Shown one piece after another: positions 1 through 59,161 of a stretch of DNA of 59,161 nt; the first letter of the stretch is position 1, and each line of letters opens with the position of its first letter. The DNA is taken from the NCBI GenBank assembly GCA_902801985.1, contig CADCKD010000009.1, positions 1 through 59,161 of the forward strand, in the 5' to 3' direction. The notes under the pieces are model-generated. The model was not told where the DNA came from and did not search any database. It worked only from the letters and a program-made list of their open reading frames with translations. The position numbers were made by a program, and so were the translations under genes. This DNA is from an uncultured bacterium (GTDB lineage Bacteria; Cyanobacteriota; Vampirovibrionia; Gastranaerophilales; Gastranaerophilaceae).

Positions 1-2991
1 CTGATGAGCATATACGTGGTTATTTATTGCATTGATTGTACCGCCTGCGGCAGTTGTGGTTAAACCGTTTAGGTTCATTGTACCATAGGTTGTTGTACCG
101 TCCGCTTGTGTAAACGGAACTAAATTTAAAGTACCATTATTTAATGTTAATGTTTGCCCTTGAATATCGTTGGCACTGGTCCATACTGAGCCTGATTCCA
201 AATTCATTTGACCAGAACCTTTTTCCCCAGCAACCGTACCTGTTGTTGTTAATTTTGCGTTCTCTTTTAAATTAATAATTCCGTCATTATAGATATCGTT
301 GTATTCGCCATTGTGGACATTGTTGGTTAATACTACATCGCCGGAAAGGTTGATTATTGCAGATTTGTTATAGCCCATAGCGGTAAGAGCTTCTTCTGTT
401 GTAGAATAAAGATAAATTCCGTTTGCAGCCATCATTTCTTCAAATGATTCATAACCTTGCTCTTGTGCATATTCATCATAAGAAGAATACTGAGTAAGTC
501 CTAACATTTCAATAAACTCTTCAGGGGTAGTAGGATTTGTATTCGTATTATTGCCATTGTTCCCACCGCCTATTTCCGTATCTGTAAGTTTATCATTATT
601 TTCGCCAGTTCTAACTTCTTCTTCAAAATCTTTTGCAAATAAACTATCAGAATTCTCATTTCCTATACTTGGAACTGTTTCTGACGCAGTTTTCTTTATG
701 CTTCTGGCAATAATCTCATCTCCAGGACCAATAGGTATTTCCGGATTAAATGTAGAGCCTCCAGGATTGGATGAACCAGGCATATCATTCATCATATCTT
801 CAATAGAATCATAACCGTAACGAGCAGCCAATTCATCATAATCAACAAATATTCTGCATTCTTCTAAAAATTCATTAATAGAATTTTGGTTAATTACATT
901 TACATATTCATCCCAAGAAGATATATCATAACGATCAAATAATTCCTGTTCGCTTGAAAATTGTCTGGAACTTGCAATAAAATTGCTATATACAGATTCG
1001 CCATAATTATATATTGCTGCACCGGCACCATTTGAAGTATTATTTGAGATAAATGCTTGTTGTTCTGCTGCGGAATTAATGTCTAACAAACCTTTGTTAT
1101 ACACCATATTGGCATCTGAACCATCAAATGTGTTATTATTAGCATTCGCATTATTCCAATTGATATACCCATCATTATAAACGAGCCAACCCTCAGCACT
1201 GCCCGTTGCAGATATTTCATTTTCATTAACTCCTGCAGCTAGATTAATAGTTGCATATTTTGGATCATTAGATCTTGAACCGCCAGTATTATTGATTAGC
1301 CCACCTTGTAAATCCGCGAGTCCACTAACTATATTATTAGAAATTTCAATATTTGGTGCTTCGGCATTAAGATTTAACATCGCGCCATCGTTATGTATTA
1401 ACCCTCCTGAAACTGATTTTTTTGCTGTTACAACATTACCTGTAACATTAGAATCAGCCAAAGTGACTTCTGCGATATTAATACCAGGTCCTCTATAGTT
1501 ATAAATCAACCCGCCCTTGACATCCTTACCTGCATAGACAGTATTGTTAGTCAAACCACCTGAAATATTTTCAATTGTAGATGTAGTATGACCGTACCAT
1601 CCATCGCCATTAGATATCAAGCCGCCTTGAATAGCTGCAGATGTAGTAATTCTATTATTAAAAATTCCATTTATAATATTACCGATTGTTGCGGTTGAAT
1701 TTGAATAGCCTGCAAGGTTTGATATCAAACCGCCTTGAATATCTTTTTGAACTTGAATGTTAATTACATTATTTGAAATCTCATCTATACTGGTTATTTT
1801 TGCTGTTGCATTTGTATAACTTCCATAGTTGTATATCAATCCACCCGCTGCAATCTCAGAAGAATAACCTGATGAGCTTAATGTAACTGTATTATTTTTA
1901 ATCCCACCGGAGATGTTGCCGATTTCTGCGGTTGAATTTGAGCCTGCTGTATTTGATAACAAACCACCTTTTATATATACACTTGCGGTAATTTTATTTC
2001 CAGAAATACCTCCGCTGATATCACCGATGACACCGGAATTATATATCAATCCGCCGCTGGCAGATTGGCTTGTTGATTTTACAATGTTTCTTTTTATTCC
2101 TCCGGCAATATCACCAATTGCTGAAGCGGAACCCGCATTATATATCATACCGCCGGTTAAACTTGAATATGACGTGACATTATTATCGGTAATTCCACCA
2201 GAAATATCGCCAATAGTAGTGGCTAAATTGGAACTTGCATAGTTGTAGATCAAACCGCCATAAAGATATGTTCCGGAGGTGATTGTGTTATTTGTAATCC
2301 CGCCAGTTACATCACCAATTGTAGCACTAGGATGTGTAGAATCTGTTGAGTTGCATATCAATCCACCCCTAATTGTAGCGGTTGTTTGTGAATTTGTAAG
2401 TGCTCCAGTAATAACATTATCTTGTAATGTGCCTATATTTCCTATTGTTCCTCTGTTACCTATGATACCACCATATAAGGTATTATAGCCACCCCATAAT
2501 TGGGAAGATGCATCCATACTACCTTCTCTGACTGTATTTATAGTGACTGTGTTACCAACAAAAGAAACATTATCCGTATTAGTCAAAGCACCTTCATTAG
2601 CAATTAATCCACCATAAGCAGCAGTATATTTATATCTGGTAGTAGTGAATGTTAAAGTATTTGTATATGTATTACCTGTAACTAAATTCACGCTGGCCAT
2701 GTCAGCTGTCGCATCCTGAAGAACTCTTAGCACAGCACCACCATTAAACAAATACGGATTTGACATAGAAGTTCCCGATGGATTTTTCTTGGATTCCGTT
2801 TTAGTATAGTTTGTCATGGTATTATTAGTGATAGTTCTGGTACCACCATTTACTACAATCCCAGATGCTCCACCGGTTACCACACCCGATTGAGCAAATG
2901 CAGTATCAGCATTTGTGCAGAACATTAAACCCGCAATTGATGCTAAAGACAATACTTTTAAAAAATGACCATTAAGAGAGCTATTTTTCAT
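1..2991 (-). CDS. Large secreted beta-helix adhesin / autotransporter-like protein (C-terminus outside window)
   Basis: The frame is open for 997 codons from the ATG at 2991 to base 1, so the gene continues past the left edge. The start has a Shine-Dalgarno sequence (AAGGATG). Residues 1-33 form a signal peptide with a hydrophobic core and a cut site after A-F-A. From about base 2620 down to 1170 there are some 14 imperfect repeats of G-G-L-I-Y-N, several followed by I-G-D-I-S-G-G-I and N-N-x-V-T, which is the pattern of a right-handed beta-helix passenger. Two acidic helical inserts (about bases 960-786 and 540-430) share a Y-D-E-x-A-x-x-x-G-Y-x-S-x-E-x-M-M module. The last visible part is Thr/Asn/Gly-rich and resembles AIDA-type passengers. 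Whether a beta-barrel or another anchor follows cannot be seen. The role, surface adhesion, is inferred. Confidence 0.8.
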   Translation of the reverse strand, partial: MKNSSLNGHFLKVLSLASIAGLMFCTNADTAFAQSGVVTGGASGIVVNGGTRTITNNTMTNYTKTESKKNPSGTSMSNPYLFNGGAVLRVLQDATADMASVNLVTGNTYTNTLTFTTTRYKYTAAYGGLIANEGALTNTDNVSFVGNTVTINTVREGSMDASSQLWGGYNTLYGGIIGNRGTIGNIGTLQDNVITGALTNSQTTATIRGGLICNSTDSTHPSATIGDVTGGITNNTITSGTYLYGGLIYNYASSNLATTIGDISGGITDNNVTSYSSLTGGMIYNAGSASAIGDIAGGIKRNIVKSTSQSASGGLIYNSGVIGDISGGISGNKITASVYIKGGLLSNTAGSNSTAEIGNISGGIKNNTVTLSSSGYSSEIAAGGLIYNYGSYTNATAKITSIDEISNNVINIQVQKDIQGGLISNLAGYSNSTATIGNIINGIFNNRITTSAAIQGGLISNGDGWYGHTTSTIENISGGLTNNTVYAGKDVKGGLIYNYRGPGINIAEVTLADSNVTGNVVTAKKSVSGGLIHNDGAMLNLNAEAPNIEISNNIVSGLADLQGGLINNTGGSRSNDPKYATINLAAGVNENEISATGSAEGWLVYNDGYINWNNANANNNTFDGSDANMVYNKGLLDINSAAEQQAFISNNTSNGAGAAIYNYGESVYSNFIASSRQFSSEQELFDRYDISSWDEYVNVINQNSINEFLEECRIFVDYDELAARYGYDSIEDMMNDMPGSSNPGGSTFNPEIPIGPGDEIIARSIKKTASETVPSIGNENSDSLFAKDFEEEVRTGENNDKLTDTEIGGGNNGNNTNTNPTTPEEFIEMLGLTQYSSYDEYAQEQGYESFEEMMAANGIYLYSTTEEALTAMGYNKSAIINLSGDVVLTNNVHNGEYNDIYNDGIINLKENAKLTTTGTVAGEKGSGQMNLESGSVWTSANDIQGQTLTLNNGTLNLVPFTQADGTTTYGTMNLNGLTTTAAGGTINAINNHVYAHQ

Positions 2992-3113
2992 ATCCACATC
3001 CTTATTTTTTTCCCGGACCCCTATATTGGGTATAACGATTTTTTAGGGGAAGTAAATTCAAGGGGGCCAATTTTTGTTACGTTCTGTAATAATATATCCT
3101 ATGGTATATATTA

Positions 3114-3142
3114 ATTATAACCCTGTTTTATTAATTATACAA
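3114..3142 (-). promoter_or_regulatory. Sigma70-like promoter of the adhesin gene
   Basis: On the minus strand, TTGTAT (3137-3142) and TATAAT (3114-3119) are separated by 17 bases. The predicted leader to the ATG at 2991 is about 115 nt. The promoter lies in the 234-bp gap after flhA, so the adhesin can be transcribed on its own. No clear terminator for flhA was seen in the gap. Confidence 0.55.
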
Positions 3143-3225
3143 CCCTTTAGTATTAATTCGCAAGCAAAATTAATGCTAAAGCACTAGCCATAAGGTTTGC
3201 AATCTTAACATAACTTAACGTTTTA

Positions 3226-5319
3226 TTATCCCTGAATATAAGCTTCACCGATAGTATCAATAGCTTCAACTTTGATATCAGTAATAAGCTCTGAATAAGA
3301 AATTACAACAATTGTAGGGATATGACGTTCCAGAAGTTGATATAAAGGTAAACGAATACGCGGAGAACACAAAACAACAGGCTGTCTTCCGCATGTTTGG
3401 TGGGCGCGCATCAGGGTTGTTGCCGTAGTTTCAATAAGCTCCTGCACCTGTACGGGATTTAAAAGAAACATTGTACCAAGCTCTGTTCTTTGACAACTGT
3501 CATCAAGTATTTTCTCCCACTCAGGAGAAAGGGTAAGCGCATATAAAACTTTATCCTCTTGAACATTTGAAAGACAAATTTGACGTCCCAAAGCCGCTCT
3601 TAAACGCTCTGACAAAATATCAGGCTCTTTTGAAAATCTTGCATAATCACACAAACGCTCAAAAACAAATATAATATCTTTGATAGAAACCTTTTCTCTG
3701 ATTAAGTTTACAAAAATCTTTCTCAAATCACTTGTAGAAATAATAGTCGGAACAAGGTCATTGACAAGTGTAGGGTCTTGAGATCTGACAAGTTCCATAA
3801 GTTTGAGAACATCTGTTTTTGTCATAACATCATCTACGTGTTTTCGGACACACTCTTGAAGGTGAGTAACAATAACATCTGTTGCATCAACAGCAGTAAC
3901 AAGACGTGCAGATTTTGCATCATCCTGATTAATCCAGTATGCCTGAGTTTGATATGTAGGGTCAATACCTATAATCGCATCCTCAGGAACTTCTTTTTTC
4001 ATTGAATCCCACTGATCCGCAATTACCATAAACTTGCCGGGATATACATAACCGGTAGCAACAGTATTACCACGAATTAATATCATATATTCATTTGCAT
4101 CAAGGGCCGAAGAATCCATAATACGAATATTTGGCAGAATATAACCAAGTTCATCAGTTACTCTCTGTCTTAAAGCTGCAATTTTAGCAAGCAATTGACC
4201 TTCCTGATCCGGATCCGCAATTACAAGAAGGTTTGAACCTACTTGCAAACTTAAAATATCAACCCCCAAACGTTCGTACATTCTGTTAGGGTTGACAAGA
4301 TCTTGCATATTTTGTTTAACACTTTCTAATTGCCCCAACTGAGATTGAACATCAGCATTGATAAGAACTTGGAAGCCTCCAATAAATAACACAACCGCAA
4401 AAACAATAAACGGAAGCCAAGGCAATCCTGTCCAATGTCCGGTTAAGCCAAGCAATAAAAGAAATACAGCTGCATAAAATAAAGCAAAAGGTTTACTTGT
4501 GATTTGAGATGTAACATCAGCACCTAAAGATTCGCTCTTTGCAGAAGCACGAGTCATAAATACACCGGCTGCAATTGACATCAATAGAGATGGAACCTGT
4601 GAGCACAAACCATCACCTATTGTTAATACTGTATATTTACTAACAGCATCGCCAATCTGCATTTGGTTCATCAAACAACCAATGGTCAAACCGCCGATAA
4701 TATTAATCATTACGATAATAATACCGGCTATCGTATCCCCTTTTACGAACTTCATCGCACCATCCATAGAACCCATCAAGTTTGATTCTCTTGATAAATC
4801 TTCACGCTTTCTTGTAGCTTCTTCCGGTGAAATTAAACCCGCATTAAAGTCTGCGTCGATAGTCATTTGTTTACCCGGCATAGCATCCAATGCAAAACGG
4901 GCAGAGACTTCCGCAATACGCTCAGCACCCTTTGTAATTACCATGAACTGTACTACTGTAATGATTAAGAAAATTACACCACCGACAATCATATTACCGC
5001 CGGTGACGAATGTGCCGAAGGCATGAATTACCTCTCCGGCCTCCCCTTTAGCAAGAATTAAACGAGTTGAAGCGATTGAAAGACACAACCGAAACATTGT
5101 ACCGACAAGAATGATTGATGGAAAAGAAGATAACTCTAATGTCTTTTGAACATACAAAGCAAACATCAAAAGAACAATACCCAGAGTAATATTAAGGCAG
5201 ATACAGACATTTATTACCCAGTTTGGAAGTTCAACCAACAGGATAATGATAAGGAACAGTACGAATACTGCCATAAATGCTTCACTTAATGGATTTCCTC
5301 TACTTTCCGGTGCTGCCAT
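3226..5319 (-). CDS. flhA: Flagellar/type III export gate protein FlhA (SctV family)
   Basis: FlhA is the nonameric inner-membrane export gate of flagellar and type III secretion systems. The 697 residues match the family length. The N-terminal half has about eight membrane segments and carries the FHIPEP signature, including S-F-P-S-I-I-L-V-G-T-M-F-R-L and a G-E-V-I-x-A-F-G-x-F-V-x-G-G-N loop. The C-terminal half is the cytosolic domain that docks chaperone-substrate complexes. Its start overlaps the fliH stop by one base (TAATG), so translation is coupled. It closes the operon fliE-fliF-fliG-fliH-flhA. The fliI ATPase is not next to fliH as it usually is. The neighbours favour FlhA over SctV. 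Confidence 0.93.
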   Translation of the reverse strand: MAAPESRGNPLSEAFMAVFVLFLIIILLVELPNWVINVCICLNITLGIVLLMFALYVQKTLELSSFPSIILVGTMFRLCLSIASTRLILAKGEAGEVIHAFGTFVTGGNMIVGGVIFLIITVVQFMVITKGAERIAEVSARFALDAMPGKQMTIDADFNAGLISPEEATRKREDLSRESNLMGSMDGAMKFVKGDTIAGIIIVMINIIGGLTIGCLMNQMQIGDAVSKYTVLTIGDGLCSQVPSLLMSIAAGVFMTRASAKSESLGADVTSQITSKPFALFYAAVFLLLLGLTGHWTGLPWLPFIVFAVVLFIGGFQVLINADVQSQLGQLESVKQNMQDLVNPNRMYERLGVDILSLQVGSNLLVIADPDQEGQLLAKIAALRQRVTDELGYILPNIRIMDSSALDANEYMILIRGNTVATGYVYPGKFMVIADQWDSMKKEVPEDAIIGIDPTYQTQAYWINQDDAKSARLVTAVDATDVIVTHLQECVRKHVDDVMTKTDVLKLMELVRSQDPTLVNDLVPTIISTSDLRKIFVNLIREKVSIKDIIFVFERLCDYARFSKEPDILSERLRAALGRQICLSNVQEDKVLYALTLSPEWEKILDDSCQRTELGTMFLLNPVQVQELIETTATTLMRAHQTCGRQPVVLCSPRIRLPLYQLLERHIPTIVVISYSELITDIKVEAIDTIGEAYIQG

Positions 5320-6053
5320 TAGACTTCTTTTAACGCCTCACTAATTATTTCTACTTGAGTTTCTATTGTGGCATCTATTACCCCGTTTGTCGTGGTTACA
5401 AGACACCCGCCTTCCATTGTATTTTCATCAGGAACAATGAGAACCTTTGCTTCTAATCCTGCCATTGATACAGCCTCAGGAACTTTCTGCTTTAGCAATG
5501 CAACCTGCGCAGGATTTACTTTTAACGTAATCTTTGTTTCTTCTTTTGATAAATCTTTTAGAACTTCTTTTATATTTTCTAAGATTACATCAGGATTTTC
5601 TGCTGCTTCTTTTTTAATAATTTTTTTTGCAATATCAAGACTTATTTCCAAAATATCAGGCGCAATAGAATTTAATATTTCCTGCTTTGCGCCAAAAAAC
5701 TGTTCAATACCGTCTCGCAAAGCCTGAATATCATCTTGTGCGGCATTAAGACCTTCCTGATAACCTTCCTGCTGTGCGGCTTCACGAATTGAATTCGCTT
5801 CTTCTTTCGCTCGAGAGATTAAATTCCTGTCATCTATTCTTCGAAATCCACGACGCCTGTCACCACGACGACGTTCTTGACGCTGTTTGAAATCAATATT
5901 ATCCAAGTCAAATAAGTCGATATCCTGTTCTTGATTCTGCTCCTCTTGTACTTCGATTTGCTCTTCTTGTTCAGATTCGACTTTAACATGTTCCGATTCT
6001 TGCTTCGGAATGTCCTCCCCGCGAGGTTTATTTTTACTCTTTTTTATAATCAT
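5319..6053 (-). CDS. fliH: Flagellar assembly protein FliH (SctL-like ATPase regulator)
   Basis: FliH is the peripheral stalk that links the export ATPase FliI to the gate and C-ring. The 244-residue protein has a long charged N-terminus (Glu/Gln-rich, then an Arg-rich block near residues 60-75), a helical E-A-x-x-E-G-Y-x-E-G segment typical of FliH, and the conserved C-terminal domain with P-D-E-N-T-M-E-G-G-C-L-V-T-T-T-N-G, like V-T-storage-type FliH/YscL tails. It follows fliG by 12 bases and overlaps flhA by one. FliI is absent from the window, so its partner must be encoded elsewhere. Confidence 0.85.
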   Translation of the reverse strand: MIIKKSKNKPRGEDIPKQESEHVKVESEQEEQIEVQEEQNQEQDIDLFDLDNIDFKQRQERRRGDRRRGFRRIDDRNLISRAKEEANSIREAAQQEGYQEGLNAAQDDIQALRDGIEQFFGAKQEILNSIAPDILEISLDIAKKIIKKEAAENPDVILENIKEVLKDLSKEETKITLKVNPAQVALLKQKVPEAVSMAGLEAKVLIVPDENTMEGGCLVTTTNGVIDATIETQVEIISEALKEV

Positions 6054-6065
6054 GATACAACATTA

Positions 6066-7085
6066 TTATACACTATTTAGCAGATGTGTGGCAATAACGC
6101 TTGCAACTTTTGGGGGTATTTTATCATAGAATTTATCTTCCAGTGCGCTAAAAACTAATCTTTTTACACCTATACGCTCTTTTATAAGCATTGTATCTAA
6201 TTGTTTAGCAGAATATTGAGATGCAAAATGTTGTAATCTTTTTACAACTCTTACAGGGGACATACTGCTATTTTTAGGTAAATTCATTTTAATTTCCTGT
6301 AAACAGCGTAAAGCATTATTAGCACCTATACGTTCACCTAAATTTGGCATTTGCATGAATTTTATAACAGTTTCAGCCTCATCCTGCTCAAAATTATTTA
6401 ATATTGCCTGAACTTGGTCGCGATTCATTCTGTTAAATAACATTGCAACAGTAGCTAATTTTAGAGTCTTGGAATCAACTTTTTCAAAATTTTGGTTCTG
6501 AGCAGCAGGTGCAGAGTTTTGTCCCGCAACTTGAGGAACACTTGAAACAGCCTCCGCCTGCGCAGCTTCCGCTTGTTGTTGCTGTTGTTGAAGCTGTTGA
6601 GCCATAGCTTCCATATTCGATTGAGAAGATGCAAACTCAAGCAAATTCTCATCAATAATTTGTTTGTCTTTTAACTCATTTAAAGCATCAACATAAGTCT
6701 TTTTTACTTGGTGCTCAATTACCTCAAGAATTTGATCGTTTGGCAAATTTTGAGAAAAAGCCTGTTTTGCAACTTCAAAAATAGTATATGCAATCTTTTG
6801 CATTACAGAATCCCAATATTGGCGAGGAATTCCTGAACGAATGACATCTACTGCTTTATGAAAAGACCATTCAGCAATAATTTGTGTAATATATGTAGAT
6901 TGTTCCGCATTAAAATTTAAGTTCGGATCTTCGGCAAGAGCTTTTCCCGCCATCAAAGAAAAATTGCCGAGTGTATTTATAACATATTGTTTTTGCTCAT
7001 CATTGAAATCTTGAGGAACAAGACCTTGAGCCTGTCCTGCAAGGTTTTGGGCAAAACTTTCGTAATCAAAATCTTTTGCTGCCAT
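6066..7085 (-). CDS. fliG: Divergent FliG-like motor switch protein
   Basis: The call rests mainly on position: the ATG overlaps the fliF stop, fliH follows after 12 bases, and the 339-residue length equals that of typical FliG. Two helical repeat regions (about residues 10-165 and 205-339) are joined by a Gln/Ala-rich linker with a run of seven Gln. The segment N-R-D-Q-V-Q-A-I-L-N-N-F-E-Q-D-E-A resembles FliG armadillo-type repeats. I do not find the usual C-terminal torque-helix signature (F-V-F-E-D-I/L...D-D-R), so the protein may scaffold a C-ring without a normal motor interface. FliF keeps the C-terminal motif that binds FliG, which supports the call. It could also be a lineage-specific replacement. 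Confidence 0.6.
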   Translation of the reverse strand: MAAKDFDYESFAQNLAGQAQGLVPQDFNDEQKQYVINTLGNFSLMAGKALAEDPNLNFNAEQSTYITQIIAEWSFHKAVDVIRSGIPRQYWDSVMQKIAYTIFEVAKQAFSQNLPNDQILEVIEHQVKKTYVDALNELKDKQIIDENLLEFASSQSNMEAMAQQLQQQQQQAEAAQAEAVSSVPQVAGQNSAPAAQNQNFEKVDSKTLKLATVAMLFNRMNRDQVQAILNNFEQDEAETVIKFMQMPNLGERIGANNALRCLQEIKMNLPKNSSMSPVRVVKRLQHFASQYSAKQLDTMLIKERIGVKRLVFSALEDKFYDKIPPKVASVIATHLLNSV

Positions 7086-8818
7086 TATTCCCCGTCTCCG
7101 GATTGTTCTTGCACTTGAGGATTAGCGGAAGGAGCACCAGAACCTGAGCCCGAACCTTCTTCTATCCAACTCTTAATATTATCTGCCGCATCCTCATTAA
7201 TTTGACTAGAAATCAAATCTAAAGATTCCAGCAATAAATTCTCATCGTATTGAGGAATTTGCCCGCGCATTTGCTGTTGATTGATCAAATCCTGAGCGAG
7301 CTCTGATTGTCTTTGTGTTAATTGACTTGCACGTGAATTGATATCATTAAGTTGCTGTTCTTGTTCAATAGCTCTTTGTCTTAATGCTTCTACTTCTAAT
7401 TCATTTTCCTCTTTTACCTGACGAACCTTATGAGATACAGCCCAGAAAGTGATAATTACACCAACCAAAGTTACAATTATTGCTAACCACCATGGATTGC
7501 CTGTTTCATCAACCTTTGGTAAATTATGCTGTTTTTCCTGAGTCAAATAAGGATCTGCAGAATTCGTATATGCAATAGAAACGTTAGCCGCTGAAACCTT
7601 TGGACTTGCTGCACGAGCGATTAAATCTTTTAATTCTTCCACTGAAATATCAGTCGGAATACTGTTTCTGTCTAAAGTTACCGCAATAGAAATATCTTCT
7701 ACAACACCGGGTCTGATATATTCATTTGTTTGAGTTTTTGTAACTCCATATTGAGTTTCGGTTGCTTGTCTTGAATAATTTCTGTCTTGACTTGAATCAG
7801 CACCACTTGTAGGTAAGCCGTTTGGCAAATAAACACTTACGGCATTTATACCTCTTGTTTGGTCTTGGGTTTTATCACCTAAACCCTCTGTAAAAGATTG
7901 TTCTGTTACTGCAGTTTTTTTCTGAGGGTCATATTCTATTGAAAATCTTTCAACAGGAGTTTGACGTAAAAATGTACTTACAGTCGCAACATAATTTCCC
8001 GGCCCAACTAATCTGTCTAACTGTCTTGAAATTTTCTGCTGCATATATCTGTCATTTTCTTCAAGTTTTTGAAGAATTTCGTCTTTTGCATCCATTACAC
8101 TGTGATAAGTATTACCATTTGTATCTGTAACTGCAATATTTTCTGCTTCAAGCTCTGACACGCTGCCTAAAAGGAGGTTTGTAATTGCTTTTACAGTATT
8201 TTGATCAAGTTTATCCCCTCTTGCAAGAACAACTTGAACAGTTGCAGTTCTTGGTTTTTGCTCATCAAACATTGAATTTTGTTCAGGTATAGAAATAAAT
8301 ACTGAAGCATTTTCAACTTTAGGTAATTGCTTTATAAGTCTTGCTAATTCACCATTCATAGCACGCGCTAGACGAATTCTTTTATCTTCTTTTGTAGAAG
8401 TAAAATCACCTTTATCAAAAATTTCTAAGCCGACATTTTGATCAACCAAACCACTTTGAACAATGGTAATAATAGCTTTATCTCTGTCTGTGATGGTACA
8501 TTTTTTCTTGGTTACAGAAGAACAGTTCTTAGCATTCAAAACTAATTTTGATTTTGTACCATCCAGTTGTCTGTCAACCGTTATTCCTTGTTTTGCAAGT
8601 ACAGATTGAATTTCCAGAGCTTTACCAATATTATCGGTTGTCATAAGCTCAACATTGGCCGCTAATGGAGTATCCCCAACAGATTGGCCGCTGTCACTTT
8701 TACTTCCCCCGCTAACTGAAAGTATAATAATTAGAAGTATTACCGTTATGATAATACCTATACCGCCAATTATTCCATATAATAAAGTCTTATTTTCAGT
8801 TATTTTACTAAAATCCAT
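7085..8818 (-). CDS. fliF: Flagellar MS-ring protein FliF
   Basis: FliF forms the MS ring of the basal body in the inner membrane. The 577-residue protein has a first membrane helix at about residues 13-34, the periplasmic ring-building (YscJ/FliF) domains with R-A-M-N-G-E-L-A-R-L-I and V-E-N-A-S-V-F-I-S-I-P, a variable loop, and a second membrane helix about 445-465 (W-W-L-A-I-I-V-T-L-V-G). The C-terminal tail has N-E-D-A-A-D-N-I-K-S-W-I-E-E, matching the FliG-binding end of FliF, followed by a short Ser-Gly tail. A Shine-Dalgarno sequence (GGGACGG) precedes the ATG. It lies 47 bases after fliE and overlaps fliG by one base. Confidence 0.93.
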   Translation of the reverse strand: MDFSKITENKTLLYGIIGGIGIIITVILLIIILSVSGGSKSDSGQSVGDTPLAANVELMTTDNIGKALEIQSVLAKQGITVDRQLDGTKSKLVLNAKNCSSVTKKKCTITDRDKAIITIVQSGLVDQNVGLEIFDKGDFTSTKEDKRIRLARAMNGELARLIKQLPKVENASVFISIPEQNSMFDEQKPRTATVQVVLARGDKLDQNTVKAITNLLLGSVSELEAENIAVTDTNGNTYHSVMDAKDEILQKLEENDRYMQQKISRQLDRLVGPGNYVATVSTFLRQTPVERFSIEYDPQKKTAVTEQSFTEGLGDKTQDQTRGINAVSVYLPNGLPTSGADSSQDRNYSRQATETQYGVTKTQTNEYIRPGVVEDISIAVTLDRNSIPTDISVEELKDLIARAASPKVSAANVSIAYTNSADPYLTQEKQHNLPKVDETGNPWWLAIIVTLVGVIITFWAVSHKVRQVKEENELEVEALRQRAIEQEQQLNDINSRASQLTQRQSELAQDLINQQQMRGQIPQYDENLLLESLDLISSQINEDAADNIKSWIEEGSGSGSGAPSANPQVQEQSGDGE

Positions 8819-8865
8819 TTCCGTCCCGCTGTCTGAATTATTTTACTGTACTGCATCTTAATGAA

Positions 8866-9207
8866 CTATATGTTCATTTGAGAGATTCTGTCATAAGCAT
8901 TTATAACTTTACCTACAAGCTGAGTGGCAACGTTTACACTGATTTCTGATTTTGAAATCGCAACCATTACATCGTGAATATCCACGTTTTCATTTCCTTG
9001 CATTACATCTTTTAACATATTGTCCGGAGCATTCATTTCATTGTTCAAATTTTCAACTAATCCGGAAAATACTGACTTGAAATCAGATGTTTCAGGCTTT
9101 TCGACACGATCCATACGAATACTCGGCATATTCATTCCGGAAGCAAATTTCGTATGTTGAATCCTCCCCGATAGATTGTAATTTGGAAAATAGCTATTGT
9201 ACGTCAT
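8866..9207 (-). CDS. fliE: Flagellar hook-basal body protein FliE
   Basis: FliE joins the MS ring to the proximal rod. The 113-residue protein has a variable N-terminus and a conserved helical C-terminus ending V-G-K-V-I-N-A-Y-D-R-I-S-Q-M-N-I, the usual FliE ending. The segment D-V-M-V-A-I-S-K-S-E-I-S is also typical (H-x-V-M-I-A-x-x-x-A in others). It is the first gene of the minus-strand flagellar operon, with a GAGAGG Shine-Dalgarno. The genes flgB and flgC, often just upstream, are not here; an unrelated gene is divergent instead. Confidence 0.88.
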   Translation of the reverse strand: MTYNSYFPNYNLSGRIQHTKFASGMNMPSIRMDRVEKPETSDFKSVFSGLVENLNNEMNAPDNMLKDVMQGNENVDIHDVMVAISKSEISVNVATQLVGKVINAYDRISQMNI

Positions 9208-9231
9208 AATAAATTACTACCTCTCTTTTTT

Positions 9232-9261
9232 ATAATACTGCATTTTTAACCTTTTGTTCAA
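9232..9261 (-). promoter_or_regulatory. Promoter of the fliE-fliF-fliG-fliH-flhA operon
   Basis: The minus strand reads TTGAAC (9256-9261), an 18-base spacer, then TATTAT (9232-9237), about 25 bases before the fliE ATG. It is a housekeeping-type promoter. I see no sigma28- or sigma54-type element, which suggests the operon is not under a classical flagellar sigma cascade. Confidence 0.5.
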
Positions 9262-9406
9262 CTTGTACACAAAAAATCAATCATTCGGAGTAGAATATTG
9301 ATTTTTGGCATGTAATTCTTAATGAAAATTTTACAAAAGGCAATATTCTGACACATTTTTTTATTTTTTAGAGTATTATTGTAATGTACAAATTTAAAGG
9401 GGTAAT

Positions 9407-9817
9407 ATGAAAGTTCAATCTGTAAACAACGTTTCTTTTGGGGCAAGAATTAAAGTAGGTAAAGAACTTAAAGGATGTATGGCAGAATTTTCACAAAGAC
9501 CTGAATTGAGCACAGGTTCTTCCGTTCTTGGCGGAATTGGTTCTTTATTTGCAGGAGCATCAAGCACACAAACAGTCGCAACCGCATCTGACGTTGCAGC
9601 TAGTGCATTCTTATCTAAAGGTATAGGAGTAAATTCTTCAGGAATAGCGCCATCTGTTATGGCAAAATTGTCGCCTATAATGACACCGGCATCAGTTGCT
9701 TCCGCAAATGAAAACCCTAGCATCATAGGTTCTATCGCTAGTTCCATTGGCGCATTTATGCACAGATTAGGCGGAGAAATAAGAATTAATTCCACTCAAA
9801 AGAAAATACCTTCATAA
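9407..9817 (+). CDS. Small Ala/Ser-rich protein with N-terminal V-S-F-G-A motif
   Basis: No function is recognised. The 136-residue protein starts M-K-V-Q-S-V-N-N-V-S-F-G-A-R and has no Sec signal peptide. The middle is rich in Ala, Ser, Gly and Thr with short hydrophobic patches (V-L-G-G-I-G-S-L-F-A-G-A; I-I-G-S-I-A-S-S-I-G-A-F), which could insert into or lie on a membrane. A strong Shine-Dalgarno (AAAGGGG) precedes the ATG. It is divergent from the flagellar operon and convergent with the dCMP deaminase gene. The N-terminal motif recurs in unrelated proteins in this window. The true coding status is supported by the Shine-Dalgarno and the terminator placed exactly at its stop. Confidence 0.65.
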   Translation: MKVQSVNNVSFGARIKVGKELKGCMAEFSQRPELSTGSSVLGGIGSLFAGASSTQTVATASDVAASAFLSKGIGVNSSGIAPSVMAKLSPIMTPASVASANENPSIIGSIASSIGAFMHRLGGEIRINSTQKKIPS

Positions 9818-9833
9818 TATTAGAAGGTATTTT
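9803..9833. terminator. Bidirectional terminator with both stop codons in the loop
   Basis: A perfect 11-bp inverted repeat AAAATACCTTC / GAAGGTATTTT (9803-9813 and 9823-9833) has a 9-base loop. The TAA of the plus-strand gene (9815-9817) and the stop of the minus-strand deaminase gene (9820-9822) both fall in this loop. The A-rich and T-rich flanks let it work in both directions. Confidence 0.75.
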
Positions 9834-10272
9834 CAAGTTCTTTTCTGATTTCTTCCACTGATACTCTTACAATAGGTGAATTCTCATCTTTTTTCAACAC
9901 GCACTGTTTGATACCGGACTGTGCGATAAATCGTTTGCACAGTATACAAATCATACTATGCCCCCATATATATATTGTTGCGTCTTGACAACGATCTTGC
10001 CCTGCTTGAATTATAGCATTCTGTTCTGCGTGAATAGATCGACAAGTTTCATATTGAGTGCCTGATTCTATGTGGTGTTCTATTCTGTAACAAGTTCCAC
10101 GCTCTGCACAAGATTCTACCTTTGACGGTGTTCCATTGTAGCCTGTTGCCTTAATCTTTTTATCTGGTCCGACAATAACGGCACCAACCTGAGCTCTCAA
10201 ACAATTTGAACGAGTTGCACAAGTCTTTGCTAAATCTAAAAAGTATTCATCCCATGGCTTAATATTTGTCAT
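9820..10272 (-). CDS. Deoxycytidylate (dCMP) deaminase, ComEB family
   Basis: The enzyme deaminates dCMP to dUMP, feeding thymidylate synthesis. The zinc site is clear: C-R-S-I-H-A-E-Q-N-A-I (H-A-E) and C-I-L-C. The N-terminus has the W-D-E-Y-F-L-D-L-A and R-x-Q-V-G-A-V-I-V segments of the family. The ATG at 10272 is preferred because GAGGTG lies 6 bases upstream; a GTG three codons earlier would leave no ribosome site. It follows the PurH-like gene by about 15 bases and is probably cotranscribed with it. Together with dut, cdd and the class II RNR it forms part of a pyrimidine deoxynucleotide set spread over the window. Confidence 0.92.
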   Translation of the reverse strand: MTNIKPWDEYFLDLAKTCATRSNCLRAQVGAVIVGPDKKIKATGYNGTPSKVESCAERGTCYRIEHHIESGTQYETCRSIHAEQNAIIQAGQDRCQDATIYIWGHSMICILCKRFIAQSGIKQCVLKKDENSPIVRVSVEEIRKELENTF

Positions 10273-10286
10273 ACGCTTCACCTCAA

Positions 10287-11219
10287 TTAATACTTGTTAT
10301 TTCTTATTTTAGTATGAATAATTGCTATTTCATATTTGTCTGCAAATTTTACGATATTAGAAGAATTCTTACCGTCACCGGATTCAATTATAAGTCCTAT
10401 TCTTCCTTGGATAGCGGCATTTACAGTTTCTTTATTGTCTATAACCCCATCTATCACCAATACAGCTTCCTTTGATGCTTCACAAGCATAATCCATAGCC
10501 TCCTCTGTTGCTATAACACCGTTTGTTTTACCCTGAACTATCGCCTTTGTGGAAAGATTCTTTGCAATTACAGCAGACCTACTTGTCAAATGTTTGGCAA
10601 TCTTCCACGCAAATATTCCGTCTTCAGCCTGCTCTTGGGTTGGCTTGGTTGAGGTTACCACATTAAAAGATTCCTTTGATAGTTTGCTGTTATTTTGTTC
10701 CTGAACCAATATACCAAAAGGGGTAACTTTAATATCCTTAGCCTCAAACGCAAGCATTTCGTGTAACGGAGTGTTAATTTTTACAATAATTACATCAGTA
10801 TCTAAAAGATATGAAAAAGCCTCTTTAGAAAACCCGGGTGCCATAACCATTTTTACTTTTAAAGCACTTATCTGTTTTGCTGCATCAATTGTAACTTCTT
10901 TGGAAAATGATACAGTACTTTCATATACAGAAATAGGATCACAATCCACTACTTTAAAAAGAGCATCTTCAGCATTTGCGCCTAAGGCAGCAGCACAAAT
11001 TTTTGCTTCCTTTACTATAACAACAGAATTTACGTCAAAAAATTCCGCACTCACCTTTATTGCTGAGGTCAGATTTAAAAAATCTAAATACGATAATTCT
11101 TTTTCGCGGCTCAATATTTCATAATCAATACCATTTTCAACTTTTGATATATACGCTTGTTGATGGGCATTCTCACCGGCTAACAACGGAGTAAATTCAC
11201 TTATTTCAATCTTTTCCAT
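10287..11219 (-). CDS. Stand-alone, degenerate AICAR transformylase-like protein (PurH C-terminal domain homologue)
   Basis: The protein resembles the AICAR transformylase half of PurH, without the IMP cyclohydrolase domain. Matching landmarks in order are L-A-G-E-N-A-H-Q-Q-A (PurH: R-Y-G-E-N-P-H-Q), K-E-L-S-Y-x-D-F-L-N-L, D-P-I-S-V-Y-E-S, M-A-P-G-F-S-K-E-A, F-A-W-K-I-A-K-H, and a C-terminal I-A-I-I-H-T. The catalytic block K-H-T-N-P-C-G of PurH reads K-E-A-K-I-C-A here, so the catalytic His and the following residues are lost, and the G-x-G-Q substrate loop reads V-Q-G-K-T-N-G. It is probably not a normal transformylase. The ATG at 11219 has GAGGGAT upstream and is preferred over a GTG four codons earlier. 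It precedes the dCMP deaminase gene. Confidence 0.75.
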   Translation of the reverse strand: MEKIEISEFTPLLAGENAHQQAYISKVENGIDYEILSREKELSYLDFLNLTSAIKVSAEFFDVNSVVIVKEAKICAAALGANAEDALFKVVDCDPISVYESTVSFSKEVTIDAAKQISALKVKMVMAPGFSKEAFSYLLDTDVIIVKINTPLHEMLAFEAKDIKVTPFGILVQEQNNSKLSKESFNVVTSTKPTQEQAEDGIFAWKIAKHLTSRSAVIAKNLSTKAIVQGKTNGVIATEEAMDYACEASKEAVLVIDGVIDNKETVNAAIQGRIGLIIESGDGKNSSNIVKFADKYEIAIIHTKIRNNKY

Positions 11220-11309
11220 AATATCCCTCACTTATTTCTATATGCTATCATAAAGAATGATGGTATTCAATAAAAGATGATATTATAATTGTTGCCAATT
11301 TTAATATCC

Positions 11310-11338
11310 TTGCATATTTTATTTTTCTTGTCTATAAT
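11310..11338 (+). promoter_or_regulatory. Promoter of the 188-residue protein gene
   Basis: TTGCAT (11310-11315), a 17-base spacer and a perfect TATAAT (11333-11338) lie 28 bases before the ATG, with a GAGG Shine-Dalgarno in between. Confidence 0.7.
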
Positions 11339-11365
11339 TGTTCATGGAAAATAATAGAGGTTGAT

Positions 11366-11932
11366 ATGACTATTGATAATGTAGGTGATAGTGTAGGGAA
11401 AAAGATTGTTGAAGCATTAAAGTTTCAAGATGATTCTAACAATACAAGCGATTATATAACTGAGGATTTGGGTATGCAAGACGACAATTCTCAAGAATTT
11501 GACATGTCAATTAAAGAGGAGCCATCTATGAATTCAAATATTGATACTATATTTCAAAATAATTTAAATCAGTCAATTAACCCGCAGTTTGGAATGTTCC
11601 AAAATTCTATTCCTAATGATGTTGAACTTCCTGCAAATGTTGCGATTTTAAATAAGTTAGTTGCGAAATTACCTGTTGGAGTATCAAGACAAACAGGAGC
11701 TCTTATTATAAAACAAACAATGGAAGCTCTTGGAATTTCAATGCAAAGCGTTATTGCTGAAGCAAAACAAGTTCAAGAAAATCTAACTCACAGAGCCGCT
11801 GAATGCCAACAAAATATTATTGACTACAAAAAACAAATTGGTCTGCTTGAACAACAATCGCTACAATACCAACGTCAAGCCGTTGTTATGAACGATATGA
11901 TAAACTTATTCGTTAATAGCGGTAACGCTTAA
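11366..11932 (+). CDS. Conserved hypothetical protein with C-terminal coiled coil
   Basis: The first about 85 of 188 residues are acidic and probably disordered. The second half has a folded-looking stretch, V-S-R-Q-T-G-A-L-I-I-K-Q-T-M-E-A-L-G-I-S-M, followed by a coiled coil to the end. From memory this middle stretch resembles conserved cyanobacterial proteins of unknown function; I cannot verify that here. It has a good promoter and Shine-Dalgarno and is convergent with two small coiled-coil proteins on the other strand, 9 bases away. A role in an envelope or cytoskeletal assembly would be a guess. Confidence 0.75.
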   Translation: MTIDNVGDSVGKKIVEALKFQDDSNNTSDYITEDLGMQDDNSQEFDMSIKEEPSMNSNIDTIFQNNLNQSINPQFGMFQNSIPNDVELPANVAILNKLVAKLPVGVSRQTGALIIKQTMEALGISMQSVIAEAKQVQENLTHRAAECQQNIIDYKKQIGLLEQQSLQYQRQAVVMNDMINLFVNSGNA

Positions 11933-11941
11933 GTTTTTAGT

Positions 11942-12283
11942 TTATCTGCCCCCACCCATATTGTAAGAGAATGATTCTTGGATTGCTGATTTAATCATTT
12001 CGTCTACAGATTTTATTTCTGTTTCGACTTCTTCAATCCTGTGTTGAATTTCATCCTTTTGAGTATCAAGTTTTTCTTCTAATAATTTTAATTTATATTT
12101 TCTTTCTTCAAGTTTTTTATAAACCAATGAATCAGCTTCGTAGTCAGTACCAACCTGCATCATTTCTGTTGCAGCTTTTGTTGCATTCGCCTTTGCATTG
12201 GTTATATTGAGCATCTGCCAATGTAATTTCGATTTTTCTTGCAAAAGTTCATGTTTTCTGATTTTTCCTACGAATAAGCCCAT
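11942..12283 (-). CDS. Coiled-coil protein of unknown function
   Basis: The 113-residue protein is almost entirely helical. Heptad-like stretches from about residue 55 to 100 (L-E-E-R-K-Y-K-L-K-L-L-E-E-K-L and following) predict a long coiled coil, and the end is N-M-G-G-G-R. There is no signal peptide or membrane segment. It lies 7 bases after the 90-residue gene on the same strand and is probably cotranscribed with it. A FliJ-like stalk role is conceivable from size and helicity, and fliJ is missing from the flagellar operon, but no specific motif supports it. Confidence 0.7.
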   Translation of the reverse strand: MGLFVGKIRKHELLQEKSKLHWQMLNITNAKANATKAATEMMQVGTDYEADSLVYKKLEERKYKLKLLEEKLDTQKDEIQHRIEEVETEIKSVDEMIKSAIQESFSYNMGGGR

Positions 12284-12290
12284 TTTTTAC

Positions 12291-12563
12291 CTACCTTTTT
12301 TGGTCAATATTGGAACCTTTTAAGAATTGATGATCGCTGTTTTCTGCTATCAATTGCTCCATTTTTTGTAATTGATGCCTGTGATAGTTAAGTCTATACT
12401 GAGCGATTTTCAGTTTCTTTTTAACTGTCAGAAAATCTTTGATACCTTCTACGATTGATGTTGCCATTTCTTTTATAGGGTTTTTTCTTATAAAATAATT
12501 CTTGGCATATATTAGGAAATCAAGTAATCTCCTGAAGTATAGTTCTAAAGCTTCTGCGTTCAT
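12291..12563 (-). CDS. Small basic helical protein of unknown function
   Basis: The 90-residue protein is helical, rich in Lys, Arg, Tyr and Leu, with no signal peptide and no clear membrane segment. A Shine-Dalgarno (AAAGGAA) precedes the ATG. It stands directly upstream of the coiled-coil gene on the same strand, so the two are likely a small operon. I recognise no family. Confidence 0.6.
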   Translation of the reverse strand: MNAEALELYFRRLLDFLIYAKNYFIRKNPIKEMATSIVEGIKDFLTVKKKLKIAQYRLNYHRHQLQKMEQLIAENSDHQFLKGSNIDQKR

Positions 12564-12752
12564 GGTATTCCTTTACACTTCAGACCTACATATCTATAAA
12601 AACATTACAAAAATATAAATTGATATTTTTTATTTATACCTGTAATATTTCTTAATATATTGGCCCTCATTACTGATTACAAAAATATTAACGGATTTTT
12701 TTACAAATTCTTTAATGAATTAAGAGAAAAATATAATAAACTTTACAAATCG

Positions 12753-15125
12753 TTATTTAATATCAACAACACTGACCCCATCAGAACCTTCTGATTCATT
12801 GCCCGGACGGAATTTTGCAACATAAGGTGAAGTTTTCAAAAAATCTCTTACCGACTGTTTTAAAGCACCTGTTCCATGACCATGGATAATATATACAGGA
12901 GATAAGTTAGCTAAACTTGCCATATCAAGATATTTTTCAACTTCATCTAACGCTTCTTCCACTCTATAACCACGTAAATCCAGCGTTTGTGATAGAGAAT
13001 ATTTTTTAAGTTCAAAAGTTTTAAAAGATGTGCCAGGGATTTTTGTTTTTGAAGGGGCTTTGTAATGCTCGTCTAAGACTGCGAGCTCATTTTGCTTAAC
13101 TTTCATTTTGATATTGCCCATATCAACAGTTAAACGTTTACTTTTATCAGGAAGGGTAATGACCTTAACTTTTTGATGATGCTCTTTTAACATTAATTCA
13201 TCCCCGACAACAACCTTTGACCAATCAATTTCAATATATTTATCTTTATCAGAAACAGAATCCACATCCTGACGGAAATTTTGTTCAATCTTGGCTAAAC
13301 GAGAATATGCCCTGCGAGCTATTTTTTCGGATTTTTCACGGCGCATTTCGTCTAAAATATCCCTAATTTCTGCGCGAGCTTCCATTATTTCAGCATCAAA
13401 TTTATTTTTTATATTTTTTATAGTTTTCTTTTTATCTTTTTTTATTTGATTTAGATTTTCTTCGTATTCTTCTTTTATAGACTGAGAAGTTTCTTTGAGC
13501 TCTTGAGCTTTTTCAAGGTCTTTTGACAATTTTTGATGAGTTTGCTGTAACTTTTCAACAACCGCAACCGTCGGATCTTTTTGGTTTATTAAAACAGATT
13601 TTGCCTTGTTTACAATATCTGCGTCCAGACCCAGATTTGAGGCAATAGAAATTGCATTACTTAAGCCCGGAATTCCGATAAGCAGTTTATAAGTAGGCTG
13701 CAAAGTATCGGTATTAAATTCAACAGAAGCATTCTTAAAATATGGATTGCTATACTCGAGAGATTTCAATTCCCCATAATGCGTTGTTATTACTCCGCAA
13801 ACACCTTTATCTGCAAGTTTATTTAAAATACCCTGAGCTAAAACTGCGCCCTCAACAGGGTCAGTCCCGGCACAAATTTCATCCAACAAAACAAAAGAAT
13901 TTTCATCTGCATTTGCCAAAATATCAATTATATTTGTCATATGGGCTGAAAATGTTGATAAATTCTCCGTAATGCTCTGAGAATCACCAATATCGGCAAA
14001 AACATTTTTAAAAGGATAAACTTTTGCATAAGTGCAAGGTAAAAACATGCCTGCTTTCACCATAAGGATAAACAATCCTACCGTTTTTAGCGTTACTGTT
14101 TTTCCTCCGGTGTTAGAACCGGTTATTATCAATGCATTATACTTTCCGCCACCAATTTCAAAATTATTTGCAACAACTTCTCCACCTTGAGAAATCAAAA
14201 GCGGATGCTTCATATTTTCAAAATAAACATATCTATCATGTATAATTTCCGGCTCGACAGCCTGAATTTTTACGGCATATCTTGCTTTTGCAAAATGAAA
14301 ATCAATTTCGGTAATAATTTGTGCACTTTTTTCAAGCTCTGCTATATGAATACGAACTAAATCTGTCAAACCCACAAGGATTTTAATACATTCCTGACGA
14401 ATTTTTGCCTTGATTTCCCTAATTTTGTTATTTATCGGCACAAGCTGTTCGGGCTCTATATAAAAAGTTTTTGCAGATGAAGATACATCATGAACAATCC
14501 CGGGAATTTTATTTTTATTAGACGCAACAACCTGAAAAACAATTCGCTCATCCCTTTGAGTATAAATATTATCCTGTAAATACTTGGAGAAATTTGAATT
14601 ATTTAATAATGTATTTACGCTATCACGCAAATTTTGTTCTGTGTCTTTTAATGATGAATATAATCCTTTTAGTTCAGGAGTTGCATTTTGACGAATTCTT
14701 AAATTATCATCAAAAACCTCAAATATACGATCTTCTGTTTCTCGGTCACTGACTAAATCTTGAGCCTTGTCTTTTATCAAAAAATTATCTTCACTATTGT
14801 CTATGATAAAACGTTTTAATAATCTTGAATTTTTCAAAGTTTTTGCAACATCAATAAGCTCCTGTTCCTCAAGATATGAAATTGCAGCATTCTTTTTTAT
14901 TTTATGAATATCAGCAACAAAATCGGAAGGAGTTTCTTTTGCCAAATCCAAAATTCTTTTAGCTTCAGACGTAAGCTTTATCTGTGTATTTATATCATCA
15001 GAATTATTCAACGGTTCAATATTCAAACAGAGTTCTTTGCTTTGTTCAAACTTTGCATACTTTGACAATTCTTCCCGTATTTTATTAAATTCTAATGATA
15101 CTAACGATTTTGACACTATATCCAT
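12753..15125 (-). CDS. mutS2: Endonuclease MutS2
   Basis: MutS2 is a MutS-like ATPase with a C-terminal Smr nuclease domain, linked to suppression of homologous recombination and to splitting of collided ribosomes. The 790-residue protein shows the N-terminal lever/clamp helices, Walker A T-G-S-N-T-G-G-K-T at about residue 335, Walker B L-L-D-E-I-C-A-G-T-D-P, the T-T-H-Y switch, a long charged coiled coil around residues 520-620, and the Smr domain with L-D-L-R-G-Y-R and H-G-H-G-T-G. The mismatch-binding domain of MutS is absent, as expected. The ATG sits 6 bases after a -10 hexamer, so the mRNA is probably leaderless. Confidence 0.96.
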   Translation of the reverse strand: MDIVSKSLVSLEFNKIREELSKYAKFEQSKELCLNIEPLNNSDDINTQIKLTSEAKRILDLAKETPSDFVADIHKIKKNAAISYLEEQELIDVAKTLKNSRLLKRFIIDNSEDNFLIKDKAQDLVSDRETEDRIFEVFDDNLRIRQNATPELKGLYSSLKDTEQNLRDSVNTLLNNSNFSKYLQDNIYTQRDERIVFQVVASNKNKIPGIVHDVSSSAKTFYIEPEQLVPINNKIREIKAKIRQECIKILVGLTDLVRIHIAELEKSAQIITEIDFHFAKARYAVKIQAVEPEIIHDRYVYFENMKHPLLISQGGEVVANNFEIGGGKYNALIITGSNTGGKTVTLKTVGLFILMVKAGMFLPCTYAKVYPFKNVFADIGDSQSITENLSTFSAHMTNIIDILANADENSFVLLDEICAGTDPVEGAVLAQGILNKLADKGVCGVITTHYGELKSLEYSNPYFKNASVEFNTDTLQPTYKLLIGIPGLSNAISIASNLGLDADIVNKAKSVLINQKDPTVAVVEKLQQTHQKLSKDLEKAQELKETSQSIKEEYEENLNQIKKDKKKTIKNIKNKFDAEIMEARAEIRDILDEMRREKSEKIARRAYSRLAKIEQNFRQDVDSVSDKDKYIEIDWSKVVVGDELMLKEHHQKVKVITLPDKSKRLTVDMGNIKMKVKQNELAVLDEHYKAPSKTKIPGTSFKTFELKKYSLSQTLDLRGYRVEEALDEVEKYLDMASLANLSPVYIIHGHGTGALKQSVRDFLKTSPYVAKFRPGNESEGSDGVSVVDIK

Positions 15126-15131
15126 AAAATA

Positions 15132-15140
15132 ATACTAACA
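15132..15140 (-). promoter_or_regulatory. Extended -10 element of mutS2, predicting a leaderless mRNA
   Basis: The minus strand reads TGT-TAGTAT, an extended -10 element (hexamer 15132-15137). Exactly 6 bases separate it from the ATG at 15125, so transcription should begin at the A of the start codon. No Shine-Dalgarno lies at a usable distance; an AGAGGG is 20 bases away. The -35 region is weak. Confidence 0.5.
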
Positions 15141-15229
15141 TAAGCCCTCTATATTTAAAAGCATACAACACAAAATAACCATATATTGGTCATTTTGTTT
15201 AATACTCTCACTTTCTCTTCCGTTTTATT

Positions 15230-16957
15230 TTAATGTTGCTTATAAACATTATCCGAATATAATTCAATTTTTGGAGTATCTATTTCAAAAACATGAATTC
15301 TTCCCGGCCCTACCACCGCTCCGATTTCATTTTTTGAAACCTGAAATTTGCTTTCTTTGCCATATGAAGGTAACAGGTTCTCTAATTTTTGATTTTCTGA
15401 CAGAGTTGGAACTTTTATCTTGCAAGCAATGGTATTATTAACATCTTTATTCGCGATTACTAGAATTGTCTTACCCTGTCTGTGACGAGCAAATGCTATA
15501 ATCTGATCTTGAGGGTCTTTTTCTTTTTCCAAAACGATATATGAACCTCTACGCAAAATTTGCTCATATTTATCACGAAGTTTGAAACACTCAGTCATAA
15601 ATTTACCTATTTCGGGATTATCTCCTCCGGGTTTTCTGGACAAATTAAATATATCCATTTTACCCTCATGAACCTTCATAAAATCGGAATCTGTATTAGA
15701 CGGAATTTCCGCCTCAGTATTACCATAACTGTATGTATACTTATCTCCTGATTGGAAACCGTCTACAATATACGGATTCATCATTGGTAATGTCGCCTGA
15801 AGTCCGGATGTTAAATTACAATAGACTTCTCCACCGTGAAACATAGGAGATACATCATCATGAGTAGCAAAAGAACCTATTACAGATTTACCGTTATCAA
15901 CTCTATAAGATAAATTTAAATTATCAATTACATAATTGTGTAAAGACTTTGCATTCGGCCATTCGTGGAATATATGATACTGACCGTAATACGCATCAAA
16001 TCCTGCTCTTAAAGAATCTTCCGGTCTGTCATAAGGCATATTGGCCTGAGGAGAAGCATCTTCATACGTATAGGATTCTGCAAGCCATGCAAATTCCGGA
16101 TTACGTTTCCTTGAATAAGGAATTAAAATATCCCAAAACTCAACAGGTTTTGTCCTTGCAACATCCGCTCTTATACCATCAACTCCTGCATCTATAAGCA
16201 TGTCTACAAATTGTCTGTGATATTCCAATAAGTCAGGGTTTAAAGTTCTTTTACCTTCATCATCCCACGGCTGAAACATTCTTATATCTTCCCAACCGCC
16301 GGGAGTCTTAGCAATACCGTTTTCTATTGCCATTAATTCGGGCTTGTTTTGGTATAAATCATAAGACGCACAACTTGGCATATCAATCATAACCTTGATA
16401 TTTCTCTTGTGGCATTCATCAACAAATGCTTTAAATTGTTCTTTATCACTTCTTGGGTCATTTTTATCCACTAATACAGGATCAATCTTTAGCATATCTT
16501 CCGGAGAATACGCACTTCCTGCAGTACCAAAGGCATTATTCTTTCCGGGAGGATTTATCGGCAAAATATGCAGAGTATTAAATCCCTGAGCCTTGACTTC
16601 ATCCAGTCGTTCAATAGCACTTAAAAATGTTCCGGCTTTTTCATTTCCGTCAATATACTCATTACCGTTTGTATCCTTTGCAGTGAAAGTTCTCATAAGA
16701 ATTGCCAAAATTTTTGCATTATTTGTCGTAAATAAAGTCCTCAAATCATTTTTATACGGTTTCTGTAATTCCGGATTATTATTCACTTTTGGAATATTTA
16801 TATTTGCTTGATTTTGCAAATACTGATTTATCAAATTGGAACCTTCGGCTTTAAAAGAAACATCTTTTGAAGATTTTTTTACGGGGCGCAAAACGTTGGT
16901 TCTGTATTGAGAAACAAGCCCCTGAGAGATTATACCGTCAGAAAAATTTACTATCAT
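15230..16957 (-). CDS. GH13 alpha-amylase family protein with N-terminal V-S-F-K-A motif
   Basis: This 575-residue member of the alpha-amylase clan should act on alpha-glucans. Region II is G-I-R-A-D-V-A-R with the nucleophile Asp265, region III has the acid/base Glu294 in W-L-A-E-S, and region IV has F-A-T-H-D-D (His366, Asp367). Region I, normally D-x-x-x-N-H, reads I-D-M-P-S-C at 191-196, so the Asn-His pair is replaced; this is known in some GH13 transferase subfamilies. There is no signal peptide, but residues 33-39 carry V-S-F-K-A-E-G, a motif shared with unrelated proteins nearby. Its ATG overlaps the stop of the upstream membrane-protein gene (ATGA). Confidence 0.88.
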   Translation of the reverse strand: MIVNFSDGIISQGLVSQYRTNVLRPVKKSSKDVSFKAEGSNLINQYLQNQANINIPKVNNNPELQKPYKNDLRTLFTTNNAKILAILMRTFTAKDTNGNEYIDGNEKAGTFLSAIERLDEVKAQGFNTLHILPINPPGKNNAFGTAGSAYSPEDMLKIDPVLVDKNDPRSDKEQFKAFVDECHKRNIKVMIDMPSCASYDLYQNKPELMAIENGIAKTPGGWEDIRMFQPWDDEGKRTLNPDLLEYHRQFVDMLIDAGVDGIRADVARTKPVEFWDILIPYSRKRNPEFAWLAESYTYEDASPQANMPYDRPEDSLRAGFDAYYGQYHIFHEWPNAKSLHNYVIDNLNLSYRVDNGKSVIGSFATHDDVSPMFHGGEVYCNLTSGLQATLPMMNPYIVDGFQSGDKYTYSYGNTEAEIPSNTDSDFMKVHEGKMDIFNLSRKPGGDNPEIGKFMTECFKLRDKYEQILRRGSYIVLEKEKDPQDQIIAFARHRQGKTILVIANKDVNNTIACKIKVPTLSENQKLENLLPSYGKESKFQVSKNEIGAVVGPGRIHVFEIDTPKIELYSDNVYKQH

Positions 16958-19395
16958 GACTTGTTCTCCTTATTAGTTTTCATACGTCCCATAAAGAACT
17001 GGGATAACACTGTTACACCAAACAAAATCGCACCCATTTTACCAAAAATGTTAAACCACTTTTGGCTATTATATTTACTTTTGAACAAATTGAAAAACAT
17101 CTCATCAATAGGACAACCCTTTTGAATAAATTTTTCTTCTGATGTCGCTTTTCTGCCATTTGGTCTTATTATATGGTATGGTTTTGCGAAATTAAATTCA
17201 TCTCCGAAAATTTCATACATATCTTTTCTATATTTTTCAAGAGCCTTGAGAACAACAGAATCTTGGGTTTTATTTTTAGTAGTTTCATCAATTTTATCAT
17301 TGAACATCAAATTCATTACGCGTTTATAAAATTCACTATCATTAGAAAACTCAACCAACTCATTCAAATTATCTGAGTTCTTAGGATGCCTTAACATATA
17401 GAATTTTGTTGCATAATCAGATGTATGTCCTTCAAGCAACACACTTTTTGCCAATTTGGCTTCATCTGAATTTGCATCTTTACTTTTTGCAATTCTTCTA
17501 TATACATCTAACGTGTTCAATAATTGGTAGAATGAAGTTCTGACACCTTTTACACGATCTGTCAAATAAGATAATTGAATATTTTTTAAAGAACTCTTAT
17601 CACCCATTTTGTCATAACCCACTATACGTCTTGCAACAGTCGGCATATTTAGCTCTTTTAAAGAATCTCCGGCGGAATCAAAACTTTGGACTACATGCAT
17701 CTTGTATTGAGAAATATCTTCATTCATTAGCTTTTCACTATCGCCAAAATCAGTATCTAAATGCATATTAACAAGCTTGCCGGCTAACATTTTTACAACA
17801 TTTTCATAATGCTCATCATTCGACACTATACTTTCAATTTTTGATTGCAAAAGCTTAGAAACTAACTCTCTGTCATATCGTGATTTCTTTATCTCATCAG
17901 GCGTAATCCCAAAAATTTCCGGAAGCTCATCCGTAAAATTATTCCAGACATTGGCAAGTACTGTCTCAGGAGCCTGCGCAGCTTTTAGATATACATATTT
18001 ATCTAATACCTGACTACGAGCCTTCAAACCATTCAATACTTTTGATATATTTATAATTTTGTCAGATAACTCGGAATTCAATATTGCGGAATTTTTGGAT
18101 TTCAAAATTTTCTTAACTTCTGAATCAGCATTCGGGGAAGAAGGAGATAACATATTATCCAAAATAAATTCAATACGCTTTAAATTTGTTTTATCATTAT
18201 TGGAGTTATAAAGCTTTGAAGCATTACCCATTATTGTTTTTTGTATAGTTAGAAGATGCTGAGAAAAATCAGAAATACCATCTTTTAATAAACCATTTTT
18301 CTCGAATATTTCTGCCATTTTTTCAGATGGAACAAGAACATCTAATTCACCCTTTGAAAGACCTAGTTTTAAGAAGTTTTTCTTGAAAAGATTAGTTAAA
18401 TCCTGAACAGTATTTTTATCAACTGTATAAACATTAGTACTGCCAAATAAATTCTTCAAATCATAAAATATAGCCTTTGCAGTGCCATCATCAACACCTT
18501 CGGAAAGATTTGCACTTATCCTTTTTAGCATCTGTGAATTTACAGGTTTATCTTTATACTTAGCTAAAAGTTCACTCAGTGCATTTGAGTTTTCATCATA
18601 ATTATATTTAGAAATTTCTTCAGGGAAATTTGCTAAAAGTTCATTTGCCTTGACATTACGGGTATTATGTTGAATTTTTGCAATAGGTTTTTCTAAAATA
18701 TTACACAATAAAGCACTCATAATCGGGGTTGCAAAACCGGATGTTAACATCCACATAGTGTTGTTCTGGAGAGCAATTTTGCGCATTTTTTCCTGTATAA
18801 AATCTCTGCGGTTTTTCATATCTTTTGGAACACGCATTCTATCACCGATTTTGTTTATCTCCTCATCTGAGTATAAATCCCACGGTATAAATTGATGATC
18901 CTGAAATACCATTTTCTTTGTTCCGACATTATCTCTGTATTTTTGTCTGATATTAAACCCGTGGAGCATTTGCGCAGGTAGCTGAAGCGCCAATTTTGGC
19001 CATATATCCATTGCGGCAAAAAATGTTGCAAAACCGACAAATTCCATTATTTTTGTCTTTGGAGTAGCTCTTTTTGTTAATAGATATGTTGCTATCGCAA
19101 GACCACCCAGCTTCATCCCAAAATCATTCAATGTACCAAGTTCATGATCGTTTGCTTTGCCTTTTAGCGCATGCCTGAATGCACGTAAATTATATTTATA
19201 ATCCTTGAATAATTCGGCAGGGGTATCAAACACACTGTTTTTCACCAATTTTCCATTACCTGGTAATGGTTTTATGAATGTATGGTTTGTAAGTTCTTTT
19301 TTTACATCAAAATCATGACGCACTTTATCTGAATTGTACTGCTGAAGTGCGAAATTATTGCCATCTAGGTATGATTGAATTAAATTCGTTTTCAT
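16954..19395 (-). CDS. Large membrane protein of unknown function (813 aa)
   Basis: No family is recognised. Hydrophobic segments lie at about residues 90-110, 115-140 and 215-235, followed by a long mostly helical, Lys/Leu/Asn-rich middle, and a last membrane helix close to the C-terminus (K-M-G-A-I-L-F-G-V-T-V-L-S-Q-F-F). There is no classical signal peptide. It begins immediately after the stop of the 343-residue membrane protein and overlaps the GH13 gene by four bases, so the three form one operon. Its plan of clustered helices plus a long soluble part resembles the 343- and 433-residue proteins (19396-20427, 56794-58095), suggesting one lineage-specific family. Confidence 0.75.
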   Translation of the reverse strand: MKTNLIQSYLDGNNFALQQYNSDKVRHDFDVKKELTNHTFIKPLPGNGKLVKNSVFDTPAELFKDYKYNLRAFRHALKGKANDHELGTLNDFGMKLGGLAIATYLLTKRATPKTKIMEFVGFATFFAAMDIWPKLALQLPAQMLHGFNIRQKYRDNVGTKKMVFQDHQFIPWDLYSDEEINKIGDRMRVPKDMKNRRDFIQEKMRKIALQNNTMWMLTSGFATPIMSALLCNILEKPIAKIQHNTRNVKANELLANFPEEISKYNYDENSNALSELLAKYKDKPVNSQMLKRISANLSEGVDDGTAKAIFYDLKNLFGSTNVYTVDKNTVQDLTNLFKKNFLKLGLSKGELDVLVPSEKMAEIFEKNGLLKDGISDFSQHLLTIQKTIMGNASKLYNSNNDKTNLKRIEFILDNMLSPSSPNADSEVKKILKSKNSAILNSELSDKIINISKVLNGLKARSQVLDKYVYLKAAQAPETVLANVWNNFTDELPEIFGITPDEIKKSRYDRELVSKLLQSKIESIVSNDEHYENVVKMLAGKLVNMHLDTDFGDSEKLMNEDISQYKMHVVQSFDSAGDSLKELNMPTVARRIVGYDKMGDKSSLKNIQLSYLTDRVKGVRTSFYQLLNTLDVYRRIAKSKDANSDEAKLAKSVLLEGHTSDYATKFYMLRHPKNSDNLNELVEFSNDSEFYKRVMNLMFNDKIDETTKNKTQDSVVLKALEKYRKDMYEIFGDEFNFAKPYHIIRPNGRKATSEEKFIQKGCPIDEMFFNLFKSKYNSQKWFNIFGKMGAILFGVTVLSQFFMGRMKTNKENKS

Positions 19396-20427
19396 TTAAC
19401 TCACCACACTTTCTTTATTAGCATCAATTACATCAGATTCTTTTGTTTTAGATGGTTTACTTGTAATATGTAAAGTATTCAAAAGCCCAAGCAGAGTCGA
19501 AGCTGCTGCAACACCTATCAAAGTTTTTCCGGCATATTTTTCAATATTTTTCACCGCACCCGATGGAGAATATAATTCTTTTGCACTTTTTACAAAACTA
19601 CGACCAAAAATTTTCATAGATTTATAAAAATCAGGTGTCCAAAATTTTAAAGTTGCACCTTTAAAATAATCTTCCCAAGGCTTTTGAACAGCCATAGCAA
19701 CGCCCACAGCCGCCCACAAATAAGAAGAAATACTGCGAGCCAGATTAGATTTTACTAAAACTTCACGATACAAAGGTTTTACAGCCTGATCAGAATCATT
19801 TAAATTCTCTCCTAATCCATTTTTCTTAGCAATCTTATCATATTTTTCGTTTAGCGTTTTCTTATCTTTTGAATCTCCATATAATAAATCCCAACGTGTG
19901 AACTCTACACTCTCACCGACTTTATGATACTCATAACTTGTTAAATCAAAATCATTCGGATCTTCTTGGAGTATATGATTTACTTTTCTGTATGGTAATT
20001 GAGTATCAACACCTGTTGCCCATTTTACCGGATAATTTATAAAAGATTTTGACACTGACTTGAACAATGCATACAATAGAACACCCAATGCCATTTTGCT
20101 GCCGAGTTTTGAAGCTGCTTTTGCTTGCTCATGCGAAAAATGTTTGTTCGCATAATTGAAAACTCCCATCAAAGTCGCACTTCCTATAACATAAGGGACT
20201 GTACCCATAGTCAAAAATTCATAGAAATTTGAATTAATACTCCCCTTCATGCCGCGTGCAGGATAGACCGTAAAAGCCTTGGTAAATTTATCCAACGCAA
20301 TCCTTGAACGATTGGTAAGATTATTTTCAAGCAACACATCCTCTTCTTCTTTTGAAGGAAGTTTCTTCTCCGGTTCAGCTTCCTGATGCCTGAATGTTAT
20401 ATTACTTTTGTGAATCGGTAATATCAT
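19396..20427 (-). CDS. Membrane protein of unknown function with N-terminal I-T-F-R motif (343 aa)
   Basis: No family is recognised. The protein starts M-I-L-P-I-H-K-S-N-I-T-F-R-H and has no signal peptide. Hydrophobic segments lie at about residues 73-92, 108-128, 230-248 and 300-320, with a charged middle. A Shine-Dalgarno (GGAG) precedes the ATG. The next gene, encoding the 813-residue membrane protein, starts directly after the stop. The end is Lys/Ser/Asp-rich. With the GH13 enzyme it forms a three-gene operon, which could point to storage-glucan or envelope-glycan metabolism at a membrane, but that is guesswork. Confidence 0.72.
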   Translation of the reverse strand: MILPIHKSNITFRHQEAEPEKKLPSKEEEDVLLENNLTNRSRIALDKFTKAFTVYPARGMKGSINSNFYEFLTMGTVPYVIGSATLMGVFNYANKHFSHEQAKAASKLGSKMALGVLLYALFKSVSKSFINYPVKWATGVDTQLPYRKVNHILQEDPNDFDLTSYEYHKVGESVEFTRWDLLYGDSKDKKTLNEKYDKIAKKNGLGENLNDSDQAVKPLYREVLVKSNLARSISSYLWAAVGVAMAVQKPWEDYFKGATLKFWTPDFYKSMKIFGRSFVKSAKELYSPSGAVKNIEKYAGKTLIGVAAASTLLGLLNTLHITSKPSKTKESDVIDANKESVVS

Positions 20428-20518
20428 GAAAACTCCGCATTGTTAATAATATTAGAACGCATGTAAAAAAATATTTTGTTATTTGGTATATCTTTTTTTA
20501 CAAATTTTAATATATTTT

Positions 20519-21364
20519 TCAAATGTATAAATTGAAAAATATGACTGTGAAAACTCCCATCAATATACAATACCATGCAAAGATATTTAATGAAAATTTT
20601 GAGATAAATTTCATAAAATATTTTATGCACAAATATCCCACTATCGCAGAAACAATAGTTCCGACAGTAATAGATATCCAGTTGTAATTAAGCGCCTCAG
20701 CTACATCTATTTTTATCAACGGATATACCATTGATGCGCCGAGTATTATAGGAATACTTAATAAAAAAGAATATCTTGCCGCAGTTTCTCTGTTTAAACC
20801 GGCAAATAATCCCATTGCAATTGTCCACCCGGAACGGGAAAAACCGGGTAAAACAGCTAAACCTTGAGCTAAGCCAACTAAAACTGATTGTTTTAAATTT
20901 AACTTATCTGATTTATTATCACGTTTTTTAGATAGATATTCACTGAAGAATAGTACAAATCCGGTTACAATCAACAACCCGCCAACCAACGCAGGATGAT
21001 ACACAAGATGCTCCGCCACATCATTTAAAGGAAGCGCAAGAGCAATAGTTATTACTGTACCAAGAATTATATACAAGCCCAATTTTGCATTATGATTTGA
21101 AAAATCTTTATTTTTACAAGCAATAAATAAATCCCGTGCAATCTCATAAATTTCTTTTCTAAAAAATATAATAACTGCAATCAATGTTCCCAAATGGAGC
21201 ATTATATCGAAAAATATTTCTTCATTTGATTGCTGAACAATTTCAATTCCTTTGAATACCTTATAAAAATTTGAAGTAAAAACAAGGTGTGCAGAACTTG
21301 ATATCGGCAAAAACTCACTTAATCCCTGCACTATACCCATTAATATTGACTGTATAAATCCCAT
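20519..21364 (-). CDS. uppP: Undecaprenyl-diphosphatase UppP (BacA)
   Basis: UppP dephosphorylates undecaprenyl pyrophosphate at the membrane, recycling the carrier for peptidoglycan and LPS units. The 281-residue protein has the two family motifs: G-L-S-E-F-L-P-I-S-S-S-A-H-L near the N-terminus and P-G-F-S-R-S-G-W-T-I in the second half, with about eight membrane helices. A GGGAG Shine-Dalgarno precedes the ATG. It is the last gene of the run kdsD-kdsC-queD-uppP, 44 bases after queD. Confidence 0.96.
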   Translation of the reverse strand: MGFIQSILMGIVQGLSEFLPISSSAHLVFTSNFYKVFKGIEIVQQSNEEIFFDIMLHLGTLIAVIIFFRKEIYEIARDLFIACKNKDFSNHNAKLGLYIILGTVITIALALPLNDVAEHLVYHPALVGGLLIVTGFVLFFSEYLSKKRDNKSDKLNLKQSVLVGLAQGLAVLPGFSRSGWTIAMGLFAGLNRETAARYSFLLSIPIILGASMVYPLIKIDVAEALNYNWISITVGTIVSAIVGYLCIKYFMKFISKFSLNIFAWYCILMGVFTVIFFNLYI

Positions 21365-21408
21365 CTATATCTCCCTAATGACAATACATGCACTCAAGAT
21401 TAGCAAAA

Positions 21409-21771
21409 CTAATCTTCTTCATAATAAGAACAGCACGAAGTCTGCGTTTCCCACACAGAAATTTTACTCAATTGAAAAATTCTTTCTTTCAATTTTGAAT
21501 AAATATATGCTGCAATCATCTCACTTGAAGGGCTTTCACCTTTAAATTCAGGTAAATCATTCAAATCTCTATGATCCAAACCATCTAATACCGCATTTAA
21601 TTCACGCTTTAGAACTTTATAATCTATAAGAATATTACTCTTATCTAAAGATTCTCCTTTTACAAATGCTTCTACCATCCAATTATGTCCGTGCTGATTT
21701 TCGCAAGCACCATCATAATTCAACAAATGATGTGCGGCTGAAAAAAAAGCCTGTGTTTTTATTTCGTACAT
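21409..21771 (-). CDS. queD: 6-carboxy-5,6,7,8-tetrahydropterin synthase (QueD/PTPS family)
   Basis: QueD makes 6-carboxytetrahydropterin from 7,8-dihydroneopterin triphosphate in the queuosine/preQ1 pathway. The 120-residue protein carries the zinc histidines in S-A-A-H-H and H-G-H-N-W, the catalytic Cys in C-E-N-Q-H-G-H, the D-Y-K-V-L-K segment, and the closing E-T segment (V-W-E-T-Q-T-S). The other queuosine genes are not in the window, so another PTPS-family role is possible. GGGGAG precedes the ATG; it lies 14 bases after kdsC. Confidence 0.88.
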   Translation of the reverse strand: MYEIKTQAFFSAAHHLLNYDGACENQHGHNWMVEAFVKGESLDKSNILIDYKVLKRELNAVLDGLDHRDLNDLPEFKGESPSSEMIAAYIYSKLKERIFQLSKISVWETQTSCCSYYEED

Positions 21772-21785
21772 ATTGCTCCCCTTTA

Positions 21786-22277
21786 TTACCGTTCACAAGA
21801 ATTATATATATAATCGCATAAATCTCTTACTGCACCTTTTCCGCCTTCTTTTGACGAGATAAAGTTGCATATATTTTTTACCCTATCAACTGCATCTGCA
21901 GGACAAGCAGAGATTGCGACTTTTTCAAGAATAGGAATATCGGGCTCATCATCACCCATATATGCTACTTGAGAGTAATCAAGTTCATACTTTTCCATAA
22001 TACCTTCCAGTATTGGAAGTTTATTTTTGACACCCTGAAAAACTTCACTAAATCGTAAATCTTCAGCACGTCTATCAACGGTACCATTTCTACGACCTGT
22101 TATAACGGCTGTTAAAAAACCGCTTTTTACCATCTTTGCTAGGCCATGACCGTCTTTTGCATTAAATGTTTTATATTCTATACCGTTTTCATCATAAGTT
22201 ATACTGCCATCGGTCATAACACCGTCTACATCAAAGGCTAAAAGTCTGATTTTTGAAGCTTTCTCTTTCAAATCCAT
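21786..22277 (-). CDS. kdsC: 3-deoxy-D-manno-octulosonate 8-phosphate phosphatase KdsC
   Basis: KdsC hydrolyses Kdo-8-phosphate to Kdo for the LPS inner core. The 163-residue protein is a HAD-type C0 phosphatase without a cap: F-D-V-D-G-V-M-T-D-G (nucleophile Asp16, acid Asp18), I-T-G-R-R in motif II, K in V-K-N-K-L, and M-G-D-D-E-P-D in motif IV. The start overlaps the kdsD stop by one base (TAATG), so it is translationally coupled to the gene for an earlier step of the same pathway. This indicates a diderm envelope with Kdo-containing LPS. Confidence 0.95.
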   Translation of the reverse strand: MDLKEKASKIRLLAFDVDGVMTDGSITYDENGIEYKTFNAKDGHGLAKMVKSGFLTAVITGRRNGTVDRRAEDLRFSEVFQGVKNKLPILEGIMEKYELDYSQVAYMGDDEPDIPILEKVAISACPADAVDRVKNICNFISSKEGGKGAVRDLCDYIYNSCER

Positions 22278-23254
22278 TACGCAACACCTGCTCTTAATAA
22301 ATCGTGAACATGAATAACACCTACAGGATAATTATCTTCATCAACAACCGCTAATGCCGTAATTGAATATTTTTCCATCAAATTCAGTGCAGAAGCAGCA
22401 TAAGAATCAGATGTTATTCTTTTAGGATTTACCGTCATAACATCCTTTACACTCAACGATGAAGTATCGGAATATTTAATTATAGTTCTTCTGATATCAC
22501 CATCTGTTAGAACTCCGACAAGACGCTTGTCAGATCCCAAAATCATGGACATACCCAATTTGTAATCAGAAATAGTTTTTATAACATCTTGGAAGCTGTC
22601 ATCCTCACTGACTAATGGCATCTTTTCTCCTGTTATCATCAAATCTCTGACCTTGTATGTCAAACCTTTACCAAGTTTTCCGGACGGATGGAACATTAAA
22701 AAGTCTTCTTTCGTAAAGCCTTTTTTCTCCATAAGACAAACCGCCAGAGCATCGCCCATTGCTAGTGTAGCAGTAGTACTGGCTGTTGGAGCTTTACCCA
22801 AAGTATCTGCCTCCCTTTCAACGGATATATCCAAAACAACTTCACTTGTTCTCGCCAAAGTAGAATTTAAATTGCCGGTCATACCAATCATAGGGCAGCC
22901 GAAACGTTTTATTAACGGCAAAAGATTTAGCAATTCTTGAGTTTCACCGCTATTTGAAATAGCTATAATGACATCATTTCTTGTAATTACCCCTGAATCA
23001 CCGTGAGTACTTTCTGCCGGATGCAAAAAATACGCAGGAGTACCGGTAGAAGACATCGTAGCCGCAATCTTTTTACCAATTAGACCTGATTTACCCATGC
23101 CTGTGACGATTACACGGCCTTTGCAATTATACAAAATATCAATTGCCTTATCGAATTCTTCACCGATATTATCTTTCAATCTCAAAATAGATTTTGCTTC
23201 TATATCTAAAACTTCTTTTGCTGATTCAATAATACGTGATAAAGTCATTTCCAT
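22277..23254 (-). CDS. kdsD: D-arabinose-5-phosphate isomerase KdsD (KpsF/GutQ family)
   Basis: KdsD converts ribulose-5-phosphate to arabinose-5-phosphate, the first step towards Kdo. The 325-residue protein has an N-terminal SIS domain with G-M-G-K-S-G-L-I-G-K-K-I-A-A-T and S-T-H-G-D-S-G-V-I, followed by two CBS domains (about residues 205-325) ending H-V-H-D-L-L-R-A-G. The Shine-Dalgarno AGGG lies 5-6 bases before the ATG; a second ATG two codons later is possible. It is the first gene of the kdsD-kdsC-queD-uppP run. Confidence 0.95.
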   Translation of the reverse strand: MEMTLSRIIESAKEVLDIEAKSILRLKDNIGEEFDKAIDILYNCKGRVIVTGMGKSGLIGKKIAATMSSTGTPAYFLHPAESTHGDSGVITRNDVIIAISNSGETQELLNLLPLIKRFGCPMIGMTGNLNSTLARTSEVVLDISVEREADTLGKAPTASTTATLAMGDALAVCLMEKKGFTKEDFLMFHPSGKLGKGLTYKVRDLMITGEKMPLVSEDDSFQDVIKTISDYKLGMSMILGSDKRLVGVLTDGDIRRTIIKYSDTSSLSVKDVMTVNPKRITSDSYAASALNLMEKYSITALAVVDEDNYPVGVIHVHDLLRAGVA

Positions 23255-23371
23255 ATATCCCTGCCTTTAATTTGTAACAGATGCACAAAACTTGTTACAA
23301 AAGAATTATACAATAAATATCCAAAAAACTCATTCTCTTTACAAATATTTAAGATGTCATGCCGACAAATT

Positions 23372-24319
23372 TTACGATTTTTGCGCACGATTTGTAGAAA
23401 GATTATAGTGTTTTGCCAGTGTTCGAGCAGTTCTATAAGATACATGGAGTTTTTTAGAAAGCTCAACATAAGTTTTACTGTTATTTATTGCCTCAGCTAC
23501 TTCCGCTTTTGAAACAGGATATCTCTTTTTGGGAATGTTAATACCGTTATCTTTTAACACTTTTATAACATTTGCCTTATTAACAGAATACGCTTTTACA
23601 ATATCACTGATATTCATACCTTTTTCTATACAGGCCATTAATTCTTGCTTTGTAATTTCGTTTGTTATTCCCTTCATTGATTGGGTTTTCAGACCGTGAT
23701 TTTCCAATTTTTTCTTAATATATTGAGGAGAAACCTGATATTTTTTCCCGAGATCCTCTAAAGTAAAACCTTGTTTTAAATACATTTTTAATTCACTTAA
23801 AGGAATACGATCCACCTTGGCTTGAGTAACTTTCTTACCATATTTTTTAATCAAAGGAGTCAAAGCACCGGGATCGTCAATATTTAAAGCCTTTGCTATT
23901 TCTTTTTGAGACAATCCCATATCTATCAATGCGCACAATTCTGCTTCATCAATTTGTGCCAATGATTTTGCCTGTTTGGTCATTAGACCAAATCGTTTTA
24001 ATAAGCTGCGAACTGTGCTTATTCCTACGCCCAAAATTTTTCCGACCTGACTTAAAGACTTACCTTCATTAATTAAAGTTTCGACTTGACCACGGTCAAA
24101 TTTGTCATAATCCAACTGAACCGAACTTATAGCTGAATTTATGCCATTCTTTTTACAATATTTAAAAGCAGTAGCCTTTGAAATGCCCATAACCTCAGCA
24201 ATTTGTCTGTAACTAAGTCCCTTACTTGTCAGTTCTTCAAGCTTTTTAGGATCTACATAAATTGGTTTTGCTTGAAAATTAGGGGCAGATGCATATTGAT
24301 ATGATGAGTTTATAAACAT
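23372..24319 (-). CDS. Protein of six tandem helix-turn-helix units with N-terminal N-F-Q-A motif
   Basis: After an N-terminal tail containing A-P-N-F-Q-A-K-P (residues 12-19), the 315 residues are built almost wholly from six HTH units at about 24-60, 75-111, 124-161, 173-210, 223-260 and 271-306, spaced about 49 residues apart. Each reads roughly E-L-x-x-x-I-x-x-G-x-[ST]-x-x-x-[IL]-[AG]-K-x-x-x-V-[ST], then a recognition helix and a conserved K-x-x-G-[IL]. The units resemble resolvase/MerR-like or sigma-region-4-type HTH folds. No catalytic or sensor domain is visible. A modular DNA-binding protein that reads a long site is the simplest idea. A Shine-Dalgarno (AAAAGGAAG) precedes the ATG. 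Confidence 0.85.
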   Translation of the reverse strand: MFINSSYQYASAPNFQAKPIYVDPKKLEELTSKGLSYRQIAEVMGISKATAFKYCKKNGINSAISSVQLDYDKFDRGQVETLINEGKSLSQVGKILGVGISTVRSLLKRFGLMTKQAKSLAQIDEAELCALIDMGLSQKEIAKALNIDDPGALTPLIKKYGKKVTQAKVDRIPLSELKMYLKQGFTLEDLGKKYQVSPQYIKKKLENHGLKTQSMKGITNEITKQELMACIEKGMNISDIVKAYSVNKANVIKVLKDNGINIPKKRYPVSKAEVAEAINNSKTYVELSKKLHVSYRTARTLAKHYNLSTNRAQKS

Positions 24320-24382
24320 TTACGACTTCCTTTTCTATACCTAAAAACCGTAAAAAATTTTTTTGCCATCATAAAATATTTT

Positions 24383-26320
24383 TTAAGAACAACCTGAGTA
24401 CCCACAATTTGGACAAATAAAGCAGCCTTCTGCCATGTGTATAGATGTTCCGCACTCAGGGCATTTTACCTCTTTTATTTCTCCTGTCGGGTTGTATTCT
24501 TCTGCTTCCGGTTGTTGTTCCGGCTGTTTTTGCTCCTGCAAATTCATAGGTTGAAAACTTCTTGAATTATTTCTATATACTGTAATTCCTTTCAATTTAT
24601 TTTTATAGGCAAGGATATAAGTTTCTTTTATGTCTTCCCTTGTCGCAGATTCAACAAAATTTACCGTTTTTGACACCGCATTATCAGTGTGCATTTGAAA
24701 TGCAGCTTGCATCTTTACATGCCAATACGGTGTAATATCATGAGCAGTTACAAAAACTTCTTTTGTATGAGTGTCCACAGAAAGGACATGCGCAACAGAA
24801 CCATCTTTTGAGATTTCTTTCATAAGATCTTCACCATACAACCCGTTTGTAATCATATAATTTTTAAATATCGGATTTATCTCCAGCATTTCGGTATTAT
24901 CAAGAATTAACCTTGAGAATACCAGCCCGAATAACGGCTCAATACCGCATGAAGCTCCTGCAATCATAGATATGGTTCCTGTCGGAGCAATACATGTTGT
25001 TGTCGCATTGCGTAAGCCATATTTTTCAACTTGAGAATCCAATTCTGACCACTGCTCAAGAGAAATTTTACCAAAAGAATTCTCTTTATATTTTGAACTG
25101 AAATAATTTTTACCCTCATAAATACTTCCGCTAAAATTGGCAAAACGTCCCCTTTCTTGAGATAATTTCACAGACTCTCGTTTTGATACATAATCAATAA
25201 ATTCCATAACCTGCCCTGCAAGATTGACACCATCTTGGGATGAATACGAAATTTCAAGTTTCATGAGCATATCTGCCCAGCCCATAATTCCTAAACCTAT
25301 TTTGCGGTTAGACTTTACCATTTTTTCTATTTGAGACAAAGGATAATGATTTATATCAATTACGTTATCAAGAAAATGAATTGCAAGTTTGACAGTATTT
25401 TCTAAAAGACTCCAATTAATCTTTTTATCTTGAACCATTAATCCTAAATTTATAGAACCCAAATTACACGCTTCATAAGGCAAAAGAGGGACTTCGCCGC
25501 ATGGGTTTGTTGATTCAATCTGTCCTATTTGCGGTGTCGGATTATCTTCATTCATTCTATCGATAAATATTATCCCCGGTTCACCGTTTGACCACGCCCT
25601 ATCGACAATTTTATCAAATACAAATTTTGCACTCAGCTTATGATGAATACTCCCATCCTGAGGATTTATTAAATCATAATCCTCATTATTAAAGTATGCT
25701 TCCATAAATTTATCGGTCAAAGCAACAGAGATATTGAAATTATTCAATGAAGTATTATCTGATTTGCAATCAATAAATTCTAAAATATCAGGGTGATCAA
25801 CTCGTAATATACCCATATTTGCTCCGCGTCTTGTTCCACCCTGCTTAACAGCTTCAGTTGCGGCATTAAAGACATTCATAAATGATACAGGGCCTGATGA
25901 AACACCCATTGTAGAACGCACTACACTATTTTTAGGCCTTAATCTTGAAAAGGAAAAACCCGTTCCCCCTCCAGACTGGTGAATAAGTGCGGTATTTTTA
26001 ATCGTTTCAAATATCCCTTCCAATGTATCTTCCACAGGCAAAACAAAACAAGCGGCAAGCTGCCCGAGTTCTCTGCCGGCATTCATAAGTGTCGGAGAAT
26101 TTGGCATAAAATACAGATTTGTCATAGCTGCATAAAAAGCATCCGACAATTTCTTAACTTCATCCGGACTTTTACCATAAGATAAATCTCCTTGAGCAAT
26201 AGTTTCTGCTACTCTTTTAAACATATCCTCGGGAGTTTCGGTACAAACACCGTTTTTATCACGTTTCAAATATCTTTTTTCAAGTACTCTGATAGAATTC
26301 TCTGTTAAATTTAGTGTCAA
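24383..26320 (-). CDS. nrdJ: Adenosylcobalamin-dependent (class II) ribonucleotide reductase
   Basis: The enzyme reduces ribonucleotides to deoxyribonucleotides with a B12-derived radical and needs no oxygen. The 645-residue protein has the N-terminal redox Cys in L-A-A-C-F-V-L-P, the finger loop with N-P-C-G-E and [10 protein letters not shown], and [11 protein letters not shown]. The C-terminus is a zinc ribbon with C-x-x-C pairs ending G-Y-S-G-C-S, probably the reductant tail. The start is TTG at 26320, chosen because GGAGG (26327-26331) is well placed and no in-frame ATG or GTG fits. I see no cobalamin riboswitch in the 141-bp upstream gap, shared with htpX. Confidence 0.94.
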
Positions 26321-26408
26321 ATCACACCTCCGAAACCATAATAATATACACTTACATGACTAATTTTTTATATTTTACTATATACAAAAAAAATAATGAA
26401 TTTTTCTA

Positions 26409-26437
26409 TTGTAAACATAAAAAAAATTTGCTAAAAT
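26409..26437 (+). promoter_or_regulatory. Promoter of htpX
   Basis: TTGTAA (26409-26414), a 17-base spacer and TAAAAT (26432-26437) lie 24 bases before the htpX ATG, with CGAGGAG between as Shine-Dalgarno. I see no heat-shock (CIRCE or sigma32) element. Confidence 0.55.
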
Positions 26438-26461
26438 TTTACAAACGAGGAGAACTATATT

Positions 26462-27352
26462 ATGTATTCAAACAATATTATCAGACAAAATCAAGCTAAA
26501 GTATTCTTATATATGGCAATTATGACCGCAATTATAGGGGTTTTGGGATACTTCGTATCAAGTTATTTCAATTTCGGTTTAACAGGTACCGGTATATTTC
26601 TCATAATTGCAGGGATTATAGACTTTATAGCATATTTTTTCTCAGACACATTTGTAATTAAATCTTCTGGAGCAAAAGAAATTAAGGAAGAACAAATGCC
26701 TGAATATTTTAAACTTGTTCGCGATATGTGCGAAAGAAACAAGATTAAAATGCCAAAATTATACTTGATTAACACAGGTGCGATGAATGCTTTTGCAACT
26801 GGCAGAAATAAAGACAAAGCAGTAGTTGCGGTAACAAGGGGACTTCTAGAAAAATTAACTCCCGAAGAAATTAGCGGAGTTGTTGGGCACGAACTTTCTC
26901 ATATTGAAAACGGAGATATGTTCTTGATGTCTGTATTATCAATATTAGCAGGTTTTATAAGCATTATCGCAGATTCTTTCTGGTATAGCGGAATGGGAAG
27001 AAGCTCAGACAGAGATCGTTCAGGAATTGTCGCATTAATAGGACTTGCTCTCGCACTACTTGCCCCGATAACCGCAAGCCTGATTAAACTCGCAGTTTCT
27101 CGTTCAAGAGAATACATGGCAGATGCAAAAGGTGCACAAATTTGCGGTAACCCTTTGTATTTGGCTTCGGCATTGAATAAAATTAAAAACGATAGAATCC
27201 CACTTCCGGGAGCAGGACAGGCAACAGCGCATTTATATATTTCTAATCCGTTTAAAGGCGATTTTATTTCAAAACTCATGTCAACACACCCTGATACAGA
27301 TGACAGAATTCAAAAATTAGAAAATATGAACATCAACGATAAAGGTTTATAA
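26462..27352 (+). CDS. htpX: Membrane metalloprotease HtpX
   Basis: HtpX is an M48 zinc endopeptidase of the inner membrane that degrades damaged membrane proteins. The 296-residue protein has two N-terminal membrane helices (about residues 16-34 and 40-60), the zinc motif H-E-L-S-H-I-E-N-G-D, two further membrane helices, and the third zinc ligand Glu in R-E-Y-M-A-D-A. The end S-T-H-P-D-T-D-D-R-I-Q-K-L is typical. The 210-residue zinc-ribbon membrane protein follows after 18 bases, probably in the same operon. Confidence 0.95.
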   Translation: MYSNNIIRQNQAKVFLYMAIMTAIIGVLGYFVSSYFNFGLTGTGIFLIIAGIIDFIAYFFSDTFVIKSSGAKEIKEEQMPEYFKLVRDMCERNKIKMPKLYLINTGAMNAFATGRNKDKAVVAVTRGLLEKLTPEEISGVVGHELSHIENGDMFLMSVLSILAGFISIIADSFWYSGMGRSSDRDRSGIVALIGLALALLAPITASLIKLAVSRSREYMADAKGAQICGNPLYLASALNKIKNDRIPLPGAGQATAHLYISNPFKGDFISKLMSTHPDTDDRIQKLENMNINDKGL

Positions 27353-27370
27353 TTTTAAAGGAGAATTAAG

Positions 27371-28003
27371 ATGGGCGAAGAAGAGAAATTAGAGCAACAA
27401 GAAGAAAAAATTGTAATGGGCGGCAAGGCTGATCAAATTGTAAACTGTCAACGGTGCGGCAAAGAAATCAAAGTTCAAGACGGTCACTCATTTGAAACTG
27501 AAGACGGCAAAGAAGTTTATGTATGTAATGATTGTATTGCACAAATCAATCAAGCTTTGGAAGAAGAAACAAAAAATCCGAATATTTTTGGAGCCCTTCT
27601 TTTGGGGCTTATTGCAGGAATCGTTTGCGGCTTGGTTTGGTACTTTGTTGTTACAATGTCCAACACTGAATATGCAATTTTAACAATTTTAATGGGCTGG
27701 TTTATAGGATCTGCAGTATGTAAAGGTGCAGGTAATAAAAAAGGAATGAGACTTCAAATTATTGCAGCATTACTTACAGCTATAACTCTTGTATTATCGG
27801 AATTATTTATAGGGTTAAATTTTATTGCAAGTGATCCGGAAGTAAATATGACTATTTCTCAATTATTTTTAGGCTCCATTTTTACAGGAGACATATTTAA
27901 TCAGTTGTGGGAAGTTATAAAAAATGCAGGGCCGATAGGCTTACTTATATGGGGTTTTGGCTTATTTTGGGCTTATTCAATTCCAAGACCTACAAAAATA
28001 TAA
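27371..28003 (+). CDS. Zinc-ribbon membrane protein of unknown function
   Basis: The 210-residue protein has an acidic N-terminus, a zinc ribbon at about residues 25-56 (C-Q-R-C-G and C-N-D-C) and four or five membrane helices (about 75-95, 98-115, 128-150, 165-175, 185-203). The zinc-ribbon-plus-helices plan is common among uncharacterised membrane proteins and gives no specific role. It follows htpX closely with AAAGGAG as Shine-Dalgarno, and a strong terminator follows, so htpX and this gene form one unit. Envelope stress is a possible shared theme. Confidence 0.8.
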   Translation: MGEEEKLEQQEEKIVMGGKADQIVNCQRCGKEIKVQDGHSFETEDGKEVYVCNDCIAQINQALEEETKNPNIFGALLLGLIAGIVCGLVWYFVVTMSNTEYAILTILMGWFIGSAVCKGAGNKKGMRLQIIAALLTAITLVLSELFIGLNFIASDPEVNMTISQLFLGSIFTGDIFNQLWEVIKNAGPIGLLIWGFGLFWAYSIPRPTKI

Positions 28004-28023
28004 TTATTTTTAAAAATATAAAA

Positions 28024-28058
28024 AACATCGGGCAAATAAATTTTGTTCGATGTTTTTT
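28024..28058 (+). terminator. Rho-independent terminator after the htpX unit
   Basis: A 13-bp stem (28024-28036 with 28042-28054, two G-U pairs) with a 5-base loop is followed by a run of T to 28058. Confidence 0.8.
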
Positions 28059-28100
28059 ATATCAAATTCTCCACAAAGAGAATACATTTTAATACATTTA

Positions 28101-28109
28101 TGATATGCT
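28101..28109 (+). promoter_or_regulatory. Extended -10 element of the ABC binding-protein gene, predicting a leaderless mRNA
   Basis: TGA-TATGCT (hexamer 28104-28109) ends 6 bases before the ATG at 28116, and no Shine-Dalgarno lies upstream. An AAGGAG occurs just after the start codon instead. The -35 region (AATACA, 28081-28086) is weak. Confidence 0.4.
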
Positions 28110-28115
28110 TAAATC

Positions 28116-29954
28116 ATGACAAGGAGAGTTTTTAGGGTTTTATTGTGTTTAGCAGTTGTTGCATTGATTTGCAAGGCTTGTATTGTGCGCGATATTCCGA
28201 TAAAAAGCGAACAAACACAATCCGTAAATCAGAGCAACTTAAGCCTAAACTATACCCCGCCCCAAAATATCAATATAGATGGGGTAGATTACCTTGAATC
28301 TCAATCTCCTATCGGAACTTTTGGAGGAACTTTGGTCAATTCAACGATTGGCGAAGGACCAAAGACATTCAATCCGTTTAACTGCAAAGATAATACATCT
28401 TCAATTATGGCAGGTACTATGTATGATGGGCTTGTTACAACGCATCCGATTACAGGAGAACCTATACCAAAACTTGCCAAAAGTTTTTCTATTTCGCCGG
28501 ATGGAAAAGTTTACACAATCAATCTAAGAAAAGGTATAAAATGGACTGATGGCAAAGAAATTACAGCTGATGATGTATTTTTCACTTGGAACAATATAAT
28601 TTTTGCCGGTTATGGAGATACTTCTACACGTGATTCTTTATACATAAACGGAGAATTACCTAAAGTCAGAAAAATTGATAAATATACTGTAAATTTTACT
28701 CTCCCTCAACCTTATGCACCGTTTTTAAGGATGCTATCTACTGCTATTGCACCAAAGCACGCATTTGCACCGGCAGTACAAAAAGGGAAAAAATACTTTG
28801 ATTCATTTTTATCAACAAACACAAAACCTCAAGATTTTGTAACTTCCGGAGCTTTCAAATTAAAAGAATATGTACCGGCTCAGCGTGTTGTATTTGAAAG
28901 AAATCCAAATTATTATGAAATAAATAAAAAAGGAGAAAAGCTTCCATATCTTGATAAACTTATTTATTTAATTGTGGGAGATTTGAATAATCAGGTTTTA
29001 AAATTTGAAGCAAAAGAACTTGATATTATATCTTTGCAAGGTTCAAAAGTTGCACGATATAAATCCTTAGAGCCTCATTCAGATTTCAAATTGTACAATT
29101 TAGGCCCTGATACCGGAACAATGTATTTATCTCTAAACCTGAATAACCGCAAAGACAACAAAGGCAAATATTACGTAGAACCAATTAAACAAAAATGGTT
29201 TAGCGATTTGAATTTCCGCAGAGCAATTGACTTTGCCATAGACAGAAAAAATATGGTATTAAACATTGCAAACGGAATAGGCGAGCCTTTATTTACACCG
29301 GAAAGTTTAAACTCAATCTACCTGAATAAAAACCTGAAACCTTATGATAAAAATATAACAAAATCTAAAGAATTACTTAAAAAATCGGGCTTTTACACAG
29401 ATAAAAAAGGCCGCCTGTTTGACAAAGACGGAAACCGCGTAGAATTTAATCTCTATACAAACGCAGGGAATACCGAACGCGAAGCAATCGGTGTTATGAT
29501 AAAACAAGATCTTGAAGATTTAGGAATGAAGGTTAATTTCAAACCAATAGAATTCAATTCTCTTGTAAACAAGCTTGTTTCAACATTTGATTGGGATATG
29601 GTAATAATGGGTCTTACCGGTTCTCCTCTGGAACCAAACGGGGGGAAAAATGTTTGGCTCTCTGACGGCAGATTGCATATGTTCAACATGAGAACAGAAG
29701 AGGAAGGCAAAGCAGGTCTTTTAACTTGGGAAAAAGAATTAGATGAAATGATGAACAAAGGGGCACTTGTTACCAAATTTGAAGACCGCAAAAAATATTA
29801 TGATAAATATCAAGAAATAATTTATACTCAAAAACCAATGATATATATATACTCACCAATTTCAATTGTGGCAGTGAGAAATAAATTCAAAAATATATAT
29901 CCGACATCATTAGGCGGAGTTATACACAACATCGAGGAAATATGGACACATTAA
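28116..29954 (+). CDS. Oligopeptide ABC transporter, substrate-binding lipoprotein (SBP_bac_5 family)
   Basis: The protein should capture peptides (or another SBP_5 ligand) in the periplasm for the two permeases encoded next. The 612-residue protein has a short signal peptide ending I-C-K-A-C, so Cys22 is a likely lipidation site although Lys at -2 is unusual. The SBP_5 features are Y-D-G-L-V-T near residue 105, L-A-K-S-F-S-I-S-P-D-G-K-V-Y-T, L-R-K-G-I-K-W-T-D-G, and F-R-R-A-I-D-F-A-I-D. Its end overlaps the first permease gene by 13 bases. No OppD/OppF ATPase genes follow. The exact substrate cannot be read from the sequence. Confidence 0.92.
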   Translation: MTRRVFRVLLCLAVVALICKACIVRDIPIKSEQTQSVNQSNLSLNYTPPQNINIDGVDYLESQSPIGTFGGTLVNSTIGEGPKTFNPFNCKDNTSSIMAGTMYDGLVTTHPITGEPIPKLAKSFSISPDGKVYTINLRKGIKWTDGKEITADDVFFTWNNIIFAGYGDTSTRDSLYINGELPKVRKIDKYTVNFTLPQPYAPFLRMLSTAIAPKHAFAPAVQKGKKYFDSFLSTNTKPQDFVTSGAFKLKEYVPAQRVVFERNPNYYEINKKGEKLPYLDKLIYLIVGDLNNQVLKFEAKELDIISLQGSKVARYKSLEPHSDFKLYNLGPDTGTMYLSLNLNNRKDNKGKYYVEPIKQKWFSDLNFRRAIDFAIDRKNMVLNIANGIGEPLFTPESLNSIYLNKNLKPYDKNITKSKELLKKSGFYTDKKGRLFDKDGNRVEFNLYTNAGNTEREAIGVMIKQDLEDLGMKVNFKPIEFNSLVNKLVSTFDWDMVIMGLTGSPLEPNGGKNVWLSDGRLHMFNMRTEEEGKAGLLTWEKELDEMMNKGALVTKFEDRKKYYDKYQEIIYTQKPMIYIYSPISIVAVRNKFKNIYPTSLGGVIHNIEEIWTH

Positions 29955-30913
29955 AATATATAATAAAGCGAATACTTCAAACCATACCACTTTTGATAGT
30001 GGTTTCTTTGATAAGCTTTTTTATAATCAGACTTTCGCCTGTTGATCCTTTAGCGGAATTGAAGTTAAATCCGTCAGTTTCACCTGAAACCGTTCGTATA
30101 GAAAGCCAAAGACTTGGACTTGATAAACCGATTATCATACAATATGGCAAATGGGCAAAATCTTTTGTAATGGGGGATTTAGGGGTTACATCAACAGGAG
30201 AAAAAGTCAGCCAAAAATTAAAAGAAAGAATTCCAAATACCCTTCTTTTAACAACAATTGTAATATTATTAACCTGGCTTGTAGGAGTACCATTGGGAAT
30301 AATCGCCGCCGTGAGATGGAAAACCTCTTTTGATAGAATTCTTACGGTCTTTACAAGTATCGGAATGGCAATCCCGTCATTCTTCTTTGCGGTACTATTA
30401 TTGATGTTTGCGGTAAAAACAGGGTGGTTCCCTATTGGAGGACTTACAAGCCCAAATTTTGCGGAAATGTCATTTGGTGGTAAATTTTGGGACATAACAC
30501 ACCATCTAATATTACCTGTTTTTGTATTGTTTACAATATCTTTAGCAGGATTGCAAAGACAAATGAGAGCAAATATGCTTGATGTTTTAGATAGTGATTA
30601 TGTAAAATTTGCGAGGGCCAAAGGCTTATCTGAAAATATTGTAATATATAAACATGCGCTGAGAAATGCAGTTAACCCAATGATTACTCTTTTAGGATTT
30701 GAATTTGCAGGACTTTTATCAGGTGCGGCTTTGACTGAATACGTCTTTCAGTATCCCGGGTTGGGACGTCTGATACTTGAAGCGGTTCTAAAATCAGATA
30801 TAAATCTTGTTATGGCATCTTTGATGATGGGTGCTATAATGCTTGTTACAGGTAATTTAATTGCGGATATTCTTTTAATCATTACAGATCCGAGAATAAG
30901 GAGTAAGTCATGA
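29942..30913 (+). CDS. Oligopeptide ABC transporter permease (OppB/DppB type)
   Basis: This 323-residue inner-membrane subunit has the long periplasmic loop and six membrane helices of the OppB/DppB class. The EAA loop that contacts the ATPase reads V-K-F-A-R-A-K-G-L-S-E, with the conserved H-A-L-R-N-A. The opening Y-I-I-K-R-I-L-Q-T-I-P is typical. It overlaps both the binding-protein gene (13 bases) and the second permease gene (4 bases, ATGA), so all three are translated together. Confidence 0.95.
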   Translation: MDTLKYIIKRILQTIPLLIVVSLISFFIIRLSPVDPLAELKLNPSVSPETVRIESQRLGLDKPIIIQYGKWAKSFVMGDLGVTSTGEKVSQKLKERIPNTLLLTTIVILLTWLVGVPLGIIAAVRWKTSFDRILTVFTSIGMAIPSFFFAVLLLMFAVKTGWFPIGGLTSPNFAEMSFGGKFWDITHHLILPVFVLFTISLAGLQRQMRANMLDVLDSDYVKFARAKGLSENIVIYKHALRNAVNPMITLLGFEFAGLLSGAALTEYVFQYPGLGRLILEAVLKSDINLVMASLMMGAIMLVTGNLIADILLIITDPRIRSKS

Positions 30914-31977
30914 TAAAAGAAGTATTTAAGCAGTTGTGGAAAGATAAATTTGCAAGAATTGCGCTCATCGTTTTGGGGGTAATTTATCTTGCGCTGTTTT
31001 TGGCAGATTTTATTGCTCCTTATACAAAAGATTTTTCTGATAGAACAATGGCTTATGTCCCACCTTCAAAAGTATTTACGATAGATGAAAACGGTAAATT
31101 TTCAAAACCGTATACGTATAATTATGTGCGTGAATTTGATCAAGAGAGATTGGAAATTAAATATACTCTTGACCGTTCTCAAAAGCATTACATAAAATTT
31201 TTTGCAAAGGGGCAGCCTTATAAATTTTTAGGGTTAATAAAAATGAACCGCCATTTGTTTACAACAGATAACGGTGGCAGAATATTTATTTTGGGAACAG
31301 ACATAAACGGACGTGATGTATTTTCAAGACTGCTATTTGGCGGCAGAATTTCTATGACGATAGGATTTCTTGCGCTGTTTGTGCTTTTCCCAATCGGGCT
31401 ATTATATGGGGGGATTTCAGGGTATTTTGGCGGCAAAGTCGATATCGTTATGATGAGATTTGCAGAAAGTATCATGTCCATTCCGAGTTTTTATTTGTTA
31501 ATTATTCTCGCATCTATCCTTCCTGCAGGAATGACAAGCACACAGAGGTTTTTACTCATTGTATTAATTCTTGCACTCATTGGATGGGCAGGATTTGCAA
31601 GGGTTGTCAGGGGTATGGTTTTATCTATAAAAACTCAAGAATATGTTCAAGCTGCACAAACCATCGGCAATTCTAAACTCGGGATTATAATAAAACACAT
31701 ATTGCCTCAGACAACAAGTTTCGTTATTGTAGCAATGACTCTTTCTGTTCCGTCATATATATTATCTGAATCAGGTTTAAGTTTCTTAGGTTTGGGTATT
31801 CAACAACCGGATGCAAGCTGGGGTAATATGTTAAAAGAAGCACAGGAATTCACAAATATTTTGTATCGCCCTTGGCTTTTAACTCCGGGATTTTTAATTT
31901 TTGTATCTGTTTTGGCATTTAACTTGATAGGTGATACAATCAGAGATGTGTTAGACCCAAAAAGTAAAGTAAGATAG
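30910..31977 (+). CDS. Oligopeptide ABC transporter permease (OppC/DppC type)
   Basis: This 355-residue partner of the OppB-type permease has an N-terminal membrane helix, a long soluble insert (about residues 40-120) before the conserved G-T-D-I-N-G-R-D-V-F-S-R-L, and the EAA loop Y-V-Q-A-A-Q-T-I-G-N-S. The closing segment F-N-L-I-G-D-T-I-R-D-V-L-D-P is typical for OppC. The insert is somewhat long for the family, as in longer YejE-like OppC members. The needed ATPases must be encoded elsewhere. mgtC follows after 8 bases. Confidence 0.95.
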   Translation: MIKEVFKQLWKDKFARIALIVLGVIYLALFLADFIAPYTKDFSDRTMAYVPPSKVFTIDENGKFSKPYTYNYVREFDQERLEIKYTLDRSQKHYIKFFAKGQPYKFLGLIKMNRHLFTTDNGGRIFILGTDINGRDVFSRLLFGGRISMTIGFLALFVLFPIGLLYGGISGYFGGKVDIVMMRFAESIMSIPSFYLLIILASILPAGMTSTQRFLLIVLILALIGWAGFARVVRGMVLSIKTQEYVQAAQTIGNSKLGIIIKHILPQTTSFVIVAMTLSVPSYILSESGLSFLGLGIQQPDASWGNMLKEAQEFTNILYRPWLLTPGFLIFVSVLAFNLIGDTIRDVLDPKSKVR

Positions 31978-31985
31978 GGGTAAGT

Positions 31986-32720
31986 ATGATATGTAACTTT
32001 GAACAAATGATTAATGTTGATTTCATAATCAGAGTGTCAGCAGCTGTCGCATTTGGTTTTTGCGTAGGTTTGGAAAGAGAACTTACAAACAAATATGCAG
32101 GTTTAAGAACACACATTATGGTAGCGCTCGGTGCGTGTATTTTTACTTTGATTTCTATATACGGATTTCCGACATTTGCACAAGGGGATAACGTTGTAGT
32201 ATCACAAGCAACAGGCGTTAGGGATACTGCAAGAGTAGCGGCTCAAGTTGTTACAGGTATCGGTTTTATCGGTGCCGGCACAGTTTTGAGAAACGGTCCT
32301 ATTGTTTTAGGTTTAACTACTGCTTCAACTTTATGGATTGCGGCAAGTATCGGTATGGCATGCGGTGCCGGAATGTTTGATATCGCATTTGCCGGAACAG
32401 CACTTGCTATACTAACCCTTGTTATGATTAGAATTTTTGAAAAAAATGTTTTACCAAGCAGCACAAAAAATACTAAAATGATAAAAATAAGTCTTGTATG
32501 TGCAAAAGATTACGCACCAAAAGTACAAGAATTTATTACAGAAAGATATCAAGACATCTCAGAAGTGACAAAAAGATTTATGAAAGCGGATGGAAACTCC
32601 GTAAAACTTACTTGTATTATCTCAATCAATGACAGAAAACCAATAAAAGATTTATACAAATCATTCCAAAATCTGCAAGATATAGAATCTATCTCAATAC
32701 AAGAATTTACAGAGAAATAA
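31986..32720 (+). CDS. MgtC/SapB family membrane protein
   Basis: MgtC-family proteins are small inner-membrane proteins linked in some bacteria to growth at low magnesium and to control of ATP synthase. The 244-residue protein has the family core G-L-E-R-E-L-x-x-K-Y-A-G-L-R-T-H and A-T-G-V-R-D-T with about four membrane helices in the first 150 residues, then a C-terminal soluble domain of about 80 residues that resembles the ACT-like domain of MgtC. A GGGG Shine-Dalgarno is present. Being 8 bases after the permease, it may be read from the same transcript, but a functional link is doubtful. Confidence 0.9.
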   Translation: MICNFEQMINVDFIIRVSAAVAFGFCVGLERELTNKYAGLRTHIMVALGACIFTLISIYGFPTFAQGDNVVVSQATGVRDTARVAAQVVTGIGFIGAGTVLRNGPIVLGLTTASTLWIAASIGMACGAGMFDIAFAGTALAILTLVMIRIFEKNVLPSSTKNTKMIKISLVCAKDYAPKVQEFITERYQDISEVTKRFMKADGNSVKLTCIISINDRKPIKDLYKSFQNLQDIESISIQEFTEK

Positions 32721-32735
32721 ACAGTTACAAAAACC

Positions 32736-32764
32736 TTTACATTACGCCGATTTTTAGATAGTAT
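32736..32764 (+). promoter_or_regulatory. Promoter of the pyrH-frr-cdsA-rnc-rpe operon
   Basis: TTTACA (32736-32741), a 17-base spacer and TAGTAT (32759-32764) precede pyrH by 27 bases. The same pair, TTTACA-17-TAGTAT, occurs before the 167-residue membrane protein at 58987. Confidence 0.55.
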
Positions 32765-32791
32765 AAAATTTAAGTAAAGGGAGAAATTGAA

Positions 32792-33502
32792 TTGAAATAT
32801 AAAAGAATTTTGTTAAAAATAAGCGGGGAAGCACTACTTGGCGATCAGCAATTCGGGATTGCACCTGAACCTGTCCAAATGATATGCAAAGAAATTAAAC
32901 AAGCAACAGACATGGGGGCTCAAGTTGCGGTTGTTGTCGGAGGCGGCAACATATTCCGAGGAGTGAAGAACAGTGCAAAAATAGGTTTAGACAGAGCATC
33001 AGGAGATTATATCGGAATGCTTGCCACCGTAATGAATGCCATAACTTTGCAAAGTTCACTTACTCAAATGGGGGTAGGCTGCAGAGTTATGACTGCAATT
33101 GCAATGAACCAAATAGGAGAACCGTATATTCGCCATCGTGCAATAAGACACCTTGAAAAAGGAAGAGTTGTAATATTCGCAGCCGGAACAGGAAACCCAT
33201 TCTTTACAACAGACACCGCTTCTGCTTTAAGAGCATCCGAGATTAATGCACAAGCTATGTTAATGGCTAAAAATGGCGTAGACGGGGTTTACACAGCAGA
33301 CCCAAACATTGATCCGACAGCAACAAAAATTGATGATATGACTTACGACGATATCATTAAAAAAGGTTTAAAGGTAATGGATACATCTGCATGCGATTTG
33401 TGCAGACAAAATAATATTCCGATAATAGTTTTTGATTTCAAAAAAGAAGGCGGAATTAAAGAAATCCTTGAAGGTAAAAAATTAGGAACTTATATACATT
33501 AG
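32792..33502 (+). CDS. pyrH: UMP kinase PyrH
   Basis: PyrH phosphorylates UMP to UDP as a hexamer and is usually controlled by GTP and UTP. The 236-residue protein has the amino-acid-kinase fold markers K-I-S-G-E-A-L near the start, G-G-G-N-I-F-R-G, and D-G-V-Y-T-A-D-P. The start codon is TTG at 32792, supported by AAAGGGAG eight to ten bases upstream and by the standard K-Y-K-R-I-L-L-K beginning; no ATG lies nearby. It leads the classic order pyrH-frr-cdsA. Confidence 0.96.
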   Translation: MKYKRILLKISGEALLGDQQFGIAPEPVQMICKEIKQATDMGAQVAVVVGGGNIFRGVKNSAKIGLDRASGDYIGMLATVMNAITLQSSLTQMGVGCRVMTAIAMNQIGEPYIRHRAIRHLEKGRVVIFAAGTGNPFFTTDTASALRASEINAQAMLMAKNGVDGVYTADPNIDPTATKIDDMTYDDIIKKGLKVMDTSACDLCRQNNIPIIVFDFKKEGGIKEILEGKKLGTYIH

Positions 33503-33515
33503 AAAGAGGTAAAAA

Positions 33516-34082
33516 ATGTCAGAAGCATTAGATGAATTATTTTTATTCGGCGAAGAAAAAATGGAAAAAGCACTTTCTCAGCTTCAAAAAGAATTTGGAA
33601 CAATCCGTTCAGGACGTGCTAACCCTGCGATTTTAGATAAAGTTATAGTTGAATATTACGGAGCACCAACTCCTTTAAGACAAATGTCACAAGTATCAGT
33701 TCAAGACGGTACAACACTTGTTATTACACCTTATGATAAAACAATTATGAAAGAAATCGAAAAAGCAATTATTAAAGCTGAAATTGGTATCACACCAAAC
33801 TCAGACGGTATCTGCATAAGATTGCCTTTCCCTCCGTTGACTGAAGACAGACGCCGCGAAATTGCAAAAGACGTTAAAAAACTTGGAGAAGATGCTAAAA
33901 TTGCAATAAGAAATATTCGTCGTGATATGGTTGATAAACTTAAAAAGGTTGAAAAAGACGAAAATCTTCCTGAAGACGCAGTTAAAGACAACCAAGATAC
34001 CATTCAAAAACTAACAGACAAATATACAAATAATATCGATAAAGCTGTTGAAGTTAAAGAAAAAGAGGTTATGACAGTATAA
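33516..34082 (+). CDS. frr: Ribosome recycling factor
   Basis: The factor splits post-termination ribosomes together with EF-G. The 188-residue protein is near the usual 185, with the conserved L-R-S/I-R-S-G-R-A-N-P, V-E-Y-Y-G-A-P-T-P-L, and the L-T-E-D-R-R-R-E-I-A-K segment. It lies 13 bases after pyrH with AGAGG as Shine-Dalgarno. Its stop shares a base with the cdsA start (TAATG). Confidence 0.97.
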   Translation: MSEALDELFLFGEEKMEKALSQLQKEFGTIRSGRANPAILDKVIVEYYGAPTPLRQMSQVSVQDGTTLVITPYDKTIMKEIEKAIIKAEIGITPNSDGICIRLPFPPLTEDRRREIAKDVKKLGEDAKIAIRNIRRDMVDKLKKVEKDENLPEDAVKDNQDTIQKLTDKYTNNIDKAVEVKEKEVMTV

Positions 34083-34957
34083 TGAAACTGGACTTAGGGT
34101 TTAATAAAAATGCAATAAGAATGCTAACCGGTCTTTTATTGGGTTGGGTGGTTACGGTTTGCCTTATATACGGAAAGCTTGTCCTTTTAGGTTTGCTTAT
34201 AGTTGTAATGGCTTTTGTATCAAGAGAGTATGTAAAAATACTAAACCACAAAGGATTTTACCCGAGTCTCAAAGTTATCTATGCAATAGAAGCAATTTTA
34301 GCAATTATAGTCTATTTTGAAAGATTTGATTTAGTTGCAGCAACACTAACCCTATGTTCAATGGCTTCGTTTATGTGGGTATTATTTGTCGGAAGACAAC
34401 CTTATATAGCAAACGTTGCAACTACATTATTCGGTATGGTATATTGCGGTTGGTTTCCTTTGCATTTGATATTTTTCAGAAACCTGTCAAATTCAACATA
34501 CGATAGCGGACTTGGATTTGTAATTTTGATGTTTATTTCTATAATTGCAACTGACGTAGGGTGCTATTATGTTGGTACAAAACTTGGAAAACACAAACTT
34601 GCACCGACAGTAAGCCCGAATAAATCTATTGAAGGTTCAATAGGCGGTGCGGTTTGCGCAATTATAGCATCCTTAATTATAGGTATGTACCTTGGCTTGA
34701 GCTGGTGGATGTGCGTGCTTGCGGGTATATTATGTACAACATTCGCTCAAATTGGGGATTTATGCGAATCACTGCTTAAAAGAGATGCCGGAGTTAAAGA
34801 TTCCGGAGATACTCTTCCGGGACATGGGGGATTTTTAGACAGAACAGATAGTTTTGCTCTTACAATTCCTATTATGTACTATTTCTTTAAATACTTTGTA
34901 TTTAAAACAGAATGGATTTCAACAGCATTAAACTTTATAAAGGATTTCATTAAATGA
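34082..34957 (+). CDS. cdsA: Phosphatidate cytidylyltransferase CdsA
   Basis: CdsA makes CDP-diacylglycerol from phosphatidic acid and CTP, the branch point of phospholipid synthesis. The 291-residue integral membrane protein has about eight helices and the family signature S-L-L-K-R-D-A-G-V-K-D-S-G with L-P-G-H-G-G-F-L-D-R near the C-terminus, preceded by S-P-N-K-S-I-E-G-S. It overlaps frr by one base and rnc by four (ATGA), so translation is coupled along the operon. Confidence 0.96.
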   Translation: MKLDLGFNKNAIRMLTGLLLGWVVTVCLIYGKLVLLGLLIVVMAFVSREYVKILNHKGFYPSLKVIYAIEAILAIIVYFERFDLVAATLTLCSMASFMWVLFVGRQPYIANVATTLFGMVYCGWFPLHLIFFRNLSNSTYDSGLGFVILMFISIIATDVGCYYVGTKLGKHKLAPTVSPNKSIEGSIGGAVCAIIASLIIGMYLGLSWWMCVLAGILCTTFAQIGDLCESLLKRDAGVKDSGDTLPGHGGFLDRTDSFALTIPIMYYFFKYFVFKTEWISTALNFIKDFIK

Positions 34958-35637
34958 CATCCGTTTTTGAAATATTCGGGATAGAAACAATAACACCTGA
35001 CTATTACCGTCAGGCTCTGACACATCCGTCATTTTCAAAAGAGAAAAATTTAGCATATTCAGAATGTTATGAACGTCTGGAGTTCTTGGGGGATGCCGTT
35101 TTAAAACTGACAGTTTCAGATGTATTGTTCAAAACTTATCCAAATTCAACCGAAGGAGAATTGTCAAAAATCCGAAGTATTATAGTTTCTGATAATACTC
35201 TTGCCCAAATTGCAAAAACTAACAGATTAAGAGAACTTATTATAATTGCACCACACGATGAAAAACAGGGATGCCGTAATTTGAATTCTGTTTGTGCATG
35301 CGTTTTTGAAGCAATTTTGGGTGCATACTATTTGGATGGAAAACTTGAAGAAGTTAAAAAATATATTGAAAAAACTTTTCAACCATTTATAGAAGAAGTT
35401 AAAAACAATTTTGGCAAATACAACGCAAAAGAAATTCTTCAAGAATACACCCAGAGCAAAACTAAAACAAGACCTGTATATACGGTAATAAAAGAAAGCG
35501 GTCCGGCACATAAAAGAATTTTTACGGTAGAAGTTAAGTATAACGATGAAGTTTTAGCAATTGAAGAAGGGCTAACTAAAAAAGATGCCGAACAAAAGGC
35601 TGCACACTCGGCTTGCGAAAAACTCGGGGTAATATAA
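34954..35637 (+). CDS. rnc: Ribonuclease III
   Basis: RNase III cuts double-stranded RNA in rRNA and mRNA processing. The 227-residue protein has the catalytic signature E-R-L-E-F-L-G-D-A-V-L, the second acidic cluster in the C-V-F-E-A-I-L-G-A segment, and a C-terminal double-stranded-RNA-binding domain from about residue 155 (A-K-E-I-L-Q-E-Y and K-K-D-A-E-Q-K-A-A). It overlaps cdsA by four bases and is followed by rpe after 12 bases. Confidence 0.96.
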   Translation: MTSVFEIFGIETITPDYYRQALTHPSFSKEKNLAYSECYERLEFLGDAVLKLTVSDVLFKTYPNSTEGELSKIRSIIVSDNTLAQIAKTNRLRELIIIAPHDEKQGCRNLNSVCACVFEAILGAYYLDGKLEEVKKYIEKTFQPFIEEVKNNFGKYNAKEILQEYTQSKTKTRPVYTVIKESGPAHKRIFTVEVKYNDEVLAIEEGLTKKDAEQKAAHSACEKLGVI

Positions 35638-35649
35638 AGAGGAAAACAA

Positions 35650-36285
35650 ATGAATACAATAATTTCGCCATCAATATTATCAGCAGATTTTGCAAACCTT
35701 GAAAGAGATATAAAACTCATTGAAAAAGGGGGCGCAGATTGGGTTCATATTGACGTTATGGACGGGCATTTTGTCCCGAACATAACTATTGGAGTTCCGG
35801 TTGTTAAATCACTAAAAAAAATCACAAACCTGCCACTGGATGTTCATTTAATGATTGAAAATCCTGATAAATATATTGAACCATTTGCAAAAGCCGGCGC
35901 AGATATTTTGACATTCCACTATGAAACAGGAGTGAATATAGAAAAAACAATTACAGACATAAAATCCTACGGTGCAAAAGCAGGGATTTCAATAAAACCA
36001 AAAACGCAACCTGAAGTTTTGCTGCCATTTTTAGATAAAATAGATATGGTTCTTGTTATGACAGTAGAACCGGGGTTTGGCGGTCAGGAATTTATAAATG
36101 ATTGTGCCGAAAAAATCAAATTTATAAAAGAAAATTCTAAAAGGGATTTAATTATCCAGGTTGATGGCGGTATTAACGACAAAACAGCGCAAATATGCAA
36201 ATCTTATGGTGCTAATTCTCTTGTTGCAGGAAGTTATATTTACAAATCACCTGATATCACAGAAGCAATCAAATCACTTAAATAA
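35650..36285 (+). CDS. rpe: Ribulose-phosphate 3-epimerase
   Basis: Rpe interconverts ribulose-5-phosphate and xylulose-5-phosphate in the pentose phosphate pathway. The 211-residue TIM barrel shows H-I-D-V-M-D-G-H-F-V-P-N with metal ligands, V-H-L-M-I, V-E-P-G-F-G-G-Q and V-D-G-G-I. GAGG precedes the ATG. It ends the five-gene operon; its stop lies one base from the end of a convergent gene. Ribulose-5-phosphate is also the substrate of KdsD elsewhere in the window. Confidence 0.97.
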   Translation: MNTIISPSILSADFANLERDIKLIEKGGADWVHIDVMDGHFVPNITIGVPVVKSLKKITNLPLDVHLMIENPDKYIEPFAKAGADILTFHYETGVNIEKTITDIKSYGAKAGISIKPKTQPEVLLPFLDKIDMVLVMTVEPGFGGQEFINDCAEKIKFIKENSKRDLIIQVDGGINDKTAQICKSYGANSLVAGSYIYKSPDITEAIKSLK

Positions 36286-36286
36286 T

Positions 36287-37549
36287 TTATCCTTCTTCAA
36301 CCCACTCACCTTTGCGGACTTTTCTTTTAAGAATTTCGTCAATGCTTACGTCCATTTTTGCAGTTCTGTCTGTACCATCATTTTGAGATGCTTTAATATC
36401 TTTATCAGCTTCTTTTGTTTTTGATTTTTCGAATGTTTCTTCTTTTACTTCACCGTTTTTGCCTTCATTTTTCTTGTTTGGAGTTCCGGCAACACCTGTT
36501 ATATTTTCGACCTGAGATTTTAGACCCGATGCAGACATCATGTTTGAATTATTTGTGCTAACAGCTTGGGCTTGTACACTATATCCGCGATTACCAACTT
36601 GTGTAGAGTTTTCTCCTGATTTTTCTGCCATTTTACCAATTGCATAATCTAAAATTCGCCAAATGAAATACTCATGTTTTGATTGCTCTATTAAATCTTT
36701 ACCGGTATCAGATGTAACTCCTCCCAAATCAACAGCGTCAAACAATGTAGGAGTTTCGCCGTCAATGGAAGCCCCGATACCATTCATAACTCCTTCAGAT
36801 TCAGATATTGATTTTTGACCTTCATTGCCATAGCGCTGCAATTGAGCATTTAAATTCTCCAATTTTGAAATTATAGAAGGGTCATTTTTACTATTATTTA
36901 TGTTATCAATATGATTTTTAAATTCTTTTTTCAAAGCTGATGCATCAGATAACAATTTTGAAATTTCTGCCTCTAATTCTTGATCCTCTTCATTTGATCT
37001 ATTCTCAAGAACTCTCATAATAAAAGAACTCCAAAAAGCCGCTTGAGATGAATTCCTGCTATCTTTATCAAATTTTATAGCTTGCTTTCTAAGGCTTACA
37101 CCATCAGAAATCATTTGTTGGCGCTTTTCTTGAGCTTTTGTCAATGGAGGAGCTTCAGGATTTTCATTCTCTTCATCTGTTTCGTCGTCTGCATTTGTAT
37201 TGACTTTATTATTCGGAGCAGGCTTTGATATAGCACCTTGTTCTACGATATCAGAATTTTGAGAAAGGTCTAATTGAGAAGTATCTCCGGCTTCTTTTGT
37301 ATTATCTTCCACAAAAGATTTTTCCGGTTTACTATCTGCCTCATTATAACGAGTTTGAGATTTTGCTGCTTCATAGGTTATATTATCATTATCATGCGCT
37401 TCGATTGAATTCAAAAACTCTTGAGCCCACTGTAAATAAACATTAGGCACATCAACCCCTTGGCGTTCATACTTCATAATTTCTTTTGCAGTAAGCTGAC
37501 GCCAATTGATTTTATTTGGATTAAAAGCTTCTATTCTGGAAATTTCCAT
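36287..37549 (-). CDS. Low-complexity, mostly disordered protein of unknown function
   Basis: No family is recognised. The first about 35 residues look ordered (M-E-I-S-R-I-E-A-F-N-P-N-K-I-N-W-R). They are followed by an acidic Asn/Glu/Asp-rich stretch, a helical middle (about residues 135-240) and a Lys/Glu-rich tail. There is no signal peptide or membrane helix. The ATG at 37549 is used because AAGGG lies six bases upstream; a TTG 13 codons earlier has no ribosome site. The content suits a structural or secreted scaffold, but nothing decides this. It is convergent with rpe and divergent from cdd. Confidence 0.7.
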   Translation of the reverse strand: MEISRIEAFNPNKINWRQLTAKEIMKYERQGVDVPNVYLQWAQEFLNSIEAHDNDNITYEAAKSQTRYNEADSKPEKSFVEDNTKEAGDTSQLDLSQNSDIVEQGAISKPAPNNKVNTNADDETDEENENPEAPPLTKAQEKRQQMISDGVSLRKQAIKFDKDSRNSSQAAFWSSFIMRVLENRSNEEDQELEAEISKLLSDASALKKEFKNHIDNINNSKNDPSIISKLENLNAQLQRYGNEGQKSISESEGVMNGIGASIDGETPTLFDAVDLGGVTSDTGKDLIEQSKHEYFIWRILDYAIGKMAEKSGENSTQVGNRGYSVQAQAVSTNNSNMMSASGLKSQVENITGVAGTPNKKNEGKNGEVKEETFEKSKTKEADKDIKASQNDGTDRTAKMDVSIDEILKRKVRKGEWVEEG

Positions 37550-37710
37550 AGTACGCCCTTGTTTTTCTCGTAATAAAACTATCGGCAAATATTTGTAAAA
37601 CTTTAGAAAATAAATATAAGAGTTTAAGAAAAGTTACAATTATTCATTCAATTAAGGGATGAAAATTTTTGCATATAAATTAAAATAATAAAACAGTAAT
37701 GAGGTGTAAT

Positions 37711-38097
37711 ATGAAATACGAAGAATTGATGGCCAAAGCAATAAAAGTTTCAAGAAATTCCTATTCACCGTATTCAAAATTCGCAGTTGGAGCTTGCGTT
37801 TTGACAACCGCAGGGAATGTATATACCGGCTGTAACTTTGAAAATTCAAGTTTTGGGATGACAATTTGCGCAGAAAGAAATGCAATCGGTTCAGCAATTG
37901 CAGCGGGAGATAAAAAAATTAAAGCAGTAGCTATTTATTCCCCAAACCAGGATAATTGTGCACCTTGCGGTGCATGCAGACAAGTCATGCACGAATTTTG
38001 CGACAAAGATGAGGATGTTGATATCATATTAAAAAATGGAGACGAGCTTAAAATATACACCCTATCTGAGCTGCTTCCGGAAAGTTTTAATCTGTAA
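37711..38097 (+). CDS. cdd: Cytidine deaminase
   Basis: Cdd deaminates cytidine and deoxycytidine in pyrimidine salvage. The protein has the zinc motifs C-A-E-R-N-A-I and P-C-G-A-C-R-Q-V, the early S-Y-S-P-Y-S-K-F-A-V-G-A, and F-E-N-S-S-F-G. The ATG at 37711 is preferred because GAGGTG lies 4 bases upstream; an ATG at 37699 would be inside the ribosome-site region. It has 128 residues, the usual size of the tetrameric form. A zinc-ribbon gene starts on the base after its stop. Confidence 0.95.
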   Translation: MKYEELMAKAIKVSRNSYSPYSKFAVGACVLTTAGNVYTGCNFENSSFGMTICAERNAIGSAIAAGDKKIKAVAIYSPNQDNCAPCGACRQVMHEFCDKDEDVDIILKNGDELKIYTLSELLPESFNL

Positions 38098-38307
38098 ATG
38101 TATATCTTTGAACTATTATATAAGATTTTTAAAGGTAAAAACTATTACAAACGTCCGCCAAAAGATTTTGACGCTCAGGATTTGGAAGAAAATCCATCTG
38201 AATGCGAACACTTGTTTATGCCGATTGATTCATCAGGAGAATACTTTGCCTGTCAAAACTGCGGACTTGTGATTTCTAAAGAAAAGTTTGAAAATAAAAA
38301 AGACTAA
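38098..38307 (+). CDS. Small zinc-ribbon protein
   Basis: The 69-residue protein has one probable metal site, C-x-H near residue 37 and C-Q-N-C-G near residue 52, in the frame C-E-H-L-F-M-P-I-D-S-S-G-E-Y-F-A-C. A related block, C-S-H-E-H-V-P-I-D-A-D-F-Y-Y-C-P-D-C-G, occurs in the protein at 42419-42790, so the two are paralogues in part. The ATG follows the cdd stop directly and has no ribosome site of its own, so it depends on cdd translation. Function unknown. Confidence 0.7.
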   Translation: MYIFELLYKIFKGKNYYKRPPKDFDAQDLEENPSECEHLFMPIDSSGEYFACQNCGLVISKEKFENKKD

Positions 38308-38328
38308 CCTTTGCTGGTTTTTTCTTAT

Positions 38329-38416
38329 ATAAATTCAGGATGATACAACCGATTAATATATAAATCCGAGAACACAAATTTATAATAGGGGAGATCCTGA
38401 AATAAATTCAGGATGA
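38329..38416. repeat. Direct repeat pair, the second copy being half of an inverted repeat
   Basis: ATAAATTCAGGATGA occurs at 38329-38343 and 38402-38416. The second copy forms an 8-bp hairpin with ATCCTGAA at 38394-38401 (loop of 5). It looks like a dispersed palindromic intergenic repeat, one copy with only half of the element. Confidence 0.55.
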
Positions 38417-38459
38417 CATATTTACATATTGAACACGATTTGAGCACGATAGAAAATAA

Positions 38460-38490
38460 AAATGCTTAAACCCTTACGGTTCAAGCATTT
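38460..38490 (-). terminator. Terminator-like hairpin on the minus strand
   Basis: AAATGCTT (38460-38467) pairs with AAGCATTT (38483-38490), and AACC inside pairs with GGTT. On the minus strand the stem is followed by a T-rich stretch, so it would end minus-strand transcripts coming from the folded element or reading through from tRNA-Pro. Confidence 0.5.
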
Positions 38491-38498
38491 ACAAAATC

Positions 38499-38617
38499 GG
38501 GATGATGCCGGAGTAGTAGGCGAAGAATGAGCCGTACTAATCAGGTATGCAGCCAGCTGGTTTTCAGCGTAAGCGTAGAAAACCGCGTGCGTGCTCAGGA
38601 TGTAATCCTGGAATCCC
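38499..38617. ncRNA. Strongly folded 119-nt element, candidate structured RNA or palindromic repeat
   Basis: GGGAT (38499-38503) pairs with ATCCC (38613-38617) and encloses three hairpins: TAGT-x-GGC with GCC-xx-ACTA around 38514-38538, GGTTTTC with GAAAACC (38559-38565, 38578-38584), and CAGGAT with ATCCTG (38596-38601, 38605-38610). The G+C content is well above its surroundings. It lies between the tRNA-Pro terminator and a second minus-strand terminator-like hairpin, so it could be a minus-strand RNA. A mobile palindromic unit is equally possible. I match it to no known RNA family. Confidence 0.35.
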
Positions 38618-38622
38618 ACAAA

Positions 38623-38650
38623 AAAAGACCCAACCAATGTTGAGTCTTTT
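38623..38650 (-). terminator. Rho-independent terminator of tRNA-Pro
   Basis: A 12-bp stem, AAAAGACCCAAC with GTTGAGTCTTTT (one G-U pair on the minus strand) and a 4-base loop, starts 3 bases past the tRNA CCA end. On the minus strand a T run follows. Confidence 0.8.
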
Positions 38651-38653
38651 AAA

Positions 38654-38730
38654 TGGTCGGGATGACAGGATTTGAACCTGCGGCCCCTTCGTCCCGAACG
38701 AAGTGCGCTACCAAGCTGCGCTACATCCCG
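38654..38730 (-). tRNA. tRNA-Pro, anticodon CGG
   Basis: The minus strand gives a 77-nt tRNA with acceptor stem CGGGATG / CATCCCG, D arm with AGCTTGGTA, anticodon stem CTTCG / CGAAG and loop TTCGGGA (anticodon CGG, 38694-38696), TTCAAAT T-loop, discriminator A and an encoded CCA end. It reads CCG codons. Its 5' 19 nt (38712-38730) are duplicated upstream at 38920-38938. Confidence 0.95.
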
Positions 38731-38824
38731 GGGGTAAATATTGCTACCAACGGTTGCAATACCTACCTTTGCTCTTATTTATTTTGTGGGTAAATATTGC
38801 TCCCCGCGGTTTGCAATATTTACT
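38712..38824. repeat. Direct repeat copy A, including the 5' end of tRNA-Pro and two palindromes
   Basis: This 113-bp block recurs at 38920-39031, offset by 208 bases, with one single-base gap and a few changes in the palindrome loop. It starts inside the tRNA gene (tRNA nt 1-19) and ends right after the second palindrome. The palindromes are GTAAATATTGC with an imperfect partner (38734-38766) and a perfect 11-bp GTAAATATTGC/GCAATATTTAC (38790-38823). Confidence 0.85.
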
Positions 38825-39059
38825 TCAATTATATCATATTAAGTTTTAATTTGTCAGGCTTGAGCGCACTACGTGCTTCCTCTCAGAAAACGATACTTAA
38901 TCGTTTTCTTCGGCAGAGTCAAGCTGCGCTACATCCCGGGGGTAAATATTGCTACCAACGGTTGCAATACCTACCTTTGCTCTTATTTATTTTGTGGGTA
39001 AATATTGCTGCCAGCGGTTGCAATATTTACTCTCGCTTATCTATTTTATCACTAAAATT
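38731..39059. other. Gene-free region upstream of tRNA-Pro made of repeats
   Basis: The 329 bases contain the rest of repeat copy A, a 95-bp unique segment with a perfect hairpin (GAAAACGAT with ATCGTTTTC, about 38886-38908), and repeat copy B. Short open frames here are repeat-derived. No tRNA promoter stands out; the A+T-rich stretch of the unique segment (38825-38850) is a candidate. Confidence 0.6.
38920..39031. repeat. Direct repeat copy B with a tRNA-Pro 5' fragment
   Basis: This second copy of the 38712-38824 block carries the first 19 nt of tRNA-Pro (38920-38938) without the rest of the tRNA, then palindromes at 38942-38974 and 38998-39030. The second palindrome keeps 11 perfect pairs although its loop differs from copy A. 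Confidence 0.85.
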
Positions 39060-40742
39060 TTATTTTACACATTCGGTTAAAAGAGCTTTGACTTCTTTTC
39101 GTTTAATTTTGCTTGTTGCAGTTCGAGGAAGCGAAGTTTCTCTTACCACAATATTTATCGGGCGTTTATATGGTGCAAGCTGATTTGATAAACGTTTTAC
39201 CTCTGCTTTTACTGCTGCTTCCATATCTTCAAACTTGTCAAATTTTTCAGCAAACTCTTTTGTCGGAACAAAAACAGCAACAATCTCTTCGCAACCGTCT
39301 TTCTCACCGCCTGCTTTTGGCATACCGACAACGCAAACCTCTGCAAAAGCATCGCTCTGCTGCATGACAGTTTCTACTTCTTCCGGAAATACTTTTTTAC
39401 CGCCGGATAATACAATCATATTTTTAATTCTACCTGTAATATACAAAAGTCCGTTGCGAATTTCTGCAATATCACCAGTATGGAACCATCCGTCAGGCTC
39501 TAAAACTTCATCTGTTAAATCCTGTCTGCCATAGTAACCTTTCATTACAGATGGTCCTTTGACAAGTAATTCACCCGTTTCCTCATCTATTTTTGCTTCG
39601 TAAGAGCTCATTATAGGCCCAACAGAATGAATGTTGTCCTGTCTTGGGTTATTACACATTGAAACAACAGGACTTGTTTCTGATAATCCGTATCCTTGGA
39701 ATATCCTTACACCAATTCTCTTAAACCATGCACCTACAATAGGATCCAATGGCGCTCCGCCTGAAATATATCCAAAAAATTCTCTACCATACAATCTATG
39801 GATTGTTCTGAACATTAAACGCCTTATCCTGAACGGTAAAAATTTCGCCAAATGATATTTTAAATTAAACATAAATCTGTACATAAAAGATTTTTTGCTA
39901 ATTTCTGATTCAAAATACGCCTTTAATAATTTTAAAAACGCAGGAACAGTAACCATAAAACGTATTTTCTTTTCTTGCATAATATCAAGAACATCTTTTG
40001 GTTTTAAACTGCTTGTATAATATACCGAATAACCGTGAGTTAACATCGTAAAAAATCCAACTGTCATCTCGAATAAATGATTCATCGGTAATATTGAAAG
40101 TAAACGCATTTCCTTATTTTTAGGCATCATACTTTTTAAAATTTCACGCATACCGTACATCTGCGCAAGCATATTTTTATACGTTGTTTGAACACCCTTT
40201 GGTGCGCCTGTTGTACCTGAAGTATAAATTATAAATGCAGTATCATTAAGCGGTCTGCGGCGCCATTTTGCACTATAATTCGCAGGAATTGAATATACAC
40301 TCGGAGTCTGAGCACTTTCATGCTCTGATGCTTCCATCAAAATTATATGCTTTATTGAAGGTATTTTAGATTTTAATTCTTGAGCTCTTTCGTAATTTTT
40401 ACTTGATGTCATTAAAACAGTCGGCTCACAACTTGATAATATTGAAGTCAATTCATATATAGTAAGTTTATTATCTAAAGGGACAATAGTTAAACCCGCA
40501 AGAACAGAACCGAATACACATACACCATACTCAGGCAAAGACTCAGATAATATTGCCAACTTTTCACCTTTTGGGATTTGTAAATCATTTATCAGATATG
40601 CGCCCAAACGTGATGCCAACAAGCCTAAGCCTTTATATGTGAATTCGCTCCACCCCCACATTGTTTTCATACCAAGGGCAACACGTTTTTGGTTTTCTAT
40701 GGTAGTTTTTTCCAATAAGGTAAATATATTTTCATATTTCAT
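39060..40742 (-). CDS. AMP-binding acyl-CoA synthetase / long-chain fatty acid-CoA ligase family protein
   Basis: The enzyme should activate a carboxylic acid, probably a fatty acid, as acyl-AMP and then thioester. Motifs in order are I-I-Y-T-S-G-T-T-G-A-P-K-G-V (P-loop), I-S-G-G-A-P-L, G-Y-G-L-S-E-T-S-P-V, G-W-F-H-T-G-D-I, and K-N-M-I-V-L-S-G-G-K-K-V-F-P-E-E with the late catalytic Lys. The ATG at 40742 has GAGGGAG upstream and is chosen over a start 17 codons earlier that lacks one. The protein then has 560 residues. It stands alone; the acyl substrate cannot be told from sequence by eye. Confidence 0.9.
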   Translation of the reverse strand: MKYENIFTLLEKTTIENQKRVALGMKTMWGWSEFTYKGLGLLASRLGAYLINDLQIPKGEKLAILSESLPEYGVCVFGSVLAGLTIVPLDNKLTIYELTSILSSCEPTVLMTSSKNYERAQELKSKIPSIKHIILMEASEHESAQTPSVYSIPANYSAKWRRRPLNDTAFIIYTSGTTGAPKGVQTTYKNMLAQMYGMREILKSMMPKNKEMRLLSILPMNHLFEMTVGFFTMLTHGYSVYYTSSLKPKDVLDIMQEKKIRFMVTVPAFLKLLKAYFESEISKKSFMYRFMFNLKYHLAKFLPFRIRRLMFRTIHRLYGREFFGYISGGAPLDPIVGAWFKRIGVRIFQGYGLSETSPVVSMCNNPRQDNIHSVGPIMSSYEAKIDEETGELLVKGPSVMKGYYGRQDLTDEVLEPDGWFHTGDIAEIRNGLLYITGRIKNMIVLSGGKKVFPEEVETVMQQSDAFAEVCVVGMPKAGGEKDGCEEIVAVFVPTKEFAEKFDKFEDMEAAVKAEVKRLSNQLAPYKRPINIVVRETSLPRTATSKIKRKEVKALLTECVK

Positions 40743-40856
40743 AACAACTCCCTCTATTACTCTATCATTATGTATTACAAGTATTTTACTCAAAAAAAAT
40801 TATACATGCAAGAAAAAAAGAGCAGATGAATTCTGCTCTTTTACAATATTTTTTAT

Positions 40857-41210
40857 TTAATGATGAAATATCATTGAATCAAAAAACTGATCCCACATCT
40901 GAGTTATCATACTCTTTTTAGATGTTGAGAATTTTTGTAAATTTTCTAACAAACTTTCAATAAATTTTGTTGCACCCTTATCTGAACCTTGAAATTCTTT
41001 TAATCCGACAATCTGATCACCGTTTATATGATAAACAGAAATTTTAGACGGTAAATCCGGATTTTGTAACAAAACTTGATCCATATTATCCAGTACATGA
41101 ATAGATGAACCATCTTTTAACGGCAATTGAGCATGCAAAAGATTGTTTTCTTTAGCATACTTTGCCAAGTCGTAATCTAATTTAATCCCTTTAATTGGTA
41201 ATATTGGCAT
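40857..41210 (-). CDS. Hypothetical protein (117 aa)
   Basis: No family is recognised. The start M-P-I-L-P-I-K-G-I-K-L-D-Y-D-L-A resembles the short proline-bearing N-termini of several other hypothetical proteins here. The rest is mixed alpha/beta with no signal peptide or membrane helix and ends in F-D-S-M-I-F-H-H. AAGGAG lies 6 bases before the ATG. A -10-like TAATAT with TG extension is seen about 30 bases upstream. It is probably a single-gene unit. Confidence 0.65.
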   Translation of the reverse strand: MPILPIKGIKLDYDLAKYAKENNLLHAQLPLKDGSSIHVLDNMDQVLLQNPDLPSKISVYHINGDQIVGLKEFQGSDKGATKFIESLLENLQKFSTSKKSMITQMWDQFFDSMIFHH

Positions 41211-41295
41211 GAAATTCTCCTTTTTGCTTATATATAAAATATTAACAAAAAAAAATTTGCGGGGTAAAAAATAAATACTGCACTAAACATAAAAA

Positions 41296-41324
41296 TTGAC
41301 CATAATTGAATTTAATGTTTTAAT
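41296..41324 (+). promoter_or_regulatory. Promoter of spmA, predicting a leaderless mRNA
   Basis: TTGACC (41296-41301), a 17-base spacer ending in TGT, and TTTAAT (41319-41324) end exactly 6 bases before the ATG at 41331. There is no Shine-Dalgarno in front of the ATG. This is the clearest of the leaderless candidates because both promoter boxes are good. Confidence 0.65.
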
Positions 41325-41330
41325 TAGATT

Positions 41331-41942
41331 ATGAATTATATTTTCTATTTTTTAATAGTGATTTCAATAATAATAGGTGCAATTAACGGCAAACTCCAAG
41401 AAGTTACAAATGCTGTTATGGAAGGTGCGGAACTCTCTGTTAAAGTTGCGTTTTCTCTTATTGGAATAATGGCTTTTTGGCTTGGGATAATGAAAATTGC
41501 ACAAAAATCCGGAATAATTGATTGGATTGCAAAAGTTTTAAAACCAATAACAAAAGTACTTTTTAACGAAATTCCACCGGAATCTGATGCAGTTGGCGAT
41601 ATAGCAATGAATTTCACCGCAAATGCTTTTGGGCTGTCAAATGCCGCAACTCCATTCGGCTTAAAAGCAATGGAAAAATTGCAAGAAGTAAATAAAGATA
41701 AAACTTCCGCGTCAAATTCAATGTGTTTGCTTTTAGGTATGAATACTGCAGGTTTTCAACTAATTCCTACGACTGTTCTTGCCGTTTTGGTCGGAATAGG
41801 GTACAAAAACCCAACGGAGATTATTGCACCTACACTTTTGGTAACTACAATAGCCTTTGTCAGTGCAATTATACTTTCAAAAATTTTCCAAAAATTTTGG
41901 AAGCCGCAAATAGAGGGGGTTAAAGATGAACAATCTGATTAA
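41331..41942 (+). CDS. spmA: SpmA-like membrane protein (nucleoside-recognition/Gate domain)
   Basis: In Bacillus, SpmA and SpmB help dehydrate the spore core; homologues are widespread in non-sporulating bacteria, where their role is unknown. The 203-residue protein has about five membrane helices and the family core N-A-F-G-L-S-N-A-A-T-P-F-G-L-K-A-M, with M-N-T-A-G-F-Q-L-I-P-T. It overlaps spmB by 17 bases, so the pair is coupled. No spore genes are seen nearby, and a diderm with LPS would not be expected to form spores. Confidence 0.9.
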   Translation: MNYIFYFLIVISIIIGAINGKLQEVTNAVMEGAELSVKVAFSLIGIMAFWLGIMKIAQKSGIIDWIAKVLKPITKVLFNEIPPESDAVGDIAMNFTANAFGLSNAATPFGLKAMEKLQEVNKDKTSASNSMCLLLGMNTAGFQLIPTTVLAVLVGIGYKNPTEIIAPTLLVTTIAFVSAIILSKIFQKFWKPQIEGVKDEQSD

Positions 41943-42459
41943 TCTCATATCTCTTTGGGCTCTGCCTATAATACTTTTGGTTATATTAACAGTCGGAATA
42001 TTTAAAAAAGTTCCAATCTATGAGGAATTTACCGAAGGTGCAAAAGACGGGTTTAAAATTGCCATAAAAATTATACCATACCTTGTTGCGATAATTGTTG
42101 GGATATCAATGTTAAGAGCAAGCGGAGCTATTGAAATGTGTTCAAATTTATTCTCCGGAGTTTTGACAAAATTCAACGTTCCGGCTGATACACTGCCTCT
42201 AATGATAGTTCGTTCTCTGTCAGGTTCAGCAGCTTTGGGAGTATTTTCTGATATAGCAAACAATCTTGGCCCTGACTCTTTTGCCACTAAACTTTCAGCA
42301 ATAATGGTCGGCAGCAGCGAAACGACATTCTATGTTTTGGCTGTATATTTTGGAGCGGTAGGAATTAAAAAACTAAGATATGCAATACTTGTCGGGATTT
42401 TAGCTGATATTATAGGAATTATTGCAGCAATTTGGGTTGCGAATTTGATGTTTGCGTAA
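41926..42459 (+). CDS. spmB: SpmB-like membrane protein (nucleoside-recognition/Gate domain)
   Basis: This 177-residue partner of SpmA has about five membrane helices and the conserved P-L-M-I-V-R-S-L-S-G-S-A-A-L-G-V and S-S-E-T-T-F-Y-V-L-A-V-Y-F-G-A-V-G segments. SpmA and SpmB probably form one transporter-like complex in the inner membrane. Its last 41 bases overlap the end of the convergent zinc-ribbon gene on the other strand. Confidence 0.9.
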   Translation: MNNLINLISLWALPIILLVILTVGIFKKVPIYEEFTEGAKDGFKIAIKIIPYLVAIIVGISMLRASGAIEMCSNLFSGVLTKFNVPADTLPLMIVRSLSGSAALGVFSDIANNLGPDSFATKLSAIMVGSSETTFYVLAVYFGAVGIKKLRYAILVGILADIIGIIAAIWVANLMFA

Positions 42460-42790
42460 AATCTACCCAGCTTTGAGTGTAACTATCAGTTTCATTCTTT
42501 ACAGCTTGCTTGATTAACACAGCATAATTTATATTTATGCAGTCAATTTTTTCAATTCTCTCTACTATATAACCTTTAGCTCCGCAATTATGACAAAAAT
42601 GATTTGCAGGGACAACTTCTCCGTTTTTAATTGTAGCAATTTCTTTTAACCCGCAAGAGGCACAACGAACCAAATACCATTGATTTTCGATGAGTTCTCC
42701 ACAATCAGGACAATAATAGAAGTCCGCATCTATTGGAACATGCTCATGTGAACATTTTTTTTCTATTCCGAATAATTTACTCCATCTCAT
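42419..42790 (-). CDS. Zinc-ribbon protein of unknown function
   Basis: The protein has three metal-binding clusters: C-S-H-E-H with C-P-D-C-G, then C-A-S-C-G, then C-H-N-C-G, so two zinc ribbons are likely. The first block matches the 69-residue protein at 38098-38307 (H-x-x-x-P-I-D-x-x). The start is uncertain. The ATG at 42790 (123 residues) is proposed because TTGACT-16-TACAAA ends 7 bases before it; longer frames would overlap lipA and have no ribosome site. The C-terminal tail overlaps the end of spmB on the other strand by 41 bases. Confidence 0.65.
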   Translation of the reverse strand: MRWSKLFGIEKKCSHEHVPIDADFYYCPDCGELIENQWYLVRCASCGLKEIATIKNGEVVPANHFCHNCGAKGYIVERIEKIDCININYAVLIKQAVKNETDSYTQSWVDFTQTSNSQPKLLQ

Positions 42791-42797
42791 ACAAGCA

Positions 42798-42825
42798 TTT
42801 GTAATGATATTTTTTTTAAAGTCAA
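42798..42825 (-). promoter_or_regulatory. Possible promoter of the zinc-ribbon gene within the gap after lipA
   Basis: On the minus strand, TTGACT (42820-42825), a 16-base spacer and TACAAA (42798-42803) end 7 bases before the ATG at 42790. If real, the transcript is nearly leaderless. Confidence 0.35.
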
Positions 42826-42827
42826 TT

Positions 42828-43670
42828 TTATATAAGTTTAGATGCATTATATGAACTTCTGACAAGCGGACCTATTTGGAAATTTTTAAAACCGATTTTT
42901 CTTGCCATTTGCTTTAATGTTTCATATTCTTCCAATTCATAATATTTTGCGACAGATAAATGTTCTTTTGACGGTTGAATATACTGACCGATTGTTAAAA
43001 TATCGCATCCGACATTATGCAAATCACGTAAAGTTTCTTCAATCTGATTATAAGTCTCGCCAAGCCCAATCATCAAGCCTGATTTTGTCTGAATTGAGCT
43101 GTTATTTTTAACATATTCAAGCACTTTTAAAGAATTTTCATAATTACCTTGAGGTCTTGCAGTTTTAAAAAGTTCTTTTACCGTTTCGATATTATGATTA
43201 AATACATCCGGCTTTGCCTGTATAATAACATCCAAAGATTCTTTACGATTTTTAAAATCAGGGGTTAAAATTTCAATCTGAGTTTTAGGAGATAACTTTT
43301 TAATTTCATGAATACAATTTGCAAAATGCTCTGCACCGCCATCATCAAGATCATCACGAGTTACAGAAGTAATAACAGCATATTTTAGGTCTAAATCATA
43401 CACCGCACGAGCTACATGCAAAGGTTCATCCATATCCAAAGGCTCAGGCCTGTGACAAGAAATGTTACAATATCTGCAATTGCGAGTACAATAATTGCCC
43501 ATTATCAAAAAAGTAGCCGTTCTGTTTGAGTAACACTCATTTTTATTCGGACACCTTGCATTTTCACAAACAGTATTCAAACAATTTGTTTTGAGTATTT
43601 TTCTTACCTCTCTTGTCTTCTCTGTATCTATTATCGGCCTTTTTAAATATTGCGGTAATCTTGTTGGCAA
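42828..43670 (-). CDS. lipA: Lipoyl synthase LipA
   Basis: LipA inserts two sulfur atoms into octanoylated carrier domains, making lipoate for 2-oxoacid dehydrogenases or the glycine cleavage system. The 280-residue radical-SAM protein has the auxiliary cluster Cys triad (C-E-N-A-R-C-P-N-K-N-E-C), the radical-SAM motif C-T-R-N-C-R-Y-C, D-D-L-x-D-G-G-A, and the closing R-S-S-Y. The start is TTG at 43670, with AAGGAG 7 bases upstream and the usual K/R-x-P-x-Y-L-K beginning. LipB or LplA is not in the window. Confidence 0.96.
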   Translation of the reverse strand: MPTRLPQYLKRPIIDTEKTREVRKILKTNCLNTVCENARCPNKNECYSNRTATFLIMGNYCTRNCRYCNISCHRPEPLDMDEPLHVARAVYDLDLKYAVITSVTRDDLDDGGAEHFANCIHEIKKLSPKTQIEILTPDFKNRKESLDVIIQAKPDVFNHNIETVKELFKTARPQGNYENSLKVLEYVKNNSSIQTKSGLMIGLGETYNQIEETLRDLHNVGCDILTIGQYIQPSKEHLSVAKYYELEEYETLKQMARKIGFKNFQIGPLVRSSYNASKLI

Positions 43671-43730
43671 TTTTTTCTCCTTTTATGTTTTAATAAAATT
43701 ATATAACAAATTTATTTTTGTTTTGTTTTA

Positions 43731-43739
43731 TGATATAAT
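43731..43739 (+). promoter_or_regulatory. Extended -10 promoter of the small secreted protein gene
   Basis: TGA-TATAAT (43731-43739) is a perfect extended -10 element, about 48 bases before the ATG at 43788. The -35 region is only T-rich. Confidence 0.5.
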
Positions 43740-43787
43740 ATAATTATAAATAAAGTAGTAATATAAAATGAATATAGGAGTCATAGG

Positions 43788-44153
43788 ATGAAAAAATCAG
43801 TTTTATTATTAGCAGTTCTAATTTTTGCAGGAACTACTTGTGCAATGGCTGGTGAGCCATTGATACTAGAACCGTTGAACTCAACAGTTTTGTCAAGTTC
43901 ACCTGCTAACTACGATGCAACAACTGTATATGGTGAAGTAAAATCACCTATCGGCGGCGGTGTTTATGAAGCAACATATACACCTACAACACCTTATGAA
44001 TACGGAGAAAACATGGTTCCTCAAAACGCAGCAGCAAAAGGTGAACCAATTCCTGTTAAAAGAGAACGCAGAATCAATATACGTACTAAACAAAGAAGCC
44101 AAGGAAATGAATATTGGAATCCGGGCGGAAAAGGTACTAAATCATTCTTCTAA
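43788..44153 (+). CDS. Small secreted protein of unknown function
   Basis: The 121-residue protein starts with a clear signal peptide (M-K-K-S-V-L-L-L-A-V-L-I-F-A-G, cut after A-M-A). The mature part is about 100 residues, Pro/Thr/Tyr-rich in the first half (P-T-T-P-Y-E-Y-G) and basic in the second (K-R-E-R-R-I-N-I-R-T-K). It ends N-P-G-G-K-G-T-K-S-F-F. No domain is recognised. It has its own promoter, an AGGAG Shine-Dalgarno and a terminator, so it is a single-gene unit; a short abundant envelope protein is plausible. Confidence 0.8.
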   Translation: MKKSVLLLAVLIFAGTTCAMAGEPLILEPLNSTVLSSSPANYDATTVYGEVKSPIGGGVYEATYTPTTPYEYGENMVPQNAAAKGEPIPVKRERRINIRTKQRSQGNEYWNPGGKGTKSFF

Positions 44154-44172
44154 TCAAAAGTTTTTAGAAATG

Positions 44173-44201
44173 AAAGGCACTCTTTAAATAGAGTGCTTTT
44201 T
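44173..44201 (+). terminator. Rho-independent terminator after the small secreted protein gene
   Basis: GCACTCT (44177-44183) pairs with AGAGTGC (44190-44196) around a 6-base loop, with A's before and a T run after. Confidence 0.8.
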
Positions 44202-44257
44202 ATTTTGTTTTTTTCTGTTACAATAAATGTATATAATTTTAATGGAGATTGAGAGGA

Positions 44258-45592
44258 ATGATACATTTTATCCACGAAAACGCGATGCTTGTTTCCGGCT
44301 TGATTCTTTTAATTGCATATATTTTTATTGCAAGCGAAAAAATTCAAAAATCAGTTGTCGCACTTACCGGAGCATCGATTGCTATGTTAATGGGACTATT
44401 ACCATTTGAAGGGCATTATGACCTTGCGACATCAACATATATAAAAGGCTTATTTGAACATATTGATTTTCAAGTAATATTTCTACTTATTGGCATGATG
44501 ATTATTGTACATATATCAAGCAGAAGCGGAGTTTTTAAATGGTTGGCACTGGAAATTTTGCATCTTACAAAGGGTCATCCCAAAACAGTTTTATTTTCAC
44601 TAGCGGCATTTACCGCGATAGCTTCCGCATTTTTAGATAATGTAACAACAGTTGTTTTAATGATGCCTATCACATTTGTTATAGCCAAAGAATTTGAAAC
44701 AGACCCTGTTCCTTTTTTGATAACAGAAGTATTAGCTTCTAATATCGGCGGTACGGCAACTCTTATCGGAGATCCCCCAAATATTATTATTGGAACAAAA
44801 GCAGGTTTGAGTTTTATGGATTTTGTAAGAGAACTTACTCCTATTGTTGCAATTATTTTTATTGTTTCAGTAAGTATATTAATTTTTATGTTCAGAAAAG
44901 GCTTGAAGGCAACACCTGAAAAAATGCAACACATTGCAACTATTGACAATTCACAAACAATTACAGACAAGAGTTTAATGATTCGTTCAGTTGCGACAAT
45001 ATTACTTGTAATTTTAGGTTTTGTAACCCACGATATAACACATATCCCTGCGTATGTATTTGCTGTCGCAGGCGCATCTTTCTTGTTATTGTTTGAAAAA
45101 CCAAAAGAAATATATAGAGATGTGGAATGGTTAACTATATTTTTCTTTGTGGGTCTATTTATTATAATCGGAGCTTTTGAAGCCAACGGAGGTATAAAAT
45201 TCCTTGCTGACGGGCTTATTAACCTAACGCACGGCAGCCTTGAAATGGCTTCAATGATTATATTGTGGGCTTCAGGGGTACTCTCTGGTATTATTGATAA
45301 TATCCCTTATACCGCAACAATGGCCCCTTTAATCTCCGAGCTGATTAATCCGGCCAATCCAAATGCAATAACGGGTAATGTACATGCGCTATGGTGGTCA
45401 TTATCCTTAGGAGCATGCCTTGGAGGAAATTTAACAATCATCGGCGCAGCCGCAAATGTTTTAGTAAGTGAAACCGCGGCATCTAAAGGATATAAAATAT
45501 CATTTATCAGATTTATGAAATATGGAGCCTTTGTTACAATAATTTCACTTGTATTAAGCAGCGCTTATATTTATTTAAGATACTTAAATTAG
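44258..45592 (+). CDS. ArsB/NhaD-type ion transporter (IT superfamily)
   Basis: The protein is a secondary ion transporter of about eleven or twelve membrane helices. It has two inverted halves with matching motifs: A-F-L-D-N-V-T-T-V-V-L-M-M-P and G-I-I-D-N-I-P-Y-T-A-T-M, and the loop I-G-G-T-A-T-L-I-G-D-P-P-N-I-I-I-G mirrored by G-G-N-L-T-I-I-G-A-A-A-N-V. Such proteins move arsenite, sodium/proton or dicarboxylates; the sequence alone does not say which. No ars genes are nearby. The ATG at 44258 is used; a TTG three codons earlier is the alternative, and GGAG at 44244 serves the ATG at ten bases. Confidence 0.9.
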   Translation: MIHFIHENAMLVSGLILLIAYIFIASEKIQKSVVALTGASIAMLMGLLPFEGHYDLATSTYIKGLFEHIDFQVIFLLIGMMIIVHISSRSGVFKWLALEILHLTKGHPKTVLFSLAAFTAIASAFLDNVTTVVLMMPITFVIAKEFETDPVPFLITEVLASNIGGTATLIGDPPNIIIGTKAGLSFMDFVRELTPIVAIIFIVSVSILIFMFRKGLKATPEKMQHIATIDNSQTITDKSLMIRSVATILLVILGFVTHDITHIPAYVFAVAGASFLLLFEKPKEIYRDVEWLTIFFFVGLFIIIGAFEANGGIKFLADGLINLTHGSLEMASMIILWASGVLSGIIDNIPYTATMAPLISELINPANPNAITGNVHALWWSLSLGACLGGNLTIIGAAANVLVSETAASKGYKISFIRFMKYGAFVTIISLVLSSAYIYLRYLN

Positions 45593-45605
45593 TTTAAAAT
45601 CATAA

Positions 45606-45640
45606 AAAGAAACAGACTTACGCAGTCTGTTTCTTTTTTA
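45606..45640 (+). terminator. Rho-independent terminator after the ion transporter gene
   Basis: AAAGAAACAGACT (45606-45618) pairs perfectly with AGTCTGTTTCTTT (45624-45636) around a 5-base loop, followed by T's. The 13-bp stem is one of the strongest in the window. Confidence 0.88.
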
Positions 45641-45692
45641 TTTTTTTTGATATACTTATATAAATTAAGTAGGGGTATTAGGGAGAAATAAA

Positions 45693-46130
45693 ATGACAGT
45701 ATTAAAAATTGAACAATTGGAAAACAATAAAATATTACCGGAATATAAAACAGAAGGGGCCGCTGGAATGGATTTGTGTGCAGCGATAGAAGAACCTATA
45801 ACTTTGCAGCCACTTGAAAGAACACTTATCCCAACAGGTTTGAAAATAGAGTTAGAACACGGATACGAAGCTCAAATAAGACCGCGTTCAGGAATGTCAA
45901 TAAAACACGGAATAACTCTGATAAATTGCGTTGGAACAATAGATGAAGATTACAGAGGAGAAGTTTGCGTACCGGTTGTAAATATCTCTAATGAAGCTTA
46001 TACAATTGAACCTCAAGAAAGAATAGCCCAAATGGTTATCGCAAAATATGAACAAGCTAAAATTGAAGTAGTAACAGAATTAACGACAACTGCACGTGGA
46101 GCAGGCGGTTTCGGATCCACCGGAAAATAA
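45693..46130 (+). CDS. dut: dUTP diphosphatase (dUTPase)
   Basis: Dut hydrolyses dUTP to dUMP, keeping uracil out of DNA and feeding thymidylate synthesis. The 145-residue trimeric-type protein has all five motifs: [32 protein letters not shown], and [16 protein letters not shown] precedes the ATG. It is the only plus-strand gene between the transporter terminator and the convergent envelope-protein gene, whose end lies one base away. Confidence 0.96.
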
Positions 46131-46131
46131 T

Positions 46132-47301
46132 TTAGAAATCCATATCCATGAAATCGTCTTCTTTTTTGTAATTCTTTTTAGCTCTGGAATTACGTACTTT
46201 TTCGTTTTTCTTTTTCACTTTATTTGGAAGTTTGCGATAAGCATTGTCTAAAGAGACTTTTGTAATAACATCACCATTTTTTCTGTCATAAAATGTTAAC
46301 CAAAAATTGCGATTTATATTATCAACAGAAAAAGATACATCTTCAATAAGTTTATCGCCCGGTTTAATTTGTTTAAACATAAGACGTGTATTTCCAAATA
46401 TTGAAGGGCTGAATTTGACATTGTAGTCGTTGACCAAAGACATATCAAAACCCGAAAGTGTCTTGTCAGACATATTTGAAATCAAAACGGTCAAAGTAAT
46501 TGTATTAGCTTCCCCAAAAGGATCTTTCTCATGTTTTATATTATTTATACTAACTGTCAATCCGTCATATAAAACTTCTTCTTGTCTTAGTGCTTCTTCT
46601 TTGTATACCGGCAAATCAACAGGAGAGCTTATTTTAACCTTGATTTCATCCCCCGGAGCTATCAAAACATTATTACCTTTTCGGATTAAAGATGCTCCAA
46701 GCCCTACAACACCCCCAACGGCTGCACCTCCAGCAAGTGTATACCCTTGAGATGCAATAGCTGCACCTAAGCCTAGCCAATTTAATGCAACAAGCCCGCC
46801 GACAGCTCCACCTGCAACAGTATACCCGACATCCTGAGCAACAATCTTTCCAACTTCCGCAACAGGATGCAATTTTGTACTCATACGACCCTCAATAGGA
46901 ATTTCGCGGCCATCCGGAGTAACCAAATAATCAAAAGATAACTCTAATGTAGCAGAACGACCCAATCTTGCAGCTTCCGTTGTAGAGTCTAATCTACCGT
47001 GAGCAACAGTTCCTTTAGGGATAATTATGCCCTTATCACCATACACATCAGATGTTACTTCCGCAAAAAACTCATCCCCCTCCACAGAAAAAGATGAATC
47101 TAAAACCTGAGATACTGTCATACGTATTACATCTTTACGATCAAGAGTTTCAACTTTGCCCGTAAAAAGCTCGCTCTCCATCTGCTTATATTCATCATAT
47201 TCCGTAACAATACCCTTTAACGGCTCTTGTGCGGATAATGGCAACATAAAACCGTTTAATAAAAATATTAAAATTAATATAAGACTATATAACTTTCTCA
47301 T
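46132..47301 (-). CDS. Exported envelope protein of unknown function
   Basis: The 389-residue protein starts with a signal peptide (M-R-K-L-Y-S-L-I-L-I-L-I-F-L-L-N-G-F) cut near L-S-A-Q. A beta-rich domain follows with I-I-I-P-K-G-T-V-A-H-G-R and V-T-P-D-G-R-E-I-P-I-E-G, like the pore/barrel-associated small domains seen in many exported proteins. Two Gly/Ala-rich hydrophobic stretches come next, then a second beta-rich domain (about residues 235-340) and a Lys-rich tail. The ATG at 47301 is chosen because TATAAT ends exactly 6 bases before it; an ATG six codons earlier would lie upstream of transcription start. Function unknown. Confidence 0.78.
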   Translation of the reverse strand: MRKLYSLILILIFLLNGFMLPLSAQEPLKGIVTEYDEYKQMESELFTGKVETLDRKDVIRMTVSQVLDSSFSVEGDEFFAEVTSDVYGDKGIIIPKGTVAHGRLDSTTEAARLGRSATLELSFDYLVTPDGREIPIEGRMSTKLHPVAEVGKIVAQDVGYTVAGGAVGGLVALNWLGLGAAIASQGYTLAGGAAVGGVVGLGASLIRKGNNVLIAPGDEIKVKISSPVDLPVYKEEALRQEEVLYDGLTVSINNIKHEKDPFGEANTITLTVLISNMSDKTLSGFDMSLVNDYNVKFSPSIFGNTRLMFKQIKPGDKLIEDVSFSVDNINRNFWLTFYDRKNGDVITKVSLDNAYRKLPNKVKKKNEKVRNSRAKKNYKKEDDFMDMDF

Positions 47302-47307
47302 AACACA

Positions 47308-47335
47308 ATTATATAACATTATTTATCTTGGGCAA
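47308..47335 (-). promoter_or_regulatory. Promoter predicting a leaderless mRNA for the exported envelope protein
   Basis: TTGCCC (47330-47335), a 16-base spacer and a perfect TATAAT (47308-47313) on the minus strand end exactly 6 bases before the ATG at 47301. There is no Shine-Dalgarno. Confidence 0.6.
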
Positions 47336-47360
47336 ATAATGTTAAAAACAATAATTATTT

Positions 47361-48929
47361 CTATACTTCTTTTTGTTCTTCTACTTCTTTGGCAATTTCT
47401 TCAATGAGGCTGTTTATTTGAGCAGGTTCAAAACAAGAACAAGAATTCCAAATCAAAGTAGGTTTAGGCTCTAACAACAAAGGACTAGGATAATCATTAT
47501 GACATTGCCCTTTTAACATATTTGCCGTACCGTCAGCAACTGAAGTAAATTTTGAACAACAACTGCAAATTTTTAAAATCAAACCATAATCAGACATCTT
47601 TGATTTCAACTGCTGCAAAGCATCTATCATTCTCAAGTGAGAATCTGTTGTATATTTTTTATTTTTATAAATAAATCTGATTTTAGCAAGACCGGACTCT
47701 GTCGAAATAAACTCCAACTTACAAGTTCTATCGCCATGCTTTGTCTGAACAGCAGCATCTATTGACAATTTATCAACATCTTTATCTGTATTTGCTCCAA
47801 GTTTTCTGACTATATAACGCACCGGCGGCAAATTCCATATTATGTGACAAATTGAATACAACGGATGAAGCATCAGCATTACAATCTCTTTTGCCGTAAG
47901 TTTAGAATTCCATAAACTCAAACCTAAAACAACTAATAACACTATCGCAGAATATATAACCGTTTTACATCTGACAGCAAATGTAAAATTGTACGAATAC
48001 CATATTAGAAGAAGATAACCCGCAAATACCATCCAAAAATTAGGATTTAACAAAGAACAAACTTGTTCAATAAATGCAAAATTTGTAGTTTTCAAATTTG
48101 TAAAATTATCTTTTAGCAATTCAAACTTCTTTGTTAATTTAGGATTTTTGAAAGTGCAATCCTGACCATAAATATATGATTGAATATTAGGATTGTACAC
48201 ACATTTATGGCCCATTTTTGTCAACACTAAACTGAATTCTAACTCAGAATTTATATCTTTGAAATCAAAATCTTCTAATTCATCCATTATATATTTTCGG
48301 ATAATAAACAACCCTGAATCGACTGTTGTAGCAAGGCCGCACAGTGTTCTTGCCTGCTTTAGGAAATTAGCAATATATTTTTTATAAACAGCTTTTATTT
48401 TATCAACAATATCCAAATTAGCACGATCAATATTAACCTCGCCTGTTACAGCATCATTAGCCTCAATTGCGGCATTTGCAAGCGTAAGAAAATTTGATTC
48501 AATTCTGCGGGTTGCATCTATAAAAATATAAGCATCAATCGTATCATCTTTTTTTATTTCTTCAAGAAGCATTGATATAGATTGGCTCTTGCCAAGTGTC
48601 CCTACATCTTGAATATTTAATACATGAATATATTTGTCGTTCTCAAATAATAAATCAGAACCGTCATTACAATTATCCAAAATCGCATATACTTTAAAGC
48701 AGCCCAAAGGATAATCCTGCATCTTTAATTGAGATATTAATTTTTCCAACCCAACCTTATTGTTATGGCTATATATAATAACTCCAAAATTATGTTTTAC
48801 ATCGTCATGGATAGAATATTTTTTTTCTATCATAAACGGACTATCTTTGAAATTCCTTATAGCTAAAACGAATATATAACCTGTATAAATAATTAGGTAT
48901 AAATACAAAAAATATAAAATAACGCTCAT
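47361..48929 (-). CDS. Membrane glycosyltransferase-like protein (GT2 fold) with Cys-rich C-terminus
   Basis: The 522-residue protein starts with a membrane helix (residues 3-24). A GT-A domain follows with F-G-V-I-I-Y-S-H-N-N, Y-A-I-L-D-N-C-N-D-G-S-D, and A-Y-I-F-I-D-A-T in place of the usual D-x-D. Two membrane helices come at about 300-350, then a region with H-P-L-Y-S-I-C-H-I-I-W, as in N-acetylglucosaminyltransferases of the BcsA/IcaA type. The last about 120 residues form an extra domain with Cys pairs (C-S-C-C and C-S-C). The altered D-x-D makes activity uncertain. It probably works in surface polysaccharide synthesis. GAGG precedes the ATG. Confidence 0.78.
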   Translation of the reverse strand: MSVILYFLYLYLIIYTGYIFVLAIRNFKDSPFMIEKKYSIHDDVKHNFGVIIYSHNNKVGLEKLISQLKMQDYPLGCFKVYAILDNCNDGSDLLFENDKYIHVLNIQDVGTLGKSQSISMLLEEIKKDDTIDAYIFIDATRRIESNFLTLANAAIEANDAVTGEVNIDRANLDIVDKIKAVYKKYIANFLKQARTLCGLATTVDSGLFIIRKYIMDELEDFDFKDINSELEFSLVLTKMGHKCVYNPNIQSYIYGQDCTFKNPKLTKKFELLKDNFTNLKTTNFAFIEQVCSLLNPNFWMVFAGYLLLIWYSYNFTFAVRCKTVIYSAIVLLVVLGLSLWNSKLTAKEIVMLMLHPLYSICHIIWNLPPVRYIVRKLGANTDKDVDKLSIDAAVQTKHGDRTCKLEFISTESGLAKIRFIYKNKKYTTDSHLRMIDALQQLKSKMSDYGLILKICSCCSKFTSVADGTANMLKGQCHNDYPSPLLLEPKPTLIWNSCSCFEPAQINSLIEEIAKEVEEQKEV

Positions 48930-48978
48930 AACATATCCTCTTATTTTTTTATAATTTTAGCCAAAAAATTCAAAAATA

Positions 48979-49563
48979 TCAAATATCAAGAATAATAGCA
49001 CCTTGTCTGAATATTCTTAGTTCGTTATTCATAACCCCGACAACCGTTGACTCAAGGCCTTTTGCCTCACACCCGTAATCTTCTATAACCAAATCCGCAA
49101 GAGCTGACATATTTTCTAGTGCCTGAGAATAAGTTTTTGCCGATGGTTGATGAGATAAATTTGCGCTGGTTGTTGCGAGAACATGCCCGGGGATTATTTC
49201 ACAAATTTCTCTAAATACTTCATTATCAGGCACTCTTATACCGACTGTTGCCATGCCTGAAGTTATATAATCTGGGGTTTTTTCACTCTTATCGGTAACC
49301 ACCGTTAATGCCCCCGGGAAATATTTTTTTATTAAAATTTGTCCGACCTTTGGAATTGGAGCAACATAATCCAAAAGATTATAAACCTCATTAGACATTA
49401 AAATTAAAGGTTTTTGAGCTTCTCTTTTTTTTATCTCATAAATTTTTTCTACCGCTTTTTTATTGTTTGGCAGACATCCAAGCCCCCAAACAGTATCGGT
49501 AACATAAGTAATTACCCCGCCACCTTCTAATACTTTTATTATTTCTTCTCTATTCTTAATCAT
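48979..49563 (-). CDS. tsaC: L-threonylcarbamoyladenylate synthase TsaC (Sua5/YciO/YrdC family)
   Basis: TsaC makes threonylcarbamoyl-AMP for the t6A modification of ANN-decoding tRNAs. The 194-residue protein has the substrate-binding opening G-G-V-I-T-Y-V-T-D-T-V-W-G-L-G, the I-K-K-R-x-x-x-K-P-L segment, F-P-G-A-L-T-V-V and T-T-S-A-N-L-S. It lacks the C-terminal Sua5 domain, so it is the short form. The ATG lies 6 bases after an extended -10 element and has no Shine-Dalgarno, so the mRNA is probably leaderless. Confidence 0.94.
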   Translation of the reverse strand: MIKNREEIIKVLEGGGVITYVTDTVWGLGCLPNNKKAVEKIYEIKKREAQKPLILMSNEVYNLLDYVAPIPKVGQILIKKYFPGALTVVTDKSEKTPDYITSGMATVGIRVPDNEVFREICEIIPGHVLATTSANLSHQPSAKTYSQALENMSALADLVIEDYGCEAKGLESTVVGVMNNELRIFRQGAIILDI

Positions 49564-49569
49564 AAAAAC

Positions 49570-49578
49570 ATTTTATCA
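49570..49578 (-). promoter_or_regulatory. Extended -10 element of tsaC, predicting a leaderless mRNA
   Basis: On the minus strand, TGA-TAAAAT (hexamer 49570-49575) ends 6 bases before the ATG at 49563. The -35 region is weak and falls in the dapB-end hairpin. Confidence 0.5.
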
Positions 49579-49585
49579 TATAAAT

Positions 49586-49612
49586 AAAGAGGCAACATAA
49601 TGTTACCTCTTT
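49586..49612 (-). terminator. Hairpin between dapB and tsaC
   Basis: AAAGAGG-x-AACAT pairs with ATGTT-x-CCTCTTT, each arm having one unpaired base. It follows dapB on the minus strand, but the T run is poor, so it may be a weak terminator or processing stem. Confidence 0.5.
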
Positions 49613-49633
49613 GTTTATAAATAATATTTACCC

Positions 49634-50386
49634 CTAATCCATTATTTTTTCTAAGCCATAAACAAAGTCATTCTCTTTATAAACGTGTTTAACAGCAAGC
49701 AAAACACCGTTCATATAGCATTTTCTGTCCGGTGCATCATGCCTTAAAGTTAATATTTGACCTTCTGAACCAAAAATAACTTCTTCTGAAGCACTATACC
49801 CAGGCATTCTTACAGAATGGATTTGGATATCAGAATATGATGTTCCCCCTCTTGAACCTTTTATAGTTTCTGTTTCAGGGCAGTTATCTTTTTTAAACGT
49901 TTTTTTAGCTTCGGACATCAATAAAGCGGTTTTTATTGCAGTACCGGATGGAGCATCTTTCTTTTGGTTGTGGTGCAGTTCAATAATTTCAGCATTATCA
50001 AAATATTTTGCAGCCATTTGAGCAAATTTCATCAACAGCACAGCACCGGTTGAAAAGTTTGGAGCAATTAAACAACCGGTATTTTTAGATTTTGATAATT
50101 GTTTTAACTCATCAATTTGTTCATCAGATAAACCTGTCGTACCAATTACCATTTTTATTCCGTTATTTAAACAATATTTAGCATTTTCAAAAATTGATTT
50201 TGGCTGCGTAAAATCTATCAAAACATCTATTGAAACAGATTTTTTTGCTTCTTCAATAGTTTTAAATGTATCATCACCAATTAAATCAATACGAGCACAA
50301 AGCTCTGTTTCAGCACAAGACTCTACCGCATTACAAACAACTTTGCCCATTTTTCCGTTTGCACCGCAAACCGCAACTTTTATCAT
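49634..50386 (-). CDS. dapB: 4-hydroxy-tetrahydrodipicolinate reductase DapB
   Basis: DapB reduces the product of DapA with NAD(P)H on the path to lysine and diaminopimelate for peptidoglycan. The 250-residue protein has the nucleotide-binding G-A-N-G-K-M-G, D-F-T-Q-P, G-T-T-G-L and the catalytic/substrate signature E-I-I-E-L-H-H-N-Q-K-K-D-A-P-S-G-T-A. AAGGAG lies 6 bases before the ATG. The rest of the lysine pathway is not in the window. Confidence 0.96.
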   Translation of the reverse strand: MIKVAVCGANGKMGKVVCNAVESCAETELCARIDLIGDDTFKTIEEAKKSVSIDVLIDFTQPKSIFENAKYCLNNGIKMVIGTTGLSDEQIDELKQLSKSKNTGCLIAPNFSTGAVLLMKFAQMAAKYFDNAEIIELHHNQKKDAPSGTAIKTALLMSEAKKTFKKDNCPETETIKGSRGGTSYSDIQIHSVRMPGYSASEEVIFGSEGQILTLRHDAPDRKCYMNGVLLAVKHVYKENDFVYGLEKIMD

Positions 50387-50406
50387 TTTTTACTCCTTTT
50401 AGAAAT

Positions 50407-50427
50407 GCCGGAATTTATCATTCCGGC
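50407..50427. terminator. GC-rich hairpin between the pentapeptide-repeat gene and dapB
   Basis: GCCGGAAT (50407-50414) pairs perfectly with ATTCCGGC (50420-50427) with a 5-base loop, 20 bases after the pentapeptide-gene stop and 20 before dapB. On the minus strand no real T run follows, so it may be an attenuating stem rather than a full terminator. Confidence 0.45.
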
Positions 50428-50447
50428 GCTATAAAAACTTTTTATTA

Positions 50448-50987
50448 TTAGTACTCTCCGTCACTTTGCATCGGAGCCTCTTCATCATCTTTTAATGCGG
50501 ATAAATCATCTTGACACACTGAATCAAAATCATTCGGCATTAAATCAGATTCAGGCCAGCTTGTATCATTATCATAGCGAGCAGATGCCAAGTTCTCAAC
50601 AGCAGATAAATCGGAATTTGCAAGATTGGTTTCTGATAATACACATCCTGCCATATCACATCCTGCGAAATTACAATATGTCATATTTGCATAGCTGCAA
50701 TCTGCACTTGTCAACAAACTATCCGTAAAATCACATTCAGTAACCGTTGCTCTTGTAAAATCAACTGACGTTAAATCAGCGTCAGTAAAATTAACCAAAG
50801 ATAAATCACAATCAGCAAAAGAACTTGAATTCAAATCTACACCTGCAAAATCGATTTCTCTCAATGTCATATTGGAAAAATCTACTTCGCTAAGATCTAC
50901 ATCTTCTCTGTCTTGTTTCCATTCATTAAACTTCTCCGGGGTACGATCTATTAAAGATAGTAATTCATCTTTTGTATAATCTAACAT
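50448..50987 (-). CDS. Pentapeptide-repeat protein
   Basis: Residues about 30-135 of this 179-residue protein are tandem A/S-[DN]-[LF]-x-x units (F-A-D-C-D-L-S-L-V-N-F-T-D-A-D-L), which fold as a square right-handed beta-helix. The N-terminus has a short helical lead (Y-T-K-D-E-L-L-S-L-I-D-R) and the C-terminus an acidic, disordered tail. Several such proteins mimic DNA and inhibit gyrase, but most have no known function and the helix face here is not diagnostic. AGGAG precedes the ATG. Confidence 0.88.
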   Translation of the reverse strand: MLDYTKDELLSLIDRTPEKFNEWKQDREDVDLSEVDFSNMTLREIDFAGVDLNSSSFADCDLSLVNFTDADLTSVDFTRATVTECDFTDSLLTSADCSYANMTYCNFAGCDMAGCVLSETNLANSDLSAVENLASARYDNDTSWPESDLMPNDFDSVCQDDLSALKDDEEAPMQSDGEY

Positions 50988-51078
50988 GTATATCTCCTAT
51001 CACTTGTTTTATACTGAACTCATATGATTTTATAATAAAACATCTTTTTTATATATAGTCAAGAGTTTTTATAAAATT

Positions 51079-51729
51079 TTATACAATCTTATATTTTAAA
51101 GCTTTTAATGCAGCTTGTAATCTGTCATCAACTTCAAGTTTTTGCAAGATATTTGCTACATGAGCTTTTGTTGTATTGACACTAATTACAAGATGCTGTG
51201 CAATTTCCATATTGCTGTACCCTTCTGTCATAAGTTTTAAAATTTGAGCTTCTCGAGTGGTCAAATCATAATTCTTATAATTAGTTTCAGAATCATCATT
51301 AATATTTGCATTAGAAGTCGCTTGAAGAACAATATTTGCAATACTAGGATCAAACCAAGCTGCACCTTCTGAAACAGACTGTACAACTTGCGCAAGTCTT
51401 TGCAAGTTTATTTCTTTGGAACAATAAGCATTTGCACCAGCTTTCAAGCAGTTCAAAACTTCTTTTTCCTCATTATGAGAAGTCAATATTATAACTTTTA
51501 CATCCGGATTTATTGCTTTTATTTCTTGAGTAGCATCTATACCGTTCATATTTGGCAAGCCCAAATCCATAACTACAATATCAATTTCATTATTGCGAAA
51601 AATATCAATAGCTTCTTCCGCCGTCGATGCTTCGTATATTTTTTCAACATAATCAACATCTTCGAAAGCCGTTTTTAATCCAAATCTCGTTAATTCGTGA
51701 TCTTCAACAATCAATAATTTCTTCTTCAT
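51079..51729 (-). CDS. NarL/FixJ-type response regulator
   Basis: The 216-residue protein has a receiver domain (E-D at 9-10, phosphoacceptor Asp55 in V-M-D-L-G-L-P-N-M-N-G, Thr and Lys at the usual places) and a C-terminal LuxR-type HTH (L-T-T-R-E-A-Q-I-L-K-L-M-T-E-G-Y-S-N-M-E-I-A). It is the last gene of a three-gene operon after the HD-GYP and TPR genes and overlaps the TPR gene by four bases (ATGA). No histidine kinase is encoded in the window, so the partner kinase is elsewhere. Confidence 0.94.
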   Translation of the reverse strand: MKKKLLIVEDHELTRFGLKTAFEDVDYVEKIYEASTAEEAIDIFRNNEIDIVVMDLGLPNMNGIDATQEIKAINPDVKVIILTSHNEEKEVLNCLKAGANAYCSKEINLQRLAQVVQSVSEGAAWFDPSIANIVLQATSNANINDDSETNYKNYDLTTREAQILKLMTEGYSNMEIAQHLVISVNTTKAHVANILQKLEVDDRLQAALKALKYKIV

Positions 51730-53264
51730 ATATTTAATTCCTCTTTTGCTAAATTGTTTTCCGGATCAAGGTTGATGCTTTGTTCAAAGCTCTTCTTTGC
51801 TTCAGCTGTTAAACCTTTGTTTTTCAAAACTAAACCATTATAATAATAGTACCTTGAATCATTATCATCTATGTATTTTGCCACTCCAAGAAATGATGCG
51901 GCATTTTCATAATCATTTTTATTTATAGAAATTCTGGCCAAATCAATCCAAGCATCCTTAAAATTTGGATTTATCGCAATTGCTTTCTTTAAATATGCTA
52001 TCTCTCGATCTTTTTCAAGTAAAGCCATTTGATAATATGCTTCAAACGTTCGAGATGAAATCTTTAAAATTTTTGAATATATCTCCTTTGCTTTAGCAAT
52101 ATTATTTAATTTTTGATAAGTCTTGGCTAATTTTACTTGCGCAGAATACGTATCGTCGTTAGAAGATGCCTTTTTGTAATATTTTTGAGCGTCCGAATAT
52201 TTCTGGTTTCTAAATGCATAATCTCCCATAATTATTAACGATTTTGTATTATTCCCGTCAATATCTAATGCTTTTTGCGCATAATCTTGAGCCTTTTCAA
52301 ATTCTTTCAATTCATAATATACCATTGCAGTCAAGGCGAAAACTTCTTTATTAATATTTTTTTTGCCGGAAATTGCCGTCTGAAGCGTAGTTATAGCTTT
52401 ATTTAATTCGTTTTTATCATAGTAATAATATGCCAAATGATATTTTTTCCAATACTCGTTTTTGGTAGTTTTATACAAAACATACTGCTTTGAAGAATGA
52501 AGTTCTTTGTCAAAAACGACGGTTGATATATCTTTTTTGTCCAAATCATCAATTATAGCAATTGCTTCTTTAGGATTATCAGACTGAGAAAGAATTTCAC
52601 CTTTTAAACGTTTATAATTTAAATTCTTCGGATTTTTAGAAATTGCAGCATTTATATATTTTTTTGCCTGCTTTATATCACCGTTTTTCATACTGCCAAA
52701 AGCAACAAGATAATTTGCATAATCAGATTCTAAAAGCAGGGTTGAATGTTTCATAAGCTCGGATGTAGCTTCTCTGCTCTGGTCATTATACATAATATTT
52801 GAATAAACCTCGGCAAGGTAAAATTGATCTTTTTGAGTCAAATTTCCTGCAGGAAAATAAAACCTTTTGACATCATTTTCCAATAATGAAGCCAATTCAT
52901 CATCTTGAATTTTAGACATTGCAAGCTCTGCCAAATTAAAAAATCCGATAGATGCCATTTCCTGTGTAAAACGCATATACACATAATCATTCGGTGTAAT
53001 ACTGTCAATCAATACCCTAAAATCACTGTATGAAGAACGAATATTACTATTTATAAACTTATCCATTGCAATTTTGTATTGATTTTTTATTGCATTTTTT
53101 GTCAAAGTAGCCCGTTTTAATTCAAAAACCGGTATCTCAACTTCCTGTTGATACGTTCCGGTAGTGTTATCAAGAGGGTTTACCGGATTAATACCTTTTA
53201 TATCGAAAGCGCACACCGGAGAAGAAAATACTATCAGTGAGGATATTAATAATACTCGTTTCAC
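51726..53264 (-). CDS. Exported TPR-repeat protein
   Basis: The 512-residue protein has a signal peptide (M-K-R-V-L-L-I-S-S-L-I-V-F-S, cut after V-C-A), then about 100 residues of unclear fold and at least eight tetratricopeptide units between about residues 190 and 510 (for example Y-E-L-K-E-F-E-K-A-Q-D-Y-A-Q-K-A-L-D). TPR superhelices bind other proteins, here in the periplasm or at the outer membrane. The start is GTG, with AGGAGG six bases upstream inside the end of the HD-GYP gene; the two overlap by one base. Confidence 0.88.
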   Translation of the reverse strand: MKRVLLISSLIVFSSPVCAFDIKGINPVNPLDNTTGTYQQEVEIPVFELKRATLTKNAIKNQYKIAMDKFINSNIRSSYSDFRVLIDSITPNDYVYMRFTQEMASIGFFNLAELAMSKIQDDELASLLENDVKRFYFPAGNLTQKDQFYLAEVYSNIMYNDQSREATSELMKHSTLLLESDYANYLVAFGSMKNGDIKQAKKYINAAISKNPKNLNYKRLKGEILSQSDNPKEAIAIIDDLDKKDISTVVFDKELHSSKQYVLYKTTKNEYWKKYHLAYYYYDKNELNKAITTLQTAISGKKNINKEVFALTAMVYYELKEFEKAQDYAQKALDIDGNNTKSLIIMGDYAFRNQKYSDAQKYYKKASSNDDTYSAQVKLAKTYQKLNNIAKAKEIYSKILKISSRTFEAYYQMALLEKDREIAYLKKAIAINPNFKDAWIDLARISINKNDYENAASFLGVAKYIDDNDSRYYYYNGLVLKNKGLTAEAKKSFEQSINLDPENNLAKEELNI

Positions 53265-54991
53265 TATTTATCCTCCTGAGAATTATTCAAATAATAATAA
53301 TTAAACAAATCTAACACTTTTTGTTCTTCTTCTGATATATTTTCAGACAATACGAAATTATGTATTGCTCTTAAATCATAACGTCTTAAGATTTCTTCGT
53401 CCTTTGCCAAAATTTTGGCATTATTCTCGGATAAAAAGACCCTTACAATTTTATTTGATGAAATAGACATAAACACATCTACGATATGTTTGTCAAAATG
53501 ACTTCCTGAACCTTCGGTAATAATATTTAAAACATTTTTTATAGGCATTTTATCACGATAGTGCCTTTTAGAAGTTATAGCATCAAATACATCAGCAACC
53601 GCAAGTATTCTCCCGCCAAGAGTTATTTCTTCACCTTTTAAATGACGATAATAACCGCTGCCGTCCCATTTTTCATGGTGCGATGATGCCATCTCCGTAA
53701 TTATACGAAAATCGGGTGACATATATATCTTATTCAAAATATTATGAGTTATTCTGACATGCTCTTGAATATGTTTATACTCTTCATCTGTAAGTTTGCC
53801 TTCTTTTTGTAATACGGAGTCTCGAATACCTATTTTGCCTATGTCATGCAAAGTGGCAGCTTTTTCTAACAGCGCTTTGTCATTCACATCCATTCCTAAT
53901 TCATCAGCAATCAAACCGGAATACATACGAACCCTTAATGAATGGCCCGCGGTAATTCTATCCCTTGCATCAATAGAAGTGGCCAATGTATCAATAAAGC
54001 TGTCAAATAAAAGTTTCTGTTCATGATACATTTGCAATTGCCTGTCAAATAGTTGAGCATTTTCCAACGCAATACTTGCACTTCCGCCGATTGCAATTAG
54101 TAAATCCTCATCATTCTTTGTAAAGACTCCGTCAATCTTGTTCAAAACCTGAAAAGCACCGATAATTTCTCGGTTATTATTCATTATTGGCATACACAAA
54201 ATAGTTTTTGTTCTGTATCCGGTTTTTGTGTCAACTTCAGGATTAAATCTTGAGTCAGAATAAGCATCAGTGATATTTACGGTCTCTCCGCTCTGGACAA
54301 CATATCCGGCAAGCCCCTTGTCAGCAGGGAAACGAATTTCTTGGTTTTCGCCTACACCCAATGCTACTTTGGACCATAGTTCGTTACTAACTTTATCCCA
54401 TAAAAATACTGTACAACGGTCAGCCTGCATAGCATTCTTGGTTTCTTCCGCTATAACTTTCAACAATTCATCTATATCTGTCAATGCCGTAATAGAACGA
54501 CTGATTTTCACAAGAGAAACTAAAGGATCTGTCTGAGTCGGCAAAGAATAATCCATACCATTTTGAAGCTGTTTTATGCGAGTATTTATAACTTCACTTA
54601 AACCGTATTTATCCTCAATAGAAGACAATTTTAGAGCATTATTATAATGAATAAGAGCAATATCCTTAATATCTTGAGCAAAATTAATATTTCCCTTTAC
54701 AAGCTCATTTACAAGTTTTGCAGTAGTGTCTTCCGAACGTTCTGCCATAAATGTAGCATCTTCTAAAAGGGATAAAGAATCTTCTAAATTCTCCTTTTCT
54801 TGAGAAAAGCTTAAAAAAGCCATAAGACTAAGAGATGCAGATATCCCCTCAGTATTATTTTGCATCCGATATGCTTTATATGCATTGCACACAACATCAT
54901 TCGCACTTGAATAATCTTTTTCTTTAATATAACCAAGTCCGTTTTGAATTAAATTGTTTGCTTCTTCTATTGTAATATTGCTCTCTGACAT
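53264..54991 (-). CDS. GAF/HD-GYP domain protein, probable cyclic-di-GMP phosphodiesterase
   Basis: The 575-residue protein has a helical N-terminal region (about 1-150, TPR-like), a GAF sensor domain (about 165-315, with A-D-R-C-T-V-F-L-W and C-M-P-I-M-N-N) and an HD-GYP domain (about 335-520) with the H-D-I-G-K-I-G metal motif, H-x-x-I-T and H-H-E-K-W-D-G-S-G-Y. The family hallmark G-Y-P reads G-Y-Y here. HD-GYP enzymes hydrolyse cyclic di-GMP; loss of the Pro alone need not abolish activity. A Shine-Dalgarno (AAAGGA) precedes the ATG. It leads an operon with the TPR protein and response regulator. Confidence 0.9.
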   Translation of the reverse strand: MSESNITIEEANNLIQNGLGYIKEKDYSSANDVVCNAYKAYRMQNNTEGISASLSLMAFLSFSQEKENLEDSLSLLEDATFMAERSEDTTAKLVNELVKGNINFAQDIKDIALIHYNNALKLSSIEDKYGLSEVINTRIKQLQNGMDYSLPTQTDPLVSLVKISRSITALTDIDELLKVIAEETKNAMQADRCTVFLWDKVSNELWSKVALGVGENQEIRFPADKGLAGYVVQSGETVNITDAYSDSRFNPEVDTKTGYRTKTILCMPIMNNNREIIGAFQVLNKIDGVFTKNDEDLLIAIGGSASIALENAQLFDRQLQMYHEQKLLFDSFIDTLATSIDARDRITAGHSLRVRMYSGLIADELGMDVNDKALLEKAATLHDIGKIGIRDSVLQKEGKLTDEEYKHIQEHVRITHNILNKIYMSPDFRIITEMASSHHEKWDGSGYYRHLKGEEITLGGRILAVADVFDAITSKRHYRDKMPIKNVLNIITEGSGSHFDKHIVDVFMSISSNKIVRVFLSENNAKILAKDEEILRRYDLRAIHNFVLSENISEEEQKVLDLFNYYYLNNSQEDK

Positions 54992-55138
54992 ATAATCCTT
55001 TTTAAATATTGTACAATATTTTCCAAAATATTACAAAAAATATTAACATTTATACCCTAAATAATGTAATTGTATGAGGGAAAAAACAATCTGTAATGGT
55101 ATATTATACTTGACGTAATATGATAGGAGAAGTATACA

Positions 55139-55657
55139 ATGGCTGATACAAAAGAAGTAATCAATTGCCCCGCTTGCGGAAAACCGATGAAAAAAGTATT
55201 CATTCCTTCTGAAAAAATTAACATTGATATTTGTACGGAAGGTTGCGGAGGAATATTCTTTGATAACAGAGAATTTGATAAATTTAATGAACAAAATGAA
55301 GATATTTCCGTAATTATTGAAGAATTACAAAACAAAACTTTCGAATCAGTTAATACAGAAGCAACAAGAAATTGTCCTGTATGCGGAATGAAAATGGTTC
55401 AAAATAAAACAAGCATAAACGGAGAAATTTTAATTGACGATTGCTATGGCTGCGGCGGTAAATTTCTTGACTATGCAGAATTGGAAAAAATAAGAGCAGA
55501 ATTCGCAACAGACAATGACAGATCCAGAGCTACAATGGCATATTTAAACCAAAGAGTAGGCAAAGAACTTTCTTTATTAGATGCAAAACATCAAAATATT
55601 GCCAGACATCAAAGTATGGGGCAAAAATTATTCTTCACCCTTATGGGGGTTAAATAA
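55139..55657 (+). CDS. Tandem TFIIB-type zinc-finger protein
   Basis: The 172-residue protein has two copies of the zf-TFIIB module. The first is C-P-A-C-G-K-P-M with C-T-E-G-C-G-G-I-F-F-D; the second is C-P-V-C-G-M-K-M with C-Y-G-C-G-G-K-F-L-D. The C-terminal third is helical and basic. This module is common in bacterial proteins without known function. GGAG precedes the ATG. Its last 30 bases overlap the end of the convergent HExxH gene. Confidence 0.85.
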   Translation: MADTKEVINCPACGKPMKKVFIPSEKINIDICTEGCGGIFFDNREFDKFNEQNEDISVIIEELQNKTFESVNTEATRNCPVCGMKMVQNKTSINGEILIDDCYGCGGKFLDYAELEKIRAEFATDNDRSRATMAYLNQRVGKELSLLDAKHQNIARHQSMGQKLFFTLMGVK

Positions 55658-56455
55658 ACTGCCATTAATTTTTGATAATTCTTTATAATAGCCCGAATTC
55701 ATTAAATCAAAAAATCTTTTATATGAGTTCGGGGCTATTTTTTGTACAGTTTCTTCATCTATGTATAAACCTTCCACAAATCTTGCAAAAAGTTCTGTAG
55801 GTTTTGAATAATACTTCTCTAATCTATTTATTCTTGCACTTATTTTTGATTGACGTTTTTGGCATGATTTCAGCCTAATGTATGCCGCAAACTCTTCCGG
55901 CATATCACAAAAATCTTTTTCAATATTATCAATAGAATATATTTCCGTTTTGGCACCAAATCCCCGAGTTATCAGTTTTACTCTATCATGTTTTAATAAA
56001 TATCGCGCATTGGAACCTTTTATATATTTGTCAAATTCTTTAAATTTTTTAGAACGCATAAATTTCGGATAATGTTTTTTTATAATGTTTTCATACTCTT
56101 GAATTTGATTTTTAATAAGTTTTTTATGTGCATTTAATTTTTCGAATTTAGAATTTTTATCTACAAATTTTGTAACTTCTATAAGTTCTTCTTCATAAAA
56201 ATGTTTGTTATCATCATCAAATATTACTTCTAATGAACCGCCATTTTTTTCCATCAAAGGTTCTATTTGAGAATGAATATAATGTGCGAACTCATGAACC
56301 AGGGTCGGAACAAACCTCTCCTCAGAGATATTTTTTGAAATATCTATCCTGTTTTTTAGATAAAACCCCTGATGCCCGCGAGCTTTTGTTGAGGTATGGA
56401 CTTCAAGTCCGATACTGCGCAAAAACTTTATTAAATCTTTTGATTTTTCATCCAT
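55628..56455 (-). CDS. HExxH putative metallopeptidase
   Basis: The 275-residue protein has a gluzincin-like H-E-F-A-H-Y-I-H motif near residue 55 and a downstream Glu in P-E-E-F-A-A-Y-I (about residue 190) as possible third ligand. It also has T-E-L-F-A-R-F-V-E-G near the C-terminus, which from memory resembles polyvalent, phage- or plasmid-associated metallopeptidase domains. There is no signal peptide, so it is probably cytoplasmic. A -10-like TAAAAT ends 7 bases before the ATG, and no Shine-Dalgarno is present. Its promoter area overlaps the rubredoxin terminator. The substrate is unknown. Confidence 0.75.
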   Translation of the reverse strand: MDEKSKDLIKFLRSIGLEVHTSTKARGHQGFYLKNRIDISKNISEERFVPTLVHEFAHYIHSQIEPLMEKNGGSLEVIFDDDNKHFYEEELIEVTKFVDKNSKFEKLNAHKKLIKNQIQEYENIIKKHYPKFMRSKKFKEFDKYIKGSNARYLLKHDRVKLITRGFGAKTEIYSIDNIEKDFCDMPEEFAAYIRLKSCQKRQSKISARINRLEKYYSKPTELFARFVEGLYIDEETVQKIAPNSYKRFFDLMNSGYYKELSKINGSLFNPHKGEE

Positions 56456-56470
56456 ACCATCTATTTTATT

Positions 56471-56514
56471 ACAAAAAATAAAACGACTGCCAAAAAATAA
56501 TTTATTGACAATCG
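56471..56514 (-). terminator. Rho-independent terminator of the rubredoxin gene
   Basis: On the minus strand CGATTGTCAA (56505-56514) pairs with TTGGCAGTCG (56484-56493), including two G-U pairs, and is followed by a long T-rich run to 56471. Confidence 0.75.
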
Positions 56515-56547
56515 CCTTATTATTAAAACATTTTAGTTATAGACTAT

Positions 56548-56685
56548 TTACACCTGTTCAAATTGGTCTTTGCCAACACCGCAAAGAGGGCAAGTCCAAT
56601 CTGCCGGCAAATCTTCAAATGCAATTCCGTCATTTTCTGCAGGATCGTATTCATAAGCACATACGCTGCATACCCATTTTTCCAT
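56548..56685 (-). CDS. Rubredoxin
   Basis: The 45-codon gene encodes a small iron protein for electron transfer, often to oxygen- or peroxide-reducing enzymes in anaerobes. Both metal motifs are present: C-S-V-C-A-Y-E-Y at residues 6-13 and C-P-L-C-G-V at 32-37, with the conserved Y-D-P and W-T-C segments. An AAGGGA Shine-Dalgarno lies 8 bases before the ATG and a strong terminator follows, so it is a single-gene unit. It is short for the usual 52-54 residues, lacking a few residues in the loop. The redox partner is not nearby. Confidence 0.93.
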
Positions 56686-56793
56686 AATAAATTCCCTTTC
56701 TATTTTTTTACTCTGCCAATCAAAATTGGCATAAAAGAATTATACCAACTTATTCATAATAAGTAAATAATCCTACTGTATCTTTAAATTATA

Positions 56794-58095
56794 TTACGCA
56801 TTGGCTTTTAATTTGGCTTCAACATCCTTTTTGACTTGGTATTCGGAATTATCTCCTGTTTTTCTCATCAAAAGCATTATCGCCGGAGCAACTACTCCTA
56901 AAGCACCAATGCAGGCTCCCATATTTTTCAACACAGAACCTCTTTTTAGCTTTCTAACAGACTTCATAAATACATCAATATCCTCATTTGAAGTTTCATA
57001 TTGATTTAATAATTTTTCGAGTTTTTTACAAACCCCTCTGAGTCCGCCAAAATCATCCGCATTTGTATTTCCTAAATTCAAATATGCTCTTGTATCAACC
57101 TTATCAGAATTCTTTAATAAAGAAATAATATCCGATTTTTTTGCCATCTCTACGACTAAGTTATCCTTTTGAGATACAGCGTATTTGTATAAATCTAAAT
57201 CTGATTTATCCGCATTTTTAAATGCTTCTATATGTTTTTTCAAAGAACCGTCAAAGATAGAATCTCTTAGTTTTTGGCTTTCTATAACTCTTGCATCAAG
57301 ATCAATAGACTTGTTATGTTTTTTTTCTGCATGTTTTTCAAGCGCATTGGATATCAATGAGCCTGCCCAGTACATAAACAACCAGAAACTGCCTTCTTTT
57401 ATTACATATCCCATAAAATCTTGAGGGTTTCTTGAATGTGCAAATCTTTCACCTGTAATAACACCATCTACAATCATTAAGTTTTTAACCGGATCGAACA
57501 TAAAATTCTGCAATCCGCCGGTAAAGGACGGTTGTTTTGCCTTGTGTATATTCGAAAACGCAGAAGAAAACGGTATATTTTTGTCATAATACTGGTTATT
57601 TTGTTTTGCTAAAAAGTCTTTTTTAATTTGATTTTCGGTGTATTTGTGTCTGAATTTTGTAAGTGCAAAATATGAAATCATAGTAAGTAATGTAGATAAA
57701 CCAAATTTTGCTAAAGTTAAACCTTTAAATAATTTTTGTTGTTTTACCGCTTTTCCTATTGAATTTTCGATTTCTTTGGTAGGTGCAAAATCCTGTGCAG
57801 CTTGCAAAATATTTTTATCCTTTAAAATTCTTACATCAATTTTAGGATCTAATTTTGCAGCTTTGAACATTGTCTTGTCTAAAAGATACTTATAAGTTGG
57901 GATACCGCCAAGCCAAATAGCCTGAGTCCCAAATTCATCAATAAATCTGTCTTTTCCTTCTACACTGTCGCCTGCAATATAAGAAGCAGTAGTTAAACCG
58001 CAGCTGTTTGCGACATCTTTTATCCCTAGCGGGATAAGTGAACTGTTATTTCCTAATACGGAGTAAATTGTACTTGCGTTAATACCTGAAATCAT
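56794..58095 (-). CDS. Membrane protein of unknown function with internal S-F-T-G-G motif (433 aa)
   Basis: No family is recognised. The start M-I-S-G-I-N-A-S-T-I-Y-S lacks a signal peptide. Hydrophobic segments lie at about residues 130-150, 230-250 and 395-415, and a charged helical region spans about 260-390. P-S-F-T-G-G occurs at about residue 190, similar to the F-x-[AG] motif at other N-termini in the window. The layout resembles the proteins at 16954-19395 and 19396-20427. AAGGAAG precedes the ATG. It stands alone between rubredoxin and a gene-poor gap. Confidence 0.72.
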   Translation of the reverse strand: MISGINASTIYSVLGNNSSLIPLGIKDVANSCGLTTASYIAGDSVEGKDRFIDEFGTQAIWLGGIPTYKYLLDKTMFKAAKLDPKIDVRILKDKNILQAAQDFAPTKEIENSIGKAVKQQKLFKGLTLAKFGLSTLLTMISYFALTKFRHKYTENQIKKDFLAKQNNQYYDKNIPFSSAFSNIHKAKQPSFTGGLQNFMFDPVKNLMIVDGVITGERFAHSRNPQDFMGYVIKEGSFWLFMYWAGSLISNALEKHAEKKHNKSIDLDARVIESQKLRDSIFDGSLKKHIEAFKNADKSDLDLYKYAVSQKDNLVVEMAKKSDIISLLKNSDKVDTRAYLNLGNTNADDFGGLRGVCKKLEKLLNQYETSNEDIDVFMKSVRKLKRGSVLKNMGACIGALGVVAPAIMLLMRKTGDNSEYQVKKDVEAKLKANA

Positions 58096-58287
58096 TGTTA
58101 TCTTCCTTCAATTACGTACCAAACTATAGTCCCCATGCCAAATTCATGAGTTTCACTGCCTTTGCTTTCGCATTTGTAATTGAATATCGTCGAATATTTT
58201 TACTATACATATCTTACCTTACCTATTCCTTAAATTTCGTAAAAAAAATAATTGCCCTTTTTTTATATAATTTTTACTATTTGTAAC
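58096..58287. other. Short gene-free stretch upstream of the 433-residue protein gene
   Basis: This part of the 388-bp gap holds the upstream region of the minus-strand gene that starts at 58095. I see its Shine-Dalgarno but no clear promoter boxes. Small open frames on the plus strand lack ribosome sites. Confidence 0.4.
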
Positions 58288-58324
58288 AAAAACGGAGTCT
58301 TTTTTTGTTTAAGGCTCCGTTTTT
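58288..58324. terminator. Strong bidirectional terminator
   Basis: A 14-bp stem (58288-58301 with 58311-58324, one G-T pair) and a 9-base loop has A's on one side and T's on the other. On the minus strand it ends the transcript of the 17-codon frame and any read-through from the 167-residue gene. Confidence 0.8.
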
Positions 58325-58362
58325 AAATTTATTTTCAACACGATTCAACGCTTTTGTTTAAT

Positions 58363-58416
58363 TTAAAACAAGCCTCCATAAAAATATCGTTTGTTACGTC
58401 GAATCTGTCTTTTCAT
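58363..58416 (-). CDS. Possible 17-codon small protein or leader peptide
   Basis: The frame encodes M-K-R-Q-I-R-R-N-K-R-Y-F-Y-G-G-L-F, a strongly basic head with an aromatic tail. It has its own promoter (58442-58470), a GAGG Shine-Dalgarno (58425-58428) seven or eight bases before the ATG, and a strong terminator 40 bases after the stop. The whole transcript would be about 150 nt. It may instead be a small RNA with an accidental frame. Confidence 0.35.
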   Translation of the reverse strand: MKRQIRRNKRYFYGGLF

Positions 58417-58441
58417 TACTTTTTCCTCTGTTAACAATAAA

Positions 58442-58470
58442 ATACTAACATAAACATTTAATTATCGCAA
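58442..58470 (-). promoter_or_regulatory. Promoter of the 17-codon unit
   Basis: On the minus strand TTGCGA (58465-58470), a 17-base spacer ending in TGT, and TAGTAT (58442-58447) match the extended -10 type TGT-TAGTAT seen before mutS2 and the 167-residue gene. Confidence 0.5.
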
Positions 58471-58483
58471 TAAATCAAAATTA

Positions 58484-58987
58484 TTACAATTTAAAATCCG
58501 GGATTTTTTTGCGGCAAATATATACCGCCAAAATTACAAAATATACTATGCAATAACAAGGAATAACAGAAACATAGAAATTATGTAATAAAAGTTTTAT
58601 AACATCACTTTCACAACCGACAAAAAAGCGTTTGTACTCAGCAACAACAACAGTTAATATTGCAATTACAAACCAAACTGTCGGTTTTGTAATCTGGGTA
58701 AAAAATTTATCTAAAGATTTGCTCCAATGTTTTTTCATAGCAACAATCGTATATGCAATAGTGAATGTAAAGAAAAATATCAGCAATATGAACAAAATCA
58801 AAGCAGAGACAGCATCCACAGCATCAGAATATTGTGATAAATTTGGAAAATACTTTTCTATTTTAAAATCTATACACAATCTGAACCAAAATACAGGCAG
58901 CAATGAAACAAAAACTAATGGTAGAACATATTTTGCTACCGCATCCGATTTCTTTTTCTTAACATTCGTATTACTACTATTACTCAT
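58484..58987 (-). CDS. Small membrane protein of unknown function (167 aa)
   Basis: The protein has a Lys/Ser/Asn-rich cytosolic N-terminus (residues 1-17) and four membrane helices at about 20-38, 57-82, 100-118 and 130-157, ending in a short basic tail. There is no recognised motif; a Cys pair (C-E-S near residue 125 and C-Y-C near 145) is notable. The plan loosely recalls TIGR/DUF four-helix membrane proteins. The ATG lies 6 bases after the -10 hexamer of a good promoter and has no Shine-Dalgarno, so the mRNA is probably leaderless. Confidence 0.72.
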   Translation of the reverse strand: MSNSSNTNVKKKKSDAVAKYVLPLVFVSLLPVFWFRLCIDFKIEKYFPNLSQYSDAVDAVSALILFILLIFFFTFTIAYTIVAMKKHWSKSLDKFFTQITKPTVWFVIAILTVVVAEYKRFFVGCESDVIKLLLHNFYVSVIPCYCIVYFVILAVYICRKKIPDFKL

Positions 58988-58993
58988 ATGTAA

Positions 58994-59022
58994 ATACTAA
59001 CATAAATAAGAGATATTGTAAA
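58994..59022 (-). promoter_or_regulatory. Promoter of the 167-residue gene, predicting a leaderless mRNA
   Basis: On the minus strand TTTACA (59017-59022), a 17-base spacer ending in TGT, and TAGTAT (58994-58999) end exactly 6 bases before the ATG at 58987. Confidence 0.65.
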
Positions 59023-59140
59023 TTTTTGTTAGCGAGAACAGGATTTTCCGGCTTACAAAATTTATGCCGCAGGCTTATCGACCAATTTTGGCTGACGACA
59101 AAATTTGTGATTCGAAGATGCGAGGGGTAATTTTTTTGCA

Positions 59141-59161
59141 TTAAAAAAGAGCCTTACGGCT
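59141..59161 (-). terminator. Terminator-like hairpin cut by the right edge
   Basis: AGCC (59150-59153), loop TTAC and GGCT (59158-59161) form a stem that may continue past the window. On the minus strand a T6 run follows (59143-59148), so a minus-strand gene probably ends just beyond the right edge. Confidence 0.45.

Follow-up and report, generated by a model that had tools for sequence, protein, structure and literature searches.

On the minus strand of the 59,161-nt stretch of DNA analysed here (the window), positions 23372..24319 encode a 315-aa basic protein (net charge +24, pI 9.7) in which six tandem helix-turn-helix (HTH) units follow one another along the chain. Single chains that string together many different HTH units are, to our knowledge, rare, and the question raised by this locus is what such a protein does: whether each unit reads its own part of one long DNA site, whether the chain coats or bridges DNA with little regard to sequence, or whether it serves some other purpose.

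Six diverged HTH units

To delimit the units, we iterated a unit profile over the relatives of the protein described below, which placed unit starts at residues 24, 78, 123, 172, 222 and 269. Unit 1 occupies 24089..24250 (aa 24-77; helices 24-32, 37-44, 48-57), unit 2 occupies 23954..24088 (aa 78-122; helices 76-84, 89-96, 100-110), and unit 3 occupies 23807..23953 (aa 123-171; helices 125-133, 138-144 and one from 150), the last with an insertion, I-D-D-P-G-A-L-T-P, that is common to its orthologs. Unit 4 follows at 23657..23806 (aa 172-221; helices 174-182, 187-194, 198-207), unit 5 at 23516..23656 (aa 222-268; helices 224-232, 237-243, 248-257) and unit 6 at 23375..23515 (aa 269-315; helices 271-280, 284-291, 295-304), all on the minus strand. 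The unit consensus, I-T-K-E-Q-L-x-x-L-I-x-S-G-K-S-V-K-E-I-C-x-E-L-G-I-S-x-x-T-Y-Y-R-L-L-K-K-F-G-I-x-T, is that of a canonical HTH, and against Pfam the protein scores above cut-off with HTH_23, HTH_28 and others; these matches, together with the predicted structure, place its tri-helical units in the homeodomain-like/HTH_23 superfamily. To exclude circularity, we left the window protein and its ortholog out of a rebuilt unit HMM, and units 1 to 6 still scored 30.9, 28.5, 20.9, 23.5, 23.0 and 26.4 bits, far above the top score of 9.5 bits among 2,000 composition-shuffled copies of the protein.

A structure prediction of the full protein, which the preliminary description had named as a check on its claim of six units, yielded six HTH folds rather than a model without them. 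The AlphaFold2 model, built with 14 sequences, contains 18 helices arranged as 6 x 3 (mean pLDDT 73, pTM 0.31), and a 475-aa nine-unit relative was likewise modelled as nine tri-helical groups (pLDDT 79, pTM 0.30). The presence of six HTH units is thus near certain. In both models the helices are predicted with confidence and their relative placement is not, a pattern that fits beads on flexible linkers and not one rigid solenoid. The nearest structural neighbours of the individual units are DNA-binding HTHs of resolvase, Mos1, paired-type and Cbp1-like proteins, at modest Z; the best Z was 6.6, the chain ranked first is not a DNA binder, and we attribute these low scores to the units being small and common.

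The units are tandem repeats, as had been described, with an actual spacing of 45-54 residues in place of a strict 49; relatives are more regular, at about 52. The conserved glycine noted earlier near the turn is mainly the residue before helix 2, where it occurs in 75% of 198 family units, and unit 6 of the window protein has a serine at that position. Pairwise identity among the six units is just 12-37%, which rules out a recent internal duplication and marks them as old, diverged repeats.

A sporadic family and a defined insertion site

Upstream of the gene lies that of an adenosylcobalamin-type ribonucleotide reductase (RNR; 24383..26320, minus strand), and downstream that of a KpsF/GutQ-type sugar isomerase (22277..23254, minus strand), both read from the sequence. 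The 63-nt gap to RNR (24320..24382, minus strand) holds the ribosome-binding site AAGGAAG that precedes the ATG start; we found no sigma-70-like promoter in it, pointing either to co-transcription with RNR or to an unrecognised promoter. Between the array gene and kpsF lies a promoter-like stretch belonging to kpsF.

Comparison with related genomes shows the gene to be cleanly inserted behind RNR in some species and missing from that spot in close ones. The array gene sits between RNR and kpsF in G000 and G009, and in G013 and G019 the two flanking genes adjoin, about 110 nt apart. In G019 the spacer of the empty site matches the one adjoining kpsF in the occupied locus, promoter-like stretch included, so the cassette lies directly after the RNR stop. 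In G006 and G024 an orthologous array follows RNR and is itself followed by a secY-like gene, and in G017, G020, G021 and G027 RNR adjoins the secY-like gene with no array between them; RNR is the conserved left border of the site. The spot upstream of kpsF is variable within the genus (L071-L094): among its occupants are pilin-like genes and short conserved ORFs encoding about 60-85 aa.

The preliminary description had suggested looking for proteins with at least five such units in related genomes, and these do exist. The searches made recovered about 25 proteins, none with a nuclease, mostly with 5-11 units and commonly 9, with a unit period near 52 residues; one short member (L056) has 2 units. 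We define the family by at least five tandem units together with an N-terminal tag, F-x-[GAS]-[KRNQ], and the window protein has six units and the tag FQAK. Searching contigs with the window protein alone as query found nothing, and 14 loci came up when the query was a profile built from the regular relatives. Two members, L053 and L056, have an extra Pfam-less N-terminal part. A Pfam-less C-terminal stretch of about 400 aa, possibly an effector domain, follows the 10-11 HTH units of L050 (7996-9216) and L054. The literature searched contained no paper on HTH arrays in Gastranaerophilales or on an N-terminal motif in that order.

Occurrence of the family is sporadic. Similar proteins are encoded in 8 of 46 congeneric genomes, 17 of 191 genomes of the family and 24 of 286 in the order sample, or roughly 8-17% across the samples searched, and within a phylum sample of 339 genomes they are confined to one GTDB family; the source genome has a single copy. 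A general nucleoid-associated or DNA-bridging protein, as the preliminary description had also considered, would coat or bridge DNA with little sequence preference, and a basic, multivalent and flexible chain (pTM 0.31) would suit that role. A single-copy gene missing from most congeneric genomes is not what a housekeeping chromatin protein would look like, however, and we consider this explanation rather improbable.

The array evolves quickly under constraint. Between G000 and G009 it is 45% identical, vs 94% for KpsF, with a dN of 0.50 vs 0.041 (about 12-fold) and a dN/dS of 0.27 vs 0.03, at synonymous sites near saturation; other family pairs have a dN/dS of 0.08-0.16. These ratios point to a constrained protein under purifying selection, though a fast-evolving one. 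Units 1-4 correspond to those of G009 in the same order (39, 58, 62 and 43% identity on the diagonal, mostly 15-32% off it), unit 6 is missing from this nearest ortholog, and in G006 and G024 the conserved part is units 2-4, over which the array is 45-46% identical to the window protein. Orthologs differ by whole units, having 5, 6 and 8. Fast divergence and presence or absence at a defined site would also be expected if a mobile nuclease or transposition protein (an HTH-HNH homing endonuclease or a TnsD/TniQ selector) had lost its effector, leaving its targeting part behind, domesticated or derelict and drifting, and both a homologous Lak-phage region, in which tandem HTHs are fused to HNH, and an above-cut-off TnsD Pfam match, confined to the HTH part, lend this idea some weight. 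Drift is nevertheless at odds with the purifying selection seen throughout (dN/dS 0.08-0.27) and with some two dozen intact array-only members spread across genera, and transposon or integrase genes do not recur near family genes. We judge this origin improbable.

The tag and a putative phase switch

The N-terminal tail (24251..24319, minus strand; residues 1-23), predicted to be disordered up to about residue 16, carries the tag as M-F-I-...-P-N-F-Q-A-K. At sequence level the tag is real and family-wide: it occurs near residues 12-22 in 21 of 26 family members, vs 49 of 1195 in a sample of other genes from the source genome, and most of the tagless members show either a near-variant or a start that is out of frame. 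The earlier remark that the N-F-Q-A motif is otherwise found on non-regulators proved broadly right, with similar tags on about 20-25 proteins in 1.26 Mb of the source genome, with starts rich in N, P, S and T. The carriers are mostly uncharacterised and have almost no Pfam domain, an example being window 9407-9817. A lineage-wide form M-x-I-...-[NSTP]-F-x-[GA]-[KRL] recurs on Pfam-less proteins of widely differing length, including that same ORF and those at loci L098, L101, L103, L105, L113, L149, L180 and L181 of the source genome.

If the tag (in its F-x-[GA]-[KR] form) were a targeting signal shared with non-regulators, the array could be an exported or compartment-targeted DNA binder with TALE-like logic, and the enrichment of the tag on mostly Pfam-less carriers, fast evolution and possible phase variation, the latter two usual for interface proteins, would agree with this. 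On the other hand, a VirB4-type secretion ATPase is encoded in 0 of 46 genus genomes, no signal peptide is apparent, and the tag might just as well serve for docking or degradation inside the cell; we consider export very improbable.

Of the roughly 25 family genes inspected, three contain a G/C run 11-13 long in the opening 130 nt of their coding sequence: a G11 tract at L045:2020 and a G13 tract at L046:7601, in both of which tag and array lie in different frames, and a C11 tract at L051:8962, where the frame is open. Across 786 kb examined there are five tracts of at least 11, three of them inside family genes (binomial p ~6e-4, in a test made after the tracts were seen). We think it fairly likely, judging from these sequences, that the gene is phase-variable in some relatives; homopolymer assembly error is a possible source of the tracts in L045, L046 and L051. 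The window copy has no G/C tract, and phase variation is rejected for it. A fourth tract, G13 at L052:9129, lies in a tag-bearing ORF (L052:8938-9791) divergent from the adjoining array gene of Ca. Gastranaerophilus phascolarctosicola; the sequence behind this tract weakly resembles a Pfam family of tyrosine phosphatases (18.7 bits, under the cut-off).

Recognition helices and a probable reading of DNA

Positive charge in the window protein is concentrated where an HTH would contact DNA: all six helices 3 are positive and together contribute +16 of the net +24, and the helices 1 sum to -4. We then aligned 13 relatives of the nine-unit type unit by unit and measured how much of the variation in each column is explained by unit identity. 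The excess of unit-specific information over shuffled labels was 0.67 bits in helix 3, compared with 0.35 in helix 1 and 0.29 in helix 2 (Mann-Whitney p = 3e-4), a signal that comes from the nine-unit sister group, the window's own group comprising only 4-5 sequences. In these relatives unit-specific conservation thus concentrates in helix 3, implying that each unit keeps its own recognition helix through evolution, as a composite DNA site would impose; the evidence for this is indirect. The claim that the recognition helices differ from unit to unit is upheld by the same result, and such conservation would be needless for sequence-blind coating, which further disfavours a nucleoid protein.

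RNA or protein can also be the ligand of an HTH fold, and SelB winged-helix RNA-binding repeats are among the weak structure matches. A non-DNA-binding helical solenoid, which the preliminary description had named as the finding that would count against it, or an RNA-binding scaffold, is nonetheless very improbable given the six canonical tri-helical folds, with a conserved turn, a basic and unit-specifically conserved helix 3, confident helices whose packing between units is undefined, and sequence matches that are DNA binders.

We consider it very probable, from sequence features and the predicted fold, that the protein binds DNA, and we infer the site and the regulatory outcome along with the binding itself. 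The poly-HTH protein would be a nuclease-free modular DNA-binding array in which six units on flexible linkers each place their own recognition helix into successive major grooves, together covering one long composite site of tens of base pairs; holding such a site, the array could act as a local repressor or activator, a roadblock or an insulator. We assign a probability of roughly 0.7 to the reading in which the protein binds a long composite site sequence-specifically and acts there as a local regulator or roadblock. Of the earlier proposal of modular DNA reading, the part that stands firmly is an HTH array with unit-specific helices; the reading itself is held at the strength just given. 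We found no target site, no partner gene or regulon conserved beside the family as a whole, and, in the short gaps upstream of family genes, no convincing shared operator beyond ribosome-binding sites and T-runs. A more ambitious version, which we regard as speculative and on the whole unlikely, is a natural lineage-specific reader of long sites, built from HTHs and comparable in its logic to TALE or zinc-finger arrays, which gains, loses and re-specifies units between species, in some lineages is switched by G/C-tract slippage, and is delivered or docked via the lineage-wide F-x-G-[KR] tag.

Should every unit recognise a few bases of its own, the rules by which tandem HTHs read long DNA could be worked out from these natural arrays of 5-11 units, whose orthologs differ by whole units, and the family would be a candidate compact modular DNA-targeting scaffold. 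The phase-variable copies, if truly so, would mean that a gut bacterium randomly switches a long-site DNA binder.

Comparison with known tandem-HTH systems

Tandem HTH arrays are already known: Cbp1, T5 D5-like regulators, TnsD and a Lak-phage HTH-HNH protein all have them. The window protein belongs to this known class of multi-HTH DNA-binding arrays and has a high number of units. Its best NCBIfam match is Cbp1, the CRISPR repeat-binding protein of Sulfolobales (NF040595; 52 bits, under the cut-off of 140), which likewise consists of tandem HTHs with short linkers and no other domain. Cbp1 lays three HTH units 5' to 3' along one CRISPR repeat site (PMC10883916); it is archaeal and three-unit, whereas the window protein is bacterial and six-unit. 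Cas1 is absent from all 8 congeneric genomes that carry the gene, G000 included, and the 2 Cas1-positive genomes lack the array gene, leading us to reject Cbp1-like CRISPR-array binding for this genus.

Among the best PHROG matches are phrog_323, the D5-like regulator of phage T5, and phrog_14131, multi-HTH DNA binders like the window protein but from phage families. The match to phrog_323 runs only through HTH stretches, and the gene has chromosomal housekeeping neighbours, placing it outside the D5-like group. A tblastn search with the 9-unit protein found no phage relative, a scan of viral contigs gave one weak match, and a phage origin was set aside for want of a close viral relative; plasmid relatives were likewise not found. 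Defence-system membership was rejected as well, PADLOC matching only generic HTH.

The C-terminal multiple HTH domains of TnsD/TniQ read the attachment site of Tn7-like transposons (PMC10293859). The TnsD Pfam match covers only HTH residues 224-302 of the window protein, which has HTH units from residue 24 and lacks the N-terminal TniQ core (helical domain and zinc finger), and no Tn7 genes were seen near the gene. The Lak-phage HTH-array HNH endonuclease (MK250024) has about three to four like HTH units (27% identity over 121 aa) and ends in an HNH nuclease (PF13391); the Pfam matches listed for the window protein include no nuclease domain, HNH or otherwise, and HTH units fill its chain after residue 23. 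This phage protein emerges at L142:2863-3825 (MK250024, Lak-B5) when TAG is read as Q, and is unannotated in the record. The only PDB chain matched by sequence, 8vd6 ('CAP REPEAT'), is also a tandem array of an HTH-like unit, but its repeats of about 33 residues are near-identical where the units of the window protein are diverged; it looks like a designed protein and is not a natural relative. The proposed mode of action resembles that of Cbp1, D5-like and TnsD-type arrays, yet membership in each of these groups fails on a tested feature.
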